Assembly (NCBI RefSeq): GCF_006874465.1
Contig: NZ_VIRL01000003.1
Location: 310,001 to 374,000 of the forward strand
DNA length: 64,000 nt
Source: Microbispora bryophytorum
Lineage (GTDB): Bacteria > Actinomycetota > Actinomycetes > Streptosporangiales > Streptosporangiaceae
Direction: 5' to 3'
Made by a program: the position numbers and the translations under genes. The notes below the pieces were generated by a model. The model made no database searches and was not told the origin of the DNA. It was given only the letters and a program-made list of their open reading frames with translations. Positions 1 to 64,000 of the stretch are shown here, in pieces (position 1 is the first letter of the stretch; each line of letters opens with the position of its first letter).

Positions 1-820
1 GCGTCCTCGGGGTGATCCGCTCCAGCGTGCCGAGCCACATGGTGGCCTGGTAGACCGCGGTGACCGGCCCCGAGAAGTACATGACGACCTCGGGCCGGTA
101 GGCCGCGACCCAGTCGTCCACGGCGGCGAGGACCCGCCGCCGGTCGCCCAGGTGCCTGGCCCGCCTCGCGTGGGCCAGCAGCGCGACCACGGCGGCGATC
201 TCCAGCATCAGGGCCGCGGCGGCGCCCGCCACGCCCGTCCAGCCCAGGCCCATGGGCGCCGTCGCCGCCGCGGGCACGACCGCGAGCACGTCGAGGTAGA
301 GCAGCCGGGCGCCCCGCCAGTTGAGCAGCGCGCGGCGCGGCGCGGGCGGGATCCGCAGCGCGGACAGGCCGATGTTGCGGGTCACCACCGGCATCTGGTT
401 GTGCCGGCGGTCGACGTGCTCGGCGAGCCACGTCTGCACGGCGCGCAGGCCGTGGAACAGGAACAGCCCGGCCGCGAGCGCCGCGAACCACAGCGGCCGG
501 CCCGGCGTCAGCCGGGCCAGCAGCACGACCGCGGCCGTCTCACGCGACAGGAAGCGGACCGTGGCCCCGAGGTGGGCCCGGCTCAGCGCCCGCGCCGCCC
601 GGCCGGGCAGCATGGCCTCCGCGGCGTACGACAGCGGCACGAGCACCGCGAAGGTCGCGGGCAACGGCCACACGGCGGTCGCGAGCAGGGCAGGGTACGA
701 CGCGAGCGTGAGCGCCGTGAACGCGCTCCTGCGTCCACCGGCCAGGCTTCTCAGCGCCGGTCGCCGGACTATCGCGACAAGTGCCTTCGGGGCCGTGCGC
801 CCCTTGTTGTTTCCCCCCAT
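1..820 (-). CDS. TagF/TarF-like CDP-glycerol glycerophosphotransferase family protein, N-terminal part (cut by window edge)
   Basis: Reading the minus strand from an ATG at 820 gives an open frame to the left edge (273 codons, no stop). The product begins with a short basic stretch followed by several hydrophobic, probably membrane-spanning segments, then a segment containing RPEVVMYFSG and YQATMWLGTLE. In actinobacterial glycerophosphotransferase-family proteins, as I recall them, such a membrane region precedes the CDP-glycerol:poly(glycerophosphate) transferase domain. That catalytic domain would lie beyond the window and is not seen. The gene starts 34 nt downstream of the CDP-ribitol-synthase-like gene, so the two are probably co-transcribed. 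A GGAGGG lies 14 nt before the ATG, a rather long spacing. It could also be an unrelated polytopic membrane protein; the neighbour is the main support for the assignment. Confidence 0.55.
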   Translation of the reverse strand, partial: MGGNNKGRTAPKALVAIVRRPALRSLAGGRRSAFTALTLASYPALLATAVWPLPATFAVLVPLSYAAEAMLPGRAARALSRAHLGATVRFLSRETAAVVLLARLTPGRPLWFAALAAGLFLFHGLRAVQTWLAEHVDRRHNQMPVVTRNIGLSALRIPPAPRRALLNWRGARLLYLDVLAVVPAAATAPMGLGWTGVAGAAAALMLEIAAVVALLAHARRARHLGDRRRVLAAVDDWVAAYRPEVVMYFSGPVTAVYQATMWLGTLERITPRT

Positions 821-854
821 GGGCGAGCGCCCGTCCCTCCGTACATGGTTGCGG

Positions 855-2261
855 TCATCGGATGAGCCGTACGTCCACGACCTGTCCCGTGAGGCGGGAC
901 AGCAGCACGTCGATGCTGGTGCGGGCGACGGCGGTGGGGGAGAGAAGCGTTCCGGCGGGTTCGTCGCCGAACGCGCGCAGCCGCATGGGGGTGGCGGTGC
1001 GCTCGGGGTTCACGCAGTTGACTCGGACACCCTGGCAGGACCACTCGTCCGCGAGTGCCTGGGTGAGGTTGACGACGGCGGCCTTCGTGGAGGAGTAGAG
1101 GCTGTAGTCGGCCCGGCCGCGGGTGTAGGACGAGGAGGTGTAGAGGAGCAGGTGGCCGTGGGTCTCCATCAGGTACTTCACGGACGCGCGGGCGATGTTG
1201 ACCGGTCCGAGGTAGTTGACCCCGATGGTCTCCTCGATCGTGTGCTGCCCGGCCTCGCCGAGTTTGCCCATGTGCAGCACGCCCGCCGTGTTGACGACGT
1301 AGTCGATCCGGCCGGTCTCGGCGTAGACCCGGGCGAGCGCGTCCTCCACGGCGGCGACGTCCTCGACGCGCACGCCGTTCTGGCTGCGGGAGAACGAGTG
1401 GACGCTCGCGCCGTATCTCCCGGCCAGCGCGACGATGTCCGCGCCGATGCCGTAGCTGCCGCCGAAGACCACGAGCGTGCGGCCCTCGAGCCCGGCCCGG
1501 TAGGCCTCCTCGTCCAGCGCGGGCGCCGCGTTCTCGGCGAGCTGGAAGAGCTTGTCGGCGATGAAGACGTCGACCGGATGGGTGACCTTCATGTTGTGCT
1601 CGCTGCCGGGCACGATGTAGATCGGCACGTCGGGCAGGTAGCGCAGCACGACGCCGCAGTCGTCCGTGGTGGGCAGCGAGGGGAACTCGGGGTCGGCCAG
1701 GGCCCGCTCGTACGCCGCCCGGATCACCGACAGCCGGAAGCACTGCGGGGTCTGCCCCCGGCGCAGCCGGGAGCGGTCGGGGATGTCGCGGATGATGTCG
1801 CCGCGCGGGCCGGGAGCGGCCACCACGATCGTGTCGGAGGAGGGGATCGCCACCTCGACCGCCTCGTAGCGTTCGAGCGCGGCCACACACTCGCTGATGA
1901 TGCGCGGCTCGATCAGCGGCCGCACGGCGTCGTGCAGCAGCACGTCGCACTCCTGCTCGCCCAGCGCGCTCAGCGCCCGCCAGGTCGTCTCGGTACGGCT
2001 CGCGCCTCCTTCGAGCACCCGGCCGACCTTGGTGTAGCCGTTCCTCCTGACGAGCTCCTCGGCCTCGGCGACGAAGCCGGGGGCCATCAGCACGACGACC
2101 TCGTCGATCTCCGGGTGGCCGTCGAACACGTCGAGGGTGTGCTCCAGGATCGTCTTCCCGGCGATCTTCAGAAGCTGTTTCGGGGTGTTGAGGCCCACGC
2201 GCTGGCCGACACCGCCGGCCAGCACCACCCCCACCCTGCGCAGACGCGATTCGGCGATCAT
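855..2261 (-). CDS. Bifunctional cytidylyltransferase/SDR reductase, Bcs1-like (CDP-ribitol synthase type)
   Basis: The 468-residue protein joins two enzymes. Residues 1 to about 235 are an IspD/TarI-type cytidylyltransferase: GGVGQR at 16-21, PKQ at 27-29 and HDAVRP at 110-115. Residues about 260-468 are a short-chain dehydrogenase/reductase: GGSYGIG at 267-273, a serine-rich active-site strand at 375-378 and YSSTK with Tyr389 and Lys393. Haemophilus Bcs1 has this fusion; there it reduces ribulose 5-phosphate and activates the product with CTP to give CDP-ribitol for polyol-phosphate polymers. The substrate here is inferred from that architecture. I chose ATG 2261 because GGAGGACATC precedes it; the open frame extends upstream to 2354 without support. 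It is divergent from the CDP-alcohol phosphotransferase gene and lies just upstream of the TagF-like gene. Confidence 0.85.
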   Translation of the reverse strand: MIAESRLRRVGVVLAGGVGQRVGLNTPKQLLKIAGKTILEHTLDVFDGHPEIDEVVVLMAPGFVAEAEELVRRNGYTKVGRVLEGGASRTETTWRALSALGEQECDVLLHDAVRPLIEPRIISECVAALERYEAVEVAIPSSDTIVVAAPGPRGDIIRDIPDRSRLRRGQTPQCFRLSVIRAAYERALADPEFPSLPTTDDCGVVLRYLPDVPIYIVPGSEHNMKVTHPVDVFIADKLFQLAENAAPALDEEAYRAGLEGRTLVVFGGSYGIGADIVALAGRYGASVHSFSRSQNGVRVEDVAAVEDALARVYAETGRIDYVVNTAGVLHMGKLGEAGQHTIEETIGVNYLGPVNIARASVKYLMETHGHLLLYTSSSYTRGRADYSLYSSTKAAVVNLTQALADEWSCQGVRVNCVNPERTATPMRLRAFGDEPAGTLLSPTAVARTSIDVLLSRLTGQVVDVRLIR

Positions 2262-2321
2262 GATGTCCTCCCCGGAGGAGACCCTACCCGTGCCGGAAGC
2301 CGGAGAAGGTGATTGCCACCT

Positions 2322-2331
2322 AGTGATCACT
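2322..2331. promoter_or_regulatory. Perfect palindrome AGTGATCACT in a divergent promoter region
   Basis: A perfect 10-bp palindrome sits in the 121-bp gap between the divergent CDP-ribitol-synthase-like gene and the CDP-alcohol phosphotransferase gene. Its position suits a shared operator. No clear -10/-35 pair was recognised, so function is a guess. Confidence 0.25.
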
Positions 2332-2382
2332 CGGTTACTTTGCGAGGTGAGCACGTGCGGTCAACGTGAAGCGGGTTTCCAT

Positions 2383-3939
2383 ATGGGGGCGGATCCGAGT
2401 AAGCCCGGTACGTCACGGGACACAGAGACGGTGGCGGTCGTCCTCGCGACCTCGCCGGCCGCAGGGCTGCCCTGGTCCGACGGCGCCCGGTCGGAGGGCA
2501 GCATCCTGGAGCGGCTCACCGCCCAGCTCCTCACGCTGCCGGTCCGCGAGGTGCTGGTCGTGGTGCGGAGCCAGGACGCCCAGGCGGGAGGGTGGGAGAA
2601 GGGCGCGCAGAGCGGCTCGCGGCACCAGATCTGCGTCAGCGACGGGCTGGCCGAGGACCTGCGGATCGTGGCCAAGACGGCCCGCGCCTCGACCTCGCCG
2701 GTCGCGGTGCTGGCGGCGGACGTGGTCGCGCACACCGAGGCGCTGTCGCTGCTGCTCGAACATCCCGCGCGCCCGACCGGCGCGATCGTCGCCAGCGGCG
2801 ACCCGGCCCCGCTGCGGCCGCCGGTGCGGACCGAGTGGGGCCGCGTCGTGTCGGCGGGCACGTCCTTCCACGAGGTCGAGTGGGCCAACGGCACGTTCCG
2901 CGGCGTCCTCCAGGTCGGGGAGGCCCACCTGGCCGGGCTCGCCGACATCGCCGAGGAGCTGGCCGACCTGGCCCAGCGCCGGCATCTCGGGCGCGTCGGC
3001 GACGGCGAGGTTCCCGAGCTGCTGCTCACGGGCCTGGTGCGGGCCGGCGTCCAGGTGCACGCCGTCGCGCTGAACACCCTGCACTGCGGGCGGACCGGCA
3101 CGCGCCCGGCCGCCGAGCGCGCGGTGCGCGAGCTGGCCGACGTCGACGAGGCGCAGGCCAAGCTCGACGCCGCGGTCAAGAGCGGCGACGGCTTCTTCAC
3201 CACCTACTGCGTCAGCTCGTGGTCGCGTCACCTCATCCGTCCGGCCGCCCGTCTCGGCCTGACCCCGAACACCGTCACCGGCATCTCGGTCGGGTTCGCC
3301 GCCATCGCCGCGATCTGGTTCTCCGACGGCCGCCGGGCGGGGCTCGTGGTCGGCGCCGTCGCGCTCTACCTGTCGTTCGTGCTCGACTGCCTGGACGGGC
3401 AGCTCGCCCGATACACGCGCCGGTTCTCCCCGCTCGGGAGCTGGCTCGACGCGATCTGCGACCGGCTCAAGGAATACCTGGTGTACGTGGGGCTGGCGGC
3501 CGGATACCTGGCCGGCTCCCGGGAGCCGTGGGAGATCTGGGCCCTGGCGGTGGGCGCGATGATCCTCCAGACGATCCGCCACATGGTCGACTTCGCCTAC
3601 GCGGGAGCGACGGCCGACCGGGTCAGGGCGGCCGGCTCGCGCGCGTCGGCCCCGCGTCCGATGGCCGTGCCCTGGGACGAGGCGCCCGCGGCGGCCGCCG
3701 CGAAGGGCACGGGATCGGTGCTGGCGCTGTCGCGACGGCTCGACGCGCTGAGCGGCGCGAGGGGCGTGGCCTACTGGGCGAAGAAGATGATCGTGCTGCC
3801 GATCGGGGAGCGAATGGCGCTGATCTCGGTGACGGCCGCGCTGTTCGACGCGCGGGTGACGTTCCTCGCGCTGCTGGTCTGGGGCGCGGTGGCCCTGGCC
3901 TACACGGCCGCCGGGCGGATGGCGAGGTCCTTCGCATGA
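2383..3939 (+). CDS. CDP-alcohol phosphotransferase with degenerate nucleotidyltransferase N-domain (IPCT/DIPPS-like architecture)
   Basis: The C-terminal half carries an intact CDP-alcohol phosphotransferase signature: Asp335, Asp338, Ala342-Arg343, Gly352, Asp356 and Asp360, followed by hydrophobic segments. It joins a CDP-activated head group to an alcohol acceptor at the membrane. Before it, the stretch around residue 269 (DGFFTTYCVSSWSR) resembles the linker of archaeal/thermophile inositol-phosphate cytidylyltransferase-DIPP synthase fusions. The first 230 residues have the strand pattern of a nucleotidyltransferase but lack the GGxGxR and PK motifs, so this domain is probably non-catalytic. 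ATG 2383 was chosen for lack of overlap; a GTG at 2347 is possible, and neither has a strong ribosome site. It overlaps the next gene by ATGA, implying translational coupling. The substrates are unknown. Confidence 0.7.
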   Translation: MGADPSKPGTSRDTETVAVVLATSPAAGLPWSDGARSEGSILERLTAQLLTLPVREVLVVVRSQDAQAGGWEKGAQSGSRHQICVSDGLAEDLRIVAKTARASTSPVAVLAADVVAHTEALSLLLEHPARPTGAIVASGDPAPLRPPVRTEWGRVVSAGTSFHEVEWANGTFRGVLQVGEAHLAGLADIAEELADLAQRRHLGRVGDGEVPELLLTGLVRAGVQVHAVALNTLHCGRTGTRPAAERAVRELADVDEAQAKLDAAVKSGDGFFTTYCVSSWSRHLIRPAARLGLTPNTVTGISVGFAAIAAIWFSDGRRAGLVVGAVALYLSFVLDCLDGQLARYTRRFSPLGSWLDAICDRLKEYLVYVGLAAGYLAGSREPWEIWALAVGAMILQTIRHMVDFAYAGATADRVRAAGSRASAPRPMAVPWDEAPAAAAAKGTGSVLALSRRLDALSGARGVAYWAKKMIVLPIGERMALISVTAALFDARVTFLALLVWGAVALAYTAAGRMARSFA

Positions 3940-4610
3940 GCGAGCGTAGCCGCCGCCCGCGCGAGGCCGGCGGGAAGGCCCGGGGCGCGATCTCCGTGCA
4001 CATGACCCCGGTGCCGAGCGGCGCCGTGGTGGCCTACCGCGACGACGGCCCGCTGTCGAAGGCGATGGGGCTGCTCGTGGCGGGGCAGCTTCCGCCGCTG
4101 CCGCCCGCGCTCGCGGGCGCCTTCGTGACCGGGGTGCTGCTGGTGCTCGGCATCGCCGGGGCCGACGACTTCGCGGTCTTCGCCCCGGCGGTGGCCCTGC
4201 TGCTGGCCGGGGCGGGCAGCGCGCACCGGCACGACGGCCGGCTCGACTGGCTGGCGCCCCCGATCCTGCGGCTGACCGAGTATGGCTTCATCGCCTCGGC
4301 CGGGTTCGCCCGCTCCGTCCCGCCGGCGCTCATCGTCGCGCTGCTTGGCGCGATGGCCTTCCACCACTACGACACGGTCTACCGGCTGCGCCAGCACGTG
4401 TACGCGCCGCCGTGGCTGGCGACCGCCGGGCTGGGCTGGGACGGCCGGATGCTCATCGTCGCCCTGGGCGGCCTGCTCGACGTGATGACCGCCGTGTTCG
4501 TGCTGCTCGCGGTCTACCTGTGGGCCCTGTTCGGCTGGGAGAGCCTGACCTGCTGGCTCGCCGCTCCCCGCACGCCCGACGAGGCCGTGGACCCGGCACC
4601 CCAGGATTAG
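3936..4610 (+). CDS. DUF5941-like integral membrane protein
   Basis: This 224-residue protein starts at an ATGA overlap with the CDP-alcohol phosphotransferase. A basic N-terminal tail is followed by a DGPLSKAMG segment, several membrane spans and a HHYDTVYRLR motif near residue 145. From memory, streptomycete homologues carry this region fused to the CDP-alcohol phosphotransferase as the DUF5941 domain; here it is a separate gene. I infer that the two products work as one complex. No catalytic chemistry can be assigned from the sequence, and the DUF number should be checked by profile search. Confidence 0.6.
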   Translation: MSERSRRPREAGGKARGAISVHMTPVPSGAVVAYRDDGPLSKAMGLLVAGQLPPLPPALAGAFVTGVLLVLGIAGADDFAVFAPAVALLLAGAGSAHRHDGRLDWLAPPILRLTEYGFIASAGFARSVPPALIVALLGAMAFHHYDTVYRLRQHVYAPPWLATAGLGWDGRMLIVALGGLLDVMTAVFVLLAVYLWALFGWESLTCWLAAPRTPDEAVDPAPQD

Positions 4611-4783
4611 TCGTGCCCGGCAGAACGTGCCCTGCTGTACGTGGCCCAGACGGCGCCTGGCCGCGTTCTCGTCGGCCTTGCGACGCATCAACCCTGGATC
4701 CACGCTCGCGACGGGCGGCCTTTATCAAGCACTCCCTAACGTCAGACCAACGGTGAATTACCCAACAGGGGCGCTGAGCCAAC

Positions 4784-4798
4784 TAACCTTTGGGGTTA
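4784..4798. promoter_or_regulatory. Small inverted repeat TAACC-N5-GGTTA upstream of the cytidylyltransferase operon
   Basis: Five-base arms at 4784-4788 and 4794-4798 flank a 5-base spacer, just upstream of the first gene of the 4833-8447 operon. The 195-bp gap before that operon otherwise shows no convincing promoter elements. The repeat may be an operator, but it is short enough to arise by chance. Confidence 0.2.
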
Positions 4799-4832
4799 CT
4801 GTCTGATGCTCGACCTCAAGGAGTGCGGGAAA

Positions 4833-5564
4833 TTGCTCGGAATGGTGCTGGCCGCCGGAGCCGGACGTCGCCTGCGGCCGTACACCGACACGCTGCCGAA
4901 GGCGCTGGTGCCGGTCGACGGTGAGACCACGATCCTCGACATCGCCCTGCGTAACCTGGCAGCCGTGGACCTCCGCGAGGTCGTGGTGATCGTCGGCTAC
5001 CAGGCCCAGGCCGTACGGGAACGGCAGGCCGACCTGGAGCGGCGCCACGGGGTGAAGCTCACGCTTGTCCACAACGACAAGGCCGAGGAGTGGAACAACG
5101 CCTACTCACTGTGGTGTGCCCGCGACTACTTCTCCCAGGGCGCGCTGCTGGTCAACGGCGACACCGTCCACCCCGTGTCGGTGGAGCGGACTCTGCTGGC
5201 CGCCGAGGACACCTCCGACATCCTGCTCGCCGTCGACGACGTGAAGTCGCTGGCGGACGAGGAGATGAAGGTCACACTGGAGGACGGACGGCTGAAGCGG
5301 ATCACCAAGCTGATGGACCCGTCCGAGGCGTACGGCGAGTACATCGGCGCCACGCTGATCCGGCCGGGCGCGGCGGAGCGGCTCGCCGACGCGCTGAAGG
5401 CCACCTTCGAGCGCGACCCGCAGCTCTACTACGAGGACGGCTACCAGGAGATGGTCGAGCGCGGCGAGAAGATCGCCGTGGCGCCGATCGGCAAGGTCGA
5501 GTGGGTCGAAGTGGACAACCACGACGACCTCGCGAAGGCACGTGAGATCGCATGCCGTTACTGA
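4833..5564 (+). CDS. Phosphocholine/polyol-phosphate cytidylyltransferase family (LicC-like nucleotidyltransferase)
   Basis: This is a single-domain NTP-transferase of about 243 residues with AAGAGRR at residues 7-13 and PKA at 22-24, the nucleotide-binding loop of the sugar-phosphate/phosphocholine nucleotidyltransferase fold, followed by an NGD strand motif. Relatives activate phosphocholine or another phospho-alcohol with CTP. The choline substrate is only the family label; in this operon a glycerol- or polyol-phosphate is equally plausible. I chose the TTG at 4833 because AAGGAG ends 9 nt upstream of it and homologues usually begin directly with the GMVLAAG strand. An in-frame ATG at 4806 would add nine residues but has no ribosome site. 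It is the first gene of a four-gene operon that ends at the hairpin 8464-8501. Confidence 0.8.
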   Translation: MLGMVLAAGAGRRLRPYTDTLPKALVPVDGETTILDIALRNLAAVDLREVVVIVGYQAQAVRERQADLERRHGVKLTLVHNDKAEEWNNAYSLWCARDYFSQGALLVNGDTVHPVSVERTLLAAEDTSDILLAVDDVKSLADEEMKVTLEDGRLKRITKLMDPSEAYGEYIGATLIRPGAAERLADALKATFERDPQLYYEDGYQEMVERGEKIAVAPIGKVEWVEVDNHDDLAKAREIACRY

Positions 5565-5590
5565 TTTCCGCGGCCTTCTGAGGAGTTCGC

Positions 5591-6649
5591 ATGCCGATTC
5601 TGGCAAGGATGCTCCCCGCGCCTCTCACGATGGAGGTGCGGCGGGGCGCGATCGCGCAGCTCGGCACCCTGCTCGCCGACAGCAGGGTGGCCACCTCCGG
5701 CAGAGTCGCGGTCGCGGTCGGCGTCGGGCAGGGCGACCGCATCGCGGAGGTCATCGCGCCGTCGCTGGGTGAGGCCGAGGTGCTCCGGGTGGCGGACGGC
5801 ACCGTGGACGCGGCCGTGTCGCTCGGCGCCGACCTGCGCAAGGGCAACTACGAGGCGGTGGTCGGCGTCGGCGGCGGCAGGACGATCGACGCCACCAAGT
5901 ACGCCGCGTCGCTCGCCGGCATCCCCATGGTCGCCGTCGCCACCAACCTCTCGCACGACGGCATCTGCTCGCCGGTGGCCTCGCTGATGCACGAGGGCGG
6001 CAAGGGCTCGTTCGGCGTTCCCATGCCGCTGGCGATCATGGTGGATCTCGATTTCGTCCACGACGCGCCGCCCTCACTCGTCCGGTCCGGGATCGGCGAC
6101 GTGCTCAGCAACCTGTCGGCCATCGAGGACTGGCAGCTCGGCAACACCGAGCGGGGCGAGCCCATCGACGGGCTGGCGATCTCCATGTCGCGCACCGCGG
6201 CCGAGGCCGTGCTCGGCCGGCCGGACTCGATCGAGTCGGACGCGTTCCTGACCGTGCTCGCCGAGGCGCTGATCCTGTCGGGGATGTCGATGGTCATCGC
6301 GGGGTCCAGCCGTCCGGCGAGTGGCGGCGATCATGAGATCCTTCATGCTGTGGACCAGCTTTTCCCCGGCACCTCCAATCACGGTGAGCTGGCCGGCATC
6401 GGCGCCGCGTTCTGCTACTTCCTCCGTGAGGACGCGCACCGGCTCGGCCAGGTGACCGCCTGCCTCGAACGGCACGGCCTGCCCGTCGCGCCCGGCGACG
6501 TCGGCCTCACGACCGAACAATTCACGGCCGCGGTGATGCTGGCACCCAGCACGCGGCCCGGCCGCTACACCATCCTTGAGCACCTCCGGCTGTCGGAGCA
6601 CGAGGTCCGGGAAAGAGTTGAGGACTATGTCCGCGCCGTCGGTCGCTGA
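5591..6649 (+). CDS. sn-glycerol-1-phosphate dehydrogenase-like iron-containing alcohol dehydrogenase (EgsA/AraM family)
   Basis: The 352-residue protein has a GGG nucleotide loop at 94-96, a conserved NLSHDGI segment at 119-125, and likely metal ligands Asp170 (in SGIGD), His248 (in GGDHEI) and His264 (in SNHGE). This matches the G1P dehydrogenase branch of the iron-containing alcohol dehydrogenases, which reduces dihydroxyacetone phosphate to sn-glycerol 1-phosphate with NAD(P)H. G1P is the archaeal enantiomer; in bacteria such enzymes (AraM) are rarer. GAGGAG precedes the ATG by 6 nt. It lies 26 nt after the cytidylyltransferase and overlaps the next gene by 23 nt, which suggests that its product feeds a CDP-activation and phosphotransfer route. 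Activity on another phospho-ketone cannot be excluded. Confidence 0.75.
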   Translation: MPILARMLPAPLTMEVRRGAIAQLGTLLADSRVATSGRVAVAVGVGQGDRIAEVIAPSLGEAEVLRVADGTVDAAVSLGADLRKGNYEAVVGVGGGRTIDATKYAASLAGIPMVAVATNLSHDGICSPVASLMHEGGKGSFGVPMPLAIMVDLDFVHDAPPSLVRSGIGDVLSNLSAIEDWQLGNTERGEPIDGLAISMSRTAAEAVLGRPDSIESDAFLTVLAEALILSGMSMVIAGSSRPASGGDHEILHAVDQLFPGTSNHGELAGIGAAFCYFLREDAHRLGQVTACLERHGLPVAPGDVGLTTEQFTAAVMLAPSTRPGRYTILEHLRLSEHEVRERVEDYVRAVGR

Positions 6650-7385
6650 GCTTCGCGCGGTCGCCCAGCCGCAGACCACCATGGACCGCCGCAGCGGCGA
6701 GCACTGGGCCGGCTTGCTGTACATGCGGCGCCTGTCCATCTACGCCACCTGGTTGCTGGCCAAGACCCCGATCTCGCCGAACCAGGTCACCGGTCTGATG
6801 ATCGTGTGCGGGGTGGGGGCGGGCGCCGTGCTCGCCCTCCCCGGCTTCTGGGCGGCGCTGGGCGCGGCCCTGCTCATCCAGATCTACCTGCTGCTCGACT
6901 GCTCCGACGGGGAGCTGGCCCGGTGGACCGGCCGCACCTCGATCACCGGGGTCTACCTCGACCGGGTCGGGCACTACTTCGCCGAGGCGGCGCTGCTGAT
7001 CGGGCTGGGCTTCCGGGCCTCGGAGACCCTGCCCGACTGGTACACCGTGATAGGCGTGGCGGCGGCGCTCGGCGCGATTTTGATCAAGTCGGAGACCGAC
7101 CTGGTCGACGTCGCCCGCGCCCGGTCGGGCCTGCTGGCGACGACCGAGGCGGCCGCGCAGCAGTTCACCTCGCCGCGGCTCGCGCTGGCCCGCAGGGCCG
7201 CGGCGGTGCTGCGGTTCCACCGGGTGATCCAGGCCGTCGAGCTGTCGCTGATCGTCGTGGTCGCGGCGCTGCTCGACAACTGGTTCTCCGCCACCCGCAT
7301 CCTCATGGTCGCCTGCGTCGTCATCGCGGGAGTCCAGCTCCTGCTGCACCTGGTCAGCATCCTCGCCTCCCGGCGGCTGTCATGA
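6627..7385 (+). CDS. CDP-alcohol phosphotransferase with His in place of the fourth conserved Asp
   Basis: This 252-residue polytopic membrane protein carries the CDP-alcohol phosphotransferase motif: Asp91, Asp94-Gly95, Ala98-Arg99, Gly108 and Asp112. The position of the fourth aspartate, usually assigned as metal ligand or general base, is His116 (LDRVGHY). The rest of the motif spacing is canonical, so this is not an alignment artefact. The segment ISPNQVTG at about 49-56 is the usual cytosolic loop before the second span. I chose ATG 6627, with GAGTTGAGG nearby, over an upstream in-frame ATG at 6576; the gene overlaps the dehydrogenase by 23 nt. Together with the preceding cytidylyltransferase and G1P-dehydrogenase-like enzyme it may make a CDP-derived phosphodiester lipid or polyol phosphate. 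The exact product is unknown. Confidence 0.75.
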   Translation: MSAPSVAELRAVAQPQTTMDRRSGEHWAGLLYMRRLSIYATWLLAKTPISPNQVTGLMIVCGVGAGAVLALPGFWAALGAALLIQIYLLLDCSDGELARWTGRTSITGVYLDRVGHYFAEAALLIGLGFRASETLPDWYTVIGVAAALGAILIKSETDLVDVARARSGLLATTEAAAQQFTSPRLALARRAAAVLRFHRVIQAVELSLIVVVAALLDNWFSATRILMVACVVIAGVQLLLHLVSILASRRLS

Positions 7386-7565
7386 GCGCGTCGTCTCCCG
7401 CGCGGCATGCCGATCGGCCGTACATTCGCGGTTGGGTAGGGGTTTGGTGGCAGTTCCGATACCCTTGTCCCACGGTGAACCAGGCAGATTCCGGATTGCC
7501 CGGCCATACAGACTCGGTGATCATGAAGTCGTGTGTAGCGCGCCCCACGTCGAGGCGATGACGCG

Positions 7566-8447
7566 GTGAAAATCTCCTGTGTCATCCTCACCATGGGCAA
7601 CAGGATGGCCGAGCTCGACCGGGCGGTGGAATCCGCGCTCACCCAGACCGACGGCGACATCGAGGTCGTCATCGTCGGCAACGGCGCGGACGTGCCGGAT
7701 CTGACCGCGCGGCCGTTCCCCGGCTCCGCCGCGACGATCAAGACCGTACGGCTGGAACACAACGCGGGCATCCCCGAGGGGCGCAACCGCGGCGTGCAGG
7801 AGTGCTCGGGTGACATCGTCCTGTTCCTGGACGACGACGGCTGGTATGCCAACTCCAAGGTCGCCGCGCACGTCCGCGAGCGGTTCACGCATGAACCCGA
7901 CCTCGCCGTGGTCAGCTTCCGGGTGATGGACCCCGAGGGCGGCTCGGTGCAGCGGCGGCACGTGCCCCGCCTGCGGGCCGGCGATCCCGAGCGCTCCTCC
8001 CCGGTGACGACCTTCCTCGGCGGCGCCTGCGCGATCCGCAAGTCGGCGTTCCTGCAGGTCGGTGGGTTGCCGGAGAAGTTCTTCTACGCCCACGAGGAGA
8101 CCGACCTCGCCTGGCGCCTGCTCGGCGAGGGCTATCGCATCGAGTACGACGCCGAGACGGTCATGTACCACCCGCTGGTGCTGCCGTCCCGGCACACGGA
8201 CTTCTTCCGGCTGAACGCCCGCAACCGCGTCTGGCTGGCCCGGCGCAACCTGCCGTGGCCGCTCGCGATGTTCTACCTGCTCAACTGGGTCGTGCTCACG
8301 CTCGTACGCGAGCGCTCGATGCCCGCGATCAAGTCGTGGTTCCGCGGCTTCTTCGAAGGGCTGCGCGAGCCCGCGGGCGAGCGCCGTCCGATGGCCTGGC
8401 GCACCGCCTGGCGCATGCTCCGCCTCGGCCGCCCGCCCATCGTCTAG
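7566..8447 (+). CDS. GT2 family glycosyltransferase
   Basis: The 293-residue GT-A protein opens with a beta strand (ISCVILTMGNR), has a DDD metal/nucleotide motif at 89-91 and a GGACAIRKSAF acceptor-side loop, then the EETDLAWRL helix typical of the family. The last 90 residues include one or two hydrophobic stretches that probably lie on the membrane. It starts at a GTG 180 nt after the CDP-alcohol phosphotransferase. No gene lies in the gap and I see no convincing promoter there, so it is probably the last gene of the operon, before the hairpin at 8464. It probably decorates the polyol-phosphate or lipid made by the preceding genes; donor and acceptor are unknown. Confidence 0.8.
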   Translation: MKISCVILTMGNRMAELDRAVESALTQTDGDIEVVIVGNGADVPDLTARPFPGSAATIKTVRLEHNAGIPEGRNRGVQECSGDIVLFLDDDGWYANSKVAAHVRERFTHEPDLAVVSFRVMDPEGGSVQRRHVPRLRAGDPERSSPVTTFLGGACAIRKSAFLQVGGLPEKFFYAHEETDLAWRLLGEGYRIEYDAETVMYHPLVLPSRHTDFFRLNARNRVWLARRNLPWPLAMFYLLNWVVLTLVRERSMPAIKSWFRGFFEGLREPAGERRPMAWRTAWRMLRLGRPPIV

Positions 8448-8463
8448 CGGTTCGTCGTCCCGC

Positions 8464-8501
8464 CCGGCGGCGTGCGCGGGGTGACCGGGGCACGCCGCCG
8501 G
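8464..8501 (+). terminator. Strong intrinsic hairpin after the GT2 gene
   Basis: A perfect 12-bp inverted repeat (CCGGCGGCGTGC, 8464-8475, pairing with 8490-8501) encloses a 14-nt loop, 16 nt after the stop of the GT2 gene. It lacks a U-tract, as is common in actinobacteria. It separates the polyol-phosphate operon from the ion channel gene. Confidence 0.7.
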
Positions 8502-8587
8502 AGCGCGGGGCTGCCGACACGTTCGGAAACCGGAGTCAACTTCGCATGTAGGATTTCGGGCGTTTGTTCGGCCTGATCTTCTGAGGT

Positions 8588-9469
8588 GTGGGTTTGCCCC
8601 CTTTCCATCGCGAACGGTTCCGCGTCGTCGTCGACTCTCCGGTCTTCCAGCGCGCGGTCATCGCCGTCATCGCGTTGAACGGGATCGCCCTCGGGCTGGA
8701 GACGTCGCCCGAGCTGGCCGACCGCCACGCCACGGCCTTCCTCGTGATCGACCGGGTCATCCTCGCCGTTTTCGTGGTGGAGATCCTCCTGCGGATCGTC
8801 GCGTACGGTAAGGCGTTCTTCCGCGACCCCTGGAACTGGTTCGATCTGATCATCGTCGGGGCGGCTCTCATGCCGGCCTCGGAGTCGCTGTCGATCCTGC
8901 GGCTCTTCCGGTTCCTGCGCGTCCTGCGGTTGATCTCCGTGGTGCCGGGCATGCGACGGGTGGTCTCGGCGCTGTTCACCGCGATTCCGGGACTGGCCTC
9001 GGCCGTGGTCCTCCTGCTGCTGTCGCTCTACACGGCGTCCGTGATCGGCGAACAGCTCTTCCGAGAAGCGGCCCCGCAGTATTTCGGAGATCTCGGGCGG
9101 TCGCTGTTCACCATGTTCACGGTGCTCACGGTCGAGAACTGGCCGCAGGTGGCCGAGGACGTGATGGCCAAGGAGCCGCTGGCGTGGATCTTCTTCGCCA
9201 CGTTCATCGTCATCACGGCGTTCTTCGTCCTCAACCTGCTCATCGGGGTGATCGTCTCCGCGATGGAGGCGGAGGTCAACGCCCAGCGGTGGAAGGAGGA
9301 CCAGGAGCTGGAACTGCAGCAGCACACCGCGGTCATGGACGAGATCAGGGCGCTGAGTGAAAGGGTCGACCGGCTGGCGGCCGTCCTGCCGATGCCCGTG
9401 GACGCCCCTCCCGCGGAGGCTGACGCCCCCTCAGGAGGGGATCGCTGCTCCTGCGGCCAAGATCCGTGA
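8588..9469 (+). CDS. Voltage-gated cation channel, single-domain NaChBac/NavAb type
   Basis: The 293-residue protein has six membrane spans. S4 carries four arginines at three-residue spacing (Arg105, 108, 111, 114), the hallmark of a voltage sensor. The pore loop contains TVENW at 181-185, at the position of the TLESW selectivity filter of bacterial sodium channels, with the filter glutamate at 183. S6 (about 200-228) ends in a charged, probably coiled-coil tail (about 235-275), as in NaChBac homotetramers. The filter differs from the sodium-channel consensus at two positions, so selectivity between Na+ and Ca2+ is open. The start is a GTG at 8588. The gene stands alone between the hairpin at 8464-8501 and the convergent decarboxylase-like gene. 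Confidence 0.88.
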   Translation: MGLPPFHRERFRVVVDSPVFQRAVIAVIALNGIALGLETSPELADRHATAFLVIDRVILAVFVVEILLRIVAYGKAFFRDPWNWFDLIIVGAALMPASESLSILRLFRFLRVLRLISVVPGMRRVVSALFTAIPGLASAVVLLLLSLYTASVIGEQLFREAAPQYFGDLGRSLFTMFTVLTVENWPQVAEDVMAKEPLAWIFFATFIVITAFFVLNLLIGVIVSAMEAEVNAQRWKEDQELELQQHTAVMDEIRALSERVDRLAAVLPMPVDAPPAEADAPSGGDRCSCGQDP

Positions 9470-9514
9470 CGCACCCACAGGCGGATGTGCGAGAGCCGCG
9501 GCGCCCTCGGACGG

Positions 9515-10264
9515 TCACGCCGGTCCAGGCTCCTCGAACGCCATCGACACGTGCTCGGCCGCGGCCGTCATCAGGGCCCGCCGGGGCAGACCGAGCTCGC
9601 TCAGCTCCTTGGCGATCGGGTGGTTGCCGAGGCGGATGAGCGCGCCGCCCGGCCGCCAGCGGATGCCCCGGGCCCGGACCGTCCAGGGGATGCGGCGGGT
9701 GACCCCGTCCAGGTGGGCGTAGGCGTCCGGCAGGGGCAGCACCCCGCCGAGCAGCGGCGCGGGCGTCGCCGCGATGCCCGGCCTGACCAGCAGGTCGACG
9801 ACCATCCGGCCGTCCCTGCGCAGCAGGCATCGCTTGTACGGCGAGCCGAGCCGCAGATCCACGTCGGCCAGCTCCTTGGGGAAGCCCCAGATGCTCCGCC
9901 CGGCCTCCAGCGTGAACGCCTGGTCGACCGGCAGCCAGTGGACGAAGGCGCCCGACCCCGCTCCGCGCAGGTCCTTCAGCCCGGCCAGCGGCCCGCGCCT
10001 CGGCGGGGGGCCCGCATCGGCCGGCCGTACGAGGAAGGTGACCCCGAACTCGTTGTAGGAGCCCAGATCGGAATCGCGATAACGGACGAACACCAGCGAG
10101 CACAGGGCCTTGCCCGGCAGGACCTCGGTGACGTCCATCCTGGAGTACGCGAGGACCGCACGGGCGGCGTCGGCCCGCACCAGGTAGGCGGCGAGGCAGA
10201 CCGATGCGTCGCGAACCTCCACCGGCGTCTCGACCCTGCGCCCCTGGACGACGTGGCTTGCCAT
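9515..10264 (-). CDS. Acetoacetate decarboxylase family protein
   Basis: The 249-residue protein has the family's central IWGFPKELAD motif, whose lysine would form the Schiff base with a beta-keto acid, and the preceding YNEFGVTFLVRPA strand. Members decarboxylate acetoacetate or act on related keto acids; the substrate here is unknown. ATG 10262-10264 was chosen because it gives a normal family length and a MASHVVQGR start. The frame stays open further upstream, but that part runs antisense through the YCII and sigma genes. The gene is divergent from the YCII/ECF42 operon, 159 bp away, and could be one of its targets, though no promoter motif was seen on this strand. Confidence 0.8.
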   Translation of the reverse strand: MASHVVQGRRVETPVEVRDASVCLAAYLVRADAARAVLAYSRMDVTEVLPGKALCSLVFVRYRDSDLGSYNEFGVTFLVRPADAGPPPRRGPLAGLKDLRGAGSGAFVHWLPVDQAFTLEAGRSIWGFPKELADVDLRLGSPYKRCLLRRDGRMVVDLLVRPGIAATPAPLLGGVLPLPDAYAHLDGVTRRIPWTVRARGIRWRPGGALIRLGNHPIAKELSELGLPRRALMTAAAEHVSMAFEEPGPA

Positions 10265-10344
10265 GCTTCCAGTACAGCAAAGCCCGGCGGCCGGGCGACA
10301 GCCGTACGGCGGGCAAGGTTGTCCCACACCTGTTTTCCGGCGGA

Positions 10345-10371
10345 TGTCGACATCCGGGGCGGCCGTTCGTG
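10345..10371 (+). promoter_or_regulatory. Probable ECF42-dependent promoter
   Basis: TGTCGA at 10345-10350 is followed after 17 bp by CGTG at 10368-10371, about 50 nt before the YCII start codon. ECF42 sigma factors have been reported to recognise TGTCGA at -35 with a short CG[AT]C-like -10. The -35 is exact and the -10 has one mismatch. The sigma gene directly downstream suggests autoregulation. Confidence 0.6.
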
Positions 10372-10423
10372 TAGAGGGTGGACGGGCCCGCGCCGCGGGC
10401 CTCCCGAGGAGGTGGAGGAGACC

Positions 10424-10792
10424 ATGAGGCACTATCTGCTCAGCATCCAGCAGCCCGGCGGCGGGACGCCCCCGGCGGAGGTCCTGGAGCCGATCATGCG
10501 AGACCTGGCGGTCCTCAACGAGGAACTGCGCGCCGCGGGGGCGTGGGTCTTCTCCGGCGGGCTGCACGATCCGGGCACGGCGACCGTGGTGCGGGTGCGC
10601 GACGGGGAGGAGCTCGTCACCGACGGCCCGTACACCGAGGGCAAGGAGCACGTCGGCGGGGTGACGATCATCAAGGCGCCCGACCTCGACGCGGCGCTCG
10701 AATGGGGTCGCAGGCTCGCCCGCGCGACCACGCTCCCCGTGGAGGTGCGCCCCTTCGCGGGCGTCGTGGAGGGCGATGACGACCGCCGGTAG
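10424..10792 (+). CDS. YCII/DGPF-domain protein, partner of the ECF42 sigma factor
   Basis: This 122-residue protein is a compact alpha/beta YCII-fold protein with the DGPY/F motif ([14 protein letters not shown]) in its middle. DGPF proteins are the conserved genomic partners of ECF42 sigma factors, although their biochemical role is not settled. GGAGGAG lies 3-9 nt before the ATG. It overlaps the sigma gene by 17 nt, so the two are translated together. The open frame extends far upstream, but that part is antisense to the decarboxylase-like gene. Confidence 0.85.
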
Positions 10793-12017
10793 GGACCCCG
10801 ACGTCGAGCGGGTGTTCCGCGAGGAGTACGGCCGGGCCGTCGCGGTCCTGGTCCGCCACTTCGGCGATATCGACGTCGCCGAGGAGGCGGTCCAGGACGC
10901 GTTCGCCGAGGCGGTGCGGCGCTGGCCGCACGACGGGACGCCGCCGAGCCCGGCCGGCTGGATCATCACGACCGCCCGCAACCGGCTGATCGACCGCCAC
11001 CGGCGGGAGTCCGTGCGTGCGGACAGGCACGCGCGGGCGGCCCTGCTGCACGCCCCCGACGGCGCCGACCACGAACCGGCCGAGGAGGGTCCCGTGCACG
11101 ACGACCGGCTCCGCCTGATCTTCACCTGCTGCCATCCCGCACTCGCCCCGGCCGCTCGGGTCGCGCTGACGCTGCGCCTGCTCGGCGGTCTCACCACGGT
11201 CGAGATCGCGCGGGCGTTCCTGGTCCCCGAGCCGACCATGGCGCAGCGGCTGGTCCGGGCCAAGGCAAAGATCCGAGACGCCGGGATCCCGTACCGCGTT
11301 CCGCGGGAGGCCGACCTACCGGACCGCCTCCGGGCCGTGCTCGCCGTCGTCTACCTGATCTTCAACGAGGGGCATACGGCGAGCGCGGGCGACCGGCTGG
11401 CCCGCGACGACCTGTGCGTGGAGGCCATCAGGCTCGGCCGCCTGCTGGCGGCGCTGATGCCCGACGAGCCGGAGGTGATGGGGCTGCTCGCGCTCATGCT
11501 GCTCGTCCACGCGCGGCGCGACGCCCGTACCAGCCCGGCCGGCGACCTCGTGCCGCTGCCGGAGCAGGACCGCGGCCGGTGGAACCGCGCGTTTGTCGCC
11601 GAGGGCCAGGACATCGTGCGGGCGTGCCTGCGGCGCGGCCGGCCGGGGCCCTACCAGATCCAGGCGGCGATCAACGCCGTCCACGCCGACGCGCCGATCG
11701 CCGCCGCCACCGACTGGAGGCAGATCCTGAGCCTGTACGACCACCTGCTCGCCCTCGCCCCGAGCCCGGTCGTCGCGCTGAACCGCGCCGTCGCGGTAGC
11801 CGAGGTGGACGGACCGGAGGCCGCGCTCGCCCTCCTGGACGAACTCGGCCTGGACGGCTACCACCTGTTCCACGCCGTCAGAGCCGACCTGCTGCGGCGG
11901 CTCGGCCGGGCCGGGGAGGCGGCGCGGGCGTACGAGAAGGCGATCGCCCGCACCCGCAACGCCGCCGAGTGGGCCTTCCTCGACCGCCGCCTGCGTCAGG
12001 TGAGGGAGTCGAGGTAG
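10776..12017 (+). CDS. RNA polymerase sigma factor, ECF42 type with C-terminal extension
   Basis: The 413-residue protein has sigma region 2 at about 10-75 ([16 protein letters not shown]), region 4 at about 105-160 and, unlike ordinary ECF factors of about 200 residues, a C-terminal extension of about 230 residues (DUF6596/TPR-like, with [10 protein letters not shown] and [18 protein letters not shown]). This extension is the hallmark of the ECF42 group, in which no anti-sigma factor is found and the extension is thought to control activity. No anti-sigma gene is adjacent here. The ATG overlaps the YCII gene. Transcription ends at the hairpin 12021-12059. Confidence 0.9.
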
Positions 12018-12020
12018 AGC

Positions 12021-12059
12021 AGGGCCGCCCGCGCCCACGGGGGCGGGCGCGGCGGTCCT
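12021..12059. terminator. Hairpin between convergent sigma and GT4 genes
   Basis: CCGCGCCC pairs with GGGCGCGG around a short loop, and an outer imperfect stem extends it. The structure occupies almost the whole gap between two convergent genes and probably terminates both. Confidence 0.6.
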
Positions 12060-13221
12060 AGACGTTCTGCCCCGACAGGTTGGCCAGGCGGCCGGCGGGA
12101 GAACGGTCCGGGAGGGCGGCGACGGGGCTGGGGGCCTGGGCCCACCGTTCGAGCAGGGTGACGAACTCCCCGGCCACGGCGGGCCAGTGGTAGTGGTTCA
12201 GCGCCTCGACGTAACCCCGCGCGCCCATCGCGGCACGCCGTTCGGCGTCCGCGCGCAGGTGGAGCACGCACTGCACGACCGCGTCGGCCACCGCGCCGAC
12301 CTCGCCGAACGGGACGATCGTCCCGCAGCCGACCCGCCCGACCAGGGACGCCGCCCCCGGCAGCGGGGTCGTGACGACGGGGATGCCGCGGGCCATGTAT
12401 TCGATGACCTTCGTGGGCGTCGACTCGCGGTAGTTCGGCACGTCGTGCAGCAGGGACAGCCCGGCCAGGGCGCCCTCGGCCATCCGCAGCGCGTGGTTGT
12501 TGGGGACGTACCCGAACCAGTCGAGCAGCCCCCCGCGCTGCGCGTCGCGCAGCATCGGACGCACCGCGGCGTCGGCCGGTCCGACCAGATCCAGGCGGAT
12601 GCCGTACGGCCGGAGCCGCCGGGCGATCTCCACCATCTCGGCCGCGCCGCGCGCGAGGGAGATCTGGCCCACGTAGACGATCCGGTGGTCCCCCGGCGGC
12701 GCGGGCGGCGTCCGCGGCACGTACGTGTGGTTGGGCACCACGGGGTGCGCGCCGGGGAAGCGCTCACGGTAGGACTCCTCGGCGAGGATGAGGTGGAGGC
12801 GCCGCTCCGCCCGGCTCTCCACCGCGCGGATCAGCGGCGGCAGGACGCTCCGCACCGGCCCCGGCAGGTACGTCTTGGCGTTCAGCGCGCCGATCGTGTC
12901 CTCGTGCACGTCCCAGACCGTCGGCGGACGTTTGCGGGGCAGCGCGAGCAGCAGCTCGATGTCGTGCACGACCAGCAGGTCGGCGTCTCGCACCGCCGTG
13001 CGCAGGGCGGAGGCGGCGGTCCGCAGCGCCTTGCCGCGGTGCAACCCCACGGCCCTCGGGACGTCGACGGCACGGATGCCCTGCCGCGGCGTCACGTTGC
13101 AGTGCGTGAACGGCGCGACGAAGGTGACCTCGTGCCCGGCGTCGAGGAGCGCCCGGATCTGCCGGTGGGTGATCCGGGCGTCCTCGGGGTGATGGACTGT
13201 CGTGCCGACGCATACCCTCAT
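12058..13221 (-). CDS. GT4 family glycosyltransferase
   Basis: This 387-residue GT-B protein has an N-terminal Rossmann domain that begins MRVCVGTTVHHPEDARI and a C-terminal donor domain with a VGQISLARGAAEM strand and the ESTPTKVIEYMARGIPVV segment, which holds the conserved glutamates contacting the sugar nucleotide. Donor and acceptor are unknown. It lies between the sigma operon (convergent) and the acyltransferase gene (same strand, upstream), so it is probably part of the minus-strand envelope glycan group 12058-20072. Confidence 0.8.
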   Translation of the reverse strand: MRVCVGTTVHHPEDARITHRQIRALLDAGHEVTFVAPFTHCNVTPRQGIRAVDVPRAVGLHRGKALRTAASALRTAVRDADLLVVHDIELLLALPRKRPPTVWDVHEDTIGALNAKTYLPGPVRSVLPPLIRAVESRAERRLHLILAEESYRERFPGAHPVVPNHTYVPRTPPAPPGDHRIVYVGQISLARGAAEMVEIARRLRPYGIRLDLVGPADAAVRPMLRDAQRGGLLDWFGYVPNNHALRMAEGALAGLSLLHDVPNYRESTPTKVIEYMARGIPVVTTPLPGAASLVGRVGCGTIVPFGEVGAVADAVVQCVLHLRADAERRAAMGARGYVEALNHYHWPAVAGEFVTLLERWAQAPSPVAALPDRSPAGRLANLSGQNV

Positions 13222-13288
13222 ATGGGGAGGCTGACTGCACCGTCCGAAATGACCGGATGCGCCGGGTGAATGCCCCTCGAAATGCCGC

Positions 13289-15778
13289 TTAACTTCCGGT
13301 GTTCGCCGGCTGTGGCGTCCGTCCGCCGGGCCTCCGGTACAGCCAGGTCAGCCGGGGTTCGAGCAGCCACTTGAACGCCGTACGGGTGACCGGCAGGCAC
13401 AGCACGATGGCCAGGGCGAAGCAGGAGCACGCGATTGCCGCCACGCCGAGCGGGCCGTGCAGCCAGGAGAAGCTGAGCCAGCCCATCTCCTTGGCGATCA
13501 TCACGGGCACGCCGTGCAGCAGGTAGCAGTAGAGCGTGCGGGTGCCGAGGTCGGTGAACCACGTCTGGCGCCGGGGAACCAGCGACATCACGGCCGCCGA
13601 CATGGCCAGCGCGGCCACCAGCAGGCCCGTGCGCAGCATCATGCCCTTCCACCAGACCAGGTGGAGGTCCTTGTAGCTGTTCTTGTAGTAGATCGGGCCG
13701 AGCTTGATCGAGTAGTTCTTCACCAGGAAGATCGCCACACCGGCCGCGCCCAGCAGGACGAGCACCGACAGCACTCGCACCCAGCGCTGCTTGAGGAAGT
13801 CGAAGACCTCCGGCTTGAGCACGAGGCCGAGAACGAAGAACGGCATCAGGCCGAAGAAGCGGTCCATGCTGAAGTCGCCGGACAGCTGGGAGAACCCGGC
13901 GAACAGATACACGGCGATCGAGATGAGGAACGGATACTTCATCCGCTTCCACACGGGTGTGGACAGTCGCCAGAACAGCAGCGCGAGCAGATACCAGTTC
14001 AACCAGGCCGGGTCGGTGATCGTGATGCTGAACTTGTGCCCGAAGGCGGTGCGCAGCACGGCATATCCCAGCTCGACGATCACGTACGGCACGAGGAACG
14101 TGTCGACCAGTTTGTTGGTCTTCGCGTTGGAGTTCCAGAAGTTCCTGGACAGGTAGCCGCTGACGATGACAAACAGCGGCATGTGGAAGACGTAGATGAA
14201 CAGGTACGCCGCCCGGGAGGAGTCGACCGCCACCGTCGGGACCAGCGAGTGCCCGATCGGCACCAGGGCGATGCCGACGAACTTCACGTTGTCCAGGTAG
14301 GGATCGCGCGGCTTCCTGGCCCGGGGCGCGGACTCCTGCTCGGGCTCCTTCTCCAGGTCGCCGCGCTGTCCCGCACCCCGGGCGGAGGGGGCGTCCGCTT
14401 GGACGGGCACCTCGGCCCAGGCGGGAAGCGGAGCGCGCAGCGGCCTGCCGAGCGGACCGGTCTGGCGGGGGTCCGCGCCGCCGGAGCCGTCCTGCGAGCG
14501 CCGCCAGGGGTCCCACTGGGCGGGGTCGCCGGCCTCCTGACCGGGCCACGCGGGAGCCGGCGCGTCCGGCGCGGGGCTGAACGCCGCGTTCGGGGCGGCC
14601 CCGGAGAAGGCGTCAGGCAAACCCCGCCCGCCGCGCTGGCCGCGGGTGGTCTCGGGGAACGGCGTGGCGCCGAAGGGGTCGTCCGGTGTGAAGGCGGGGC
14701 CGGCGCCGGACGGGGGAGTGTCGAGGAAAGGGTTCGCCGACCTGCCGGCGGCGGTCGCCGGTGGCTCCGGGAAGCCGGGAGGTTCGGGGAAGCTGGGAGG
14801 TTCGGGGAAGCCGGAAAACGGCGTCCCCAGCGACTCTGGCCCGGAGCCGAAGGCCGGGGTGGGGAAGGCCGGCGACTCGCCGAAGGGAGGCGTGGGGACG
14901 TCGGAGCCGTCCTGCGGGCTGGGCGCCGACGACCGCCGGGTGGCGCCGGGGAAGGCGTCCGCCAGGTTGCGGGGACCGTGCTCGGGGAACGTCTGCGGCC
15001 ACGCGGGGCCGTCGGCGGTGCCCTCGCCCGCCGCGGGACGCTCCGTGTCCTGACGCTCGGTGTCCCTGAGCTCCGGGCCCCGGCCTGCGGAGAAGTAGTC
15101 GAAGCCCTCCGGTTGCGGGGCGGACGCGGGCGGCATGCCCATGCGTGAGGCGCCCGGCTGGCGCGGCTTGCGTACGGGGAGCGGCTGCCTCTCGTACGGC
15201 GGGGCACCGGAGGGCATGGAACTGGTCAGCGCTGCGCCGCTCGTTGAGACGCCGGGCTCACCGGCGCTCCGCGGCTTGCGCACGGGCAGTGGCTGCTTCT
15301 CGTACGGCGGGGCGCCGGAGGGGGCGGAGCCGGTCGGCGTGAAGCCCGTCGGCGCGGCGCTGTTGGGCACGCCGGTGTTGGGCACGCCGGTGTTGGGCAC
15401 GCCGGTGTTCGGCATGGCGTTGTTCGGCACGGCGCCGGGGCTGTCGGCACGCCCCGCTTCGGCGGCCGTGCCGGCCGTCTCGCCGCCCTCGTGGCGTCCG
15501 TGCGCGGGTGCGATCGCGCTCTCGTCGCCGGGAGCCGGAAGAGCCCCCTCATGGCGCCCGTGCTCGTGCCGTTCTTGGGTCTGGAAGCCGGGCCGGCCGA
15601 CGCCCTGCTCCGCCTCCGCACCGCCCGCGGTCTTCGGCTCCCGCCGTGGCAGGCCGCCGTCCGGAGGGGGCCAGTCTCCGGTGACGCGGCCTATCACTCC
15701 GGTGGGAGCCTCTTCGGCATCGGGGTCGTTGCCTTGCGGGGATCCGGGAACCGGGGCGTGATGGCGGGAGTCACTCAC
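13289..15778 (-). CDS. Acyltransferase-3 family membrane protein with about 480-residue disordered N-terminal tail
   Basis: Residues about 490-829 form an acyltransferase-3 domain: it opens with RDPYLDNVKFVGIALVPIGHS (the conserved histidine of the family is in the last part) and has about ten membrane spans. Such enzymes O-acylate envelope glycans. The preceding 480 residues are hydrophilic, rich in Pro, Gly and Ala, and contain two copies of GAPPYE/KxQPLPVRKPR and a run of NTGVP repeats. A tail of this size is unusual for the family and should be cytoplasmic. The start is a GTG at 15778 with a poor ribosome site; later starts are possible. Upstream on the same strand lies the LCP gene, 344 bp away. 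Confidence 0.8.
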   Translation of the reverse strand: MSDSRHHAPVPGSPQGNDPDAEEAPTGVIGRVTGDWPPPDGGLPRREPKTAGGAEAEQGVGRPGFQTQERHEHGRHEGALPAPGDESAIAPAHGRHEGGETAGTAAEAGRADSPGAVPNNAMPNTGVPNTGVPNTGVPNSAAPTGFTPTGSAPSGAPPYEKQPLPVRKPRSAGEPGVSTSGAALTSSMPSGAPPYERQPLPVRKPRQPGASRMGMPPASAPQPEGFDYFSAGRGPELRDTERQDTERPAAGEGTADGPAWPQTFPEHGPRNLADAFPGATRRSSAPSPQDGSDVPTPPFGESPAFPTPAFGSGPESLGTPFSGFPEPPSFPEPPGFPEPPATAAGRSANPFLDTPPSGAGPAFTPDDPFGATPFPETTRGQRGGRGLPDAFSGAAPNAAFSPAPDAPAPAWPGQEAGDPAQWDPWRRSQDGSGGADPRQTGPLGRPLRAPLPAWAEVPVQADAPSARGAGQRGDLEKEPEQESAPRARKPRDPYLDNVKFVGIALVPIGHSLVPTVAVDSSRAAYLFIYVFHMPLFVIVSGYLSRNFWNSNAKTNKLVDTFLVPYVIVELGYAVLRTAFGHKFSITITDPAWLNWYLLALLFWRLSTPVWKRMKYPFLISIAVYLFAGFSQLSGDFSMDRFFGLMPFFVLGLVLKPEVFDFLKQRWVRVLSVLVLLGAAGVAIFLVKNYSIKLGPIYYKNSYKDLHLVWWKGMMLRTGLLVAALAMSAAVMSLVPRRQTWFTDLGTRTLYCYLLHGVPVMIAKEMGWLSFSWLHGPLGVAAIACSCFALAIVLCLPVTRTAFKWLLEPRLTWLYRRPGGRTPQPANTGS
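15162..15322. repeat. Two imperfect 53-bp direct repeats inside the acyltransferase gene
   Basis: The segments 15162-15214 and 15270-15322 are near-identical and encode the repeated GAPPYE-QPLPVRKPR block of the disordered tail. They keep the reading frame and could vary in copy number by recombination. Confidence 0.75.
15362..15406. repeat. 15-bp tandem repeat (three units) encoding NTGVP
   Basis: The unit GTTGGGCACGCCGGT occurs three times in a row, with diverged copies on both sides. The unit length is a multiple of three, so copy-number changes would stay in frame within the acyltransferase tail. Confidence 0.7.
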
Positions 15779-16122
15779 GGGAGAAACGCTCAGCTATCTG
15801 TCGGAGGCTCGGGGGGAACGGCCACGCCTGACGTAGCGTCGCCGTGTCCTTTCGGACACTAGCGAAGGCGCCCCGGCGCATCAGCCCGAACGGGCGAACA
15901 GGGCGCGTTCGCCAGGTGTTCACCCTAACGGTCTTGGCCACTGATGTCGCCTCTGGGACCGAACTCGACTGCTGTGACACCTGTCGGCCGTGTTGTCAGA
16001 GGGCGCTGGAGCCGAGCCGGGCCGGGCCGGGGCCCCGCGTCCTCGTGGGACGGCTCGGGAGCCCCGGCCGGGCTGTGTACCGCAAGGGGGGTGGGCAGGA
16101 GGCGGGCAGGGGGTGACGCGGG
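15779..16122. other. 344-bp intergenic region between the LCP and acyltransferase genes
   Basis: No gene is supported here. It holds a short perfect hairpin (GTGTCC at 15844-15849 pairing with GGACAC at 15854-15859) in what would be the acyltransferase leader. A GC-rich, partly self-complementary stretch around 16010-16080, near the LCP stop, may act as its terminator. Confidence 0.5.
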
Positions 16123-17556
16123 TCAGCTCGCGCAGATGTTGGTCTCGGAGGTCACCGCGTTGTCCCCGACCTGCAGGGGGACGCGCACGCCCTTCCAGTC
16201 GGCGCCGATGACGAGCTGGATGACCGGCCCGCGCACCTTGCCCTTGGGCGCGTCCGGCGGGGGCGAGGAGGGGGTGAACGGCGTGACCACGCCGCTCGCC
16301 ACCTTCCCGGTCTCCGGGCTGACGGAGTTGACCAGCTTGCCGACCAGCATCTTCGAGTAGTTCCAGCCCTGACCGGTGTAACGAACAAGGGTCTTCGGCT
16401 GGTCGGTGCCGTCGGGCCGCAGAGCGTTGCCGACGCCGACGACGTTGAAGCCGAGCCCGGCGAGCTCCTCGGCGACCTCCTTGCCCCGGCCGCCCGTGTT
16501 GGTGCCGTTGAACACCTGCACCTTGACCTGCTGCGGCTTGGTGACCACCGGCCCTGTCGGCGAAGCGGCCGCGCTCGGGGACGCGGTGGGGGTCACCTCG
16601 GTGTCGTTCGCGATGGCCTTGAAGAGGTTGTCCGCGGCCGGCTGCTTCCACTGAACGCGGTTCTTGTCGGCGACGTATGGCTCCCACGGCACGGTGGTGG
16701 CCTTGAAACCCTTCGCCGATAGCTTCTGCGCGCTCTGCGCGACCTTGATGAGCTCCTCGGCGTTGAGCGCGTCGTCCATGGTGACGGACTTGGCCGCGGC
16801 GGCGATGAAGTTCTGCAGCTTGCCGACGTCGGTGAGCAGGGCGCTGCTGGTCGCCTTCTTCACGACCTGGGAGATGAAGACCTGCTGGCGCTTGATGCGG
16901 GAGATGTCGCTGCCGTCGCCGAGGCCGTAGCGCAGCCGCACGTAGCCGAGCGCCGCCTCGCCCTTCACGATCTGCTTGCCGGCCGGCAGCATGAGCTTCG
17001 ACTTCTTGTCGTTGACGGCCTGCGGCAGACAGATCTCGATGCCGCCGAGTGCGTTCACGATGCTTTTGAAGCCGGTGAAGTCGACCTTCACGTAGTGCTG
17101 GACGCTGATATTGGTGAGGCTCTCGATGGTCCGGCGCGTGCAGATCATCCCGCCGTCGGAGAACGCGGAGTTGATCATGCCCAGATGCGCGGGAACGAGC
17201 GTCCTGTTCCTGTTGTAACAGGCGGGGATCATCACCATGGAGTCGCGGGGGAAGCTGAGCAGCGTGGCCGCGTCGCGGTTGGGCGACACGTGCAGCAGCA
17301 TGATCGTGTCAGTGCGCTCACCGTCGTTGACCAGATGCTGGCCGTACTTCTTGTTGTCTCCCGCGCGGCTGTCCGAGCCCACGAGCAGGACGTTTATCGC
17401 GCCGGTCTCGTTGACGGGGCGGTTCTTGTCGAGGTCGTCGGTGGACGCGCCTCTGTTGATCAGGCCGAAGGTGCTCCGGTAGACCTTGTAGGCCGCCAGC
17501 GTGCCGAGGACCATCACGCACGTGAGCACGACGCTGATCCAGCCGCCGATCCCCAA
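16123..17556 (-). CDS. LytR-CpsA-Psr (LCP) family cell wall glycopolymer ligase, main body
   Basis: From a TTG at 17556 the 477-residue protein has a signal anchor at 5-24, an LCP domain at about 55-235 (LLVGSDSR, FPRDSMVMIP and the RIKRQQVFI segment) and a C-terminal LytR_C domain at about 345-440. LCP enzymes transfer undecaprenyl-linked glycopolymers to peptidoglycan outside the membrane. The natural N-terminus is probably longer: the upstream frame encodes a typical arginine/proline-rich cytoplasmic tail that becomes continuous with this frame if one C of an 8-C run (17645-17652) is dropped. The TTG is the first available start after the shift. Mycobacterial Rv3267 is a counterpart in a similar neighbourhood. 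Confidence 0.9.
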   Translation of the reverse strand: MGIGGWISVVLTCVMVLGTLAAYKVYRSTFGLINRGASTDDLDKNRPVNETGAINVLLVGSDSRAGDNKKYGQHLVNDGERTDTIMLLHVSPNRDAATLLSFPRDSMVMIPACYNRNRTLVPAHLGMINSAFSDGGMICTRRTIESLTNISVQHYVKVDFTGFKSIVNALGGIEICLPQAVNDKKSKLMLPAGKQIVKGEAALGYVRLRYGLGDGSDISRIKRQQVFISQVVKKATSSALLTDVGKLQNFIAAAAKSVTMDDALNAEELIKVAQSAQKLSAKGFKATTVPWEPYVADKNRVQWKQPAADNLFKAIANDTEVTPTASPSAAASPTGPVVTKPQQVKVQVFNGTNTGGRGKEVAEELAGLGFNVVGVGNALRPDGTDQPKTLVRYTGQGWNYSKMLVGKLVNSVSPETGKVASGVVTPFTPSSPPPDAPKGKVRGPVIQLVIGADWKGVRVPLQVGDNAVTSETNICAS

Positions 17557-17650
17557 TCCGGGCCGGCCGCCGCCCCCGCCGCGCCGGCGGGACGGCCTGT
17601 CGTCCGGAGGGGGGAGATCGCCGCCGCCCCTGGACGCGCGGCCCGGGGGG

Positions 17651-18043
17651 GGTGGGGGCCGGGCCGTAGCCGGTCTCCTCGTCGCCCCCGCGCCTGCGGC
17701 CGCGCCGCCGCGGCGGCTCCTCCTCCTCGTAGAGGGGATCGGGTGGCTCGCTCGGCTCGGCGCGCCGCCCGCCTCGGCGACGTCCCTCGTCGTACGCCTC
17801 GGGCGGGTAGTCGTCCCGGGCCGGTCGCCGCCCGCCCCGTCTCGCCGGCATCTCCGCGTAGCCCGCGGGGGCGGTGGCCACCGGCATGTCGGCGTATCCG
17901 GCGGGCGCGGGAGCGCCTCTGCCGCCCCGGGGTGGCTCGAAGGCGCCGTCGTACGAGCCGTCTTCCGGGGGACTCCAGACCCTCTGGTCGGACGAAGCCT
18001 GCGGAGGACCGGAACGCGCGCCGACGCGCCTGCGCTCGCTCAC
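17651..18043 (-). CDS. N-terminal cytoplasmic tail of the LCP protein, out of frame with its body
   Basis: From GTG 18043 (or GTG 18079) the frame encodes about 131 residues rich in Arg, Pro, Glu and Gly, starting MSERRRVGARSG and ending in a Pro-rich stretch. Such tails precede the signal anchor in many actinobacterial LCP proteins. Beyond the C8 run at 17645-17652 this frame becomes an implausible arginine-rich shadow, while the +1 frame reads GRASRGGG, DDRPSRRR and on into the anchor. Joined, the protein would have about 639 residues. A sequencing error in the homopolymer is the simplest explanation. Slippage or a real mutation remains possible. Confidence 0.65.
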
Positions 18044-18317
18044 CGCACGCCTGCCCGGCGGGCGACGGCCGTACGGCACAGTGTGGCGGCCGGACGAGTG
18101 GGCGAGGGGACGGAAGGATTACTTGTTCGCTCGCCCACTTGTCCTCCTTGCCTGGCGATCACACATCGCGCTCCGAGGGTAGGTCACCGGAGCTTCTGCG
18201 GGCGCCGCGATTGGGAGGATCCGGGCCGCGATCACGCCGTGCCACGTCCCCCTGATCCAGGCGCAGAGCATACTAAACACCGACATATTGGGTATGAGAA
18301 TGAGTTTCTCTTTACCT

Positions 18318-20072
18318 TTACTTGATGTTCGAGGGCCGGTCGATCGGGGCGGCAGGTCTTGTCCGCCGGCGGAGCCTCCGGACGGACAGGGCGGCGGCCA
18401 GGCAGGCGAGCGGCACCACGGGCAGGACGTAGCGGTAGTCGAACTGGGCCGTGGCGGGCGGGACGAGCAGCAGCGCCCAGGCCGTCGCCCAGGCGATGCC
18501 CCAGTCCGAGGAGGCCCGGTTCGAGGAAGCGCGGTTCGAGTGGGCTCGTCTCGCGGGCGGCCGTCGTGTCCGCGCCGACCCGGCCCGGACGAGCCAGGCG
18601 GCCGGGGGCGCCAGGAGGATCACCAGTAGCGCCGTTCCCGGTAGTCGTGCGACGTCCTGGTAGGCCCGCATCAGGCCGGCGAACGGCTCGGAGATGCGCA
18701 GCGTGACGGGCCCGCCCTCGTAACGCTGCGCGAACTCCTTGCCCACCACGGCGGGGTTGCGCCCGGGCGGTGGCGGCACGGTGTCCGGAAACTCGTAGTA
18801 CCCGTACGTCTCGGCGTCGGGATAGACGGGCCGCCCGAGCGTGAACGACCTGCCGAGCTCCGTCAGCGTGCTCCGGAGGTAGTCGAGCGGCTGGCTGCGG
18901 ATCGCGAGCGAGGCGAACCTCCCGGCCAGGGTGTCGGTCTCCTTGGTGAACGTGATGCCGGGCAGCCGGGGCAACGGGGCTTCGGCGTTCCAGATGTACT
19001 CCTGCGACGCCGGCCGGGACGCGGGAGGCCGGGAGTCGCACAGCACGGCGAGGTCGGCCGGCGGTTTCATCACCGAGCAGTCGGCGAACGCCATCGTGCG
19101 GGCGTAGAGGAACACACCGTTGGAGCCGACCAGCCCGACGCGCTGGTAGGTCGCGTAGAACCAGCCCGCGTAGCCCGCGACCGGCAGGAGCGCGGCCACC
19201 AGGAAGGGCACGGTGAGCCTGGCCACCGCCCGGCCCGGGCGGGCCGGCGCGCCCGCGCCCCGAACGCCGTGCGCGAGCAGGACGAGCGCGAAGACGGCGA
19301 TCAGCGGCAGCCCGACGGTCCTGGTCAGCGTGGCGGCGGCCAGCACGAGGCCGAGCGCGGCGGCCGAGCGCGGCGTCGGCGGGCGCATCGCCAGGCACAC
19401 CGCGCCCACGACCAGGAACGTGAACAGCGAGTCGGAGACGAGCAGGTGCTCCAGCTCGATCTGGTACGCGTCGAGCAGCACCGGGACGCAGGCCAGGACG
19501 GCCGCCCACGAAGGACCGCCGCGCCGCAGGACGGTCACGTAGACCATCACGCCCACGAGCAGCCCCAGCACGTGCTGCACGGTCACGGCCAGGGCGAAGC
19601 TGTGGAACGCCTCCAGGAGCCTCAGGAACATCGAGTAGCCCGCCGGGCGGACGAGGTCGGGCCTCGGCCGCATGGCCGTCACAACGTACGTGTAGGAGTC
19701 GGGGAACCACAGCGCGGGCCGGTAGCCGAGCGCGGTCACCAGCCGCAGAAGCGCCCCCAGCCCGAAGACCACGAGGAACCACCGGTGCCGGCGCGCCCAC
19801 CCCGGAAGGCCGGCACGCGCCCAGGCGACCGGATGCAGCGGATCGCGAGGCTCCACACGCTCGCGCAGCCACCGCCCGAGCCGCCCGCTCACGAGCTGAC
19901 CGCTCACGAGCTGACCGCTCACGAGCTGACCGCTCACGAGCTGACCGCCCGTGGGCGGCGCGGGCGGTCCCGGGAACGGCGGTTCGCCGGGCCGGGCGGG
20001 TGCGGGGCGTGCGTGCGGGTGCCCGTCCCCCTCCGGCCAGGGCGCCGAGCCCCGGCTGTCCGACACCCTCAT
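18318..20072 (-). CDS. Polytopic membrane protein, GT-C/PMT-like glycosyltransferase candidate
   Basis: This 584-residue protein has a proline-rich N-terminus, four GQLVS repeats at about 43-62, then roughly ten membrane spans. The first extracytoplasmic loop contains FPDSYTYV, placed like the acidic motif of lipid-phosphate-sugar-dependent GT-C transferases, and a large soluble loop lies after the middle spans. I infer a membrane glycosyltransferase that uses polyprenyl-phosphate sugar, but no catalytic proof is visible. ATG 20072 was chosen; the frame is open further upstream without support. The gene is divergent from another GT-C-like gene at 20230. Confidence 0.6.
   Translation of the reverse strand: MRVSDSRGSAPWPEGDGHPHARPAPARPGEPPFPGPPAPPTGGQLVSGQLVSGQLVSGQLVSGRLGRWLRERVEPRDPLHPVAWARAGLPGWARRHRWFLVVFGLGALLRLVTALGYRPALWFPDSYTYVVTAMRPRPDLVRPAGYSMFLRLLEAFHSFALAVTVQHVLGLLVGVMVYVTVLRRGGPSWAAVLACVPVLLDAYQIELEHLLVSDSLFTFLVVGAVCLAMRPPTPRSAAALGLVLAAATLTRTVGLPLIAVFALVLLAHGVRGAGAPARPGRAVARLTVPFLVAALLPVAGYAGWFYATYQRVGLVGSNGVFLYARTMAFADCSVMKPPADLAVLCDSRPPASRPASQEYIWNAEAPLPRLPGITFTKETDTLAGRFASLAIRSQPLDYLRSTLTELGRSFTLGRPVYPDAETYGYYEFPDTVPPPPGRNPAVVGKEFAQRYEGGPVTLRISEPFAGLMRAYQDVARLPGTALLVILLAPPAAWLVRAGSARTRRPPARRAHSNRASSNRASSDWGIAWATAWALLLVPPATAQFDYRYVLPVVPLACLAAALSVRRLRRRTRPAAPIDRPSNIK
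19886..19945. repeat. Four exact 15-bp tandem repeats in the GT-C-like gene
   Basis: The unit CGCTCACGAGCTGAC is repeated four times without change and encodes GQLVS repeats just before the first membrane span. Exact copies in coding DNA suggest recent expansion and possible strain-to-strain length variation. Confidence 0.85.
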
Positions 20073-20229
20073 ATGCCCCCCTGCCTGCCTCCCGGCGTAC
20101 GCTACCGGCTCCCTCGGACCCCTGTGCGAGGACCGCACGCGCCTGTGGACAACCGCGACGCGCGCAGCGGGCGGGCTGCCCGATGAAGGCGGGGCGCCGG
20201 GGCGGGCCGCTAGTCTCGGGGGCATTCCT

Positions 20230-22347
20230 GTGCACAGATCAGGCCACTCGCGTGGCCGCACACGGCTGCCGTCCGAGCGGGAGGCGGCGGGCAGGGCGCT
20301 CGCGGCCGTCTCCGTCGTGCCCGCGCTCGCGCTGAGCGGGTGGCTGCTCGCGGGGCTGCCGCTGCTGCTGCTCGGCTCCTTCCGGCCGCTGCCCATGGCG
20401 CTGCTCGGCGGCGCCGCCGCCCTGCTGCTGTGCACGGCGGGCCTGCGCCGCCTGCCAGCGACCGCCACCCCGCACCGCTGGGCGACGGCGGCCACGCTCG
20501 CCGTGGCGCTCGGGTCGGGGGTGTTCAACGGGCTGCTGCACGGCGAGCAGCTGATCGTCCGGCGTGATCCGTCGACCTACGCGCAGTACGCCGTCTGGCT
20601 CGCCCGGCACGGGTCGCTGCCGATCCCGGTGGGGGACTTCGGCGGTCCCGACCCCGCGCTCCGCTTCGACAGCATGGGCGTCTACATGACGGGCGGCGGG
20701 ATCGTCCCCCAGTTCATGGCCGGGTCGCCGATGACCTATGCGATCGGCCACTGGCTGGGCGGCGTCCCGGGCCTGCTGCTCGTGCCGCCCGTGCTGGGCG
20801 CGCTCGCGGTGCTCACCGTCGCCGGGACCGCCGCGCGGCTCGCGGGCGCGCGGTGGGCGCCCCTCGCCGCCCTCGTGTTCGCCGTCAGCCTGCCCATCCT
20901 CTACACGTCGCGGACGACGTTCAGCGAGATCCCCTCACTCATCCTGCTGTTCGGCGGGATGAACCTGCTGCTCGACGCCCGGGCCCGGCTCGGGGCGGCA
21001 CTGCCGGGCGCGGGCTTCCCTTCCGCCGCGCTCGCGGGGCTGTCGTTCGGGCTGGCGCTGCTGGTGCGCATCGACGGCCTGCGCGACGTGCTGCCCGTGC
21101 TCGCCTTCGCCGGGATGCTCATCGCGCTCCGGCGGACACCTCGCGTGCGGCCCCTTCCCGAGGGGCGGCTTGGCGTGCCCCTGCTGACCGGCCTGGTCGT
21201 GGGCGGCCTGTGGGGGTTCGCCGGCGGCTACGTCCTCGCCCGGCCCTATCTGGAGTATCTGTCGGGCTCGCTCATTCCCCTGCTCGCGATCTGCGCCGTC
21301 GTCGTGGCGCTCACGGTCGCCGGCACGGCTCTCGCGCCCCGGATCGCCGTCCGCGGTCGCCGGCTCCTCAGGGGAGCGGGGTGGCTGCCGAACGCCGCCG
21401 CGGTCCTGGTCGTGCTGGTCATGGCGGGCTTCGCCGTACGGCCCTGGGTGCAGACCGTGCGTCGCGACGCGGTCACGCCCGAGGACCGCCTCACGGCCGA
21501 CTTCATCGAGAAGACGCAGGTCGCCAACGGCCTTGCGAAGGACATGTCCCGGCTGTACTACGAGCACTCCCTCGACTGGGTCTTCTGGTACGTCGGGATC
21601 CCCGCCGTCGTGCTGGCGACCGTGGCGGCGGCCGTGCTCGTCCGACGCCTGACCAGGGGCGGCCTGACAGAGGAGTTCGGCTGGCTGCTGCCGCTGGCCG
21701 TGATCGGGTGGACGACGGTGACGACGCTCTGGCGTCCCGCGATCACCCCCGACCACCCCTTCGCCTCCCGCAGGCTGGTGCCGATCGTCATCCCCGGTCT
21801 GGTGCTGCTCGCCGTCTGGGGGCTGCGGTGGCTCTCGCGGCGGCTCGCGCGTACGCGCTGGTTCGCCGGCCGTCCGGGCCGCTCGCGGGCCGCCGTCGCG
21901 GCGGGGGCGCTGCTGCTGGCGGTCCCGCCCGCGATCACCTCGATCGGCACCGCGTTCACGCCGGTCAACAGGGGAGAGGCCGCCGCGGTGGCGGGCCTGT
22001 GCCGGGCGATCCCGCCGAACGCCTCGGTGCTCATCGCCGAACGGGTCACCGGCGACCGGCTGACGCAGGTCCTGCGCGGCCAGTGCGGGCTGCCGACGGC
22101 CCGGGTGGTCTATCCCCAGAAGTCCGACGTGCCGCTCCGGGCCGACGTGCTGCGCCTGGCCGAGGCCGTCCGCCGCACCGGCCGCGTGCCCGTGCTGCTC
22201 GCCGCCGAGCCCGAGCAGCTCATGGCGTACGGCCCGGCGACCCGGGTGATGAGCCTGCGCACCCGGCAGGACGAACGCTCGCTGGTGGACCCGCCCAACG
22301 GCACCTGGTCGCTCACCATCGACGTCTGGATGACCGTACCGATCTGA
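20230..22347 (+). CDS. Polytopic membrane protein, putative GT-C glycosyltransferase
   Basis: The protein has about 705 residues and some twelve membrane spans. After the second span comes RRDPSTYAQYAVWLARHG, a loop typical of actinobacterial GT-C-like proteins where a conserved aspartate is expected. A C-terminal soluble portion (about 590-705) follows the last span. The function is inferred from topology: transfer of a sugar from polyprenyl phosphate outside the membrane. The GTG at 20230 was chosen because the upstream extension runs antisense through the neighbouring gene and has no coding character. It is divergent from the 18318-20072 gene. Confidence 0.6.
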   Translation: MHRSGHSRGRTRLPSEREAAGRALAAVSVVPALALSGWLLAGLPLLLLGSFRPLPMALLGGAAALLLCTAGLRRLPATATPHRWATAATLAVALGSGVFNGLLHGEQLIVRRDPSTYAQYAVWLARHGSLPIPVGDFGGPDPALRFDSMGVYMTGGGIVPQFMAGSPMTYAIGHWLGGVPGLLLVPPVLGALAVLTVAGTAARLAGARWAPLAALVFAVSLPILYTSRTTFSEIPSLILLFGGMNLLLDARARLGAALPGAGFPSAALAGLSFGLALLVRIDGLRDVLPVLAFAGMLIALRRTPRVRPLPEGRLGVPLLTGLVVGGLWGFAGGYVLARPYLEYLSGSLIPLLAICAVVVALTVAGTALAPRIAVRGRRLLRGAGWLPNAAAVLVVLVMAGFAVRPWVQTVRRDAVTPEDRLTADFIEKTQVANGLAKDMSRLYYEHSLDWVFWYVGIPAVVLATVAAAVLVRRLTRGGLTEEFGWLLPLAVIGWTTVTTLWRPAITPDHPFASRRLVPIVIPGLVLLAVWGLRWLSRRLARTRWFAGRPGRSRAAVAAGALLLAVPPAITSIGTAFTPVNRGEAAAVAGLCRAIPPNASVLIAERVTGDRLTQVLRGQCGLPTARVVYPQKSDVPLRADVLRLAEAVRRTGRVPVLLAAEPEQLMAYGPATRVMSLRTRQDERSLVDPPNGTWSLTIDVWMTVPI

Positions 22348-22366
22348 TGGATCTAGGGTTCGGCAT

Positions 22367-23287
22367 GTGGATTCCCCTGAGATGGAGGAATTGTCCTTCG
22401 GCGACGATCGTCGCGAACCGGAACCCAGGACGGGCCTTCTCCGGAGGCCGCTGGTCGTCGCCGGAGTGGTGATCGTGCTCCTCGCGGGGCTCGGGATCGC
22501 CGGATGGCGGATCCACGAGCGGTCCCGCTGGCCGCTGCCCCCGCCGGCGGAGTCAGCGCCGCAGTCGGGGTTCTTCTCGGTCTACATGTGTCTGCACCCG
22601 ACGCCCGATCTTCCGACCTGTCATGACGGCGCGGCGACAGAAGAGGACAAACGGGGGCTTGAGGCCGCGCTCAAAGCCTTACCGGAGGTTCGGATCTTCC
22701 GCTTCCGGACCCGGGAGCAGGGGTGGGAGGACTTCCAGGAATGGGCCACGCCGGGGGAAGGTTCCGGGGTCGCGGGCGCCTACGAGCCCGCCGACATGCC
22801 GGAGGCCTATCACGGCGCGCTCGGCCCGGGGGACTGGCAGGGGGTCAAGCGTCGCCTGGAAAGCTTGCCCGGTGTCTGGGACGTCCTCGTCGTCGGGGAC
22901 ACCGCATGGCGTGGCAGGGCTGATATCGCGATCGAGTTCTGTCCGGACAGAGGCGGCGGCGCCTTCGAGCGATGCGAGCGGACTACGAGAGCTTCCGCGC
23001 AGGAGAAGGCGGCCGTGCTCGGCCGGATCGAGGACCTCGACGGGGTGGAGGCCGTCTACTTCGAGGATCTCGCCCACGCCCTGCAGGACAGGCGGCGCAT
23101 CGTGTGGGAGGGGACGGAAATCGACCCGCTCGTCGTGCCGGAGAGCTTCTGGCTCAAGCTCGACAGGCCGGGCAGGTTGAGCGAGTTGAGAGAGATCTTC
23201 GGACGGATGCCGGGCGTCACCGCCGTAGTCGAGGTGTCCGCGCCGGCGCAGTGGCGATTCGCGGTGAGTCCCGGAGCCGGAAGATGA
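22367..23287 (+). CDS. Single-span protein with two FtsX extracellular-domain-like repeats
   Basis: After a basic cytoplasmic tail, one membrane anchor at about 27-48 is followed by two repeats of about 115 residues resembling the FtsX extracellular domain. Each runs from a Cys-x9/10-Cys pair, through a 'V-x-F-x-x-(E/D)' core, to a 'PE-(A/S)-(Y/F)' strand (MPEAYHGAL, VPESFWLKL) and ends LPGV or MPGV. The permease part of FtsX is absent, so this cannot be the division ABC subunit itself. It may bind peptidoglycan hydrolases as FtsX ectodomains do; that is inference. The GTG at 22367 starts 19 nt after the upstream gene, and the stop overlaps the next short gene by ATGA. Confidence 0.6.
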   Translation: MDSPEMEELSFGDDRREPEPRTGLLRRPLVVAGVVIVLLAGLGIAGWRIHERSRWPLPPPAESAPQSGFFSVYMCLHPTPDLPTCHDGAATEEDKRGLEAALKALPEVRIFRFRTREQGWEDFQEWATPGEGSGVAGAYEPADMPEAYHGALGPGDWQGVKRRLESLPGVWDVLVVGDTAWRGRADIAIEFCPDRGGGAFERCERTTRASAQEKAAVLGRIEDLDGVEAVYFEDLAHALQDRRRIVWEGTEIDPLVVPESFWLKLDRPGRLSELREIFGRMPGVTAVVEVSAPAQWRFAVSPGAGR

Positions 23288-23469
23288 CGGCCCGGACGGT
23301 CCGTGGCCTAGTGCCGGAGGAAGACTTCGACGCCTACCTTCCCGAGGTCTTCTACGTGAAGTTCACGACCCCGCCGGTGCTGCGCGAGGTCAAGCGGGCG
23401 TTGCGGAGCGCGGCCGGGGTGCTCCTCGTGGGCGCTGTCGACGCGACCACGAAGGACAAGCGGCTGTGA
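23284..23469 (+). CDS. Short orphan FtsX-ectodomain-like fragment (third repeat)
   Basis: This 61-residue ORF starts at an ATGA overlap with the preceding gene, with GGAG 8 nt upstream. Its segment LPEVFYVKF ... VLREVKRAL aligns with the VPESFWLKL ... LSELREIFG segment of the second repeat in the preceding protein, so it is the back half of a third repeat without anchor or front half. It is either a remnant of a once longer protein or a small coupled partner. It was identified by internal comparison only. Confidence 0.55.
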   Translation: MTARTVRGLVPEEDFDAYLPEVFYVKFTTPPVLREVKRALRSAAGVLLVGAVDATTKDKRL

Positions 23470-23526
23470 CGACGGCGTCCGGGAAGTGAGACCGTGATTT
23501 GACCGGGCAGAGTACCCTAGCCCGAC

Positions 23527-24459
23527 GTGACCCAGCCCGAGACCTCTGGAAGCGCCGTGACTCCCGCAGAAACCCCGTACGTCACGATTGTTCTGCCGTG
23601 TTACAACGAGCAGGACCACGTCATCGACGAGGTCGAGCGCATCTGCGCGGCCATGGACGCCAGCGGGTACACCTATGAACTGCTGGCCGTGGACGACTGC
23701 TCCACCGACGAGACGCTCGCGCGTCTGCACGAGGCCGCGCCGCGCTTCCCGCGCATGCGGATCAGGGCGTTCCACCGCAACGGCGGCTCGGGCACCGTAC
23801 GCAGGATCGGCAGCCAGGAGGCCCGCGGCGAGATCGTCGTGTGGACCGACGCCGACATGAGCTACCCGAACGAGCGCATCCCCGAGCTGGTCCAGATCCT
23901 GGAGAAGGACCAGACGATCGACCAGGTCGTCGGAGCGCGCACCACCGAGGAGGGCTCGCACAAGGTTCTGCGGGTGCCGGCGAAGTGGTTCATCCGCAAG
24001 GTGGCCGAGCGGCTGGCCGGGCAGAAGATCCCCGACCTCAACTCGGGCCTGCGGGCCTTCCGCGCGTCGGTCGCCAGGCCGTACCTGCGGCTGCTGCCCC
24101 CCGGCTTCTCCTGTGTCACGACGATCACGCTGGCGTTCATGTCGAACCAGCACGACGTCCACTACCTGCCGATCGAGTACGCGAAGCGGGCCGGGAAGTC
24201 GAAGTTCAACTTCGTCTCCGACGCCTACCGCTACATCCTTCAGGTGCTGCGGATGGTCATGTACTTCAACCCGCTCAAGGTACTCATGCCGCCCGCGCTC
24301 TGGCTGGTCGGCATCGGCTTCGTCAAGGGCCTGTACGACGTGGTCCGCTACGGCTTCTACCTCACCAGCAACACCATCGTGATCTTCATATCCGGCATGC
24401 TGATCGGGTCGGTGGCCCTGCTGGCCGACCTGATCGTGCGATCCCGGGGTGATGTGTGA
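23527..24459 (+). CDS. GT2 family polyprenyl-phosphate glycosyltransferase (DPM1/GtrB-like)
   Basis: The 310-residue protein begins YVTIVLPCYNEQ, has a DD strand motif at about 56-57 (AVDDCSTDET) and a TDADMSYP metal motif at about 112-119. Two hydrophobic spans close the C-terminus (about 255-305). This layout is that of transferases that load a sugar onto polyprenyl phosphate and could supply the nearby GT-C-like proteins. The start is GTG 23527; an in-frame GTG at 23557 preceded by GGAAG would shorten it by ten residues. It overlaps the next GT4 gene by 4 nt. Confidence 0.85.
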   Translation: MTQPETSGSAVTPAETPYVTIVLPCYNEQDHVIDEVERICAAMDASGYTYELLAVDDCSTDETLARLHEAAPRFPRMRIRAFHRNGGSGTVRRIGSQEARGEIVVWTDADMSYPNERIPELVQILEKDQTIDQVVGARTTEEGSHKVLRVPAKWFIRKVAERLAGQKIPDLNSGLRAFRASVARPYLRLLPPGFSCVTTITLAFMSNQHDVHYLPIEYAKRAGKSKFNFVSDAYRYILQVLRMVMYFNPLKVLMPPALWLVGIGFVKGLYDVVRYGFYLTSNTIVIFISGMLIGSVALLADLIVRSRGDV

Positions 24460-25544
24460 GGATCGCGATCGTCGGCCCGACGTATCCGTACAAGGGAGGC
24501 GGGGCGCAGCACACGACGGAACTGGCCCACCGGTTGCGGGCGCGGGGCCACGACGTGGTCATCGAGTCGTGGCGGGCGCAGTACCCCTCGTTCCTGTACC
24601 CCGGGCAGCAGACGATCGACAGCCCCGAGGGCGAGCCCTACCCGGGCACCCGCCGCGACCTCGACTGGCGGCGGCCGGACGGCTGGGTGGCCTGCGGGCG
24701 GCGGCTGCGCGGGGCCGACCTGGTCGTGCTCGCCGTGCTCAGCCCGGTGCAGGTGCCGGCGTACCTCGGCATCCTGTACGGCCTGCGCCGCAGGGCGCGA
24801 GTGGTGGCGCTGTGCCACAACGTGCTGCCGCACGAGACCAAGCCGTACGACAGGCCGCTGATGAAGGCGCTGCTGCGCCGGGTCGACAGCGTGCTCGCCC
24901 ACTCGGAGCAGCAGGCGGACCTCGCCCGCGCGCTCACCGGCGCGCCGGTGCGGGTGGCCGCCCTCGCCCCGCACCTGCCCGTGCGCGGAGCGCGGGAGGC
25001 GGCGGGCAGGGAACCCCGGGGCAGGCTGCTGTTCTTCGGCATCGTCCGGCCCTACAAGGGGCTCGACCTGCTGCTTGAGGCGCTCGCGCAGGTGCCCGAC
25101 GTACGGCTCACGGTGGCCGGCGAGTTCTGGGGCGGCCTGGAGGACACCCGCGCCCTGATCGCCCGGCTCGGGCTGGCCGGCCGGGTCGAGATCCGGCCGG
25201 GATACGTGGCGGCGGAGGACGTGCCGGGGCTGTTCGCCGGGGCCGACGCGCTGGTGCTGCCCTACCGGTCGGCGACCGCCAGCCAGAACGTGTGGCTCGG
25301 TCACGAGCACGGCGTGCCGGTGATCGCCACCCGGGTCGGGGCGCTGCCCGACAACGTACGCGACGACGTGGACGGCCTCCTGGCGGAGCCGGGCTCGGCC
25401 GGCGCGCTGGCGGAGGCCGTCAAGCGGTTCTACCAGCCGGGGACGCCGGAGCGGCTGCGGGCGGGCGTCGCGCCCGTCGACCCCGAGCCGCACTGGGCCG
25501 TCTACCTCGACACCCTCCTCCCCCCACCAAACAACCCCGCGTGA
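24456..25544 (+). CDS. GT4 family glycosyltransferase
   Basis: This 362-residue GT-B protein begins with MRIAIVGPTYPYKGGGAQH, a glycine-rich acceptor loop. It has a FFGIVRPYKGLDLL donor-domain strand and a HEHGVPVIATRVGALPD segment, where the position of the usual E-x7-E glutamates is held by a histidine-rich variant. It starts at GTGTGA overlapping the GT2 gene. Its last codons and stop lie inside the left arm of the palindromic element at 25538-25780, so the C-terminus may have been set by insertion of that element. Donor and acceptor are unknown. Confidence 0.82.
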   Translation: MRIAIVGPTYPYKGGGAQHTTELAHRLRARGHDVVIESWRAQYPSFLYPGQQTIDSPEGEPYPGTRRDLDWRRPDGWVACGRRLRGADLVVLAVLSPVQVPAYLGILYGLRRRARVVALCHNVLPHETKPYDRPLMKALLRRVDSVLAHSEQQADLARALTGAPVRVAALAPHLPVRGAREAAGREPRGRLLFFGIVRPYKGLDLLLEALAQVPDVRLTVAGEFWGGLEDTRALIARLGLAGRVEIRPGYVAAEDVPGLFAGADALVLPYRSATASQNVWLGHEHGVPVIATRVGALPDNVRDDVDGLLAEPGSAGALAEAVKRFYQPGTPERLRAGVAPVDPEPHWAVYLDTLLPPPNNPA

Positions 25545-25569
25545 TCTTGTAGTTTGTCGCACGCGGGGT
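25534..25569 (+). terminator. Hairpin over the GT4 stop codon
   Basis: ACCCCGCGTG at 25534-25543 pairs perfectly with CACGCGGGGT at 25560-25569 around a 16-nt loop. The stem includes the final codons of the GT4 gene. It is likely to terminate transcription. Confidence 0.6.
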
Positions 25570-25780
25570 CCTTGACCTGGCCTTCCACCTTTCGTGATCA
25601 TGCACAATTTCGTGCTGATGGGCTCCGACCGGCGCGAACGCACTTCGTAATCTTGCAATTGCATGATCACGGATCGCGTTGTGGCTGGTGGGTGCGGTGA
25701 TCAGTCGATTCAGTGCAAGATCACGAAGGGGATCTATCCTGCTCATCGGGGGTCTCTGCGACAAACTGCAAGATCACGCG
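25538..25780. mobile_element. 243-bp palindromic, MITE-like repeat element
   Basis: The outer arms 25539-25561 and 25757-25779 are inverted copies with one mismatch in 23. An inner pair (25591-25605 and 25713-25727) shares the motif TTCGTGATC-N-TGCAC, and the centre 25647-25670 is a near-palindrome; all three pairs share the same midpoint near 25659. Six copies of a GTGATCTTGCA-like unit are arranged three forward and three reverse. No coding frame is present. It is AT-richer than its surroundings. The symmetry fits a non-autonomous element or a structured regulatory DNA/RNA. No target-site duplication is obvious. Confidence 0.7.
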
Positions 25781-25892
25781 AGGAGGGTGGGGGTGTCGGC
25801 TGATCGGGAGACGGGGGCGGGGCGGGCACGGGTACTGTTGGGCAGCGTGAAGACATGGGTGAGCGGGGGGCGGGAATGAGCGGGGGCCGGGA

Positions 25893-26747
25893 ATGAGCGC
25901 GGACCGCGCGGCCCAGCTCGAATACTCCGAGTTCCAGGCCGCGATGCTCGACGAGGACAAGCGCAGGCGCAAGGCCGCGAAGATCATCGCCGTGCTCGCG
26001 CACTTCCTGGGCAGGGACGCCGCCAAGCCCGGCGAGGCGCTGTCGGGGCTGACGGTCGGCGACGTCGGGTGCTCGGCCGGGTTCATCGCCGACGAGCTCG
26101 CCGCCGCGGGCGCCCGCCGCACGCTCGGGCTCGACATCGACGTCCCGGGCCTGCGCAAGGCGTCCGACCGCTTCGGCGGGCGGGTCGGGTTCGTCTGCGC
26201 CGACGGCTCCCGCCTGCCGTTTCCCGACGGCTCGGTCGACGTGCTGGTCTTCAACCACATCTACGAGCACGTGGTGAACCCCGACGCCGTGCTCGCCGAC
26301 ATGCACCGGGTGCTGTCCGACGACGGCGTCCTCTACCTGGGCCTGGGCAACCGGCTCGGGGTCATGGAGCCGCACTACAAGCTGCCCTTCCTGTCCTACC
26401 TGCCGCCCGCCGCCGCCGACCGGTACGTGCGGGCGTTCGGCCGGGCCGACCACTACTACGAGCGCTTCCGCACCCGGCCCGGGCTGCGGCGGATGCTGGC
26501 GGACTTCCACGTGTGGGACTACACGTTCCCGGTGCTGGCCGCGCCCGAGCGGTTCGCCGGTGGCGAGCTCTTCCCCGGCGCGGCCGGCCGCACCGCCAAG
26601 GCCACGCTGGAGCGGACCCCGCGCCCGGCCCTGCGGGCGCTGCTGCCGGTCGTCCCCACCTACCTGTGGGTCGCCACCAAGACGCCCCGCCGCCCCCTCG
26701 GCGCGGCGCTCCCGCAGCCGCCCGAGCCGGTCCGTACGTCCCGATGA
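25893..26747 (+). CDS. SAM-dependent methyltransferase (class I)
   Basis: The 284-residue protein has motif I GDVGCSAGFIADEL at about 56-69, an acidic residue after the next strand (LGLDIDVPG), CADGSRLPF and the motif IV strand DVLVFNHIYEH. These mark a Rossmann-fold methyltransferase of the type-11 group. The last 100 residues include a hydrophobic segment, as in envelope glycan methyltransferases. GGGGGCCGGGA precedes the ATG. It overlaps the flippase-like gene by ATGA, so methylation and translocation of the same lipid-linked glycan is a reasonable guess. Confidence 0.8.
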   Translation: MSADRAAQLEYSEFQAAMLDEDKRRRKAAKIIAVLAHFLGRDAAKPGEALSGLTVGDVGCSAGFIADELAAAGARRTLGLDIDVPGLRKASDRFGGRVGFVCADGSRLPFPDGSVDVLVFNHIYEHVVNPDAVLADMHRVLSDDGVLYLGLGNRLGVMEPHYKLPFLSYLPPAAADRYVRAFGRADHYYERFRTRPGLRRMLADFHVWDYTFPVLAAPERFAGGELFPGAAGRTAKATLERTPRPALRALLPVVPTYLWVATKTPRRPLGAALPQPPEPVRTSR

Positions 26748-27670
26748 GCCGCCGCAAGGCCGTTCGCGCGCTGTTCCTGCTCGTGGCGCTGGGGTTCGGC
26801 GTCTGGGCGGTGGCGAGCCAGTGGACCGCCGTGGCGGACGGCTTCGCCCGGCTGTCGTGGGCGGAGCTCGCCGGCTCGCTGGTGGCGGTGCTCGGCGCGC
26901 TGCTCGCCGGGATGTTCATGTGGCGGGCGCTGCTGACCGACCTGGGCTCCCCGCTGGCGTTCACCGACGCGTCAAAGATCTTCTTCGTGGGCCAGCTCGG
27001 CAAGTACATCCCCGGGTCGGTGTGGCCGATGCTCGCGCAGATGGAGATGGGCCGCGACCACGGCATCCCCCGGCCGCGCAGCGCCGCCGCCTTCTTCCTG
27101 ACCTATCCGATCTACCTGGGCACCGGCCTGCTGGTCGCCCTCGTCACGCTGCCGGTGCTCGCCGGGCAGTCGGTCGCGAGATACGCCTGGCTGCTGCTGC
27201 TCGTGCCCGTGGTCGCCGCCGCCCTGCACCCGAAGGTGGTCAACGGCGTCATCGCCTTCGGTCTGCGCAAACTGCGCCGCCCGCCGCTCGAACGGCCGCT
27301 CACCCGGCGCGGCGTGCTCGTCGCCTGCGGCTGGGCCCTGGCGGGCTGGGCGGCCTACGGCGTGCACCTGGCGCTGATCGTGCACGGCCTCGGGGCGGGC
27401 GGGCCTTCGGCCGTGATCCTCAGCTTCGGCGCGTTCGCGCTCGCCTGGTGCCTGGGGTTCGTGTTCGTGATCGCCCCTGCCGGTGTGGGCGTGCGCGAGG
27501 TCGCGATGGTGGCCGCGCTCGCCCCGGTGCTCGACCGGCCCGCGGCGACCGCCGCCGTGTTGTGTTCCCGGCTCATCGTGTCCGTCGGCGACCTGGTGTG
27601 CGCCGGCGCCGCCGGTCTGGCCTCCCGGCGCGCGGTCCGTACGCGGGAGGAACCCGTACCACGGGCCTGA
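26744..27670 (+). CDS. Lysylphosphatidylglycerol synthase TM region/UPF0104-type membrane protein (flippase-like)
   Basis: The 308-residue protein has about eight membrane spans and the family's KIFFVGQLGKYIPGSVWP segment at about 79-96, with the GKYIPG motif. Relatives include the flippase half of MprF and proteins linked with glycan export. No synthase domain is attached. The ATG overlaps the methyltransferase stop (ATGA). It probably moves or anchors a lipid-linked intermediate; this is inference from family and context. Confidence 0.8.
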   Translation: MSRRKAVRALFLLVALGFGVWAVASQWTAVADGFARLSWAELAGSLVAVLGALLAGMFMWRALLTDLGSPLAFTDASKIFFVGQLGKYIPGSVWPMLAQMEMGRDHGIPRPRSAAAFFLTYPIYLGTGLLVALVTLPVLAGQSVARYAWLLLLVPVVAAALHPKVVNGVIAFGLRKLRRPPLERPLTRRGVLVACGWALAGWAAYGVHLALIVHGLGAGGPSAVILSFGAFALAWCLGFVFVIAPAGVGVREVAMVAALAPVLDRPAATAAVLCSRLIVSVGDLVCAGAAGLASRRAVRTREEPVPRA

Positions 27671-27717
27671 ATCCGTGGAATGGGCGCGGGTCGCCCACCC
27701 TTCGAGATGCTCCTGAT

Positions 27718-27727
27718 GTGATATCAC
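27718..27727. promoter_or_regulatory. Palindrome GTGATATCAC in the gap before the GT4 gene
   Basis: A perfect 10-bp palindrome lies in the 231-bp gap upstream of the GT4 gene at 27902. It may be an operator. No firm -35/-10 assignment was possible in this gap. Confidence 0.2.
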
Positions 27728-27901
27728 TCACGTTTCGGGGGACGCCGGAAATAGAGTGACAGGGAGGGAAGTGGGGGAAGGCGTCAGTTCGTGGCGCGGG
27801 GCCCCTGGCCCCTGCCCGAACACCGCCGGAACCAGCGGGACCGTGCGGGCGGGGAGCGATCCTCCCGGCCTTGAGCGGGCCCAGTGAGGGGAGCGATTCA
27901 C

Positions 27902-29029
27902 TTGACACCCCGGGTGCTCGTCGACGCCGCCGCGGTCCCTGCCGACCGCGGCGCCCTGATCAGGTATGTCGATGGACTGGTCGCGGCCCTGCACGAGGCG
28001 GGCGCGGACCTCGCGGTGATCTGCCAGCGCGCGGACGCCGAGCATTACGCCGCTCTCGTCCCCTCGGCGCGGATCCTCCCCGGACCGCCGGCGATCACCA
28101 ACCGCAACAAGCGGCTGGCCTGGGAGCAGACCGGGCTGCCGATCCTGGCCCGGCACGCCGGCGCCCAGGTGATCCACGCTCCCTACTACTCGATCCCGCT
28201 GGGCTCGGGCCTGCCGACGGTGGCCACCGTCCACGACCTCACCTCGTTCACCGACCCCGACCAGCACGACCCCGTCAGAGCCTCGTTCTTCCGGTCGGCC
28301 ACCCGCACCGCCGTACGCCACGCCACCCGGGTGATCGTGCCGTCGAAGGCCACCAGGGACGAGCTGGTCCGGGTGCTGGACGCCGACCCCACCCGGGTCG
28401 ACGTCGCCTACCACGGAGTGGACCCCACGTTGTTCCACCCGCCGGCGCCGGAGGACGTGCGCCGGGTGGCCGGGCGATTCGGCCTGCACGACCGGCCGTA
28501 CGTCGCCTATCTGGGCGCGCTGGAGCCGCGCAAGAACGTGCCGAACCTGGTGACCGGGTTCGGGCGGGCGGTCGGGCATCTGTCCTCGCCGCCCGCGCTG
28601 GTGCTGGCGGGCGGTCCCGCCTGGGACGAGGAGGTGGACGCCGCCGTGGCCGCGCTGCCGCCCCGGGTGAAGGTCGTGCGTCCCGGCTTCCTGCCCTTCG
28701 CCGACCTGCCGGGCTTCCTCGGCGGTGCGCTCGTGGTCGCCTCGCCGTCGCGGTGCGAGGGGTTCGGGCTGCCGGTGCTGGAGGCGATGGCCTGCGGGGC
28801 GCCCGTGCTGACCACTCACCGTGCCTCGCTGCCGGAGGTGGGCGGCGACGCGGTGGTCTACACCGAGCCCGACGCCGACAGCATCGCGCGGGCGCTGCGC
28901 GCCCTGCTGGAGTCGCCGGAGCGGCGTGAGTCGCTGGCACAGGCGGGCGTCACCCGCTCGCGCGAGTTCACCTGGCGGCATTCCGCCGAGGCCCACCTCG
29001 TCGCCTATCAACGGGCCGTCGAAGCCTAG
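27902..29029 (+). CDS. GT4 family glycosyltransferase
   Basis: This GT-B protein of about 375 residues has the acceptor-domain segment HAPYYSIPLG, then VHDLTSF, and the donor-domain strand YLGALEPRKNVPNL. SRCEGFGLPVLEAMACG contains the two conserved glutamates of the E-x7-E motif. It is mannosyltransferase-like in pattern, but the substrate is not proven. I chose the TTG at 27902 because AGGGGAG lies 8 nt before it; a GTG at 27884 would add six residues. It precedes a mannose-1-phosphate guanylyltransferase-like gene, consistent with use of GDP-mannose. Confidence 0.82.
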   Translation: MTPRVLVDAAAVPADRGALIRYVDGLVAALHEAGADLAVICQRADAEHYAALVPSARILPGPPAITNRNKRLAWEQTGLPILARHAGAQVIHAPYYSIPLGSGLPTVATVHDLTSFTDPDQHDPVRASFFRSATRTAVRHATRVIVPSKATRDELVRVLDADPTRVDVAYHGVDPTLFHPPAPEDVRRVAGRFGLHDRPYVAYLGALEPRKNVPNLVTGFGRAVGHLSSPPALVLAGGPAWDEEVDAAVAALPPRVKVVRPGFLPFADLPGFLGGALVVASPSRCEGFGLPVLEAMACGAPVLTTHRASLPEVGGDAVVYTEPDADSIARALRALLESPERRESLAQAGVTRSREFTWRHSAEAHLVAYQRAVEA

Positions 29030-29211
29030 GGCGGCGGCGTTCCGGTTTCGGGCATCCGGTTTCACCGCTCGTGCTGGGACGAAATCGGCTCCCGTATCGC
29101 CCGGTCCGAGGCCGGTGAACGGGGATCGCGCCCCTGTCGTGAAACGTCGGCACAACGGACGGCCGCGGAGGGCCCGGCTAGGCTACTCTCGCGGCTGTGA
29201 GGGAGAGTTCT

Positions 29212-30300
29212 GTGCGGTCGCCCGATGGGCTTGAGGCGATCCTTCTCGTGGGCGGCCAGGGCACGCGGCTGCGACCGCTGACGCTCAGCACGCCCAAGCC
29301 GCTGCTTCCGACGGCGGGGGTGCCCTTCCTCGCGCACCAACTGGCCAAGGCACGGGCGTACGGCGTGCGCCGGGTGGTCTTCGCGACGTCCTACCGGGCC
29401 TCGATGTTCGCCGAGGCCTTCGGCGACGGCTCCGGCTTCGGCCTGGAGATCGTCTACATGACCGAGGACACCCCGCTCGGCACCGGTGGCGCGATCCGCA
29501 ACGCCGCGCGGGCGCTCACCTGCCCGCCCGAGGCGCCGGTGCTCGTGCTGAACGGCGACATCCTGTCGGGTCACGACATCGCCGCGCAGGTGGACCTGCA
29601 CGTTTCACGGGGGGCCGCGGTGACCCTCCACCTCACGGAGGTGGACGACCCGTCGAGGTTCGGCTGCGTGCCGACCGACGACGACGGCCGGGTCAGCGCC
29701 TTCCTGGAGAAGACGCCCAATCCCGTGACGAACCGGATCAACGCCGGCTGCTACGTGTTCCAGCGCTCGGTCATCGACGCGATTCCCGAGGGCCAGGTGG
29801 TCTCGGTCGAGCGGGAGACCTTCCCCGGGCTGATCGCGTCCGGCGAGCTGGTGCTCGGCTACGCCGACACGTCGTACTGGCTGGACGTGGGCACGCCGGC
29901 GGCGTTCGTGCAGGGCTCGGCCGACCTGGTGCTGGGCAAGCTCGGCTCGCCCGCGCTGCCGGGTCCGGTGGGCGAGAGCCTCCTGCTGGACGGGTCCGTC
30001 GTGTCGCCCGAGGCCAAGGTCACCGGTGGCACGGTCGTCTGCGCCCGCGCCACGGTCGAGGCCGGCGCGAGCGTGCGCGGCAGCGTGCTGTCCGAGGACT
30101 GCCACGTCGCGTCCGGCGCGACCGTCGTGGACTCGGTCGTCGGGGTCGGCGCCCGCGTCGCCTCCGGCGCCATGTTGCGCGAGGTCGTCGTCGGCGACGG
30201 CGCGCTCATCGGCCCCGGCAACGAGCTCACCTCCGGTATGCGCGTCTGGCCCGGTGTAAATCTGCCCGAGTGCGCGGTCCGCTTCTCCAGCGACGTCTGA
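29212..30300 (+). CDS. Sugar-phosphate nucleotidyltransferase, GDP-mannose pyrophosphorylase-like
   Basis: The protein of about 362 residues has the GGQGTRLRPLT loop and PKPLLP motif, then NGDILSG and a C-terminal left-handed beta-helix with hexapeptide repeats (about 255-345). This is the layout of mannose-1-phosphate guanylyltransferases and of the mycobacterial Rv3264c protein in a similar neighbourhood. It would make GDP-mannose from mannose 1-phosphate and GTP, fitting the phosphomannomutase at 44765. GTG 29212 is favoured by GGGAGAG upstream; GTG 29197 would add five residues. The stop shares one base with the next start (TGATG). Confidence 0.82.
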   Translation: MRSPDGLEAILLVGGQGTRLRPLTLSTPKPLLPTAGVPFLAHQLAKARAYGVRRVVFATSYRASMFAEAFGDGSGFGLEIVYMTEDTPLGTGGAIRNAARALTCPPEAPVLVLNGDILSGHDIAAQVDLHVSRGAAVTLHLTEVDDPSRFGCVPTDDDGRVSAFLEKTPNPVTNRINAGCYVFQRSVIDAIPEGQVVSVERETFPGLIASGELVLGYADTSYWLDVGTPAAFVQGSADLVLGKLGSPALPGPVGESLLLDGSVVSPEAKVTGGTVVCARATVEAGASVRGSVLSEDCHVASGATVVDSVVGVGARVASGAMLREVVVGDGALIGPGNELTSGMRVWPGVNLPECAVRFSSDV

Positions 30301-31283
30301 TGATCTGCACGGCTTCCACCGGACGGCGGAGCGAGCGGCGCTGGCGGCCGTCCGCGCCGTTCGACCTCGCGCTGACGCTGTCGCCGCACCGGCACGGGGG
30401 AGGCGACCCGGCCTGGCGGTCCACGCCGGACGGGGCGATCTGGCGCGCCTCGCGCACCCCCGAAGGGCCCGGCACCCTGCGCGTGGCGGCAGGCGGCGGC
30501 GAGGTCCTCGGGCAGGCGTGGGGGCCGGGGGCGGGCTGGCTGCTGGAGACGCTTCCGTCGCTGCTGGGCGCCGACGACGACGTGGCCGGCTTCGCCGCGA
30601 TGCTCGCGCGGCTCACCCGCGCCGGCGATCCCCGGCAGGCCCGCGCCGCCGCGTTCGTCGCCGGCCTGGCCGGCCGCGCCGCCGGGCTGCGGATCGGGCG
30701 CTCCCTGCGGGTCTTCGAGGCGCTGGCGCCCGCCGTGCTGGAGCAGAAGGTGGTCGGCAGCGAGGCGTGGCGGGCCTGGAGGTTCCTCCTGCGCCGGTAC
30801 GGCGAGCCGGCCCCGGGCCCGGCCCCCGAGGGCATGTACGTGATCCCGCCGCCGGAGGTGTGGCGGGCGATCCCGTCGTGGGACTGGCACCGGGCGGGCG
30901 CGGAGGCCGTACGGGCCAGGACGATCGGCAACGCGGCCCGGCACGCCGAGAAGCTGGAGCGCACCGCGGATGCGTCGGTGGAGGCGTCGGCGGAGGCGGA
31001 CCGCCTGCTGCGGGCGCTGCCGGGCATCGGCGTGTGGACCTCCGCCGAGGTCCGCCAGCGGGCCCACGGCGACCCGGACGCCCCCAGCGTGGGCGACTTC
31101 CACATTCCGGGGCTCGTCGGCTACGCGCTGACCGGCCGGAAGACCGACGACGACGGCATGCTCGAACTGCTCGATCCGTTCCGGGGGCACCGCCACCGCG
31201 TGGTCAAGCTAATCGAGCTCAGCGGCGTCAGGCCGCCGGCGCGCGGACCGCGCATGGCTCCGCGCGACTACCGGGCCTTCTGA
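30300..31283 (+). CDS. DNA-3-methyladenine glycosylase II family (AlkA-like HhH-GPD)
   Basis: The 327-residue protein has a C-terminal helix-hairpin-helix (LRALPGIGVWTSAEV) followed by SVGDFHIP, where the aspartate is the expected catalytic residue of HhH-GPD base-excision glycosylases. It would remove alkylated purines from DNA. The N-terminal third is less conserved. It starts at a TGATG junction with the pyrophosphorylase gene, so it is co-transcribed with a cell wall gene. Its end overlaps the convergent secreted-protein gene by 16 bp. Confidence 0.82.
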   Translation: MICTASTGRRSERRWRPSAPFDLALTLSPHRHGGGDPAWRSTPDGAIWRASRTPEGPGTLRVAAGGGEVLGQAWGPGAGWLLETLPSLLGADDDVAGFAAMLARLTRAGDPRQARAAAFVAGLAGRAAGLRIGRSLRVFEALAPAVLEQKVVGSEAWRAWRFLLRRYGEPAPGPAPEGMYVIPPPEVWRAIPSWDWHRAGAEAVRARTIGNAARHAEKLERTADASVEASAEADRLLRALPGIGVWTSAEVRQRAHGDPDAPSVGDFHIPGLVGYALTGRKTDDDGMLELLDPFRGHRHRVVKLIELSGVRPPARGPRMAPRDYRAF

Positions 31284-31669
31284 CGACGTCCGTTCAGGTT
31301 CTGGTTGATCCCGCAGTGCTCGACCCCGTCCCGGCACCTGCCGCTGAGGGTGTTGGTGAAGTCGCTGACGCTCGTCACCTGCTGGAGGCCGGCGAACGCG
31401 ATGCCGTTGTTGCCGGCGGGGGCGTTCACGTTGCGCCTGCCCGCGGACACCTGCAGGGGGGCGCTGGCGATCGCGGGCGTGTTGGCCGTGTTGCGGCCGT
31501 CCGTGACCTGCTTGGCGTGGCCCTTGCCCGATCCGCCGCCGTGCCCGGCGTACGGCGCCGCGAGCGCCTCGGCCGCCGGCGCCGACAACCCGATGACGAT
31601 CGTCGCGATGGCCAGGGACCGGACTCTCAAAGCTAGACAAAACGCACTATTCGCCCCAATAACGGCCAC
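31268..31669 (-). CDS. Small secreted protein of unknown function
   Basis: The 133-residue product has a clear signal peptide (hydrophobic core SLAIATIVIGLSAPAAEA, probable cleavage after ALA) and a mature part of about 95 residues rich in Gly, Asn and Ala, with a Cys pair near the C-terminus (GRCRDGVEHCG). It is not a chaplin by motif. GTG 31669 was chosen because GAGGAAATA precedes it; an in-frame ATG at 31708 lacks a ribosome site. The start region is AT-richer than the rest of the window. It overlaps the end of the glycosylase gene. Confidence 0.6.
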   Translation of the reverse strand: MAVIGANSAFCLALRVRSLAIATIVIGLSAPAAEALAAPYAGHGGGSGKGHAKQVTDGRNTANTPAIASAPLQVSAGRRNVNAPAGNNGIAFAGLQQVTSVSDFTNTLSGRCRDGVEHCGINQNLNGRRQKAR

Positions 31670-31811
31670 TATTTCCTCGCTCGTTGTCTGTTCCGCTCCC
31701 TCGCTCATACCCAGCGGCCGCAAACCGCCCGGCGGGCGTACGCCATGACTTCCCCCGGGCGGCCGGGGGCTGGGTGCGCCGGACGGACCCACGCCTCATA
31801 GGGTGCGGCGT

Positions 31812-34469
31812 ATGACGGCGAAGCGACCTCCGAACGCCAGCTCCGACAGCGGCACCCGCCGGGCACTCGCGCGGGCCAGGGACGGCAAGACCCTCGACCC
31901 CGGCGAGGCGGCGATCCTGCTGCGCGCCCGCGGCGACGACCTGGACGCCCTGCTCGCGCACGCCTCACGGGTCAGGGACGCGGGACTGGAGGCCGCCGGC
32001 CGGCCCGGCGTCATCACCTACAGCCGCAAGGTGTTCATCCCGCTGACCCGGCTGTGCCGGGACAGATGCGGCTACTGCACGTTCGCCACCGCGCCGCACA
32101 AGCTGCCCGCCGCCTTCCTGTCGCCCGACGAGGTGCTGGAGATCGCCCGCCAGGGCGCGGCGATGGGCTGCAAGGAGGCGCTGTTCACGCTCGGCGACCG
32201 GCCGGAGGACCGGTGGCACCAGGCGCGCGAGTGGCTCGACGCCCACGGGTACGACGACACGCTCTCGTACGTGCGGGCGATGGCGATCCGGGTGCTGGAG
32301 GAGACGGGGCTGCTGCCCCACCTCAACCCCGGCGTGCTGACCTGGAAGGACCTGCAGCGGCTCAAGCCGGTCGCGCCCTCGATGGGCATGATGCTGGAGA
32401 CCACCTCACGGCGGCTGTTCACCGAGAAGGGCGAGGCCCACTACGGCTCTCCCGACAAGGACCCGGACGTGCGGCTGCGCGTGCTGGAGGACGCCGGCCG
32501 CTCCAGCGTGCCGTTCACGACGGGCCTGCTGATCGGCATCGGCGAGACGATCGAGGAGCGGGCCGAGTCGATCTTCGCGATCCGCCGGGTCGCCAGGGAG
32601 TACGGCGGCATCCAGGAGGTCATCGTCCAGAACTTCCGCGCCAAGCCCGACACGGCCATGCGCGGCATGCCCGACGCCGACCTGCACGAGCTGGCCGCGA
32701 CGATCGCGGTGACGCGGCTCGTGCTCGGCCCGAAGGTCCGCGTGCAGGCGCCGCCCAACCTGATCGGCGAGGAGTACGCGCTGATGCTGCGGGCGGGCAT
32801 CGACGACTGGGGCGGAGTGTCCCCGCTCACGCCCGACCACGTCAACCCCGAGCGCCCGTGGCCGCAGATCGACGACCTCGCGGCCCGCACCGCCGCGACC
32901 GGGTTCACGCTGCGCGAGCGCCTCACGATCTATCCCGAGTACGTGCTCGCGGGGGAGCCGTGGCTCGATCCCCGGCTCACCGAGCACGTCGCGGCGCTGG
33001 CCGACCCCGCCACCGGGCTCGCGCGTGAGGACGCCGTGCTTCGGGGCCGTCCCTGGCAGGAGCCCGACGGCGGCCTGGGCGGCCTGGTCACCGGCGGACG
33101 GGCCGACCTGCACACCGCCGTCGACGCCGAGGGCCGGACGGGCGACCGCCGGGCCGACTTCGACAGCGTGTACGGCGACTGGGAGGCCCTGCGCGAACGC
33201 CTGCCCGGCGGCGGACGGGACGGGGCCGTCCGGAACCACGCCGTCGGGGCGGATGTGCGGGAGGCGCTGCGGCAGGCCGAGGCGGACCCGGCGCGGCTGA
33301 CCGACGAGCAGGCGCTGACGCTGCTCGACCTCGCCGGGGACCAGTCGGGGGCGGGCGCCGACGACGCCGGCCTGGAGGAGCTGTGCCGGATCGCCGACGG
33401 GCTGCGCCGCGAGGCGGTGGGCGACGACGTCACCTACGTCGTCAACCGGAACATCAACTTCACCAATGTCTGCTACACCGGCTGCCGGTTCTGCGCCTTC
33501 GCCCAGCGGCGCACCGACGCCGACGCCTACACCCTGTCGCTGAGCGAGGTGGCCGACCGGGCGCAGGAGGCGTGGGAGGCCGGGGCGACCGAGGTGTGCA
33601 TGCAGGGCGGCATCCACCCCGACCTGCCCGGCACGGCCTATTTCGACATCGCCCGCGCGGTGAAGGAACGCTGCCCCGAGATCCACGTGCACGCGTTCTC
33701 GCCGATGGAGGTCGTCAACGGCGCGAGCCGTACGAACCTGTCGGTCGAGGAGTGGCTGCACGCGGCGCGGGAGGCGGGGGTCGACTCGCTGCCCGGCACG
33801 GCCGCCGAGATCCTCGACGACGACGTGCGGTGGGTGCTGACCAAGGGCAAGCTGCCCGCCCGGGAGTGGATCGAGGTCATCACCACCGCCCACCGGGTCG
33901 GCATCCCCACGACCTCGACCATGATGTACGGCCACGTGGACACCCACGAGCACTGGGTGCGCCACATCCGGCTGATCCGGTCGATCCAGGAGGAGACGGG
34001 CGGGTTCAGCGAGTTCGTGCTGCTGCCGTTCGTGCACCACAGCGCCCCGATCTACCTGGCGGGGATCTCCAGGCCGGGACCGACCGCGCGGGAGAACCGG
34101 GCCGTTCACGCGCTGGCGCGGATCATGCTGCACGGCGCGATCCGCAACATCCAGTGCTCCTGGGTGAAGCTGCGCGACGACCTGTGCCGGGACGTGCTCG
34201 CCGGAGGCGTGAACGACCTCGGCGGCACGCTCATGGAGGAGACGATCAGCCGGATGGCCGGCTCGGAGAACGGCTCCTACAAGACGATCAGTGAGATCGC
34301 GGCCATGGTGGCGCCGACCGGCCGTCCGCTGCGCCAGCGCACCACGTCGTACGGCCGGCCGGGTGAGGAGCGGGCCGAGGCGGCCCGGCGCAGCGACGGG
34401 GTGTGCCAGTCGGTCCGCGGGCCGCTGCTCACGGTCTCACCCGTCTCCCGGCCGCCGGTCACCTCGTGA
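31812..34469 (+). CDS. fbiC: 7,8-didemethyl-8-hydroxy-5-deazariboflavin (FO) synthase, fused CofG/CofH
   Basis: The 885-residue protein contains two radical SAM domains: a CofG half with Cys82, Cys86 and Cys89 (CRDRCGYC) and a CofH half with Cys554, Cys558 and Cys561 (CYTGCRFC), each ligating a 4Fe-4S cluster. Together they build FO, the chromophore of coenzyme F420, from tyrosine and a flavin precursor. Fusion is the actinobacterial form, and length and order are normal. ATG 31812 was chosen; GTG 31803 would add three residues. It is convergent with fbiB, overlapping by 11 bp, which places all dedicated F420 genes here together except a cofC-type guanylyltransferase, which I do not see. Confidence 0.97.
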
Positions 34470-35775
34470 CGTAGAAGTCGGCCGGGTCCCGCGGCGGCCG
34501 GTCCTTCGGCGGCGCGGCGGGATGGCCGACGGCCACGGCCCCCATGGGGTCCCAGTTCTGCGGCAGGCCGAGCACCTTGCGCACCACGTCACGGCAGAAC
34601 ATCGTGGACGACACCCACGCCGAGCCCAGCCCCTGCACGGCGAGCTGGACCAGGAAGTTCTGCACGCCGGCGCCGGTGGCCACCACGAACATCTCCCGCT
34701 CGGCGGCGTTCCTGCGCTCGTCCCTGTAGGTGTGCGAGCCGTCCATCACCAGGCACGGAACCGCCAGGTAGGGCGCGTTCCTCAGCACGTCGCCGCGCCG
34801 GATCCGCCGGGCGATCGACTCCTCGGAGAAGCCGTCGGAGCGCAGGTCCTCGATCCAGGCGTCCCGCATCGCGTCGAGCAGTTCCGCGCGCGCCCCCGGG
34901 GTCTCCAGCAGCACGAACCGCCACGGCGTGGTGTGGTGCGGGGCGGGCGCGGCGACGGCGGCGGCCACGGCCCGCCGTACGGCCGCGGGGTCCACCTCGG
35001 CGGCGGAGAACTCCCGGATCGTGCGGCGGGCGAAGACGACGTCGGCAGAGCCGTACCGGAACATGTCCTCGTCGGCGGGGCGGACCAGGACCCGCCCGCC
35101 CGGGCCGTCCTCGTCGGTCACCAGGTGGGCCAGCCCGCGGACGACGGCCACCGGAACGCCGGACAGCTTGCCCTTCGCCAGGTCGCCCGCCGCCGCGATC
35201 TCGTCGGCCAGCGCGGTGACGGTGGCGTTGAGCGGGTTGCCGTAGCCGTCGGTGCCACCGCGCAGGTCCTCAAGGGGCCGCACGCCGGCCGCGCCGATGG
35301 CGACGTCGGTCAGGCCGTGCCGCCAGGGCCGGCCGAAGGTGTCGGACACGATCACCCCGGCGCGCACGCCGAGCCGCTCGCGCAGCCCCCGGCGGATCCG
35401 GCCCGCCGAGGCGTCCGGGTCCTCGGGCAGCAGCAGCACGGTGCCGGGGGAGGTGTTGGAGGCGTCGACGCCGGCCGCGGCCATCACGAAGCCGTGCCGC
35501 GTCTGCGCGATGACCGTGTCGCCGCGCCGCGCGACCACGCGCTCGGTCTCCTCCCCGATCGCGGCCGTACGACTACCGTCCTGCCGGATGCGGCCCTCGG
35601 CCTTGCTCACGATCTTGGAGGTTACTACCAGGATGTCGCCGTCCCGGAGGTCGGGCGCGGCCTGCGCCACGAGCAGGGCGATGTCGTCGCCGGGACGCAC
35701 CTCGGGCAGGCCGGGCACGCCGCTGACAGTGATCTGGGGCATGGGCTCCTCTGACGTCTGTTCTGGCATCGGCAT
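34459..35775 (-). CDS. fbiB: Coenzyme F420-0:L-glutamate ligase / dehydro-F420 reductase
   Basis: The 438-residue two-domain protein has an N-terminal CofE-type GTP-dependent ligase (about 10-245, with the [16 protein letters not shown] segment) that adds glutamates to F420-0. A C-terminal FMN nitroreductase-like domain (about 250-438) is linked in actinobacteria to reduction of dehydro-F420-0. The start ATG immediately follows the fbiA stop (TGAATG) and has GAAGG 5 nt upstream, so fbiA and fbiB are coupled. The 3' end overlaps fbiC on the opposite strand. Confidence 0.96.
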
Positions 35776-36714
35776 TCAGGCCTTCAGCGACCGGGCCAGG
35801 GCGAGGGCCGCGGCGGCGATGTCCCTCGTGGCCTCGGGGTCGCTCATCAGGAGCGGGCGGGCCTCCACCGCGACGCCGTCGAGCGCCACGCCCTTGTCCT
35901 CCTCGGCCACGAGCCAGCCGTCGAGCAGCGCGGATCCGTACAGCTCCAGGACGGCCTGGGCGCTCGTCTCCACGCCGATCGCGGTCAGGCAGGCGTCGGC
36001 CATGCCGCGCACCGGCGCGCCGCCGATGATGGGGGAGACGCCGACGACGGTCTTGTCCTCCAGAGCGGCCCGGATGCCCGGGATCTGGAGGATCGTGCCG
36101 ATGCTGACGACCGGGTTCGACGGCGGGAGGATGACGACGTCCGCCGCCGCGACGGCGTCGAGCACGCCGGGCGCGGGACGCGCCTCGTCCGCGCCGACGA
36201 GCACGATCTGCTCGGCCGGCACGGAGGCGCGCAGCCGCACCCACCACTCCTGGAAGTGGACGGCCCGCCTGCCGGCCTCGTCGGAGATGACCACGTGGGT
36301 CTCGGTGGGATCGTCCGACATCGGCAGCAGCCGCACCCCGGGCCGCCATCGGTCGCACAGGGCCTCGGTCACCTGGGAGAGCGGATAACCGGCCGCCAGC
36401 ATCTGGCTGCGGATGATGTGGGTGGCGAAGTCCCGGTCGCCGAGGCCGAACCACTGCGGTTCCATGCCGTACGCGGCGAGCTCCTCCTTCACCGTGAACG
36501 TTTCAGCGGCCCGTCCCCAGCCCTGTTCCTCGTTGATGCCTCCGCCCAGCGTGTACATGACCGTGTCGAGGTCAGGGCACACGCGCAGGCCGAACAGGGT
36601 GATGTCGTCGCCGGTGTTGCCGATCACGGTGATCTCGGAATCGGGGGCTGCCGCCTTGAGACCTCGGAGGAACCGGGCGCCGCCGATTCCTCCGGCGAGG
36701 GACACGATGCGCAT
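35776..36714 (-). CDS. fbiA: 2-phospho-L-lactate/enolpyruvyl transferase (CofD)
   Basis: The 312-residue protein begins MRIVSLAGGIGGARFLRGL, the nucleotide-binding loop of CofD, followed by IGNTGDD. It transfers the phospho-lactyl or phospho-enolpyruvyl moiety from its guanosine-diphospho carrier to FO, giving F420-0 or its dehydro form. ATG 36714 was chosen because homologues begin at this residue; the frame is open upstream. It is the first gene of the fbiA-fbiB pair and is divergent from the membrane protein at 36859, with a 144-bp shared promoter region. Confidence 0.96.
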   Translation of the reverse strand: MRIVSLAGGIGGARFLRGLKAAAPDSEITVIGNTGDDITLFGLRVCPDLDTVMYTLGGGINEEQGWGRAAETFTVKEELAAYGMEPQWFGLGDRDFATHIIRSQMLAAGYPLSQVTEALCDRWRPGVRLLPMSDDPTETHVVISDEAGRRAVHFQEWWVRLRASVPAEQIVLVGADEARPAPGVLDAVAAADVVILPPSNPVVSIGTILQIPGIRAALEDKTVVGVSPIIGGAPVRGMADACLTAIGVETSAQAVLELYGSALLDGWLVAEEDKGVALDGVAVEARPLLMSDPEATRDIAAAALALARSLKA

Positions 36715-36858
36715 GCGGCCAGTCTTCCACCGGCCGTCCGCGGGATCGCCGACACCCACCCCAGGAACGGGATGAACGGCGATATGTAGGGTCTGTTTGG
36801 CTTGTGAGGTTCATGGGTCTGCCGACGCTTAAGTCAGTCTTGTGCAAAACTTCCCCGA

Positions 36859-38685
36859 GTGCCGTTTGGACCGATGGGGGTAGTCGTGCTCAAGGTCGAT
36901 ACCGGCCGGCTCCGAGAGCCGGCCGCGTGGACGATGCTCGCGGCGGTGATCACCACCGTCCTCGTCAGCATCGCGCACCTGCTGATCGGCTCCTCGTCGA
37001 GCAGCACGTTCGGCGTCCGCGCGGCGACGAGCCTGTACTCTCTCGTGTCCCCGGTCTCGACCGCACTCGCGTTCGGCGCCGTGCTGCTCGTCGCCAAGGC
37101 CGGGACGCCCACCCCCCGGGCCCGCCTGGTGGCGCTCGGCGCGGCCGGGTCGCTCGGTCTCAGCGTCGTCTTCGGCGTGATCGCCGTGCTGGGCGTGCTC
37201 GTGGGCGAGCTGGCCTCGTTCCGCGACCGGTTCGAATACCTGATCACCGGACTGCCGTTGGTCGCGCTCGCCGTCTTCGGTGCGCTGTTCGCGCTGAGCA
37301 CGGCATCGGCGCTCCAGCCCGTCAGGGAACCGGCGGGCGACTTCTTCGGCAGGCGCGAGGACGCCTACCCGCCCCAGCCGTACGCTCCGGCGCTGCCGCA
37401 CAACCCGCAGGCGCCTCACGCACCGCAGCAGCCGCACGCGCCGCAGGGCGCGCCGGCCCACGCCCCCGGTCCTGTTCAGCAGGCGCCTCATCAGCAGGTG
37501 CCCAATCAGCAGCAGTTCGGCCACCCCGCCCCGGGCGACCACCAGAGCCAGCCGCAGGGTCAGCCACAGGGTCAGCCACAGGGTCAGCTACAGGGCCAGC
37601 CGCAGGGGCCCGCGTACGGGCAGAACGCGCCGGCGCCGGCTCACCCCCAGCTGCCGCCCGCGGAGCACCGCTACCCCGACCAGCAGCAGTACGGCCAGGA
37701 ATACGAGCCGCAGCCCTCCTACGCGCCCGCCCCGACCGCCCCGCAGTCCCCGCCCTTCGGCGGGCAGGGCGGGCAGCCCGGCTCCCCGGCTCCCGCTCCG
37801 GTTTCCTCTCAGGGCCCCGGCCAGGGACAGATGCAGCAGGCGCAGCAGCCCCGGCCGTCGCTGCAGGACGTCCAGACCGGCGCGCACTACCCCGACTACG
37901 GCCCGTACGGCGCGCAGCCCGAGGCGGCGGCGCCCCAGCGCGCCGACTACGCCCCGCCGCCGCAGGGCCCGGTGTTCGACCAGTACGGCTACGCGGGCCA
38001 GCAGACGGACTCCGGTGGCTACGGGCAGTTCCCGAGCGCTCCCCCCGCCGTGCCCGATACCCCTGTCGCTCCCGTCGCTCCCGTCGCTCCCGTCGCTCCC
38101 GTCGTCCCCGCCGCTCCCGACCCTCGCGGTTACGGTCAGCCGTCCTCCTACGCCCCGGTCTCGGAGGCCAGGCCGTACGAGCAGGACCAGTCGTACGGAC
38201 AGGGTTCCCCGTTCTCCGGCTACTCGGGTCAGGCGTTCGCCCGCCATGCCGCCGAGCAGGCCCCGGCCGGCGGCCCGGCCTTCGACGCTCCCCCCGCGTA
38301 CGAAGGCCCGGCCGACCCGCGGGAGCAGCAGCTCGCGCAGGCCTACCAGCAGGCGCAGAGCTACCAGAAGGGCGCCCTGCCCGACCACCCCACCGGTCCG
38401 CAGGACATGCCGGAGTACTACGACAACCCGCTCGGCCACCCCCAGTCCGAGCCCGCGCCGTTCCAGCCTCCCGTGGCCGGCCCCGCCGACCAGACGGTCC
38501 GTTTCGACTCCTCCGGCTATCACGGAGACCCGCTCAGCGACCCGCTGCCCAGGGAGGAGCCGCTCGACCCGACGGCCATCTACACGCCTGATCGGTCGCA
38601 GGCAAAGTATGAGGAAGGTTCCGCCCCCGATCAGGCAGGCCGCGGAACCGACCCCAACCTCCCTTGGTATGGTTCCGAACGCTGA
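36859..38685 (+). CDS. Four-span membrane protein with long Pro/Gln/Tyr-rich cytoplasmic tail
   Basis: The first 150 residues contain four hydrophobic segments. The remaining 450 are low complexity, rich in Pro, Gln, Ala, Tyr and Gly, with QPQG and PVA repeats and a DPTAIYTPDR segment near the end. The family is not recognised. GTG 36859 is the longest reasonable start; ATG 36874 or GTG 36889 (after GGGGG) are alternatives that do not affect the first span. It sits between fbiA and whiB2, where mycobacteria have no gene as I recall. The tail may condense or scaffold partners, but that is a guess. Confidence 0.6.
   Translation: MPFGPMGVVVLKVDTGRLREPAAWTMLAAVITTVLVSIAHLLIGSSSSSTFGVRAATSLYSLVSPVSTALAFGAVLLVAKAGTPTPRARLVALGAAGSLGLSVVFGVIAVLGVLVGELASFRDRFEYLITGLPLVALAVFGALFALSTASALQPVREPAGDFFGRREDAYPPQPYAPALPHNPQAPHAPQQPHAPQGAPAHAPGPVQQAPHQQVPNQQQFGHPAPGDHQSQPQGQPQGQPQGQLQGQPQGPAYGQNAPAPAHPQLPPAEHRYPDQQQYGQEYEPQPSYAPAPTAPQSPPFGGQGGQPGSPAPAPVSSQGPGQGQMQQAQQPRPSLQDVQTGAHYPDYGPYGAQPEAAAPQRADYAPPPQGPVFDQYGYAGQQTDSGGYGQFPSAPPAVPDTPVAPVAPVAPVAPVVPAAPDPRGYGQPSSYAPVSEARPYEQDQSYGQGSPFSGYSGQAFARHAAEQAPAGGPAFDAPPAYEGPADPREQQLAQAYQQAQSYQKGALPDHPTGPQDMPEYYDNPLGHPQSEPAPFQPPVAGPADQTVRFDSSGYHGDPLSDPLPREEPLDPTAIYTPDRSQAKYEEGSAPDQAGRGTDPNLPWYGSER
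37549..37608. repeat. Five 12-bp tandem repeats encoding QPQG
   Basis: Units of CAGCCRCAGGGT follow one another five times with few substitutions within the Pro/Gln-rich tail. They preserve the frame. Confidence 0.8.
38062..38106. repeat. 9-bp tandem repeats encoding PVA
   Basis: About five CCCGTCGCT units occur in tandem in the tail of the membrane protein. They are in frame and nearly identical. Confidence 0.7.
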
Positions 38686-38751
38686 TAGGACCGTAGATCG
38701 GGGCGTACGAACCGGGGCGAGCAGGTCTTTCCCCGGGTATCGGTATGCCGC

Positions 38752-38781
38752 TTGACGCCACACGCGCCACGCGCGTGTAAT
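38752..38781 (+). promoter_or_regulatory. Candidate whiB2 promoter
   Basis: TTGACG at 38752-38757 is followed after 18 bp by TGTAAT at 38776-38781, about 97 nt before the whiB2 start. The spacer contains a self-complementary GCGC-rich stretch. The match to housekeeping elements is good, but no start site is known. Confidence 0.45.
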
Positions 38782-38877
38782 TACAGACATGTTGTTACGC
38801 CTTCCCAAGGGTGGGTACAGGGCAGGCGTTTTTATGGGGGGCTCCATGTGGGCGGGCGAGCGACAGGGAGGTGTGCA

Positions 38878-39141
38878 ATGACCGATCTGGTCATGGCACA
38901 GGCGCTCGATGGCGACGGTGAAGATCTCGGGTGGCAGGAGCGCGCTTTGTGCGCGCAGACTGATCCTGAGGCGTTCTTTCCTGAAAAGGGCGGTTCCACC
39001 AGGGAAGCAAAGAAGGTGTGCCGTTCGTGTGAGGTGCGCGCCGAATGCCTTGAATACGCGCTTCAGCATGATGAGCGTTTCGGCATCTGGGGCGGCCTGT
39101 CCGAGCGGGAAAGGCGCAAGATCAAGCGCCAGGCCGTCTAG
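38878..39141 (+). CDS. whiB2: WhiB-family iron-sulfur regulator, WhiB2/WhmD type
   Basis: The 87-residue protein has the four cluster cysteines (Cys25, Cys48, Cys51, Cys57; C-x22-C-x2-C-x5-C), the GIWGG turn at 69-73 and a basic C-terminal tail. WhiB2-type proteins (Streptomyces WhiB, mycobacterial WhmD) act with other factors in sporulation septation or cell division. The neighbourhood with fbiA and the mannose genes matches the mycobacterial whiB2 locus, supporting the subfamily. GGAGG precedes the ATG. A strong hairpin follows the gene, so it is probably monocistronic. Confidence 0.92.
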   Translation: MTDLVMAQALDGDGEDLGWQERALCAQTDPEAFFPEKGGSTREAKKVCRSCEVRAECLEYALQHDERFGIWGGLSERERRKIKRQAV

Positions 39142-39165
39142 GTCGTGTCCCTGACATCGACGCGG

Positions 39166-39196
39166 GTGGGGCCGTGCGTTCGGCGCACGGCCCCAC
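39166..39196 (+). terminator. whiB2 terminator
   Basis: A perfect 13-bp stem (GTGGGGCCGTGCG and its complement) with a 5-nt loop lies 24 nt after the whiB2 stop. It lacks a long U-run, as is usual in actinobacteria. Confidence 0.8.
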
Positions 39197-39307
39197 GCTT
39201 ATGTCTGGGTTGTTGCTGACATCCTGTTTCGCCTGGATGTGATCGGGTGAGTCCGGGTTGCCGTATCGTGGTCGGCGCTCAGCCGTACGACCCCCCAAGG
39301 ACTCGAC

Positions 39308-42190
39308 GTGCACTCGGTGACCGCGATCGTCGTCGCTCACGACGGCGCCCGCTGGCTCAAGGAGACGCTGGCGGCGGTGCTGCGCCAGGCCCGGCCTCTC
39401 GACCGTGTCGTCGGCGTCGACAACGGCAGCCGTGACGGCAGCGGGGCGCTGCTGACCGAGGCCTTCGGCCCGGGAAACGTGCTGGCGCTGCCCCGGTCCA
39501 CCGGGTTCGGCGAGGCCGTCCACGAAGTGCTGCGGCGGCTGCCGCCCGCGCCCGGCGAGGAATGGGTCTGGCTGCTCCACGACGACTGCGTGCCCGACGC
39601 GCACGCGCTGCAGGCTTTGCTGTGGGCCGCCGAGCAGGATCCCAAGGCCGCCATCCTCGGCCCCAAGCTGCGTGACTGGCTCGACCGGCGGGTGCTGCTC
39701 GAGATGGGCGTCACCGTCAGCAGGTCGGGACGGCGCGACACCGGCCTGGAGCCGAGGGAGTACGACCAGGGCCAGCACGACGGGATCGCCGACGTCCTGT
39801 CGGTCTCCACGGCCGGCATGCTCATCCGCAGGGACGTCTGGGACGAGCTGTCCGGCCTCGACACCGCGCTGCCGCTGTTCCGCGACGACCTCGACCTGTG
39901 CTGGCGGGCCCGTACGGCCGGGCACCGCGTGCTGAACGTGAGCGACGCGGTGGCCTGGCACGCCGAGGCGTCGGCGCGGCGGCGCCGCAGGATCGCCACC
40001 AGCGAGGAGCACCCGCGCAGGCTCGACCGGCGCAACGGTCTGTTCGTCCTGATGGCGAACCTGCCGTTCGGCGCGCTCGTGCGATCGGTGCTGCGCAACG
40101 TCTTCGGGTCCGTGCTGCGGGCCCTGCTGTTCCTGCTGGCCAAGCAGCCGGCCAACGCCCTCGACGAACTGGCCGCGCTCGGCTCGGTCATCGGCCATCC
40201 GATGCGCCTGCGGCGGGCACGTAAGGCCAGGAAGCAGGGCAGGAAGCAGGGCTGGCCCGCGATCCGGCGCAAGCTCACCCCGCCGGGCGCGGCGTTTCGG
40301 CGGCTGGCCGACATGGTGCAGGGCTTCCTCGCCGGAGCCGGCCCGGTGGACTCGGCGGGCCGCCACCACGCCGCCGCGGACCGCGCCCAGGAGGACGACG
40401 GCGACGAACTGCTGACCGACTCGGGCGGCGTCCAGCGCGTGTTCAGCAGTCCGGGGGTGGCGCTCTTCCTGATCCTGACGGTGATCACGCTGGTTGCCGA
40501 AAGGACGCTGCTGCCCGGGCTTCTGTCCTCCGACGGGCACCTGGGCGGCGGCGCTCTGGTGCCGGTCACCGGGGGCGCGTCCGACCTGTGGCGGCTCTAC
40601 GTCGAAGACCATCACGCCGCCGGGCTCGGCTCGCAGACCTGGGCCCCGCCGTACGTCGCCGTGCTGGCCGGGCTGTCGGCGGTCGCGTTGGGCAAGACGT
40701 GGCTGGCCGTGGCCGTGGTGCTGCTCGGCTGCGTGCCGCTGGCCGGGATCTCGGCGTACGCGGCGACCAAGCGCATGATCTCCTACGCGCCCGCGCGGGT
40801 CTGGCTGGCCGCCACCTACGCCCTGCTGCCCGTCGCGACGGGCGTGGTGGCGGGCGGGCGGCTCGGCACCGCGATCGTGATCGTGCTGCTGCCCGTCTAC
40901 GCGGCGCTCGCCACGCGGGTGATGGCCGGGTCGCGGCGGGCGGCCTGGGGCCTCGGCCTGCTCCTGACCGTGGGCACGGCCTTCGTCCCGCTCGCGTACG
41001 TGCTGGTGGCGATCCTCGGCGGGCTCGCCGCGGTGTCGTTCGGAGGCATTCGCCGGGGCGTCAGGCGGTCGCTCGTGATCGGCCTCGGCACCCCGGTCGT
41101 GCTGCTGTTCCCGTGGCTGGTGCAGATCGCCAGGGAGCCGGGCCGGATCCTGCTCGAGTCCGGCCTGCACGAGTCCGGCCTGCATGTCGGCCGCCTCACC
41201 ACCCCCCGCCTGGCCGCCGACTCCCTGCTCATGCTGAGCCCCGGCGGGCCGGGGGTGCCGCCCGTGTGGGCGACGGCGGGCCTGATCGCGGTCGCGCTGG
41301 CCGCACTGCTGCTGCGGCGTCACCAGATGATCGTCGCCATCGGCTGGGGCGTCATGCTCTTCGGGCTCCTGGTGGCGATCGTGGTCAGCCGGGTCGACGA
41401 CGCGGCGTGGCCGGGGGTGCCGCTGGCGTTCGCGGCGACGGGCCTGCTGGTGGCCGCGGGGCACCAGGCGCACCGGATCGCCGAGTTCCGCGCCTCGGGC
41501 GGGCTGCGCCGGCTGGGCGCGATGCTGATCGTCGTGGTCGCCTTCGCGACGCCGCTCGCCGCCGCCGCGCTGTGGGTGACCAGAGGCGCGGACGACCCGC
41601 TGCGAAGCGACCTGAGCGATCCGGTGCCGGTGCTCGCCGAACTGCAGTCGGAGCCCGGCGAGGGCACCCTCCTGCTGCGTCCCAAGGACGGCACGGTGGG
41701 CTACACGCTGATGCGCGGCCGGGGTCCGCTGATCGGCGAGTCCGACCTCACGCCGCCCCGGGAGACGACCGAGCGTTTCACGACCGCGGTCGCCGGGCTC
41801 GCCTCGGGCCGGGGCAGCACGTACGTCCAGACGCTCGCGGCGTCCGGGGTCCGCTTCGTGACGGTGCCCGGCTCCGTCGACCCCGCCCTGCGACGGGCGC
41901 TCGACTCGCAGCCCGCCCTGGTCAGGGTGAGCCTGTCGGAGACGGGCGGCCTGTGGCGTGTGGCGGGCCAGGTGACGGTGCCTCCGCCGCCGGCGACCGC
42001 GGGCGGGCTGCATCGGGGCTGGTTGTGGGCCCAGGGCGGGCTGCTCGTGCTCGTGCTGATCCTCGCCTCGCCCGGGGCCCGTACGAAGGAGCCGGACGTC
42101 GACTACGCGGACGCGCCCGTCGAGGAGGGGCCGCGGGGCCGCCGCCGGGCCAAGGAGAACAAGGGCAGGAAAGATCGGGTGCCCGCGTGA
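39308..42190 (+). CDS. Very large GT2 glycosyltransferase with C-terminal polytopic membrane domain
   Basis: The 960-residue protein has an N-terminal GT-A domain (about 1-260; VDNGSRDGSG, LLHDDCVPD and FRDDLDLCWRA) followed by a membrane domain with roughly twelve spans and a soluble stretch (about 770-890), then a last span and a basic tail. In actinobacteria such proteins precede a DUF5719 gene, as here, and resemble galactofuran or other envelope polymerases in layout. AAGGA precedes the GTG at 39308 by 6 nt. The last four bases overlap the next start (GTGA). The substrate is unknown. Confidence 0.8.
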   Translation: MHSVTAIVVAHDGARWLKETLAAVLRQARPLDRVVGVDNGSRDGSGALLTEAFGPGNVLALPRSTGFGEAVHEVLRRLPPAPGEEWVWLLHDDCVPDAHALQALLWAAEQDPKAAILGPKLRDWLDRRVLLEMGVTVSRSGRRDTGLEPREYDQGQHDGIADVLSVSTAGMLIRRDVWDELSGLDTALPLFRDDLDLCWRARTAGHRVLNVSDAVAWHAEASARRRRRIATSEEHPRRLDRRNGLFVLMANLPFGALVRSVLRNVFGSVLRALLFLLAKQPANALDELAALGSVIGHPMRLRRARKARKQGRKQGWPAIRRKLTPPGAAFRRLADMVQGFLAGAGPVDSAGRHHAAADRAQEDDGDELLTDSGGVQRVFSSPGVALFLILTVITLVAERTLLPGLLSSDGHLGGGALVPVTGGASDLWRLYVEDHHAAGLGSQTWAPPYVAVLAGLSAVALGKTWLAVAVVLLGCVPLAGISAYAATKRMISYAPARVWLAATYALLPVATGVVAGGRLGTAIVIVLLPVYAALATRVMAGSRRAAWGLGLLLTVGTAFVPLAYVLVAILGGLAAVSFGGIRRGVRRSLVIGLGTPVVLLFPWLVQIAREPGRILLESGLHESGLHVGRLTTPRLAADSLLMLSPGGPGVPPVWATAGLIAVALAALLLRRHQMIVAIGWGVMLFGLLVAIVVSRVDDAAWPGVPLAFAATGLLVAAGHQAHRIAEFRASGGLRRLGAMLIVVVAFATPLAAAALWVTRGADDPLRSDLSDPVPVLAELQSEPGEGTLLLRPKDGTVGYTLMRGRGPLIGESDLTPPRETTERFTTAVAGLASGRGSTYVQTLAASGVRFVTVPGSVDPALRRALDSQPALVRVSLSETGGLWRVAGQVTVPPPPATAGGLHRGWLWAQGGLLVLVLILASPGARTKEPDVDYADAPVEEGPRGRRRAKENKGRKDRVPA

Positions 42191-43656
42191 GGAGACTGAT
42201 CGAGAACCGCTTCGGCCTGCTCGCTCTGGTGCTGGTCGCCCTGGGCGCGTTGTACGGCGTGGCCTTCGTCAGCCGGCCCGCGCCCGCCGCTCAGGTGCGT
42301 CCGCAGGCCGTCAGGGCGCCGGTGGAGTCGGTGACCGCCGTGTGCCCCGCGCCGTCCGGCAGCAGGGTGAGCGTGGTGACCCCCGCCCAGGACCAGCGGA
42401 ACCCGGGACAGCAGGACCAGAAGCCGGGCAGCGCCACCCTGTCGGCGATCAGAACGCCGGAGGAGAAGGCCGGCGGCAATGACGACGTGATCGACAGGCC
42501 GGGCCTGCTGTGGCAGCGCGAGATCGCCGTCGGGGGCGGCCCGCTCGTGGTCGACGCCACCGGTGCGATGGCCGCCGGGCTGGAGAGCGCCCAGACCGCC
42601 AGGGAGACGTCGGGCACCCAGCGGGGTCTGGCCGGAGTGCGGTGCGTCGAGCCGGGCGCGGAGAGCTGGTTCGTCGGGCCGGGGCCGGCCGCCGCGGAGA
42701 TGACCCTCTACCTCGCCAACCCCGACGCGGCCCCGGCCAACGTCTCGTTCATGGTCTACTCCGGAGAGGGCCCGGTGCTGAGCGAGCGCGGCAACGGCGT
42801 CGTCGTCAAGCCCGGCCAGCACCGCGTGATCAGGCTGCGCGACCTCGCGCCCTCCCCGCTGATCATGGCCCTGCAGGTGAGCACGCGCAGCGGCCGGGTG
42901 GCCGCCGCGGTGAAGGCCGTCCTGGGTGAGGGCAGGGGCGTCGACTGGCTGCCCGTCGCCGCCGCCCCCGCCACCCGGGTCGTCGTCCCCGGCATCCCCG
43001 GAACCGCCGGGCAGCGGGAGCTGTACGTCGCCGCGCCGGGGGAGCGGGACACCGTCGTGCGGATCAAAGCAGTGCTGGAGGACGGCTCCTACGCGCTGAA
43101 GAACAAGGAGACGATCGAGGTGCCGGCCGGATCGGCGGCCTCGCTCGACCTGTCCACCGGGATCGGCGGGCAGCCGGCCGCGCTGGTGCTGGAGTCCGAC
43201 GTCCCGATCGTGGCGGGCCTCAAGATCACCGGAACGGGGGCCAGGCAGGACGTCGCCTACACGGCCGGCGCCGCCTCCGTCGATCTCGGCAGCGTCGTCG
43301 CGGACGGCCGGGCGGAAGGCAAGCAGACCTCCTGGCTGGTGCTGTCCGCGCCCTTCGGGGCGGCCGTGGCGGAGGTTCAGCTGGTGCCCTCGAAGGGTGC
43401 GGCGCCGGCCCCGGTCGAGGTGAAGGTGCCCGCCGCCCGCACCAAGGAGCTCAGGCTCACGCCGCCGAAGGGAAGCAAGGGCGGCTTCAGCGTGGTCGTG
43501 CGGCCGATGCCGGGCTCGGGTCCTGTGTACGGCGGGCGCGTCCTCGACGAGGGGGTCAAGGACGGCCGGCTGCTGACCGCGCAGCCGCTGGCCATGGCCA
43601 GGACCTGGGCGCTGGTGCCCCCGACCGTCGACGAGCCGGGCGCCGTGCTGCCCTGA
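42187..43656 (+). CDS. DUF5719-family secreted/anchored protein
   Basis: The 489-residue protein has one N-terminal membrane anchor or signal (about 9-30) and an otherwise extracytoplasmic, beta-rich body with repeated segments (WFVGPGPAAAEMTLYLANP, VNV-type strands). The family is known only as the partner of the giant GT2 protein, with which it overlaps by GTGA. I infer that it assists that enzyme outside the membrane. No enzymatic motif is visible. It ends 3 bp from the convergent metallopeptidase-like gene. Confidence 0.75.
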   Translation: MRRLIENRFGLLALVLVALGALYGVAFVSRPAPAAQVRPQAVRAPVESVTAVCPAPSGSRVSVVTPAQDQRNPGQQDQKPGSATLSAIRTPEEKAGGNDDVIDRPGLLWQREIAVGGGPLVVDATGAMAAGLESAQTARETSGTQRGLAGVRCVEPGAESWFVGPGPAAAEMTLYLANPDAAPANVSFMVYSGEGPVLSERGNGVVVKPGQHRVIRLRDLAPSPLIMALQVSTRSGRVAAAVKAVLGEGRGVDWLPVAAAPATRVVVPGIPGTAGQRELYVAAPGERDTVVRIKAVLEDGSYALKNKETIEVPAGSAASLDLSTGIGGQPAALVLESDVPIVAGLKITGTGARQDVAYTAGAASVDLGSVVADGRAEGKQTSWLVLSAPFGAAVAEVQLVPSKGAAPAPVEVKVPAARTKELRLTPPKGSKGGFSVVVRPMPGSGPVYGGRVLDEGVKDGRLLTAQPLAMARTWALVPPTVDEPGAVLP

Positions 43657-43659
43657 ACC

Positions 43660-44127
43660 TCAGTGGCGGTCGTCGTAGCCGGGGTCGATCGTCTCCGGCG
43701 TGAGGCCCAGCAGGCTGGCCACCTGCTCGACGACCACGTCGAGGACCAGCGTGCCGAGCTGGTCGCGGTCGCGGGCCCGGGCCTCCAGGGGACGGCGGTA
43801 CAGCACGACGGTGGCGAGTTCGTCCCCCGAGGCCGGCTCCGCCCGTCCCAGCGGGATCGGGTCGGAGGACAGCCGGGCGGGACCGTCCACCAGCTCGGCG
43901 GCCGGCGGCACCTCCTCGACCGCGAACTCGACCGACGCGAGCTGGGTGCCCCACCGCGGCTTGAGCCGGTCGACCGCGTCGATCACCAGGTCGTCGAACC
44001 GCTCGCCGCGGGACTTGGCGATCGGGACGTGCGAGGGCGCGAGGGGGCCGCGCATGCCGCGGCCGTGCCGGTCACGCCGGCGCACCCGCCGCCCTCGATC
44101 CGGCCTGTCGCCGTTCCGATCGCTCAC
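43660..44127 (-). CDS. Metallopeptidase-family (zincin-fold) protein with degenerate active site
   Basis: The 155-residue protein corresponds to the mycobacterial Rv3259 position and to the minimal zincin family. After a highly basic N-terminus, the C-terminal helix that should hold HExxH reads VVVEQVASLLG, so both zinc histidines and the catalytic glutamate position are changed. It is therefore unlikely to be an active protease. The start is GTG 44127. It stands alone on the minus strand between DUF5719 and DUF3499. Confidence 0.7.
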   Translation of the reverse strand: MSDRNGDRPDRGRRVRRRDRHGRGMRGPLAPSHVPIAKSRGERFDDLVIDAVDRLKPRWGTQLASVEFAVEEVPPAAELVDGPARLSSDPIPLGRAEPASGDELATVVLYRRPLEARARDRDQLGTLVLDVVVEQVASLLGLTPETIDPGYDDRH

Positions 44128-44293
44128 GCAGTCAGCTTAGAGCCCGGCCCACCGGTGCGGTGGATCCCGTCGGTTGTGTCCGCTTTGCCCAACAACGTCA
44201 TGTCGACTTCAGAGATCGCGGAATTGTGGCGACACGTTCAATAAGAGCGGCAGGGTGGTGGCAATGTGAACGCGGACCGGATACGGTCCCTCC

Positions 44294-44659
44294 GTGAGCC
44301 CCGTCCGCAGCTGTTCCCGTACCGCCTGCAGGCAGCCTGCCGTCTTCACACTCACGTATGTCTACGCCGACTCGACCGCTGTACTCGGCCCCCTGGCGAC
44401 GTACGTCGAGCCACACTGTTACGACCTGTGCGCGGAGCACGCGGAACGGCTCACCGCACCCAGGGGATGGGAGGTCGTGCGCCTTCCGTCCGAGCCCGGC
44501 GCCCCGAACGGAGACGACCTGGAGGCCCTGGCGAACGCGGTCCGCGAGGCCGCGCGCCCCGCTCCCGCCGCCGGCGAGCCCGTCGGACAGGCGGTCGAGG
44601 TGGGCCGCCGAGGTCACCTGAGGGTGCTCAAGTCCGCTCAGCCGAATAGGGAGCGATGA
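44294..44659 (+). CDS. DUF3499 family protein
   Basis: The 121-residue protein has a CSRTAC motif at 7-12 and a second CYDLCAEHAERL motif at about 42-53, likely a zinc site. It corresponds to mycobacterial Rv3258c, which sits beside phosphomannomutase as here. Function is unknown. The start is GTG 44294. It is divergent from the metallopeptidase-like gene. Confidence 0.82.
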   Translation: MSPVRSCSRTACRQPAVFTLTYVYADSTAVLGPLATYVEPHCYDLCAEHAERLTAPRGWEVVRLPSEPGAPNGDDLEALANAVREAARPAPAAGEPVGQAVEVGRRGHLRVLKSAQPNRER

Positions 44660-44764
44660 CACCCCGCGAGGAGATCGCGTACGGCGCGTTGAAGCGCTCA
44701 TTGTGTGGGCAATCAGGCGCTATAGGCTCAGGTGCGAAGACTTAACGACTTTTAGGGGCGTGCA

Positions 44765-46120
44765 GTGGCCGACCTCAGCAGGATCTTCAAGGCGTACGAC
44801 GTGCGCGGCGTGGTGCCGGACGAGCTCGACGAGGAGATCGCTCAGGCCGTCGGGGCGGCCTTCGTCGAGTTGACCGGCGCGTCCTCCGTGGTGATGGCGC
44901 ACGACATGCGCACCTCCTCCGGCCCGCTGGCGGCGGCGTTCGCGCGGGGCGCGGCCTCCCGGGGCGCCGACGTGATCAACGCCGGGCTCGGCTCGACCGA
45001 CATGCTCTACTACGCCAGCGGCAGTCTCGGCCTGCCGGGCGTCATGTTCACCGCGAGCCACAACCCGGCCAAGTACAACGGCATGAAGATGTGCCGGGCG
45101 GGCGCCGTGCCGGTGGGCTCGGAAACCGGCCTGCTGGAGATCCGCGACCGTGCGGCCGAACTGCTCGCCACCGAGCTGGGCGGCACGCCGGGCGCGGGCA
45201 CGGTGACCGAGCGGAACCTGCTGGAGGGCTACGCCGCCCACTTGAAGACGCTGGTCGACCTGTCGGGCATCCGGCCGCTGAAGGTGGTCGTGGACGCCGG
45301 TAACGGCATGGGCGGCTACACGGTTCCGGAGGTCTTCAACGGCCTGCCGATCGAGCTGACCCCGCTCTACTTCGAGCTCGACGGCAGCTTCCCCAACCAC
45401 GAGGCCAACCCGATCGAGCCGGAGAACCTGCGCGACCTGCAGAAGGCGGTCGTCTCGCAGGGCGCGGACATCGGCATCGCCTTCGACGGCGACGCCGACC
45501 GGTGCTGGGTCATCGACGAGCGGGGCGAGTCGGTCCCGCCGTCCACCATCGCGGCACTGGTCGCGGTGCGAGAGCTGGCCAAGAACCCCGGCGCCACGAT
45601 CATCCACAACCTGATCACTTCCAAGGGCGTGCCGGAGATCGTCGGCGAGCACGGCGGCAAGCCCGTCCGCACCCGTGTCGGCCACTCGTTCATCAAGGCG
45701 GAGATGGCCCGCACCGGCGCGGTCTTCGGCGGCGAGCACTCGGCCCACTACTACTTCCGTGATTTCTGGTTCGCCGACTCGGGCATGCTGGCCGCCCTGC
45801 ACGTGCTCGCCGCGCTGGGCGAGCAGGACCGGCCGCTGTCGGAGGTGCTGTCCCAGTACTCGCGCTACGCCGCGTCCGGGGAGATCAACAGCAGGGTCGA
45901 GGACCAGGCCGCCGCCCTGGCCCGGGTGCGCGAGACCTTCGCGGGCCGGGAGGGTGTTACCTTCGACGAGCTGGACGGACTCACCGTCAGCGGTCCGGAC
46001 TGGTGGTTCAACCTGCGTCCGTCCAACACCGAGCCGCTGCTCCGGCTCAACGCGGAGGCCGCCGACGAGGAGAAGGTCGCCGCAGTTCGAGACGAAGTGC
46101 TCGCCGTTGTAAGGAGCTGA
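44765..46120 (+). CDS. manB: Phosphomannomutase/phosphoglucomutase
   Basis: The 451-residue alpha-D-phosphohexomutase has the phosphoserine motif TASHNP with Ser98, the metal loop DGDADR at 241-246 and a C-terminal RPSNTEP phosphate-binding loop. It converts mannose 6-phosphate to mannose 1-phosphate, the substrate of the pyrophosphorylase at 29212. It corresponds to Rv3257c. GTG 44765 follows GGGGCGTGCA. The Trm112-like gene follows 4 nt later. Confidence 0.93.
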   Translation: MADLSRIFKAYDVRGVVPDELDEEIAQAVGAAFVELTGASSVVMAHDMRTSSGPLAAAFARGAASRGADVINAGLGSTDMLYYASGSLGLPGVMFTASHNPAKYNGMKMCRAGAVPVGSETGLLEIRDRAAELLATELGGTPGAGTVTERNLLEGYAAHLKTLVDLSGIRPLKVVVDAGNGMGGYTVPEVFNGLPIELTPLYFELDGSFPNHEANPIEPENLRDLQKAVVSQGADIGIAFDGDADRCWVIDERGESVPPSTIAALVAVRELAKNPGATIIHNLITSKGVPEIVGEHGGKPVRTRVGHSFIKAEMARTGAVFGGEHSAHYYFRDFWFADSGMLAALHVLAALGEQDRPLSEVLSQYSRYAASGEINSRVEDQAAALARVRETFAGREGVTFDELDGLTVSGPDWWFNLRPSNTEPLLRLNAEAADEEKVAAVRDEVLAVVRS

Positions 46121-46124
46121 CGAG

Positions 46125-46298
46125 TTGAAGATCGACGACTGGCTGCTGGACATCCTCGCCTGCCCGGCGTGCAAGTCCCCGCTCCGCGCGGTGCCGGACG
46201 CGGACGAGCTGGCCTGCACGTCGGAGTCGTGCGGGCTGGTCTATCCGGTGCGTGACGACATCCCGGTGCTCCTCGTCGACGAGGCCCGTAAGGCATGA
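46125..46298 (+). CDS. Trm112-like zinc-ribbon protein (57 residues)
   Basis: A TTG at 46125, preceded by AAGGAG 8 nt upstream, opens a 57-residue frame with a four-cysteine zinc ribbon (CPAC at 13-16 and CTSESC at 31-36) and the conserved PVRDDIPVLL end of the Trm112/YcaR family. Such small proteins often stabilise methyltransferases or sit beside mannose enzymes in actinobacteria. It lies 4 nt after manB and overlaps the SIS gene by ATGA. It is easily missed because of its size and TTG start. Confidence 0.88.
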   Translation: MKIDDWLLDILACPACKSPLRAVPDADELACTSESCGLVYPVRDDIPVLLVDEARKA

Positions 46299-47449
46299 GC
46301 AGTGCCGGAGGGGTCCGGTTCGAGGCCGATCGGCTCGACGACCAGGCATACCTGGTGGAGGGCGACCCCTCCGGCATGCTCCGCTCCGTCGCGTCGGCGT
46401 CCGCCCAGGTGCGGGCGGCCTACCGATCGGCGGTGGAGAACGGCGTGGGCCGGGCCGGCCGGGAGGGCCGGCCCCGGGCGATCGTCGTGGCGGGCGTGGG
46501 CGCCTCCGCCCTCGTGGGCGACGTGATCGAGGCGCTGTGCCGGTATGGCGCCCCGGTCCCGGTGGTGACGGTGCGCGGCCACCGGCTGCCCGGCTGGGTC
46601 GGCGCCGCCGATCTCGTCATCGCCGTCTCCCGCTCCGGCAGGACCGAGGAGACCGTCGCCGTGGCCGCCGAGGCCGCACGGCGCGGGTGCGCGCTCGCGG
46701 GTGCGGGCACACCCGACACGCCGCTGTCGGCCCTGGTCGAGCGGGCGGGCGGGCCGTACGTGCCGGTGGGCGGGGCGACCGGGGTGGCCGGGCAGCCGAT
46801 GGCCACGCTGTGGTCGCTCATGGTGCCGCCGATCCTGGTGGCGGCCGCGCTCGGGCTGGTCCCGGCCGGGGAGAGCGAGTTCGAGTCGGTGGCCAAGCGG
46901 CTGGAGGACCTGGCCCATCGGTGTCGCCCGTCCAGCGAGTCGTTCATCAACCCCGGCAAGACGCTGGCGATGGAACTGGCCGGGACGCTTCCGGTCATCT
47001 GGGGCACCTCACCGCTGGCCGCGGTGGCGGCCCACCGCCTGGCCATTCGGCTGAACGAGGACGCGGGCTACCCGGCGATCTGGGGGGAGTTGCCCGAGGC
47101 CGCCCACAACCAGATCGTGACGTTCGACGGCCCTCTCGCCGGGCGGGACGTCTTCGCCGACCCGTTCGCCGACGAGCCGGGGGAGGCCACGCGCCTGCGC
47201 CTGTTCCTGCTGCGCGACGTGGAGGAGCACCCGCAGGTGACCAGGTCCCGCATGGCCGCCGTGCGGATGGCCGAGGACCGTGGGGTTCCGGTGTCCGAGA
47301 TCCTGGCCGAGGGCGTGCACCCGCTGGACCGGCTCGCGGCCCTGATCGGCCTGTGCGACTACGCGAGTGTCTACCTCGCTCTCGGGTACGGGACGGACCC
47401 GGCATCGGCCGCGGCGGCGACGGAACTCCAGGCCAGGATTTCCCAATAG
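46295..47449 (+). CDS. SIS-domain phosphosugar isomerase-like protein
   Basis: The 384-residue protein has two sugar-isomerase domains. The first contains AGVGASALVGD and AVSRSGRTEET; the C-terminal part (EDAGYPAIWGELPEAAHNQ) matches bifunctional phosphoglucose/phosphomannose isomerase C-domains. It corresponds to Rv3256c next to phosphomannomutase. If active, it would link fructose 6-phosphate to mannose 6-phosphate; in actinobacteria this activity is not established. It overlaps the zinc-ribbon gene by 4 nt. Confidence 0.8.
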   Translation: MSSAGGVRFEADRLDDQAYLVEGDPSGMLRSVASASAQVRAAYRSAVENGVGRAGREGRPRAIVVAGVGASALVGDVIEALCRYGAPVPVVTVRGHRLPGWVGAADLVIAVSRSGRTEETVAVAAEAARRGCALAGAGTPDTPLSALVERAGGPYVPVGGATGVAGQPMATLWSLMVPPILVAAALGLVPAGESEFESVAKRLEDLAHRCRPSSESFINPGKTLAMELAGTLPVIWGTSPLAAVAAHRLAIRLNEDAGYPAIWGELPEAAHNQIVTFDGPLAGRDVFADPFADEPGEATRLRLFLLRDVEEHPQVTRSRMAAVRMAEDRGVPVSEILAEGVHPLDRLAALIGLCDYASVYLALGYGTDPASAAAATELQARISQ

Positions 47450-47483
47450 GATCGCCTCGGCCGATTGAATTGAGGAGTTCATC

Positions 47484-48425
47484 GTGAGTGCGGGTGGCGG
47501 TACCAAGGCGATCCTTGCGGCGCTCGGCGCCAATCTGGCGATCGCCGTGGCGAAGTTCGTGGCGTTCCTGTTCACCGGGTCGTCCTCGATGCTCGCCGAG
47601 TCGGTCCACTCCGTGGCCGACTCCGGCAACCAGGCGCTGCTGATGCTCGGCGGCAAGCGGGCCGCCAAGGGAAGGACCCGCAAGCACCCCTTCGGCTACG
47701 GCCGGGAGCGCTACTTCTACGCGTTCGTGGTGGCCGTGGTGCTGTTCACGATCGGTGCCCTGTTCTCCCTTTACGAGGGCTGGCACAAGATCGCCGACCC
47801 GGAGCCCGTGGAGTCGCCGATCTGGGCCTTCGCGGTGCTGATCTTCGCGATCGTCGCCGAGGGCTTCTCGTTCCGCACGGCCATCAAGGAGTCGCGCGCG
47901 CTCAAGGGCGACCACTCCTGGGTGGCGTTCATCCGGCGGGCGAAGGCCCCCGAACTTCCGGTCGTGCTGCTGGAGGACTTCGGCGCGCTGATCGGCCTGG
48001 TCTTCGCGCTGCTCGGGGTGACGATGGCCGTGGTCACCGGCGACGGGGCCTGGGACGGCGTGGGCAGCCTCGCCATCGGCGTGCTGCTCGCGGTGATCGC
48101 GATCATCCTGGCCACCGAGACCAAGTCGCTGCTGATCGGCGAGAGTGCGACTCCCGAGGTGGAGGAGAAGATCTGCGCCGCGCTGGAGGCCGCCCCCGAG
48201 GTCAGCCGGGTCATCCACCTGCGCACCCTGCACCTGGGCCCGGAGGAGTTGCTGGTCGCCGCCAAGATCGCCGTGGAGCACGATGACACCGCCGGCGAGG
48301 TCGCGCGGGGCATCGACGAGGCCGAACGGCGCATCCGCGAGGCGGTCCCGATCGCCAGGGTGATCTACCTGGAGCCGGACCTCTACCGGGCGGACGCGGT
48401 CTCGGAGCAGCACGCCGGCGCATAA
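47484..48425 (+). CDS. Cation diffusion facilitator (CDF) family transporter
   Basis: This 313-residue membrane protein has six spans, the metal site HSVAD with His42 and Asp46 in the second span, a further acidic pair Glu164-Asp165 (VVLLEDFGALIG) in the fifth, and a C-terminal cytoplasmic ferredoxin-like domain. It exports a divalent cation such as zinc. In this ZnT9-like branch the metal is uncertain. GAGGAG precedes GTG 47484 by 6 nt. It follows the SIS gene by 34 bp and may be transcribed with it. Confidence 0.88.
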   Translation: MSAGGGTKAILAALGANLAIAVAKFVAFLFTGSSSMLAESVHSVADSGNQALLMLGGKRAAKGRTRKHPFGYGRERYFYAFVVAVVLFTIGALFSLYEGWHKIADPEPVESPIWAFAVLIFAIVAEGFSFRTAIKESRALKGDHSWVAFIRRAKAPELPVVLLEDFGALIGLVFALLGVTMAVVTGDGAWDGVGSLAIGVLLAVIAIILATETKSLLIGESATPEVEEKICAALEAAPEVSRVIHLRTLHLGPEELLVAAKIAVEHDDTAGEVARGIDEAERRIREAVPIARVIYLEPDLYRADAVSEQHAGA

Positions 48426-48500
48426 CCCCCGTTACGGGCGGCCACATTTCCTTGCGCGCCGTAATTGAAATGTGATGCACGGTCACTTCAGTGCTGGTGG

Positions 48501-48512
48501 TACCGGTCGGTA
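48501..48512. promoter_or_regulatory. TetR-like operator palindrome TACCGGTCGGTA
   Basis: Five-base arms TACCG and CGGTA flank a GT centre, 44 nt before the DUF6230 start. The form resembles operators of TetR-family repressors. A TTACATTACG stretch just downstream could hold the -10. No TetR gene is in the window. Confidence 0.45.
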
Positions 48513-48555
48513 ACTTTACCCTTACATTACGGCTGGTTGACCCCGGAGGTGACTC

Positions 48556-49149
48556 ATGATTCAGGGACGCGTGCGGTGGAAACGATTCGCCCTCGTCTTC
48601 GTGCCCGCGCTCGCGGTCGCCTCCGTTCTGGTCGGCGCGACCGCCGAGGGGGCGATCGGCGCGTCGTTCGTGGTCTCGGGTGACACGTTCAAGGTCTCCG
48701 CGGACACGCTGCAGGGCCAGGGCTTCGTGCAGTACGGCAGCACGGTCGAGAACAAGAAGGGCCAGAAGATCCCGGTCGCCGTCTCCGGCATCCGGAAGGC
48801 CACGCTGACCAACATGTGTCAGACGGTGCTGGTGAAGTCGCCCGTCGGCGCCGTGACCATCCGGATCACCGCCGGCACGGGCAAGGACCCGGTGATCGCC
48901 GAAAACATGATCGTCGATGCCACCCAGATCGAGGGCAACGCGGTCTTCACGAAGCTGGAGGCGGGCCGCGACGCGAGCTCCCTCGACCAGGTGCCCGGTG
49001 CCCAGGGCGCGGCGGGTATGTTCGGCCAGCAGGCCGCCGGGGTCACCATCAAGGACTTCCGGCAGGTCTCCTGGGCGGTCAACGCCGCCACGTTCAAGCT
49101 GCCGGGGCTGAAGCTGGCCGTGGAGCCCGGCGAGCACGAGTGCTTCTGA
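48556..49149 (+). CDS. DUF6230 family protein
   Basis: The 197-residue protein has an N-terminal signal anchor (about 10-30) and a beta-rich extracytoplasmic body with TLTNMCQTV and a C-terminal ECF end. The family is recalled from streptomycete genomes, often labelled cholesterol esterase without proof, and is paired with DUF6114. GGAGG precedes the ATG. The stop overlaps the DUF6114 start by one base. Function is unknown. Confidence 0.75.
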   Translation: MIQGRVRWKRFALVFVPALAVASVLVGATAEGAIGASFVVSGDTFKVSADTLQGQGFVQYGSTVENKKGQKIPVAVSGIRKATLTNMCQTVLVKSPVGAVTIRITAGTGKDPVIAENMIVDATQIEGNAVFTKLEAGRDASSLDQVPGAQGAAGMFGQQAAGVTIKDFRQVSWAVNAATFKLPGLKLAVEPGEHECF

Positions 49150-50534
49150 TGGAGCGGCCGGTGAAATGGCGGCGGTCACGGCCGTTCTGGGGCGGCCTGC
49201 TGGTGCTCGCGGCCGGCCTGGAGTTGCTGAGCATCCCGTTCGCGACCCAGGCCCTGCCGCTCGTCATCCAGTCGGGCACGGTCGGCGCCACCTATCTGAT
49301 CGCACTGGTGCTGATCATCCTGGGCCTGATGATCTGGCTCCAGCCCGGCCAGCGGGCCTTCCTCGGCGTGGTCGCCGTGCTGGTCTCGATCGCGTCGTTC
49401 GTCTACGCCAACCTGGGCGGCTTCCTGATCGGCATGCTGCTCGGCCTGGTCGGTGGCGCGCTCGCGGTGGCCTGGGCGCCCGCCGAGACCACCGAGGCCG
49501 GTGCGGCGCCGATCGAGCCCGCGGCGCCGCCCGTGCCGGGGGAAGGGGGAATCACCTTCACGGAGCGGCGGGTGGTCAGCGGTGACGAGCGCCTGGAGGC
49601 CACCCGGCCGCAGCGGCCCGCCGAACCCGCCGACGATGGCCCGCGCATCCTGGTCGCCCGGGTCCGCCGCCAAGCCGAGCCCCCGTCCAAGCCCGCTTCC
49701 GGCGATCTCGACGACCCTGGTGAGGATCCTGACGACGGGGGCGCACGGCCGGGCGGTGGCGGGCGGGGAGACCAGGGTCCGGGTCCCGCCGCCAAGGCGC
49801 TGGCCATCGCCGTGCTGCCGGTCATCCTGGCCGCCGGGACGGGCATGGCACGTGAGGACCCGGGAACGGGCGGGCAGGGCGGCTCGCTCCTGCCCGGCGT
49901 CGTCCCGAGCGCCGTTCCCGGCGGCCTGTCCGACGCTCTCCATGGCGTCCTGCCCAGCGAGGTCCCCACGGCCCTGCCCACCGGCTTGCCCACTGACCTC
50001 AAGGACGCCGTGGGGTCGCTCACCGGCAGGAAGAGCCCCTCGCCGCCGCCCGGGAAGGACGGCGAGGACGGTGAAGACGGTCAGGACACACCGGGGGCCT
50101 CGTCCCCGCCCGGGGCGGTGACGGTCGCGACCGAGACGGCAGCCGTCCGTGCGCCCTCGCTGACCATGACCGGGATGAAGTTCACCGGTGTGGTCGAGAT
50201 GCCCACCGCGACCGGCGCCGTCAAGATGCTCCGCTTCACCATGGACAAGGCGGTGCTGGAGCAGCCCCGGCAGACCATGGGCCCGACGACGCTTACCGGC
50301 AGCACGTTCACCTTCGAGGGCAACGTGGTGATCTGCACGACGAAGATGACCGCCAAGCTCCTCGGCGTGCCTCAGGAATTCACGGCGGATCACCCGAACC
50401 TGCTGGTCAGGGCGCTCAAACTGGTGCCGTCCCTGAACGTCCCGCTGACGATGACCGACGTCGTCAGCGAGCAGCCGTACGTCACGGCCGACTCCCTGCG
50501 GGCGGACGACCTGCACCTCGTGGTCGGCGCCTGA
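49149..50534 (+). CDS. DUF6114 family membrane protein with C-terminal DUF6230-like domain
   Basis: The 461-residue protein has four membrane spans in the first 115 residues (the DUF6114 part), a charged linker, a second hydrophobic segment near 220-240, a Pro/Ser-rich stretch and a C-terminal beta-rich domain (about 330-461; MTGMKFTGVVEMPT, TFTFEGNVVICTTKM). It starts at the TGATG junction with DUF6230. Function is unknown; the pair probably forms an envelope complex. Confidence 0.72.
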   Translation: MERPVKWRRSRPFWGGLLVLAAGLELLSIPFATQALPLVIQSGTVGATYLIALVLIILGLMIWLQPGQRAFLGVVAVLVSIASFVYANLGGFLIGMLLGLVGGALAVAWAPAETTEAGAAPIEPAAPPVPGEGGITFTERRVVSGDERLEATRPQRPAEPADDGPRILVARVRRQAEPPSKPASGDLDDPGEDPDDGGARPGGGGRGDQGPGPAAKALAIAVLPVILAAGTGMAREDPGTGGQGGSLLPGVVPSAVPGGLSDALHGVLPSEVPTALPTGLPTDLKDAVGSLTGRKSPSPPPGKDGEDGEDGQDTPGASSPPGAVTVATETAAVRAPSLTMTGMKFTGVVEMPTATGAVKMLRFTMDKAVLEQPRQTMGPTTLTGSTFTFEGNVVICTTKMTAKLLGVPQEFTADHPNLLVRALKLVPSLNVPLTMTDVVSEQPYVTADSLRADDLHLVVGA

Positions 50535-50550
50535 TCCCTGAGTGCCTGGC

Positions 50551-50883
50551 TCACCGGTGCCGCAGCAGCCGCAGGGCCTTCTCCTTCTCGAAGTCCAGCG
50601 CCCGGCGCGGCGCCTGGATGCGCCCGATCCGCACGCCGAGATCGCGTACGGCCTGGGCCACCGCGGGCTCGGACAGCGCCCGGAGCGCGAAGGCCAGTTC
50701 GGCCGGCGAGACGTCGAACCGCCGCTCCAGCTCCGTCGCCTGGCGCACCGCCTCCAGCTCGTCGGGCCCGAAGCGCCGGTGGGCGCCCTTGTCCCGTACG
50801 GGAGGCAGCAGGCCGAGAGCCTCCCGGTAGCGCAACATCCGGGGGGACATGCCGAGCCGCCTGGCCGCCTCGGTGATGCGCAT
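50551..50883 (-). CDS. MerR family transcriptional regulator
   Basis: The 110-residue protein opens with the MerR winged helix-turn-helix (ITEAARRLGMSPRMLRYRE) and HRRFGPDELE, then a dimerisation helix. It has no effector domain beyond that. GGAGG lies 4 nt before ATG 50883. It is divergent from sahH and could regulate it through the palindrome at 50961-50972. Confidence 0.85.
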   Translation of the reverse strand: MRITEAARRLGMSPRMLRYREALGLLPPVRDKGAHRRFGPDELEAVRQATELERRFDVSPAELAFALRALSEPAVAQAVRDLGVRIGRIQAPRRALDFEKEKALRLLRHR

Positions 50884-50960
50884 CGTGCCTCCGGTCCCCG
50901 TTCCTGGGGTCCACGCTAGACACTCCAGCGGCCCTCCTGCACCCGTCAGCGAGGGAATCT

Positions 50961-50972
50961 CACAATCTTGTG
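50961..50972. promoter_or_regulatory. Palindrome CACAATCTTGTG between merR and sahH
   Basis: Five-base arms CACAA and TTGTG flank TC in the 168-bp divergent gap. The position fits a MerR operator. No S-adenosylhomocysteine riboswitch-like fold was recognised in the leader. Confidence 0.4.
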
Positions 50973-51051
50973 TCAGGTTTGCGGGCCTGCGCATGCGTTC
51001 CTGCGTCCGCGCCGCCTAAACTCGCACCGACGGACAACGGAGGAGACACTC

Positions 51052-52479
<1,428 letters not shown>

Positions 52480-52543
52480 CGGTCACTCGCACGACGACGG
52501 GGGCGTGGGCCCGGCCCGCGCCCCCCGTCAGGAGGCAGACGGC

Positions 52544-53812
52544 GTGATTCAGCCGGACAACGCGGCGGACGTCGCGGCGGGCTTCGCGGAGGCCGGAGAG
52601 CGGCGCATCGAGTGGGCGGCCCGGTCGATGCCGGTCCTCCAGGCGATCGGCGCCGGTTTCGGTGCCGACCGGCCGTTCGACGGCCTGCGCATCGCCGCCT
52701 GCTTGCACGTGACCGCCGAGACGGCGGTGCTCCTCGGGGCGCTCCGGGAGGGCGGCGCCCAGATCGCCCTGGCCGCGTCCAACCCCCTGTCCACCCAGGA
52801 CGACGTCGCCGCGGCGCTGAGAACGTACGGCATCGTCGTGCACGCCCGCGCCGGGGTGGACAAGGCGACCTACTACCGGCATATCCACCAGGCGCTCGAC
52901 ATCGCGCCGAACGTCGTGCTCGACGACGGATGCGACCTCGTCAACACCCTGCACACCGAGCGGGTCGAGCTCCTCGACGGCGTCATCGGTGGCTGCGAGG
53001 AGACCACGACCGGGATCATCCGGCTGCGCCAGATGGCATCGGAGAGCGCGCTTCGCTTCCCGATGGTCGCGGTGAACGACACCCGGACCAAGCGGATGTT
53101 CGACAACCGTTACGGCACCGGCCAGTCGACCCTCGACGGCATCATGCGGGCCACCAACGTCCTGCTGGCGGGCCGCACCGTGGTCGTCGCGGGCTTCGGC
53201 TTCTGCGGCCGGGGCGTCGCTGAACGGGCCAAGGGTCTCGGCGCGCGGGTCATCGTCACCGAGATCGACCCGGTCAAGGCCCTGGACGCCGCCCTGCAGG
53301 GCTACGACGTACGGCCGATGAGCCTGGCCGCCGAGACCGGCGACGTGTTCGTGACCGTCACCGGCAACCGAGACGTCATCCGCGCCGAGCATCTGGCCCT
53401 GATGAAGGACGGCGCGATCCTCGCGAACGCGGGCCACTTCGACGTCGAGATCGACGTACGGGCGCTGGAGGAGATGGCGCGCGAGGTGCGCTTCGGGATC
53501 CGGCCCAGCACCGACGAGTACGTCCTGGAGGACGGCCGCAGGCTGCTGCTGCTCGCCGAGGGGCGCCTGGTCAACCTGACCGCCGCCGAGGGCCATCCGG
53601 CCGCGGTGATGGACATGTCGTTCTCCGCCCAGGCCCTCGCCGTCGCATGGCTGGTCCGGGAGTCGGTCCGGATGGATCCCGGCGTGTACGACGTCCCGGC
53701 CGACATCGACGCCGAGGTGGCCCGCCTGAAGCTCGCCGCCGCCGGGATCTCGATCGACGCGCTCACCGGCGAGCAGGAGGAGTATCTCCACTCCTGGCGC
53801 CTCGGGTCCTGA
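52544..53812 (+). CDS. Second adenosylhomocysteinase-like enzyme, short archaeal-type
   Basis: The 422-residue protein has the same fold (VVAGFGFCGRGVAERAKG NAD loop, NDTRTKRMFDNRYGTGQS) but lacks the insertion near residue 150 and the KPDHYRY tail of the canonical enzyme, ending instead in YLHSWRLGS. These features are typical of the archaeal/Thermotoga group, some members of which act on S-inosylhomocysteine. AGGAGG precedes GTG 52544; a longer in-frame start at 52505 lacks support. It probably shares a transcript with sahH. Its substrate should differ or its expression be distinct. Confidence 0.88.
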   Translation: MIQPDNAADVAAGFAEAGERRIEWAARSMPVLQAIGAGFGADRPFDGLRIAACLHVTAETAVLLGALREGGAQIALAASNPLSTQDDVAAALRTYGIVVHARAGVDKATYYRHIHQALDIAPNVVLDDGCDLVNTLHTERVELLDGVIGGCEETTTGIIRLRQMASESALRFPMVAVNDTRTKRMFDNRYGTGQSTLDGIMRATNVLLAGRTVVVAGFGFCGRGVAERAKGLGARVIVTEIDPVKALDAALQGYDVRPMSLAAETGDVFVTVTGNRDVIRAEHLALMKDGAILANAGHFDVEIDVRALEEMAREVRFGIRPSTDEYVLEDGRRLLLLAEGRLVNLTAAEGHPAAVMDMSFSAQALAVAWLVRESVRMDPGVYDVPADIDAEVARLKLAAAGISIDALTGEQEEYLHSWRLGS

Positions 53813-53834
53813 CCTCCCCGGCTCGACCGTTCCC

Positions 53835-56420
53835 TCACACCCGCAGTCGCCGGGCTCCCATCTGGCGGTGGTAGGTGAAGGCCCAGCGGTCGGTGCCGGT
53901 TTGGTGGCGGGTGTAGCGGTCGGGGTGCTGGTAGCGGTCGCGGTTGTGGAACTGGCAGGCGGGGCCGAGGAGTTTCAGGTCGGTGAGGCCGCCGGTGCTC
54001 CAGTTGTCGGCGTGGTCGATCTGGCACATGGTGGCGGGCAGGGGGCAGCCGTCGATCCAGCAGGTGGCGTAGCGGGCGTAGACGGCTCGTCGTTGGGCGG
54101 GGGTGGCCAGGCGGACCTTGCGGCCCATGTCCAGCACCTGCCCCTCGGCGTCCATCACCAGCCGCACCAGCGCGGAGGTGCGGGCCAGGCGATGCACACT
54201 GGCGAGGGGCAGCATCTGCCCGGTCGCCAGCAACAACCCCGGCGCCGCTCCCAGCAGAGCCCCCGGCACCGCCCCCAGCGCTGCCCCCAGTGGCTTGCCC
54301 GGCGGCGTCCTCGGCCCCGGCTCGCCCGGCGGTGTCTCCGGCTCCGGTCTGGGCGCTCTCGGTGCCGCGCCTCGCGCCGTCCCTGCTGACGGCTGCTCAT
54401 GGTGTACGTCGCCGTGGCCTTCGGGCGTGCCCTGCGCATGCCGGCAGTCCCCCGCAGGCTGGTGCCCAGCGTGGGTGTGATGCGCGGCGGCGTCCTCGGG
54501 AGGAGGGTCCGGCCATTCCGCCGCGCGAGAATGCGCCGCGCGGGGACGCACCGCATGTGGTGGCGCTGAGTTTGGAGGCGTGCCACCGCCGTAGGCAGGC
54601 CGTGCTGCTGCGCGCTCGGGGTCTGTTTCAGCTTGGGCCGCCGCATGGTCGCGGTCTGCGCCCCTACGTGGTGCGGTGACGTCGCCTGCGGCAGAGGCCA
54701 TGCTCACGTCACCATCACCAGCACCACTGCCCTCGGCCGGGGCGGCGTTCGCGGTGTCGTGATCGCTGGCCCGCTGCTCACAACCCCCGCAACCACCGGC
54801 AGCGCGCTCACAAGTCCCGCGCTCACCGGTCCCGCCTTTGCAGGGTCGGTGCTCGTTGGCTTCGGGGTCGCGAGACTCCTCATCGCGGGGGCCGGTTCCG
54901 GCAAGATCAAGGTCGGCGCTCCCGGTGGCGGCGTCCGCGGCTGCGTCGGTTATGCCCGCGTCGCTCACGTCGCCGGGGTCGGCGTCGCTGAAGTTGCCGA
55001 GGTCGGCGTCGGTGGGGATGGCGTCTTCGACGTCGCCCTTCTCCACAGGGCAGGGCCCGTCAACGCTTCCGGTGCCGCCGAAGGCGCCGGTGTCCTCACT
55101 GTCGCAGCCATCCCCGGCACTGGCCGCGCCCTCCGCATCCTGAGCGTCCTGGCCGTCCCGGGCACCCTCGCCGCCCTGCGCGTCCTCGGTGCCCTCGCCG
55201 TCCTCGTTGTCCGTACCCTGGGCGTCCTGGGCGTTCTCGGTGTCCTCGGCACCCTGCGGGTCCTCAGAGTTCTCGCCGTTCTCGCCGTCCTCGGCACTCT
55301 GGGCATCCCCAGTGTCCTGGGCGTCTTCGGCGGCCTCGGGGGCCTCGGCGTCTTCGGGGTGGTCGGGGCCGGGGGCGGGGTGGTCGGGTTGGGGGTCGGC
55401 GGGCAGGGATTCGGCGTTGACCAGGACCAGGAGCTCAGCGACGATCTTCTGCTCCATCAACGCGATGAACGCATCCGCCTGGCGGACCCGCAGCGGCCGA
55501 TCATCGCCCTCCGCGCGTGGCTTGGCATAAGCATCCAACAGCGCCCGCAACCGCGCCGCCGCCTCACGCGGCAGATAAAACTCCCCCTCCAAGCCCCCAC
55601 CCGCAGTGGGGCGGACCCGCAAAAACCGCCGCCCGTAATCGGCCCGCTCGTCCCGCTCCTCACCATCAGGGTCCAACACCGCCCGCAGATACCGCCCGGC
55701 CTTGGCCACCTCCGCCGGCCCCGCCTTGCCCGCCAACTCCAGCAAAATCGGCTCGGCCAGCCCCGCATGCTCATCACTCAACCGCGCGGTGGCGGTGCAG
55801 ATCGCCTCCACCACCCCCGCCGACAACACCCCGGCGGCGAACTTCTCCCGCACCTTCGGCAGGCGGGCCAACTCCACCGCCAGGGTCAGCAGACGGCCCG
55901 CTCCGGCCACGCTCATCCCGGCGGCGGTGCGTAGCCAGCTGCGGGTGGAGGCATGCCCATGCTGTTTGGCCTGCCCCGCCCGATGCACCTGCCCCACCCG
56001 ATCCGCCAACGCGCACGTGATCCGATCCCGCGCGAACAGCAAATCCTCAGCCTCAGCCACACAGATGCCCGCATCGCCCGGCGACGCCGCCAGCGCCAAC
56101 GCCTGCGCCGACTCACGCAACGAAGCAACGAGCACCCACGACGACCGGCCCCGAGCAGCACCAGTAGCAGCATCCGGGGCTCCGGAACCATCGGCTCCCG
56201 TCTCGGCGCCGGCGCCCGTCGCCCCACAATCGCTGTGCGCACTTTCGGTGCACTCGGCTTGATCGTTCGCGATCGGAAAATATTCAGGGCGGCAGTCGTC
56301 GCGGGCGAGAGAACCGTCGGATGTCCACAATGGCGAACGGGCTGTCAGCTGATCCCACCAGCCGTCATCAGTGCTGTTCGAACGTCGATGGTGATCAGGA
56401 TCGAACATGGACTTATCCAT
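53835..56420 (-). CDS. DUF222/13E12-type HNH nuclease family protein with long acidic insert
   Basis: The 861-residue protein has a DUF222 region at about 85-345 and a C-terminal HNH domain (CWIDGCPLPATMCQIDHADNW ... CQFHNRD) with the zinc cysteines and the DH and HN residues. In between, about 300 residues are low complexity: first Glu/Asp/Ala-rich repeats, then Ala/Pro/His/Gly-rich sequence, far longer than in usual members of 400-500 residues. This family is abundant in actinobacteria and linked to mobile DNA. The ATG at 56420 was chosen; it follows GGGGGT. It is convergent with the short adenosylhomocysteinase gene. Confidence 0.85.
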   Translation of the reverse strand: MDKSMFDPDHHRRSNSTDDGWWDQLTARSPLWTSDGSLARDDCRPEYFPIANDQAECTESAHSDCGATGAGAETGADGSGAPDAATGAARGRSSWVLVASLRESAQALALAASPGDAGICVAEAEDLLFARDRITCALADRVGQVHRAGQAKQHGHASTRSWLRTAAGMSVAGAGRLLTLAVELARLPKVREKFAAGVLSAGVVEAICTATARLSDEHAGLAEPILLELAGKAGPAEVAKAGRYLRAVLDPDGEERDERADYGRRFLRVRPTAGGGLEGEFYLPREAAARLRALLDAYAKPRAEGDDRPLRVRQADAFIALMEQKIVAELLVLVNAESLPADPQPDHPAPGPDHPEDAEAPEAAEDAQDTGDAQSAEDGENGENSEDPQGAEDTENAQDAQGTDNEDGEGTEDAQGGEGARDGQDAQDAEGAASAGDGCDSEDTGAFGGTGSVDGPCPVEKGDVEDAIPTDADLGNFSDADPGDVSDAGITDAAADAATGSADLDLAGTGPRDEESRDPEANEHRPCKGGTGERGTCERAAGGCGGCEQRASDHDTANAAPAEGSGAGDGDVSMASAAGDVTAPRRGADRDHAAAQAETDPERAAARPAYGGGTPPNSAPPHAVRPRAAHSRAAEWPDPPPEDAAAHHTHAGHQPAGDCRHAQGTPEGHGDVHHEQPSAGTARGAAPRAPRPEPETPPGEPGPRTPPGKPLGAALGAVPGALLGAAPGLLLATGQMLPLASVHRLARTSALVRLVMDAEGQVLDMGRKVRLATPAQRRAVYARYATCWIDGCPLPATMCQIDHADNWSTGGLTDLKLLGPACQFHNRDRYQHPDRYTRHQTGTDRWAFTYHRQMGARRLRV

Positions 56421-56568
56421 CACACCCCCAGCTAAGAGTCAGCCACGAATTCGAAAACTTGTATCAATCGTGTCATGCTCTGGGAATGAGAGGCAAGCTC
56501 GGTAGACGATTTCCTGGAGCCACAGGAAAGGCGGGACTTTTCGCCAACTATGCGTTGTAAGTCCCGGC

Positions 56569-56985
56569 CTAAGTGCTGAGGGCTCGCGTGACAGTAAGGC
56601 TGTCCTCATAGATGTGATAACGGGTGATGAGTCCGTCTTCGAAGCTGAGGTGCAGCGCGAAAGGTGAGGTGTAGGCGGTGCCTCCGGCCCGGACCGTCTG
56701 TGCGATCTCTCCGAGCACGACGGCGTGCGTCCCGTCGACCAGGATCCGCGTCACCGATGTGCCGTTGAGTTCGGGCACATGGTGGGCCTCCAGCGACCGG
56801 AAGTGGTCCGCCACCTCGGCCCGGCTGGACCGTGGCCGAATCCACGGAACCGCCGAGTGCCCCTCGGCAGGCCAGGAGAGCCGCCAGTCGACGGGCTCGG
56901 CGAAAAGCTCCGCCGTACGGTCGTGATCGCCTTCCGTCATCCGGCGCAGCAACTCCTGCACGACGTCATAAGTGTCATTACTCAT
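56569..56985 (-). CDS. SnoaL-like/NTF2-fold protein
   Basis: The 138-residue protein is a single NTF2-like domain (VQELLRRMTEGDHDRTAELFAEP, then strands ending ITRYHIYEDS). Members include polyketide cyclases and ketosteroid-isomerase-like proteins, but no catalytic set can be identified. It stands alone with its own start at 56985. Confidence 0.75.
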   Translation of the reverse strand: MSNDTYDVVQELLRRMTEGDHDRTAELFAEPVDWRLSWPAEGHSAVPWIRPRSSRAEVADHFRSLEAHHVPELNGTSVTRILVDGTHAVVLGEIAQTVRAGGTAYTSPFALHLSFEDGLITRYHIYEDSLTVTRALST

Positions 56986-57350
56986 GCCGCAACTCTTGTC
57001 GGCTCGGGCGCGATGCGTCGATTACCGGTGAAGTAACGCGACCGGCGAGGTGAAGGGCAGGGAGGTGAAGGGCGGGGAGACCCAGTCCCGTGCGTCTCGC
57101 GCACCCGCCGAATCCCGGCGGTCTGTTCGGCGATCACACCCGTGTCGCATCCGTCTCACATCCGTGGCCCATGCAGGCGGAGTCAGGGCTCGTACCGTGA
57201 GTACGGCAGGCATCGGCCACACAACACGGAGGCGGGCACCTCCGGTGCGACCTCTCCCTCAACGCACCGGCGATGCCCGCCTCAACCCCACTGCAGGTAT
57301 GCCCCATGACCTGCAAGGACCACAGGTGCCCTGCAAATCGGGGTCTACAC
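56986..57350. other. 365-bp intergenic region before the RDD gene end
   Basis: No RNA gene or credible protein is seen. A 12-bp direct repeat GAGGTGAAGGGC occurs at 57047-57058 and 57062-57073. Several C-rich, partly self-complementary stretches follow. Confidence 0.5.
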
Positions 57351-58274
57351 CTAAATGGGTGGAACAAATCCTCCCGATGTCGTCGGGCCGTCTCCACGCG
57401 GAGGACCCGCCTCCCGCGGCGGCGCCGCCGGCACGCCTTGTCCCTGCACGCTTTGCCCCTGCATGCCGTACCCCTGCGGGCTGTACCCCTGCACGCCGTA
57501 CCCTTGCGGACCGTACGGCGGGGGCGTGGAACGAGCCCGGGCGAGCCGCATCTCCTCACGGCGCCTGCGTTCGGCCAGCACGGCGGCCAGATAAGCGTGC
57601 GGCGGAACACCGGGCGGGGGCGGCGGCGCCACCCGCGCGCTGATCTGGCCGGCCACGCGCAGCCCCATCTCGTCGCGCGTCTGCGGGCTGAGCTCGTGCC
57701 ACCGGGACAGATACTGCCGGGCGGTGTTGGCCAGGTCGTCGGACAGCCCGGACAGCTCCAGCGTCGCGGCCCACGACGCGAGCGCCGGAGGCATCTCCGG
57801 CGGCGGGGCCTGGCGCGGCGAACGCTCCCCGATGACGGTCGTCCCGGCGAACACGTCCCCCAGGCGCTTGCCGCGCTGGTTGAGGAGCGACGTGATGAGC
57901 GCGGGAGCGCCGAGGAACGTCCAGAACTCCAGGAACCCGGCGAGCCCGCGGAACAGCGCCTGCCGGAAGCGCACCGGCCCGCCGTCGTCGCTCACCACGC
58001 GCAGGCCGAGGGCGAGCTTGCCCAGTGAGCGGCCCCTGCTGATCGTCTCGAACGCGACCGGATAACCCACCGTGACCAGCACGACGAACAGGATGAGCAG
58101 GCCGGTGGCCAGCGACTCGTCGGTCACCAGGGATGCCTGCGAGACCAGCACGACGGCCAGGATGATCACGGCCCACTGCACGGCCCAGTCGATGAGGAAG
58201 GCCAGGGCGCGGCTGGGAAGCTGGGCGACGCGAACCTCTACGACGACCGCTTCGCCGGTCACGACTTCGGACAC
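57351..58274 (-). CDS. RDD family membrane protein
   Basis: The 307-residue protein has an RDD domain at about 15-155: PSRALAFLIDWAVQW with the Arg and Asp, a second and third span, and RGLAGFLEF. The C-terminal tail is Pro/Gly/Gln-rich with GYGxQG repeats. Function is unknown; transport is proposed for the family. GTG 58274 was chosen because homologues begin with a SEVVTGEAVVVEV-like strand. It is divergent from the SpoIIM gene with only 40 bp between starts, matching the mycobacterial Rv3694c-Rv3695 arrangement. Confidence 0.85.
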   Translation of the reverse strand: MSEVVTGEAVVVEVRVAQLPSRALAFLIDWAVQWAVIILAVVLVSQASLVTDESLATGLLILFVVLVTVGYPVAFETISRGRSLGKLALGLRVVSDDGGPVRFRQALFRGLAGFLEFWTFLGAPALITSLLNQRGKRLGDVFAGTTVIGERSPRQAPPPEMPPALASWAATLELSGLSDDLANTARQYLSRWHELSPQTRDEMGLRVAGQISARVAPPPPPGVPPHAYLAAVLAERRRREEMRLARARSTPPPYGPQGYGVQGYSPQGYGMQGQSVQGQGVPAAPPREAGPPRGDGPTTSGGFVPPI

Positions 58275-58314
58275 ACTGCGCACCCTACTGCCCCCCGCCG
58301 ATAAGGTCCGATCC

Positions 58315-59307
58315 GTGGACATCGATGCGTTCGTCGCCGCGAGCAAGCCGTCCTGGGACCGGCTGGACGACCTCGTACGGCGGCAGCGCAGGCTGCGCGG
58401 CGCGGAGGTCGACGAGCTGGTCGAGCTCTACCAGCGGGCGGCGACCCACCTGTCCATCGTGCGGTCGGCGTCGTCCGACGCCCTTCTCGTCGGACGCCTA
58501 TCGTCGCTGGTGGCGAGAGCGCGCTCGGCCGTCACGGGCGCCCACAGCCCCGCTTGGAGAGAGGTCGCCCGGTTCTTCACGGTGTCGTTCCCCGTGGTGG
58601 CCTACCGGGCGCGCCGGTGGTGGATCGGTGTCACAGTGGCCTCGCTCGCAGTCGCGTACGTCGTGGGCGCGTGGGTGGCGCGCGATCCCGCCGTGCAGAA
58701 CCTCGTCGGCACACCGGAGGAGATCCGGCAGATCGTCGAGCACGATTTCGCCGACTACTACTCGGAGAACCCGGCGGCGTCGTTCGCCGGCCACGTGTGG
58801 CTGAACAACGCCTGGCTGTCCATGCAGGTCGTGATCTCGGCGATCCTGCTCGGCCTGCCCATCCCCTGGATCCTGTTCCAGAACGCGGCCAACGTGGGGC
58901 TCATGGGCGGCCTGATGCACGCGCACGGCAAGGCGGACGTGTTCTGGGGCCTGATCCTGCCGCACGGCATGCTGGAGCTGACCGCGGTCTTCCTGGCGGC
59001 GTCCGTGGGCTTGCGGCTGGGCTGGACCGCGATCGACCCCGGCCCGAGGCGGCGCGCGGAGGCGCTGGCCGAGCAGGGCAGGGCCGTGATGAGCGTCGCG
59101 CTCGGCCTGGTCGTGGTGCTGCTCGTCTCCGGGCTCATCGAGGCGGGGGTCACCCCGTCGGGCCTGCCGACCTGGGCGCGCATCTCGATCGGCGCGCTCG
59201 CGGAGGCGCTCTTCCTCGCGTACGTGATCTTCTTCGGCCGCCGGGCGGAACGCGCGAACGAGACAGGAGACATCGAGCACGCTCCCGACCTCGCCCCCAC
59301 AACCTGA
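58315..59307 (+). CDS. Stage II sporulation protein M (SpoIIM) family membrane protein
   Basis: The 330-residue protein starts with MDIDAFVAASKPSWDRLDDLV, a cytosolic helical domain, then about five membrane spans with SPAWREVARFFTVSFP and the HGMLELTAVFLAA segment typical of the family. In firmicutes SpoIIM works with SpoIID/P in engulfment; in actinobacteria it sits in the MoxR/DUF58 cluster and its role is unknown. AAGG precedes GTG 58315. It is convergent with the DUF58 gene, 15 bp away. Confidence 0.88.
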   Translation: MDIDAFVAASKPSWDRLDDLVRRQRRLRGAEVDELVELYQRAATHLSIVRSASSDALLVGRLSSLVARARSAVTGAHSPAWREVARFFTVSFPVVAYRARRWWIGVTVASLAVAYVVGAWVARDPAVQNLVGTPEEIRQIVEHDFADYYSENPAASFAGHVWLNNAWLSMQVVISAILLGLPIPWILFQNAANVGLMGGLMHAHGKADVFWGLILPHGMLELTAVFLAASVGLRLGWTAIDPGPRRRAEALAEQGRAVMSVALGLVVVLLVSGLIEAGVTPSGLPTWARISIGALAEALFLAYVIFFGRRAERANETGDIEHAPDLAPTT

Positions 59308-59322
59308 ACCCGCACAGCCTGA

Positions 59323-60648
59323 TCAGAGCCGGCCGGTGGCCTTCAAAGCGAGGTACGCGTCCGCGAGCGCCGGGGCGACGTCCTCGGGCAGGGCGTCCAC
59401 GACCTCCACGCCGTGGCGGCGCAGCACCGCGGTGATCTCACGTCGCTCGCCGCGCAGCCGTTCGGCCGCCGCGGCGTCGTAGACGGATTCGGCGGTGCCG
59501 CGCCCGGCCGCCATGCCGGCCACCCGTGGATCGGCGACCGAGGCCACCACAACCATGTGCCGGGACGACAGGCTGGGCAGCACGGGCAGCAGCCCCTCCT
59601 CCATCGCCGTGGCGTTCAGGTCGGTCAGCAGCACCACCAGGCAGCGCCGCCTGGCCCGGGACAGCACGGCCGCCACCATCCCGCCGGCGTCGGCCTCGAC
59701 CAGCTCCGCCTCGATCGGCGCCATCGCGTCCACCAGCGACGACAGCAGCTCCGTGCGCGACGCGCCGGACACCTGGGCCCGTACGGCCCGGTCGTAGGCG
59801 AGGAAGTCGACGCGGTCGCCGGCCCGCGCGGCGAGCGCGGCCAGCAGCAGCGCGGCGTCCATCGACCAGTCCAGCCGTGGCCAGCCGGAAGGGCCGGAGC
59901 CGGGCACGGGCGCCTCCCCGACCCGGCCCGCCGAGGTGCGGCCCGTGTCGAGCACGATGAGCACACGGCGGTCGCGCTCGGGTCGCCAGGTGCGCACGAC
60001 GACGTCGCTGCGCCGGGCGCTCGCCCGCCAGTCGATCGAGCGGACGTCGTCGCCCACGACGTACTCACGCAGCGAGTCGAACTCGGTGCCCTGGCCGCGC
60101 ACCAGCGCCGGATGCCGTCCGTCGAGCTCGCGCAGCCGGGCCAGCCGCGCCGGCAGATGCCGCCGGCTGAGGAACGGCGGCAGCACCCTGACGGTCCACG
60201 GCACGTGGAAGGTCCGCTGCCGCGCCGCCAGGCCCAACGGCCCGACCGAACGGACCGTCACGGCGACGGCCTCCCGGTCGCCCCTGCGGGTGGGCGTCAG
60301 CGTCGTGACCAGGCGCCGCCGCTCGCGGGCCGGCACGTCGAGCGTCATCCGGCGCGCAGCGGCCCCGGCCGAGGGTTGCCAGGCGTCGCGCAGCACGCCC
60401 CGGATCCGCCGCGGGCCCGGGTTGTCCACGACGAGGCCGATCGCCGCCGACTGCCCGAGCCGCACCCGCCGTTCGCCGTCGCGCTGGAAGCGCAGCCCGC
60501 GCACGGCGCCCGCGAGCAGCAGGTCGGCCGCCACGAGCACGACGAGCACGAGCGCCGCGGCCAGCACGACCAGGCCGGGCTCGGGGGCGAGGAGCACGAC
60601 GATCGCGGCGAGGGCGGCGAGCAGTCCCGCGCGTCCGGTCAGCGCCAC
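59323..60648 (-). CDS. DUF58 domain-containing protein
   Basis: The 441-residue protein has two membrane spans at the N-terminus, a beta-rich segment and the DUF58 signature EFDSLREYVVGDDVRSIDWR with RAS at about 190-220, leading into a von Willebrand A-like fold (VLIVLDTGRTS, LVVLLTDLNA). DUF58 proteins are partners of MoxR ATPases, probably as adaptors. It lies 7 bp after the MoxR gene, on the same strand. Confidence 0.9.
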   Translation of the reverse strand: MALTGRAGLLAALAAIVVLLAPEPGLVVLAAALVLVVLVAADLLLAGAVRGLRFQRDGERRVRLGQSAAIGLVVDNPGPRRIRGVLRDAWQPSAGAAARRMTLDVPARERRRLVTTLTPTRRGDREAVAVTVRSVGPLGLAARQRTFHVPWTVRVLPPFLSRRHLPARLARLRELDGRHPALVRGQGTEFDSLREYVVGDDVRSIDWRASARRSDVVVRTWRPERDRRVLIVLDTGRTSAGRVGEAPVPGSGPSGWPRLDWSMDAALLLAALAARAGDRVDFLAYDRAVRAQVSGASRTELLSSLVDAMAPIEAELVEADAGGMVAAVLSRARRRCLVVLLTDLNATAMEEGLLPVLPSLSSRHMVVVASVADPRVAGMAAGRGTAESVYDAAAAERLRGERREITAVLRRHGVEVVDALPEDVAPALADAYLALKATGRL

Positions 60649-60655
60649 GCCGCCC

Positions 60656-61621
60656 TCACCGGGGAACGGGGACGGTGGCCAGGATGCCCTCCAGGATGCC
60701 GTCGGGGGTGGCGCCCTCCAGCTCGGCCTCCGGGCGCAGTCCCACGCGGTGGCGCAGGGCGGGCCGGGCCAGGGCCTTCACGTCGTCCGGCGTCACGTAC
60801 GACCGCCCCGACAGCCACGCCCACGCCCGCGCGGCGGCCAGCAGCGCGGTCGCCCCGCGGGGCGAGACGCCGAGCTGGAGCGAAGGCGACTGCCGGGTGG
60901 CCCGTGCGACGTCCACGATGTAGCCGAGCACCTCGGCACTCGCGTGGACCTGCGCGACCGCCCGGCGTCCCGCCGCGAGGCCGGCCGCCGACGCCACGGG
61001 CTTGATCTCCGTCAGGTCGCGGGGGTCGAAGCCGAGCGCGTGCCGTTCGAGGACGGCGATCTCCTGCTCGCGCGGCGGCAGCGGCACGGTCAGCTTGAGC
61101 AGGAACCGGTCGAGCTGCGCCTCGGGCAGCTGGTAGGTGCCCTCGTACTCGACGGGGTTCTGCGTCGCCACGACGATGAAGGGATCCGGCAGCGCGCGGG
61201 CCGTGCCCTCGACGCTGACCTGCCGCTCCTCCATGGCCTCAAGCAGGGCGGCCTGGGTCTTCGGCGGTGTGCGGTTGATCTCGTCCGCGAGCAGCAGGTT
61301 GGTGAAGACCGGCCCCTCGCGGAACTCGAACTCCGCCGTCCTCGCGTCGTAGACCAGCGACCCGGTGATGTCGCCCGGCATCAGGTCGGGGGTGAACTGC
61401 ACCCGCTTGAAGTCCAGCGTGAGCGCGGCCGACAGCGTGCGTACGAGCAGGGTCTTGGCGACGCCGGGCACGCCTTCGAGCAGCACGTGACCCCGGCACA
61501 GCAGCGCGATGACCAGGCCGGTGACGACCGGGTCCTGGCCCACGACCGCCTTGGCCACCTCCGCCCGCAGCGCGGCGAGCGCCTCGCGGGCGGCGTCCGC
61601 GTCCGATTCAGGTGTGGTCAC
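60656..61621 (-). CDS. MoxR family AAA+ ATPase
   Basis: The 321-residue ATPase has Walker A GVPGVAKT at 50-57, Walker B LLLADEIN, sensor 1 VVATQNPVEYEG and a helical lid. MoxR proteins remodel partner complexes with DUF58/VWA proteins. GTG 61621 overlaps the DUF4350 stop (GTGA), and the upstream open extension runs antisense to it and is not coding. Together with the DUF58 gene it corresponds to Rv3692-Rv3693. Confidence 0.93.
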   Translation of the reverse strand: MTTPESDADAAREALAALRAEVAKAVVGQDPVVTGLVIALLCRGHVLLEGVPGVAKTLLVRTLSAALTLDFKRVQFTPDLMPGDITGSLVYDARTAEFEFREGPVFTNLLLADEINRTPPKTQAALLEAMEERQVSVEGTARALPDPFIVVATQNPVEYEGTYQLPEAQLDRFLLKLTVPLPPREQEIAVLERHALGFDPRDLTEIKPVASAAGLAAGRRAVAQVHASAEVLGYIVDVARATRQSPSLQLGVSPRGATALLAAARAWAWLSGRSYVTPDDVKALARPALRHRVGLRPEAELEGATPDGILEGILATVPVPR

Positions 61622-62766
61622 GAATCTCGTACCTGCCTTTCGAGTGTGTCCAGGTGGGCGGCGAGGGTCACCAGAGCGGTGTCGTCCCCGGGCGGCGGGC
61701 CGCACAGCAGCGCCAGCACCGGTTCCGGGTCGTGGCCGGTGCGTACGGCCGCGGCGACGGCCACCTCCTCCGCGGTCGCGGTGCGGGGCAGCCCGAGGCG
61801 GGGGGCGAGCCGGTCGGTCGCGGCGGCCCGCAACGCGAGGGCGGCCCGGTCCCTGGCCCGGCGGGACCGGTACAGGCGTCCGCGCCCCTCCACGGTCTCC
61901 GCGGCCCGCACGACCACGGGCAGGCGTTCGATCACGACGGGCCCGAGCCTGCGCCCGCGCCAAAGGGCGGCCAGGGTCACCGCGACGATGAGCTGGAGGA
62001 CCGCCCACCTCACGCCGCCGGGGATGAGGTCGCCGAGCGAGCGGGCCTGCCCGTCCGCCCCTGCGCCGGGGTCGCCCGCCTCGTCCGGATCGTCGGGCTC
62101 GGCGAGCCAGACGAGTTTCGGCCGCGCCCCGGCCAGGTTCAGCGCGAGCGCCGCGTTGCCGTCCTCCGCGAGGCGCAGGTTGGTCATGAACGACGCGTCG
62201 CCCAGCACGGTCACCGTGTGCCCGTCGGCGGTGTAGCGGACCAGGGCGTGCCCGTCGTCGGCCGGATAGCAGCCCGTGGCCCCCGGCGGCCCGGTGAAGG
62301 ACGTTCCGCCGGTGTAGGCGTCGCCTGCCCGCACCGCCTCCCGCAGCGCGCACTGCGGAGCCCGTGACCGGGCGCGCACGGGGCCCTGCCTGCGTACGCC
62401 GGGGGCGAGCACGTCGAGGTGCGGCACGGCGCCGGCCACGAGCCGGTCGCCGGGGGCCTCGGCGATGCGGCGGGCGGCGTCGCGGTTCAGGAAGCTCGCC
62501 TCGGTGACCAGCAGCAGGGTCTGCGGCCCGGCGGCGGCCACCGCCGCGCCGGGCGTCTCGACCCGGACCACCTCCACCCCGTGCGCCTCCAGCAGCCGGG
62601 CGAGTGCGCCGCTGCCGTTCAGCGAGGTGTCGGCGGGATCGAGGGTGCGGCCGCCGGACTGTTCCCCCGTCAGCAGCAGGGGCAGCACCGCCGTGACCAG
62701 CACGAGCACCACCAGCAACGTGACCTGGGCCGCCTGCCGCGCGCGCCCCATCGTCGTGGCGGTCAT
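61618..62766 (-). CDS. DUF4350 domain-containing membrane protein
   Basis: The 382-residue protein has an N-terminal span, an extracytoplasmic domain (about 35-250; LLVTEASFLNRD, TVLGDASFMTN) resembling a degenerate GATase-like fold, a second span near 265 and a basic cytoplasmic tail. Known only as a MoxR-cluster member. Its ATG overlaps the DUF4129 stop by 4 nt and its end overlaps MoxR. Confidence 0.85.
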   Translation of the reverse strand: MTATTMGRARQAAQVTLLVVLVLVTAVLPLLLTGEQSGGRTLDPADTSLNGSGALARLLEAHGVEVVRVETPGAAVAAAGPQTLLLVTEASFLNRDAARRIAEAPGDRLVAGAVPHLDVLAPGVRRQGPVRARSRAPQCALREAVRAGDAYTGGTSFTGPPGATGCYPADDGHALVRYTADGHTVTVLGDASFMTNLRLAEDGNAALALNLAGARPKLVWLAEPDDPDEAGDPGAGADGQARSLGDLIPGGVRWAVLQLIVAVTLAALWRGRRLGPVVIERLPVVVRAAETVEGRGRLYRSRRARDRAALALRAAATDRLAPRLGLPRTATAEEVAVAAAVRTGHDPEPVLALLCGPPPGDDTALVTLAAHLDTLERQVRDS

Positions 62767-63404
62767 GCGGCCGCGCCCGTGCGGGCCGACCGCAGGCGCT
62801 CGTCCAGGGCGGTGAGCGTCAGGTAGCCCTCCCTGGTGCCGCCCGCCCCGCCGTAGGTCACGTCGTCGAACAGGCGTGCCGCCGCGCGCAGGTCCGTCGC
62901 GTGGGGTGGCAGCGCCTGCCCGGCGACCTCGGCGAGCTCCACGGCGGTGCGGCCCGGCATCGGGGTGACGATCGCGCGTTCCTCCAGGTCGCGGGCGATC
63001 GCGCGCAGCCGCTCCTGGATGGCCCCGGCCCAGCCGCCCTCGGTTGCCAGGCGCTCGGCCTCAGCGCGATGCTCGGCGGCCGTCCGCTCACGCTGCCCGA
63101 ACACGGCGCCGCTGTCCGTACGCCGGCCGCCGGAGAAGCGGCGCAGCGCCCATAAGAGCAGCACGGCCAGGACGGCGAGGACGACGGCGATCACGACGAT
63201 CGACCTCACGCCGCCTCCGCCCGTCCCGCCGCCGCTCATGATGTCGCCGAGGAACTGGGAGATCTCCCGCTGCAGCCGGTCGAACAACGGCTCGTGCTGG
63301 TAGCCCGCCCGGGACAGCTCCCGCGCGGCCTCCCGGGCGGCCTGGTCGCGGCCGACGTCGAGCGGCGAGGCGAGCAGCGCCGCCGCCGCCCGTACGGTCG
63401 TCAC
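62763..63404 (-). CDS. DUF4129 domain-containing membrane protein
   Basis: The 213-residue protein has an N-terminal extracytoplasmic helix (about 15-55), one span at 66-87 and a cytoplasmic DUF4129 domain (about 110-205) with the LRAIARDLEERAIVTPMPGRTA segment. GTG 63404 overlaps the upstream stop (GTGA). It is part of the MoxR-DUF58 operon; function is unknown. Confidence 0.85.
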   Translation of the reverse strand: MTTVRAAAALLASPLDVGRDQAAREAARELSRAGYQHEPLFDRLQREISQFLGDIMSGGGTGGGGVRSIVVIAVVLAVLAVLLLWALRRFSGGRRTDSGAVFGQRERTAAEHRAEAERLATEGGWAGAIQERLRAIARDLEERAIVTPMPGRTAVELAEVAGQALPPHATDLRAAARLFDDVTYGGAGGTREGYLTLTALDERLRSARTGAAA

Positions 63405-64000
63405 GCCTGAGGCCCGTATGGCCCGTACGGCGGTCCGGACGGGCCGGACGCTCCGTACGGCCCATACGGCGGAGCCCCCTGATACGGCCCGGACTGCGGC
63501 CCGGACTGCGGCCCGGAGGCCGCCCCCGTCCCGGCGGCGTAGCTCGGGTGCCACAGGTCGTCGACCCCGGCGTGGATCCAGCCCTGCGACTGGTTCTGCG
63601 CCGCCGCCGTCTGCAGCACGAGGTCGAACGCCTCGGCCCGCATCCGCCGGTCGGCGTACAGCAGCCCGGTCACGCCCGCCTGGAAGGGGTAGGTGATCAT
63701 GGAGGCGATGACCTGGCCGACCGCCAGGAGGAGCGCCGCGATCACCATCCCGGCGGTGGTGCCGCTGTTCAGCATGCCGAGGAGCGAGCCGCCGAACGTG
63801 AACGGGATCGCCAGCACGTTGCTGATGATGGCCGCGAGTATGGCGGTGAGCAGCAGAATGCCGAGCACCCGCCAGCTGTCGCCCTTCACCAGCCGCCACG
63901 ACCGGCTCATTGCGTCGGTGACCCCGCGGCCCTCCAGCACGACGGCGGGGGCCGACAGCGACAGGCGCGTGTAGAAGAACAGCAGATAGGAGATGTAGGC
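63401..64000 (-). CDS. Polytopic membrane protein of the MoxR cluster, C-terminal part (cut by window edge)
   Basis: The minus-strand frame is open from the right edge to a stop at 63401 (200 codons). It contains membrane spans, an AMSRSWRLVKGDSWRVLGILLL-like segment (of which the first residues recall the glycerophosphodiester phosphodiesterase membrane domain family) and a Gly/Pro/Tyr-rich tail with GPYGPYG repeats. The start lies beyond the window. It overlaps the DUF4129 gene by 4 nt, so it is the upstream gene of the operon. Confidence 0.7.
   Translation of the reverse strand, partial: AYISYLLFFYTRLSLSAPAVVLEGRGVTDAMSRSWRLVKGDSWRVLGILLLTAILAAIISNVLAIPFTFGGSLLGMLNSGTTAGMVIAALLLAVGQVIASMITYPFQAGVTGLLYADRRMRAEAFDLVLQTAAAQNQSQGWIHAGVDDLWHPSYAAGTGAASGPQSGPQSGPYQGAPPYGPYGASGPSGPPYGPYGPQA

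Follow-up and report, generated by a model that had tools for sequence, protein, structure and literature searches.

The canonical teichoic acid route relies on TagD and on CDP-glycerol in its sn-3 form, and pneumococcus has a CDP-2-glycerol route. Wall and lipoteichoic acids are reported to be mirror images of each other because their precursors differ (PMC7086022), and CDP-1-glycerol is described as likely absent from bacteria (PMC8262930). G1PDH in actinobacteria has been discussed as a possible sign of archaeal-like lipids (PMC6431249). COG1213 cytidylyltransferases, as surveyed in PMC12275187, activate diverse substrates, including phosphocholine, phosphoglutamine, inositol phosphate and phosphoglycerate. 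CDP-alcohol phosphotransferases are characterized by a hallmark motif with four Asp residues (PMC9385802).

The window analyzed here is a stretch of 64,000 nucleotides from Microbispora bryophytorum (contig NZ_VIRL01000003.1, positions 310,001 to 374,000). A core of genes in the order DUALP-DUF5941-LicC-G1PDH-CDPOH-GT2 occupies positions 2431-8447, with the following features in and around it:

2..820, minus strand: TagF-like glycerophosphotransferase, 5' part; runs off the window; variable neighbor outside the core
855..2261, minus strand: Bcs1-like fusion of an IspD-type cytidylyltransferase and an SDR; divergent neighbor
~2431..3939, plus strand: DUALP, an N-terminal domain of no detected family followed by a CDP-alcohol phosphotransferase domain (PF01066, 41.4 bits); start codon uncertain
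3936..4610, plus strand: DUF5941 protein (PF19365, 94.2 bits), overlapping the DUALP stop codon
4806..5564, plus strand: LicC-like (COG1213-type) cytidylyltransferase (NTP_transferase, PF00483, 55.5 bits)
5591..6649, plus strand: G1PDH-like dehydrogenase (NCBIfam PRK00843, 237.9 bits)
6627..7385, plus strand: CDPOH, a membrane CDP-alcohol phosphotransferase (PF01066, 32.6 bits)
7566..8447, plus strand: GT2 glycosyltransferase, the last core gene (PF00535, 67.5 bits)
8464-8475/8490-8501, plus strand: 12-bp inverted repeat 3' of GT2, read from the sequence

Profile matches place the genes of the initial annotation where it had put them, with the predicted domains. A complete copy of the TagF-like gene (L009:16970-18820, 616 aa) gives a weak PF04464 match of 38.4 bits. 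The Bcs1-like fusion matches IspD over residues 43-268 (156.8 bits) and adh_short over residues 294-458 (101.1 bits), and probably serves CDP-ribitol-type synthesis. A named Streptomyces (L182) carries a single 605-aa gene annotated DUF5941 in place of the DUALP and DUF5941 pair, consistent with a DUALP-DUF5941 fusion. The terminator claimed after GT2 is plausible as a hairpin at 8464..8501: the inverted repeat is present and the surrounding stretch (8445-8590) has a fold z-score of -3.47, but the repeat lacks a T-run and is absent from the terminator list of a pattern scan.

The conservation of gene order exceeds chance. All 80 of the named Streptosporangiales loci keep LicC-G1PDH-CDPOH-GT2 in this order, GT2 being found in every one, and of 150 Streptosporangiales genomes sampled, 149 have G1PDH; the 80 loci lean to close relatives, having been taken as the best 80 from 115 matches. 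This comparison of neighborhoods had been proposed as a check on the operon, and the objection that the operon is not conserved as a unit fails. Within the same best 80 of 115 matches, where contig ends cut some loci, the Bcs1-like fusion appears in 78 and the TagF-like neighbor in 52. Both lie on the opposite strand and vary in presence, and they are therefore left out of the conserved operon, contrary to the single unit first suggested.

The pairing of LicC with G1PDH extends across the class. Among 296 sampled Actinomycetes genomes (with thresholds of E<=1e-20 for G1PDH and E<=1e-25 for LicC, and leaving out of the G1PDH counts two partial fragments from G224 as well as G255, which has 31% identity), 71 contain both genes. 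Lone genes occur as G1PDH in G229 and LicC in G241, each match lying at a contig start. Of 75 G1PDH copies, 72 have LicC immediately upstream in the same orientation, and in 62 the ends of the two matches overlap by 10 nt; the sequence taken around the dehydrogenase contains no LicC in L160 and L164, which are second copies, or in L149, where LicC is 10 kb off. The genome of the Microbispora window has no second LicC homologue above 40 bits. Searching phage and plasmid collections for the dehydrogenase returned non-actinomycete matches including Nitratidesulfovibrio (L180) and Cytobacillus (L181), and in the gene tables of these two the dehydrogenase has no adjoining cytidylyltransferase.

The dehydrogenase scores 237.9 bits against PRK00843, under that model's 413-bit cut-off, with glycerol dehydrogenase next at 56 bits, and aligns with 3ce9 and the archaeal G1PDH structures 4rgq, 4rfl and 5fb3. 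Its residues D170, H248 and H264 align with identical residues in 4rgq and 4rfl, an Asp/His/His set that we take to be the metal ligands of archaeal G1PDH. H248 and H264 are invariant in 28 sequences and D170 is kept in 90% or more, with Glu instead in L149. We propose the dehydrogenase as a candidate for reducing dihydroxyacetone phosphate to sn-glycerol-1-phosphate. LicC, whose closest solved relatives are 1jyk, 4jd0 and 6pd1, is the proposed candidate CTP:sn-glycerol-1-phosphate cytidylyltransferase. Its R22, K32 and D119 are invariant in 25 sequences and align with Arg, Lys and Asp of 4jd0; the Arg and the Lys are reported as critical in that enzyme (PMC12275187), and D119 would be the metal Asp, to judge by position only.

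Dehydrogenases related to G1PDH act on other substrates. The enzyme could accordingly reduce a different keto-phosphate or ketone, with LicC activating the product (for example another polyol phosphate or glycerol-2-phosphate), so that a different CDP-alcohol would feed the same kind of polymer. The sub-cut-off score, the name glycerol dehydrogenase borne by the best solved match 3ce9, and the substrate diversity of COG1213 enzymes (PMC12275187) all favor this alternative. We nonetheless regard it as unlikely, because the G1PDH model is by far the best curated match and the aligned motifs keep the metal-ligand positions; the association of G1PDH with TagF-type genes in genomes where TagD stays below 100 bits also counts against it.

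That association connects the pair to wall polymers. TagF-type genes are present in 69 of the 72 G1PDH genomes, the other three giving no TagF match, and TagD above 100 bits is found in none of the 72, many of which have weaker superfamily matches. The 100-bit threshold is our own choice: only 3 of 296 genomes pass the curated cut-off of 165.4, while a TagD-family match at E<=0.001 occurs in 115 of 296, many with G1PDH. The 140 TagF genomes divide into 69 with G1PDH, 19 with TagD (>100 bits), none with both and 52 with neither; Fisher p-values for these associations overstate independence because the genomes are related. Ten pair-bearing genomes of family f20, inferred to be Streptomyces since their G1PDH is 75-90% identical to that of L182 where compared (next best ~52%), have a TagD-superfamily match of 58-68 bits that could be a source of CDP-3-glycerol. 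The five such proteins examined all stand alone.

Polymerases, exporters and ligases recur around the operon. The Microbispora window genome has four PF04464 matches. In L147 the LicC-G1PDH pair sits next to an ABC-2 exporter with the corresponding ATPase and to a polymerase that is a GT2-Glyphos_transf fusion. In L195, from another class, LicC directly adjoins a gene whose product is homologous to the TagF-like protein of the window, and G1PDH lies at another place on that contig. An LCP ligase lies near the operon in 77 of the 80 named loci (best 80 of 115 matches), and the gene in L009 matches PF03816 at 165.2 bits, while the ABC-2 exporter queries found no match in these 80. We also chose 31 further loci across the class (L143-L174 without L171, including second copies and some Streptosporangiales); 23 have TagF, ABC-2 or LCP, and 8 have none of these within ~10 kb. 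A TagGH-type exporter is nearby in many of the loci chosen at class and phylum level.

This context bears on a second alternative, in which G1P would serve ether or ester lipids of archaeal type while the cytidylyltransferase and CDP-alcohol transferases build head groups. Coleman et al. 2019 include Streptomyces in their list of genera that carry the full set of three archaeal lipid genes (PMC6431249), and PlsY and PlsC reportedly take both glycerol-phosphate forms (PMC13400652). Yet none of the 72 G1PDH genomes matches the GGGPS family PF01884 at E<=0.001, in a search that recovered GGGPS from Bacillus subtilis and archaeal controls, although a very divergent GGGPS could escape the model. 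G1PDH is tied instead to LicC and wall-polymer genes. The negative PF01884 search leads us to reject this lipid route in large part, leaving it very improbable, and the novel phospholipid head group suggested by the initial annotation finds no support; the other half of that suggestion, a dehydrogenase and cytidylyltransferase supplying CDP-activated G1P for an envelope polymer, draws strong support from gene context, namely the near-perfect LicC pairing, the TagF, exporter and LCP genes and the lack of TagD above 100 bits.

We therefore lean toward a core operon that makes and uses the mirror image of the usual CDP-glycerol, replacing TagD in the supply of a teichoic-type wall polymer, with stereochemistry and product read from gene families and context. 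G1PDH, going by its family, would reduce dihydroxyacetone phosphate to sn-glycerol-1-phosphate, and LicC, going by the near-obligate pairing, would join this with CTP to give CDP-1-glycerol in place of the canonical sn-3 product. In one branch CDPOH and GT2 would then carry glycerol-1-phosphate to a membrane-bound acceptor, whereas in others it would pass straight to TagF-type polymerases. TagGH-like transporters would export the teichoic-type polymer and LytR-CpsA-Psr ligases would attach it. The sn-1 form is predicted because the glycerol phosphate comes from a G1P-type dehydrogenase. According to PMC8262930, one TagF-like capsule polymerase makes polymer from enantiopure CDP-1-glycerol in vitro and a second does not, and known TagD-type enzymes, like one of the two polymerases, take both enantiomers; membership in a gene family is thus not enough to settle the stereochemistry. 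A literature search of limited scope returned nothing useful on the stereochemistry of actinomycete teichoic acids.

The two transferases differ at the motif, counted here in homologues with BLAST scores of at least 90 bits for CDPOH and DUALP (the floors in the same comparison being 200 bits for LicC and GT2 and 250 bits for G1PDH). DUALP homologues keep it with the fourth Asp in 95 of 97 cases (Ala in L087, no motif match in L095). In CDPOH the first three Asp are kept in 100 of 100 homologues and the fourth is absent from all of them, replaced by His in 69, as in the Microbispora copy, and by Ala in 31; His also stands there in L148, L151, L193, L194 and L196. The missing fourth, catalytic Asp is a separate surprise and a puzzle for a well-studied family; perhaps CDPOH can dispense with a catalytic base because its acceptor, such as a lipid phosphate, is already ionized. 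The best solved relative of DUALP is AF2299 (4o6m). A nucleotidyltransferase domain precedes the transferase domain in 4mnd and in AF2299. Such an identity for the DUALP N-terminal domain is not supported, profile comparison with LicC giving a probability of 1.4%.

The sequences of both CDPOH and DUALP are similar to those of AF2299 and of 4mnd, an inositol-phosphotransferase, a similarity that favors a third alternative: CDP-glycerol might be turned by these transferases into a soluble or lipid phosphodiester, such as a glycerophosphoinositol-like solute or a glycolipid decoration, rather than a wall polymer. Glycerophosphoinositol-like solutes are, to our knowledge, known mainly from hyperthermophiles, and exporters, ligases and polymerases adjoin the operon in many genomes, making this outcome quite unlikely even though CDP-1-glycerol is mentioned in archaeal glycerophosphoinositol biosynthesis (PMC8262930).

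Taken as the supply line of a wall polymer precursor, the operon suggests a different and directly testable role for bacterial G1PDH. If this is correct, it would offer a possible enzymatic source of CDP-1-glycerol and bear on the lipid-divide debate, and the wall polymers would be predicted to be resistant to the sn-3-stereospecific enzyme GlpQ. More broadly, much of Actinomycetota may build sn-glycerol-1-phosphate wall polymers with G1PDH-LicC in place of TagD and with a CDPOH working without a catalytic base, a generalization we offer tentatively and with slightly more doubt than belief.

Comparison with known systems places the locus among several partial relatives. AraM-PcrB of Bacillus subtilis and archaeal G1PDH-GGGPS use the same dehydrogenase family, but the operon has a cytidylyltransferase as partner and the 72 sampled genomes give no GGGPS match. 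IPCT/DIPPS and AF2299-type CDP-alcohol phosphotransferases share the pairing of cytidylyltransferase with transferase and are the nearest solved relatives by sequence; the operon differs in having separate genes with G1PDH between them and a CDPOH without the fourth Asp. CpgD of Caulobacter, like LicC, is a COG1213 enzyme activating a three-carbon phosphate, but its substrate is phosphoglycerate, its product leads to a sphingolipid, and the accessible text of PMC12275187 mentions no G1PDH partner. Streptomyces tagG-tagH-araM clusters (PMC13118837, 2026) present the same neighborhood of nucleotidyltransferase, CDP-alcohol transferase, GT2, araM, tagG and tagH, labeled teichoic-acid associated; in its accessible text that report, unlike the proposal here, puts forward no pathway, substrate, stereochemistry or mechanism. 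The TagD/TarD-TagB-TagF route of Bacillus subtilis has in common with our proposal the flow of CDP-glycerol to TagF-type polymerases, TagGH-type export and LCP ligation, whereas the operon relies on a COG1213/LicC-type cytidylyltransferase and a G1P-type dehydrogenase, with a predicted sn-1 rather than sn-3 product.

Gene calling and family scans bear out the gene list of the initial annotation and place it, in a 7.85 Mb genome, as follows:

855-2261, minus strand: Bcs1-like IspD-SDR fusion
Complete form in L009 (a fetched locus of the window's own genome), minus strand: TagF-like gene, divergent
About 2431-3939, plus strand: DUALP, a CDP-alcohol phosphotransferase domain C-terminal to an N-terminal domain without family match
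3936-4610, plus strand: DUF5941
4806-5564, plus strand: LicC, cytidylyltransferase
5591-6649, plus strand: G1PDH, G1P-type dehydrogenase
6627-7385, plus strand: CDPOH, CDP-alcohol phosphotransferase
7566-8447, plus strand: GT2
8464-8501, 3' of GT2: hairpin-forming inverted repeat, not among the terminators listed by the terminator scan

A LytR-CpsA-Psr (LCP) ligase and a GT2 lie farther upstream in L009 (Pfam). After the operon, an ion-transport channel protein at 8588-9469 (PF00520, 162.8 bits) recurs in just 5 of the 80 named loci, which are the best 80 of 115 matches. Judged by eye alone, the genes nearby also include one for a glycosyltransferase-like protein (12058-13221) and, at 13289-15778, one for a large membrane protein resembling acyltransferases.

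Genome surveys show that LicC and G1PDH travel together. Among 296 Actinomycetes genomes, G1PDH occurs in 73 (E<=1e-20), or 72 once G255 (31% identity) is left out, and LicC in 72 (E<=1e-25); 71 genomes have both. Genome G229 carries G1PDH alone and G241 LicC alone, and in each the absent partner would fall beyond the contig start; a fresh search of G241 for G1PDH gave no match at E<=1e-5. Of 75 G1PDH copies (two partial G224 fragments left out), 72 have LicC as the immediately preceding gene in the same orientation, and in 62 of these the ends of the two matches overlap by 10 nt. The three others are G229, a G224 pair separated by 10 kb, and a second copy in G273. Such pairing would be expected of a dedicated two-step pathway. 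Elsewhere, a second G1PDH copy in the order sample (G118, locus L160) is without LicC in the fetched stretch. Extra copies in Streptomyces-like genomes, with LicC (L156, L166) or without it (L164), lie near genes that by eye resemble rne and rplU-rpmA-obg. Two human-faeces contigs labelled Bacteriophage sp. (MT835727.1, MT837087.1), possibly mislabelled bacterial DNA, encode G1PDH-like proteins of 30-33% identity.

Within the order, G1PDH is present in 149 of 150 sampled genomes, missing only from G002, and the order LicC-G1PDH-CDPOH-GT2 is kept in 80/80 named loci (best 80 of 115). In these loci, some cut by contig ends, DUALP occurs in 80, Bcs1 in 78, DUF5941 in 76 and TagF in 52. On these counts we take the core to run from DUALP to GT2 and treat Bcs1 and TagF as a divergent module that varies; their inclusion in one unit, as in the initial annotation, is not supported. 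A LicC search of 296 phylum genomes returned 14 matches at E<=1e-40, four of them outside the class (302, 300, 285 and 149 bits). Two of these loci (L193, L194) keep DUALP-DUF5941-LicC-G1PDH-CDPOH-GT2 intact, and L196 reads ABC-2, ATPase, LicC, G1PDH, CDPOH, GT2. In L195, DUALP-DUF5941-LicC is followed immediately by a homologue of the window's TagF-like protein, with G1PDH elsewhere on the contig. In Streptomyces fungicidicus (L182:9447-25056) the record has DUF5941, LicC, G1PDH, CDPOH, a glycosyltransferase, ABC permease and ABC ATPase, then the hopanoid genes hpnC, hpnD, hpnE, shc and hpnH. The window's genome carries a second DUALP-DUF5941 pair (C60, L010:10645-12959; 44% and 37% identity), by eye adjoining recO- and uppS-like genes, so this two-gene unit also occurs outside the operon.

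The window dehydrogenase, 97-98% identical to its best matches in three named Microbispora species, reaches 237.9 bits with the curated G1PDH model, which has a cut-off of 413 bits, and 56 with that for glycerol dehydrogenase. Its best solved match, 3ce9, is named a glycerol dehydrogenase, followed by archaeal G1PDHs 4rgq, 4rfl and 5fb3, and alignment shows that the metal-ligand positions are preserved. LicC has phosphocholine cytidylyltransferase 1jyk and nucleotidyl transferases 4jd0 and 6pd1 as nearest solved relatives, with Arg22, Lys32 and Asp119 invariant in 25 sequences. The pair could possibly make a CDP-alcohol other than CDP-1-glycerol, since substrates vary among LicC relatives (passages of PMC12275187) and G1PDH falls below its equivalog cut-off.

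Gene context points to a wall polymer, with CDP-1-glycerol as the proposed precursor. TagF-type PF04464 genes occur in 140/296 genomes and in 69/72 with G1PDH; TagD (>100 bits) occurs in 22, none with G1PDH. The 140 TagF genomes divide into 69 with G1PDH, 19 with TagD, none with both and 52 with neither, and Fisher tests of this co-occurrence ignore genome relatedness. In L147 the pair adjoins the genes of an ABC-2 exporter with its ATPase and of a polymerase that fuses GT2 and Glyphos_transf; LCP, GT2 and ABC-2 genes lie near it in L144, and in L154 a GlfT2-like enzyme along with ABC-2 and ATPase. LCP genes occur in 77 of the best 80 of 115 loci, where ABC-2 queries gave no matches. A further 31 loci, hand-picked to span the class, comprise 23 with a match to TagF, ABC-2 or LCP and 8 without any. 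The window genome has four PF04464 matches, three TagF-domain proteins in two other regions and no second LicC homologue above 40 bits. An archaeal-type lipid route, which also uses G1PDH and is suggested for Streptomyces in part of PMC6431249, is weakened because GGGPS (PF01884) had no matches at E<=0.001 in the 72 G1PDH genomes, in a search positive in B. subtilis and archaeal controls. The proposed lipid head group finds no support, and CDP-activated G1P for an envelope polymer, the core of the initial annotation, is supported by pairing and wall-polymer context.

Streptomyces could have a separate CDP-3-glycerol source beside the pair. Ten pair-bearing genomes of family f20, taken as Streptomyces from 75-90% G1PDH identity to one named Streptomyces, have a TagD-superfamily match of 58-68 bits; in the five examined (L184-L188) it is a free-standing protein of 138-167 aa. 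By eye, a CDP-alcohol-transferase-like gene adjoins this small protein in L184, L186 and L188, and likewise in L189, from a genome without the pair, which would be compatible with a possible separate CDP-alcohol route.

CDPOH departs from its family. As described in parts of PMC9385802, the hallmark motif has four Asp, and mutants of the fourth, a suggested catalytic base, lose activity completely. In 100 homologues the first three are invariant, and the fourth position is His in 69, Ala in 31 and Asp in none. Ala marks most Nonomuraea loci (except L112) and most f20 and named Streptomyces loci (except L168); His also occurs in L148, L151, L193, L194 and L196. The fourth Asp is present in 95/97 DUALP homologues. 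The three nearest solved relatives also show Asp in their alignments. CDPOH would thus use another base, use an acceptor that needs none, or be no enzyme of the ordinary type.

Passages of a 2026 paper (PMC13118837) describe tagG, tagH and araM as syntenic in Streptomyces with genes for a nucleotidyltransferase, a CDP-alcohol transferase and a GT2, and label this neighbourhood teichoic-acid associated; no proposal of CDP-1-glycerol synthesis by a LicC-G1PDH pair was found in searches of open-licence papers. The sections seen of PMC8262930 consider CDP-1-glycerol unlikely to occur in bacteria; there, two TagD-type enzymes take both enantiomers, preferring sn-3, and one of two TagF-like polymerases forms polymer with CDP-1-glycerol whereas the other does not. 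In B. subtilis, whose CDP-glycerol is the sn-3 form, wall and lipoteichoic acid are mirror images of each other (PMC7086022, in part). Like TagD-type supply, the G1PDH-LicC pair is proposed to provide a teichoic-type precursor; unlike it, a different enzyme pair would do so, and, if the family assignment holds, with the opposite stereochemistry of glycerol.
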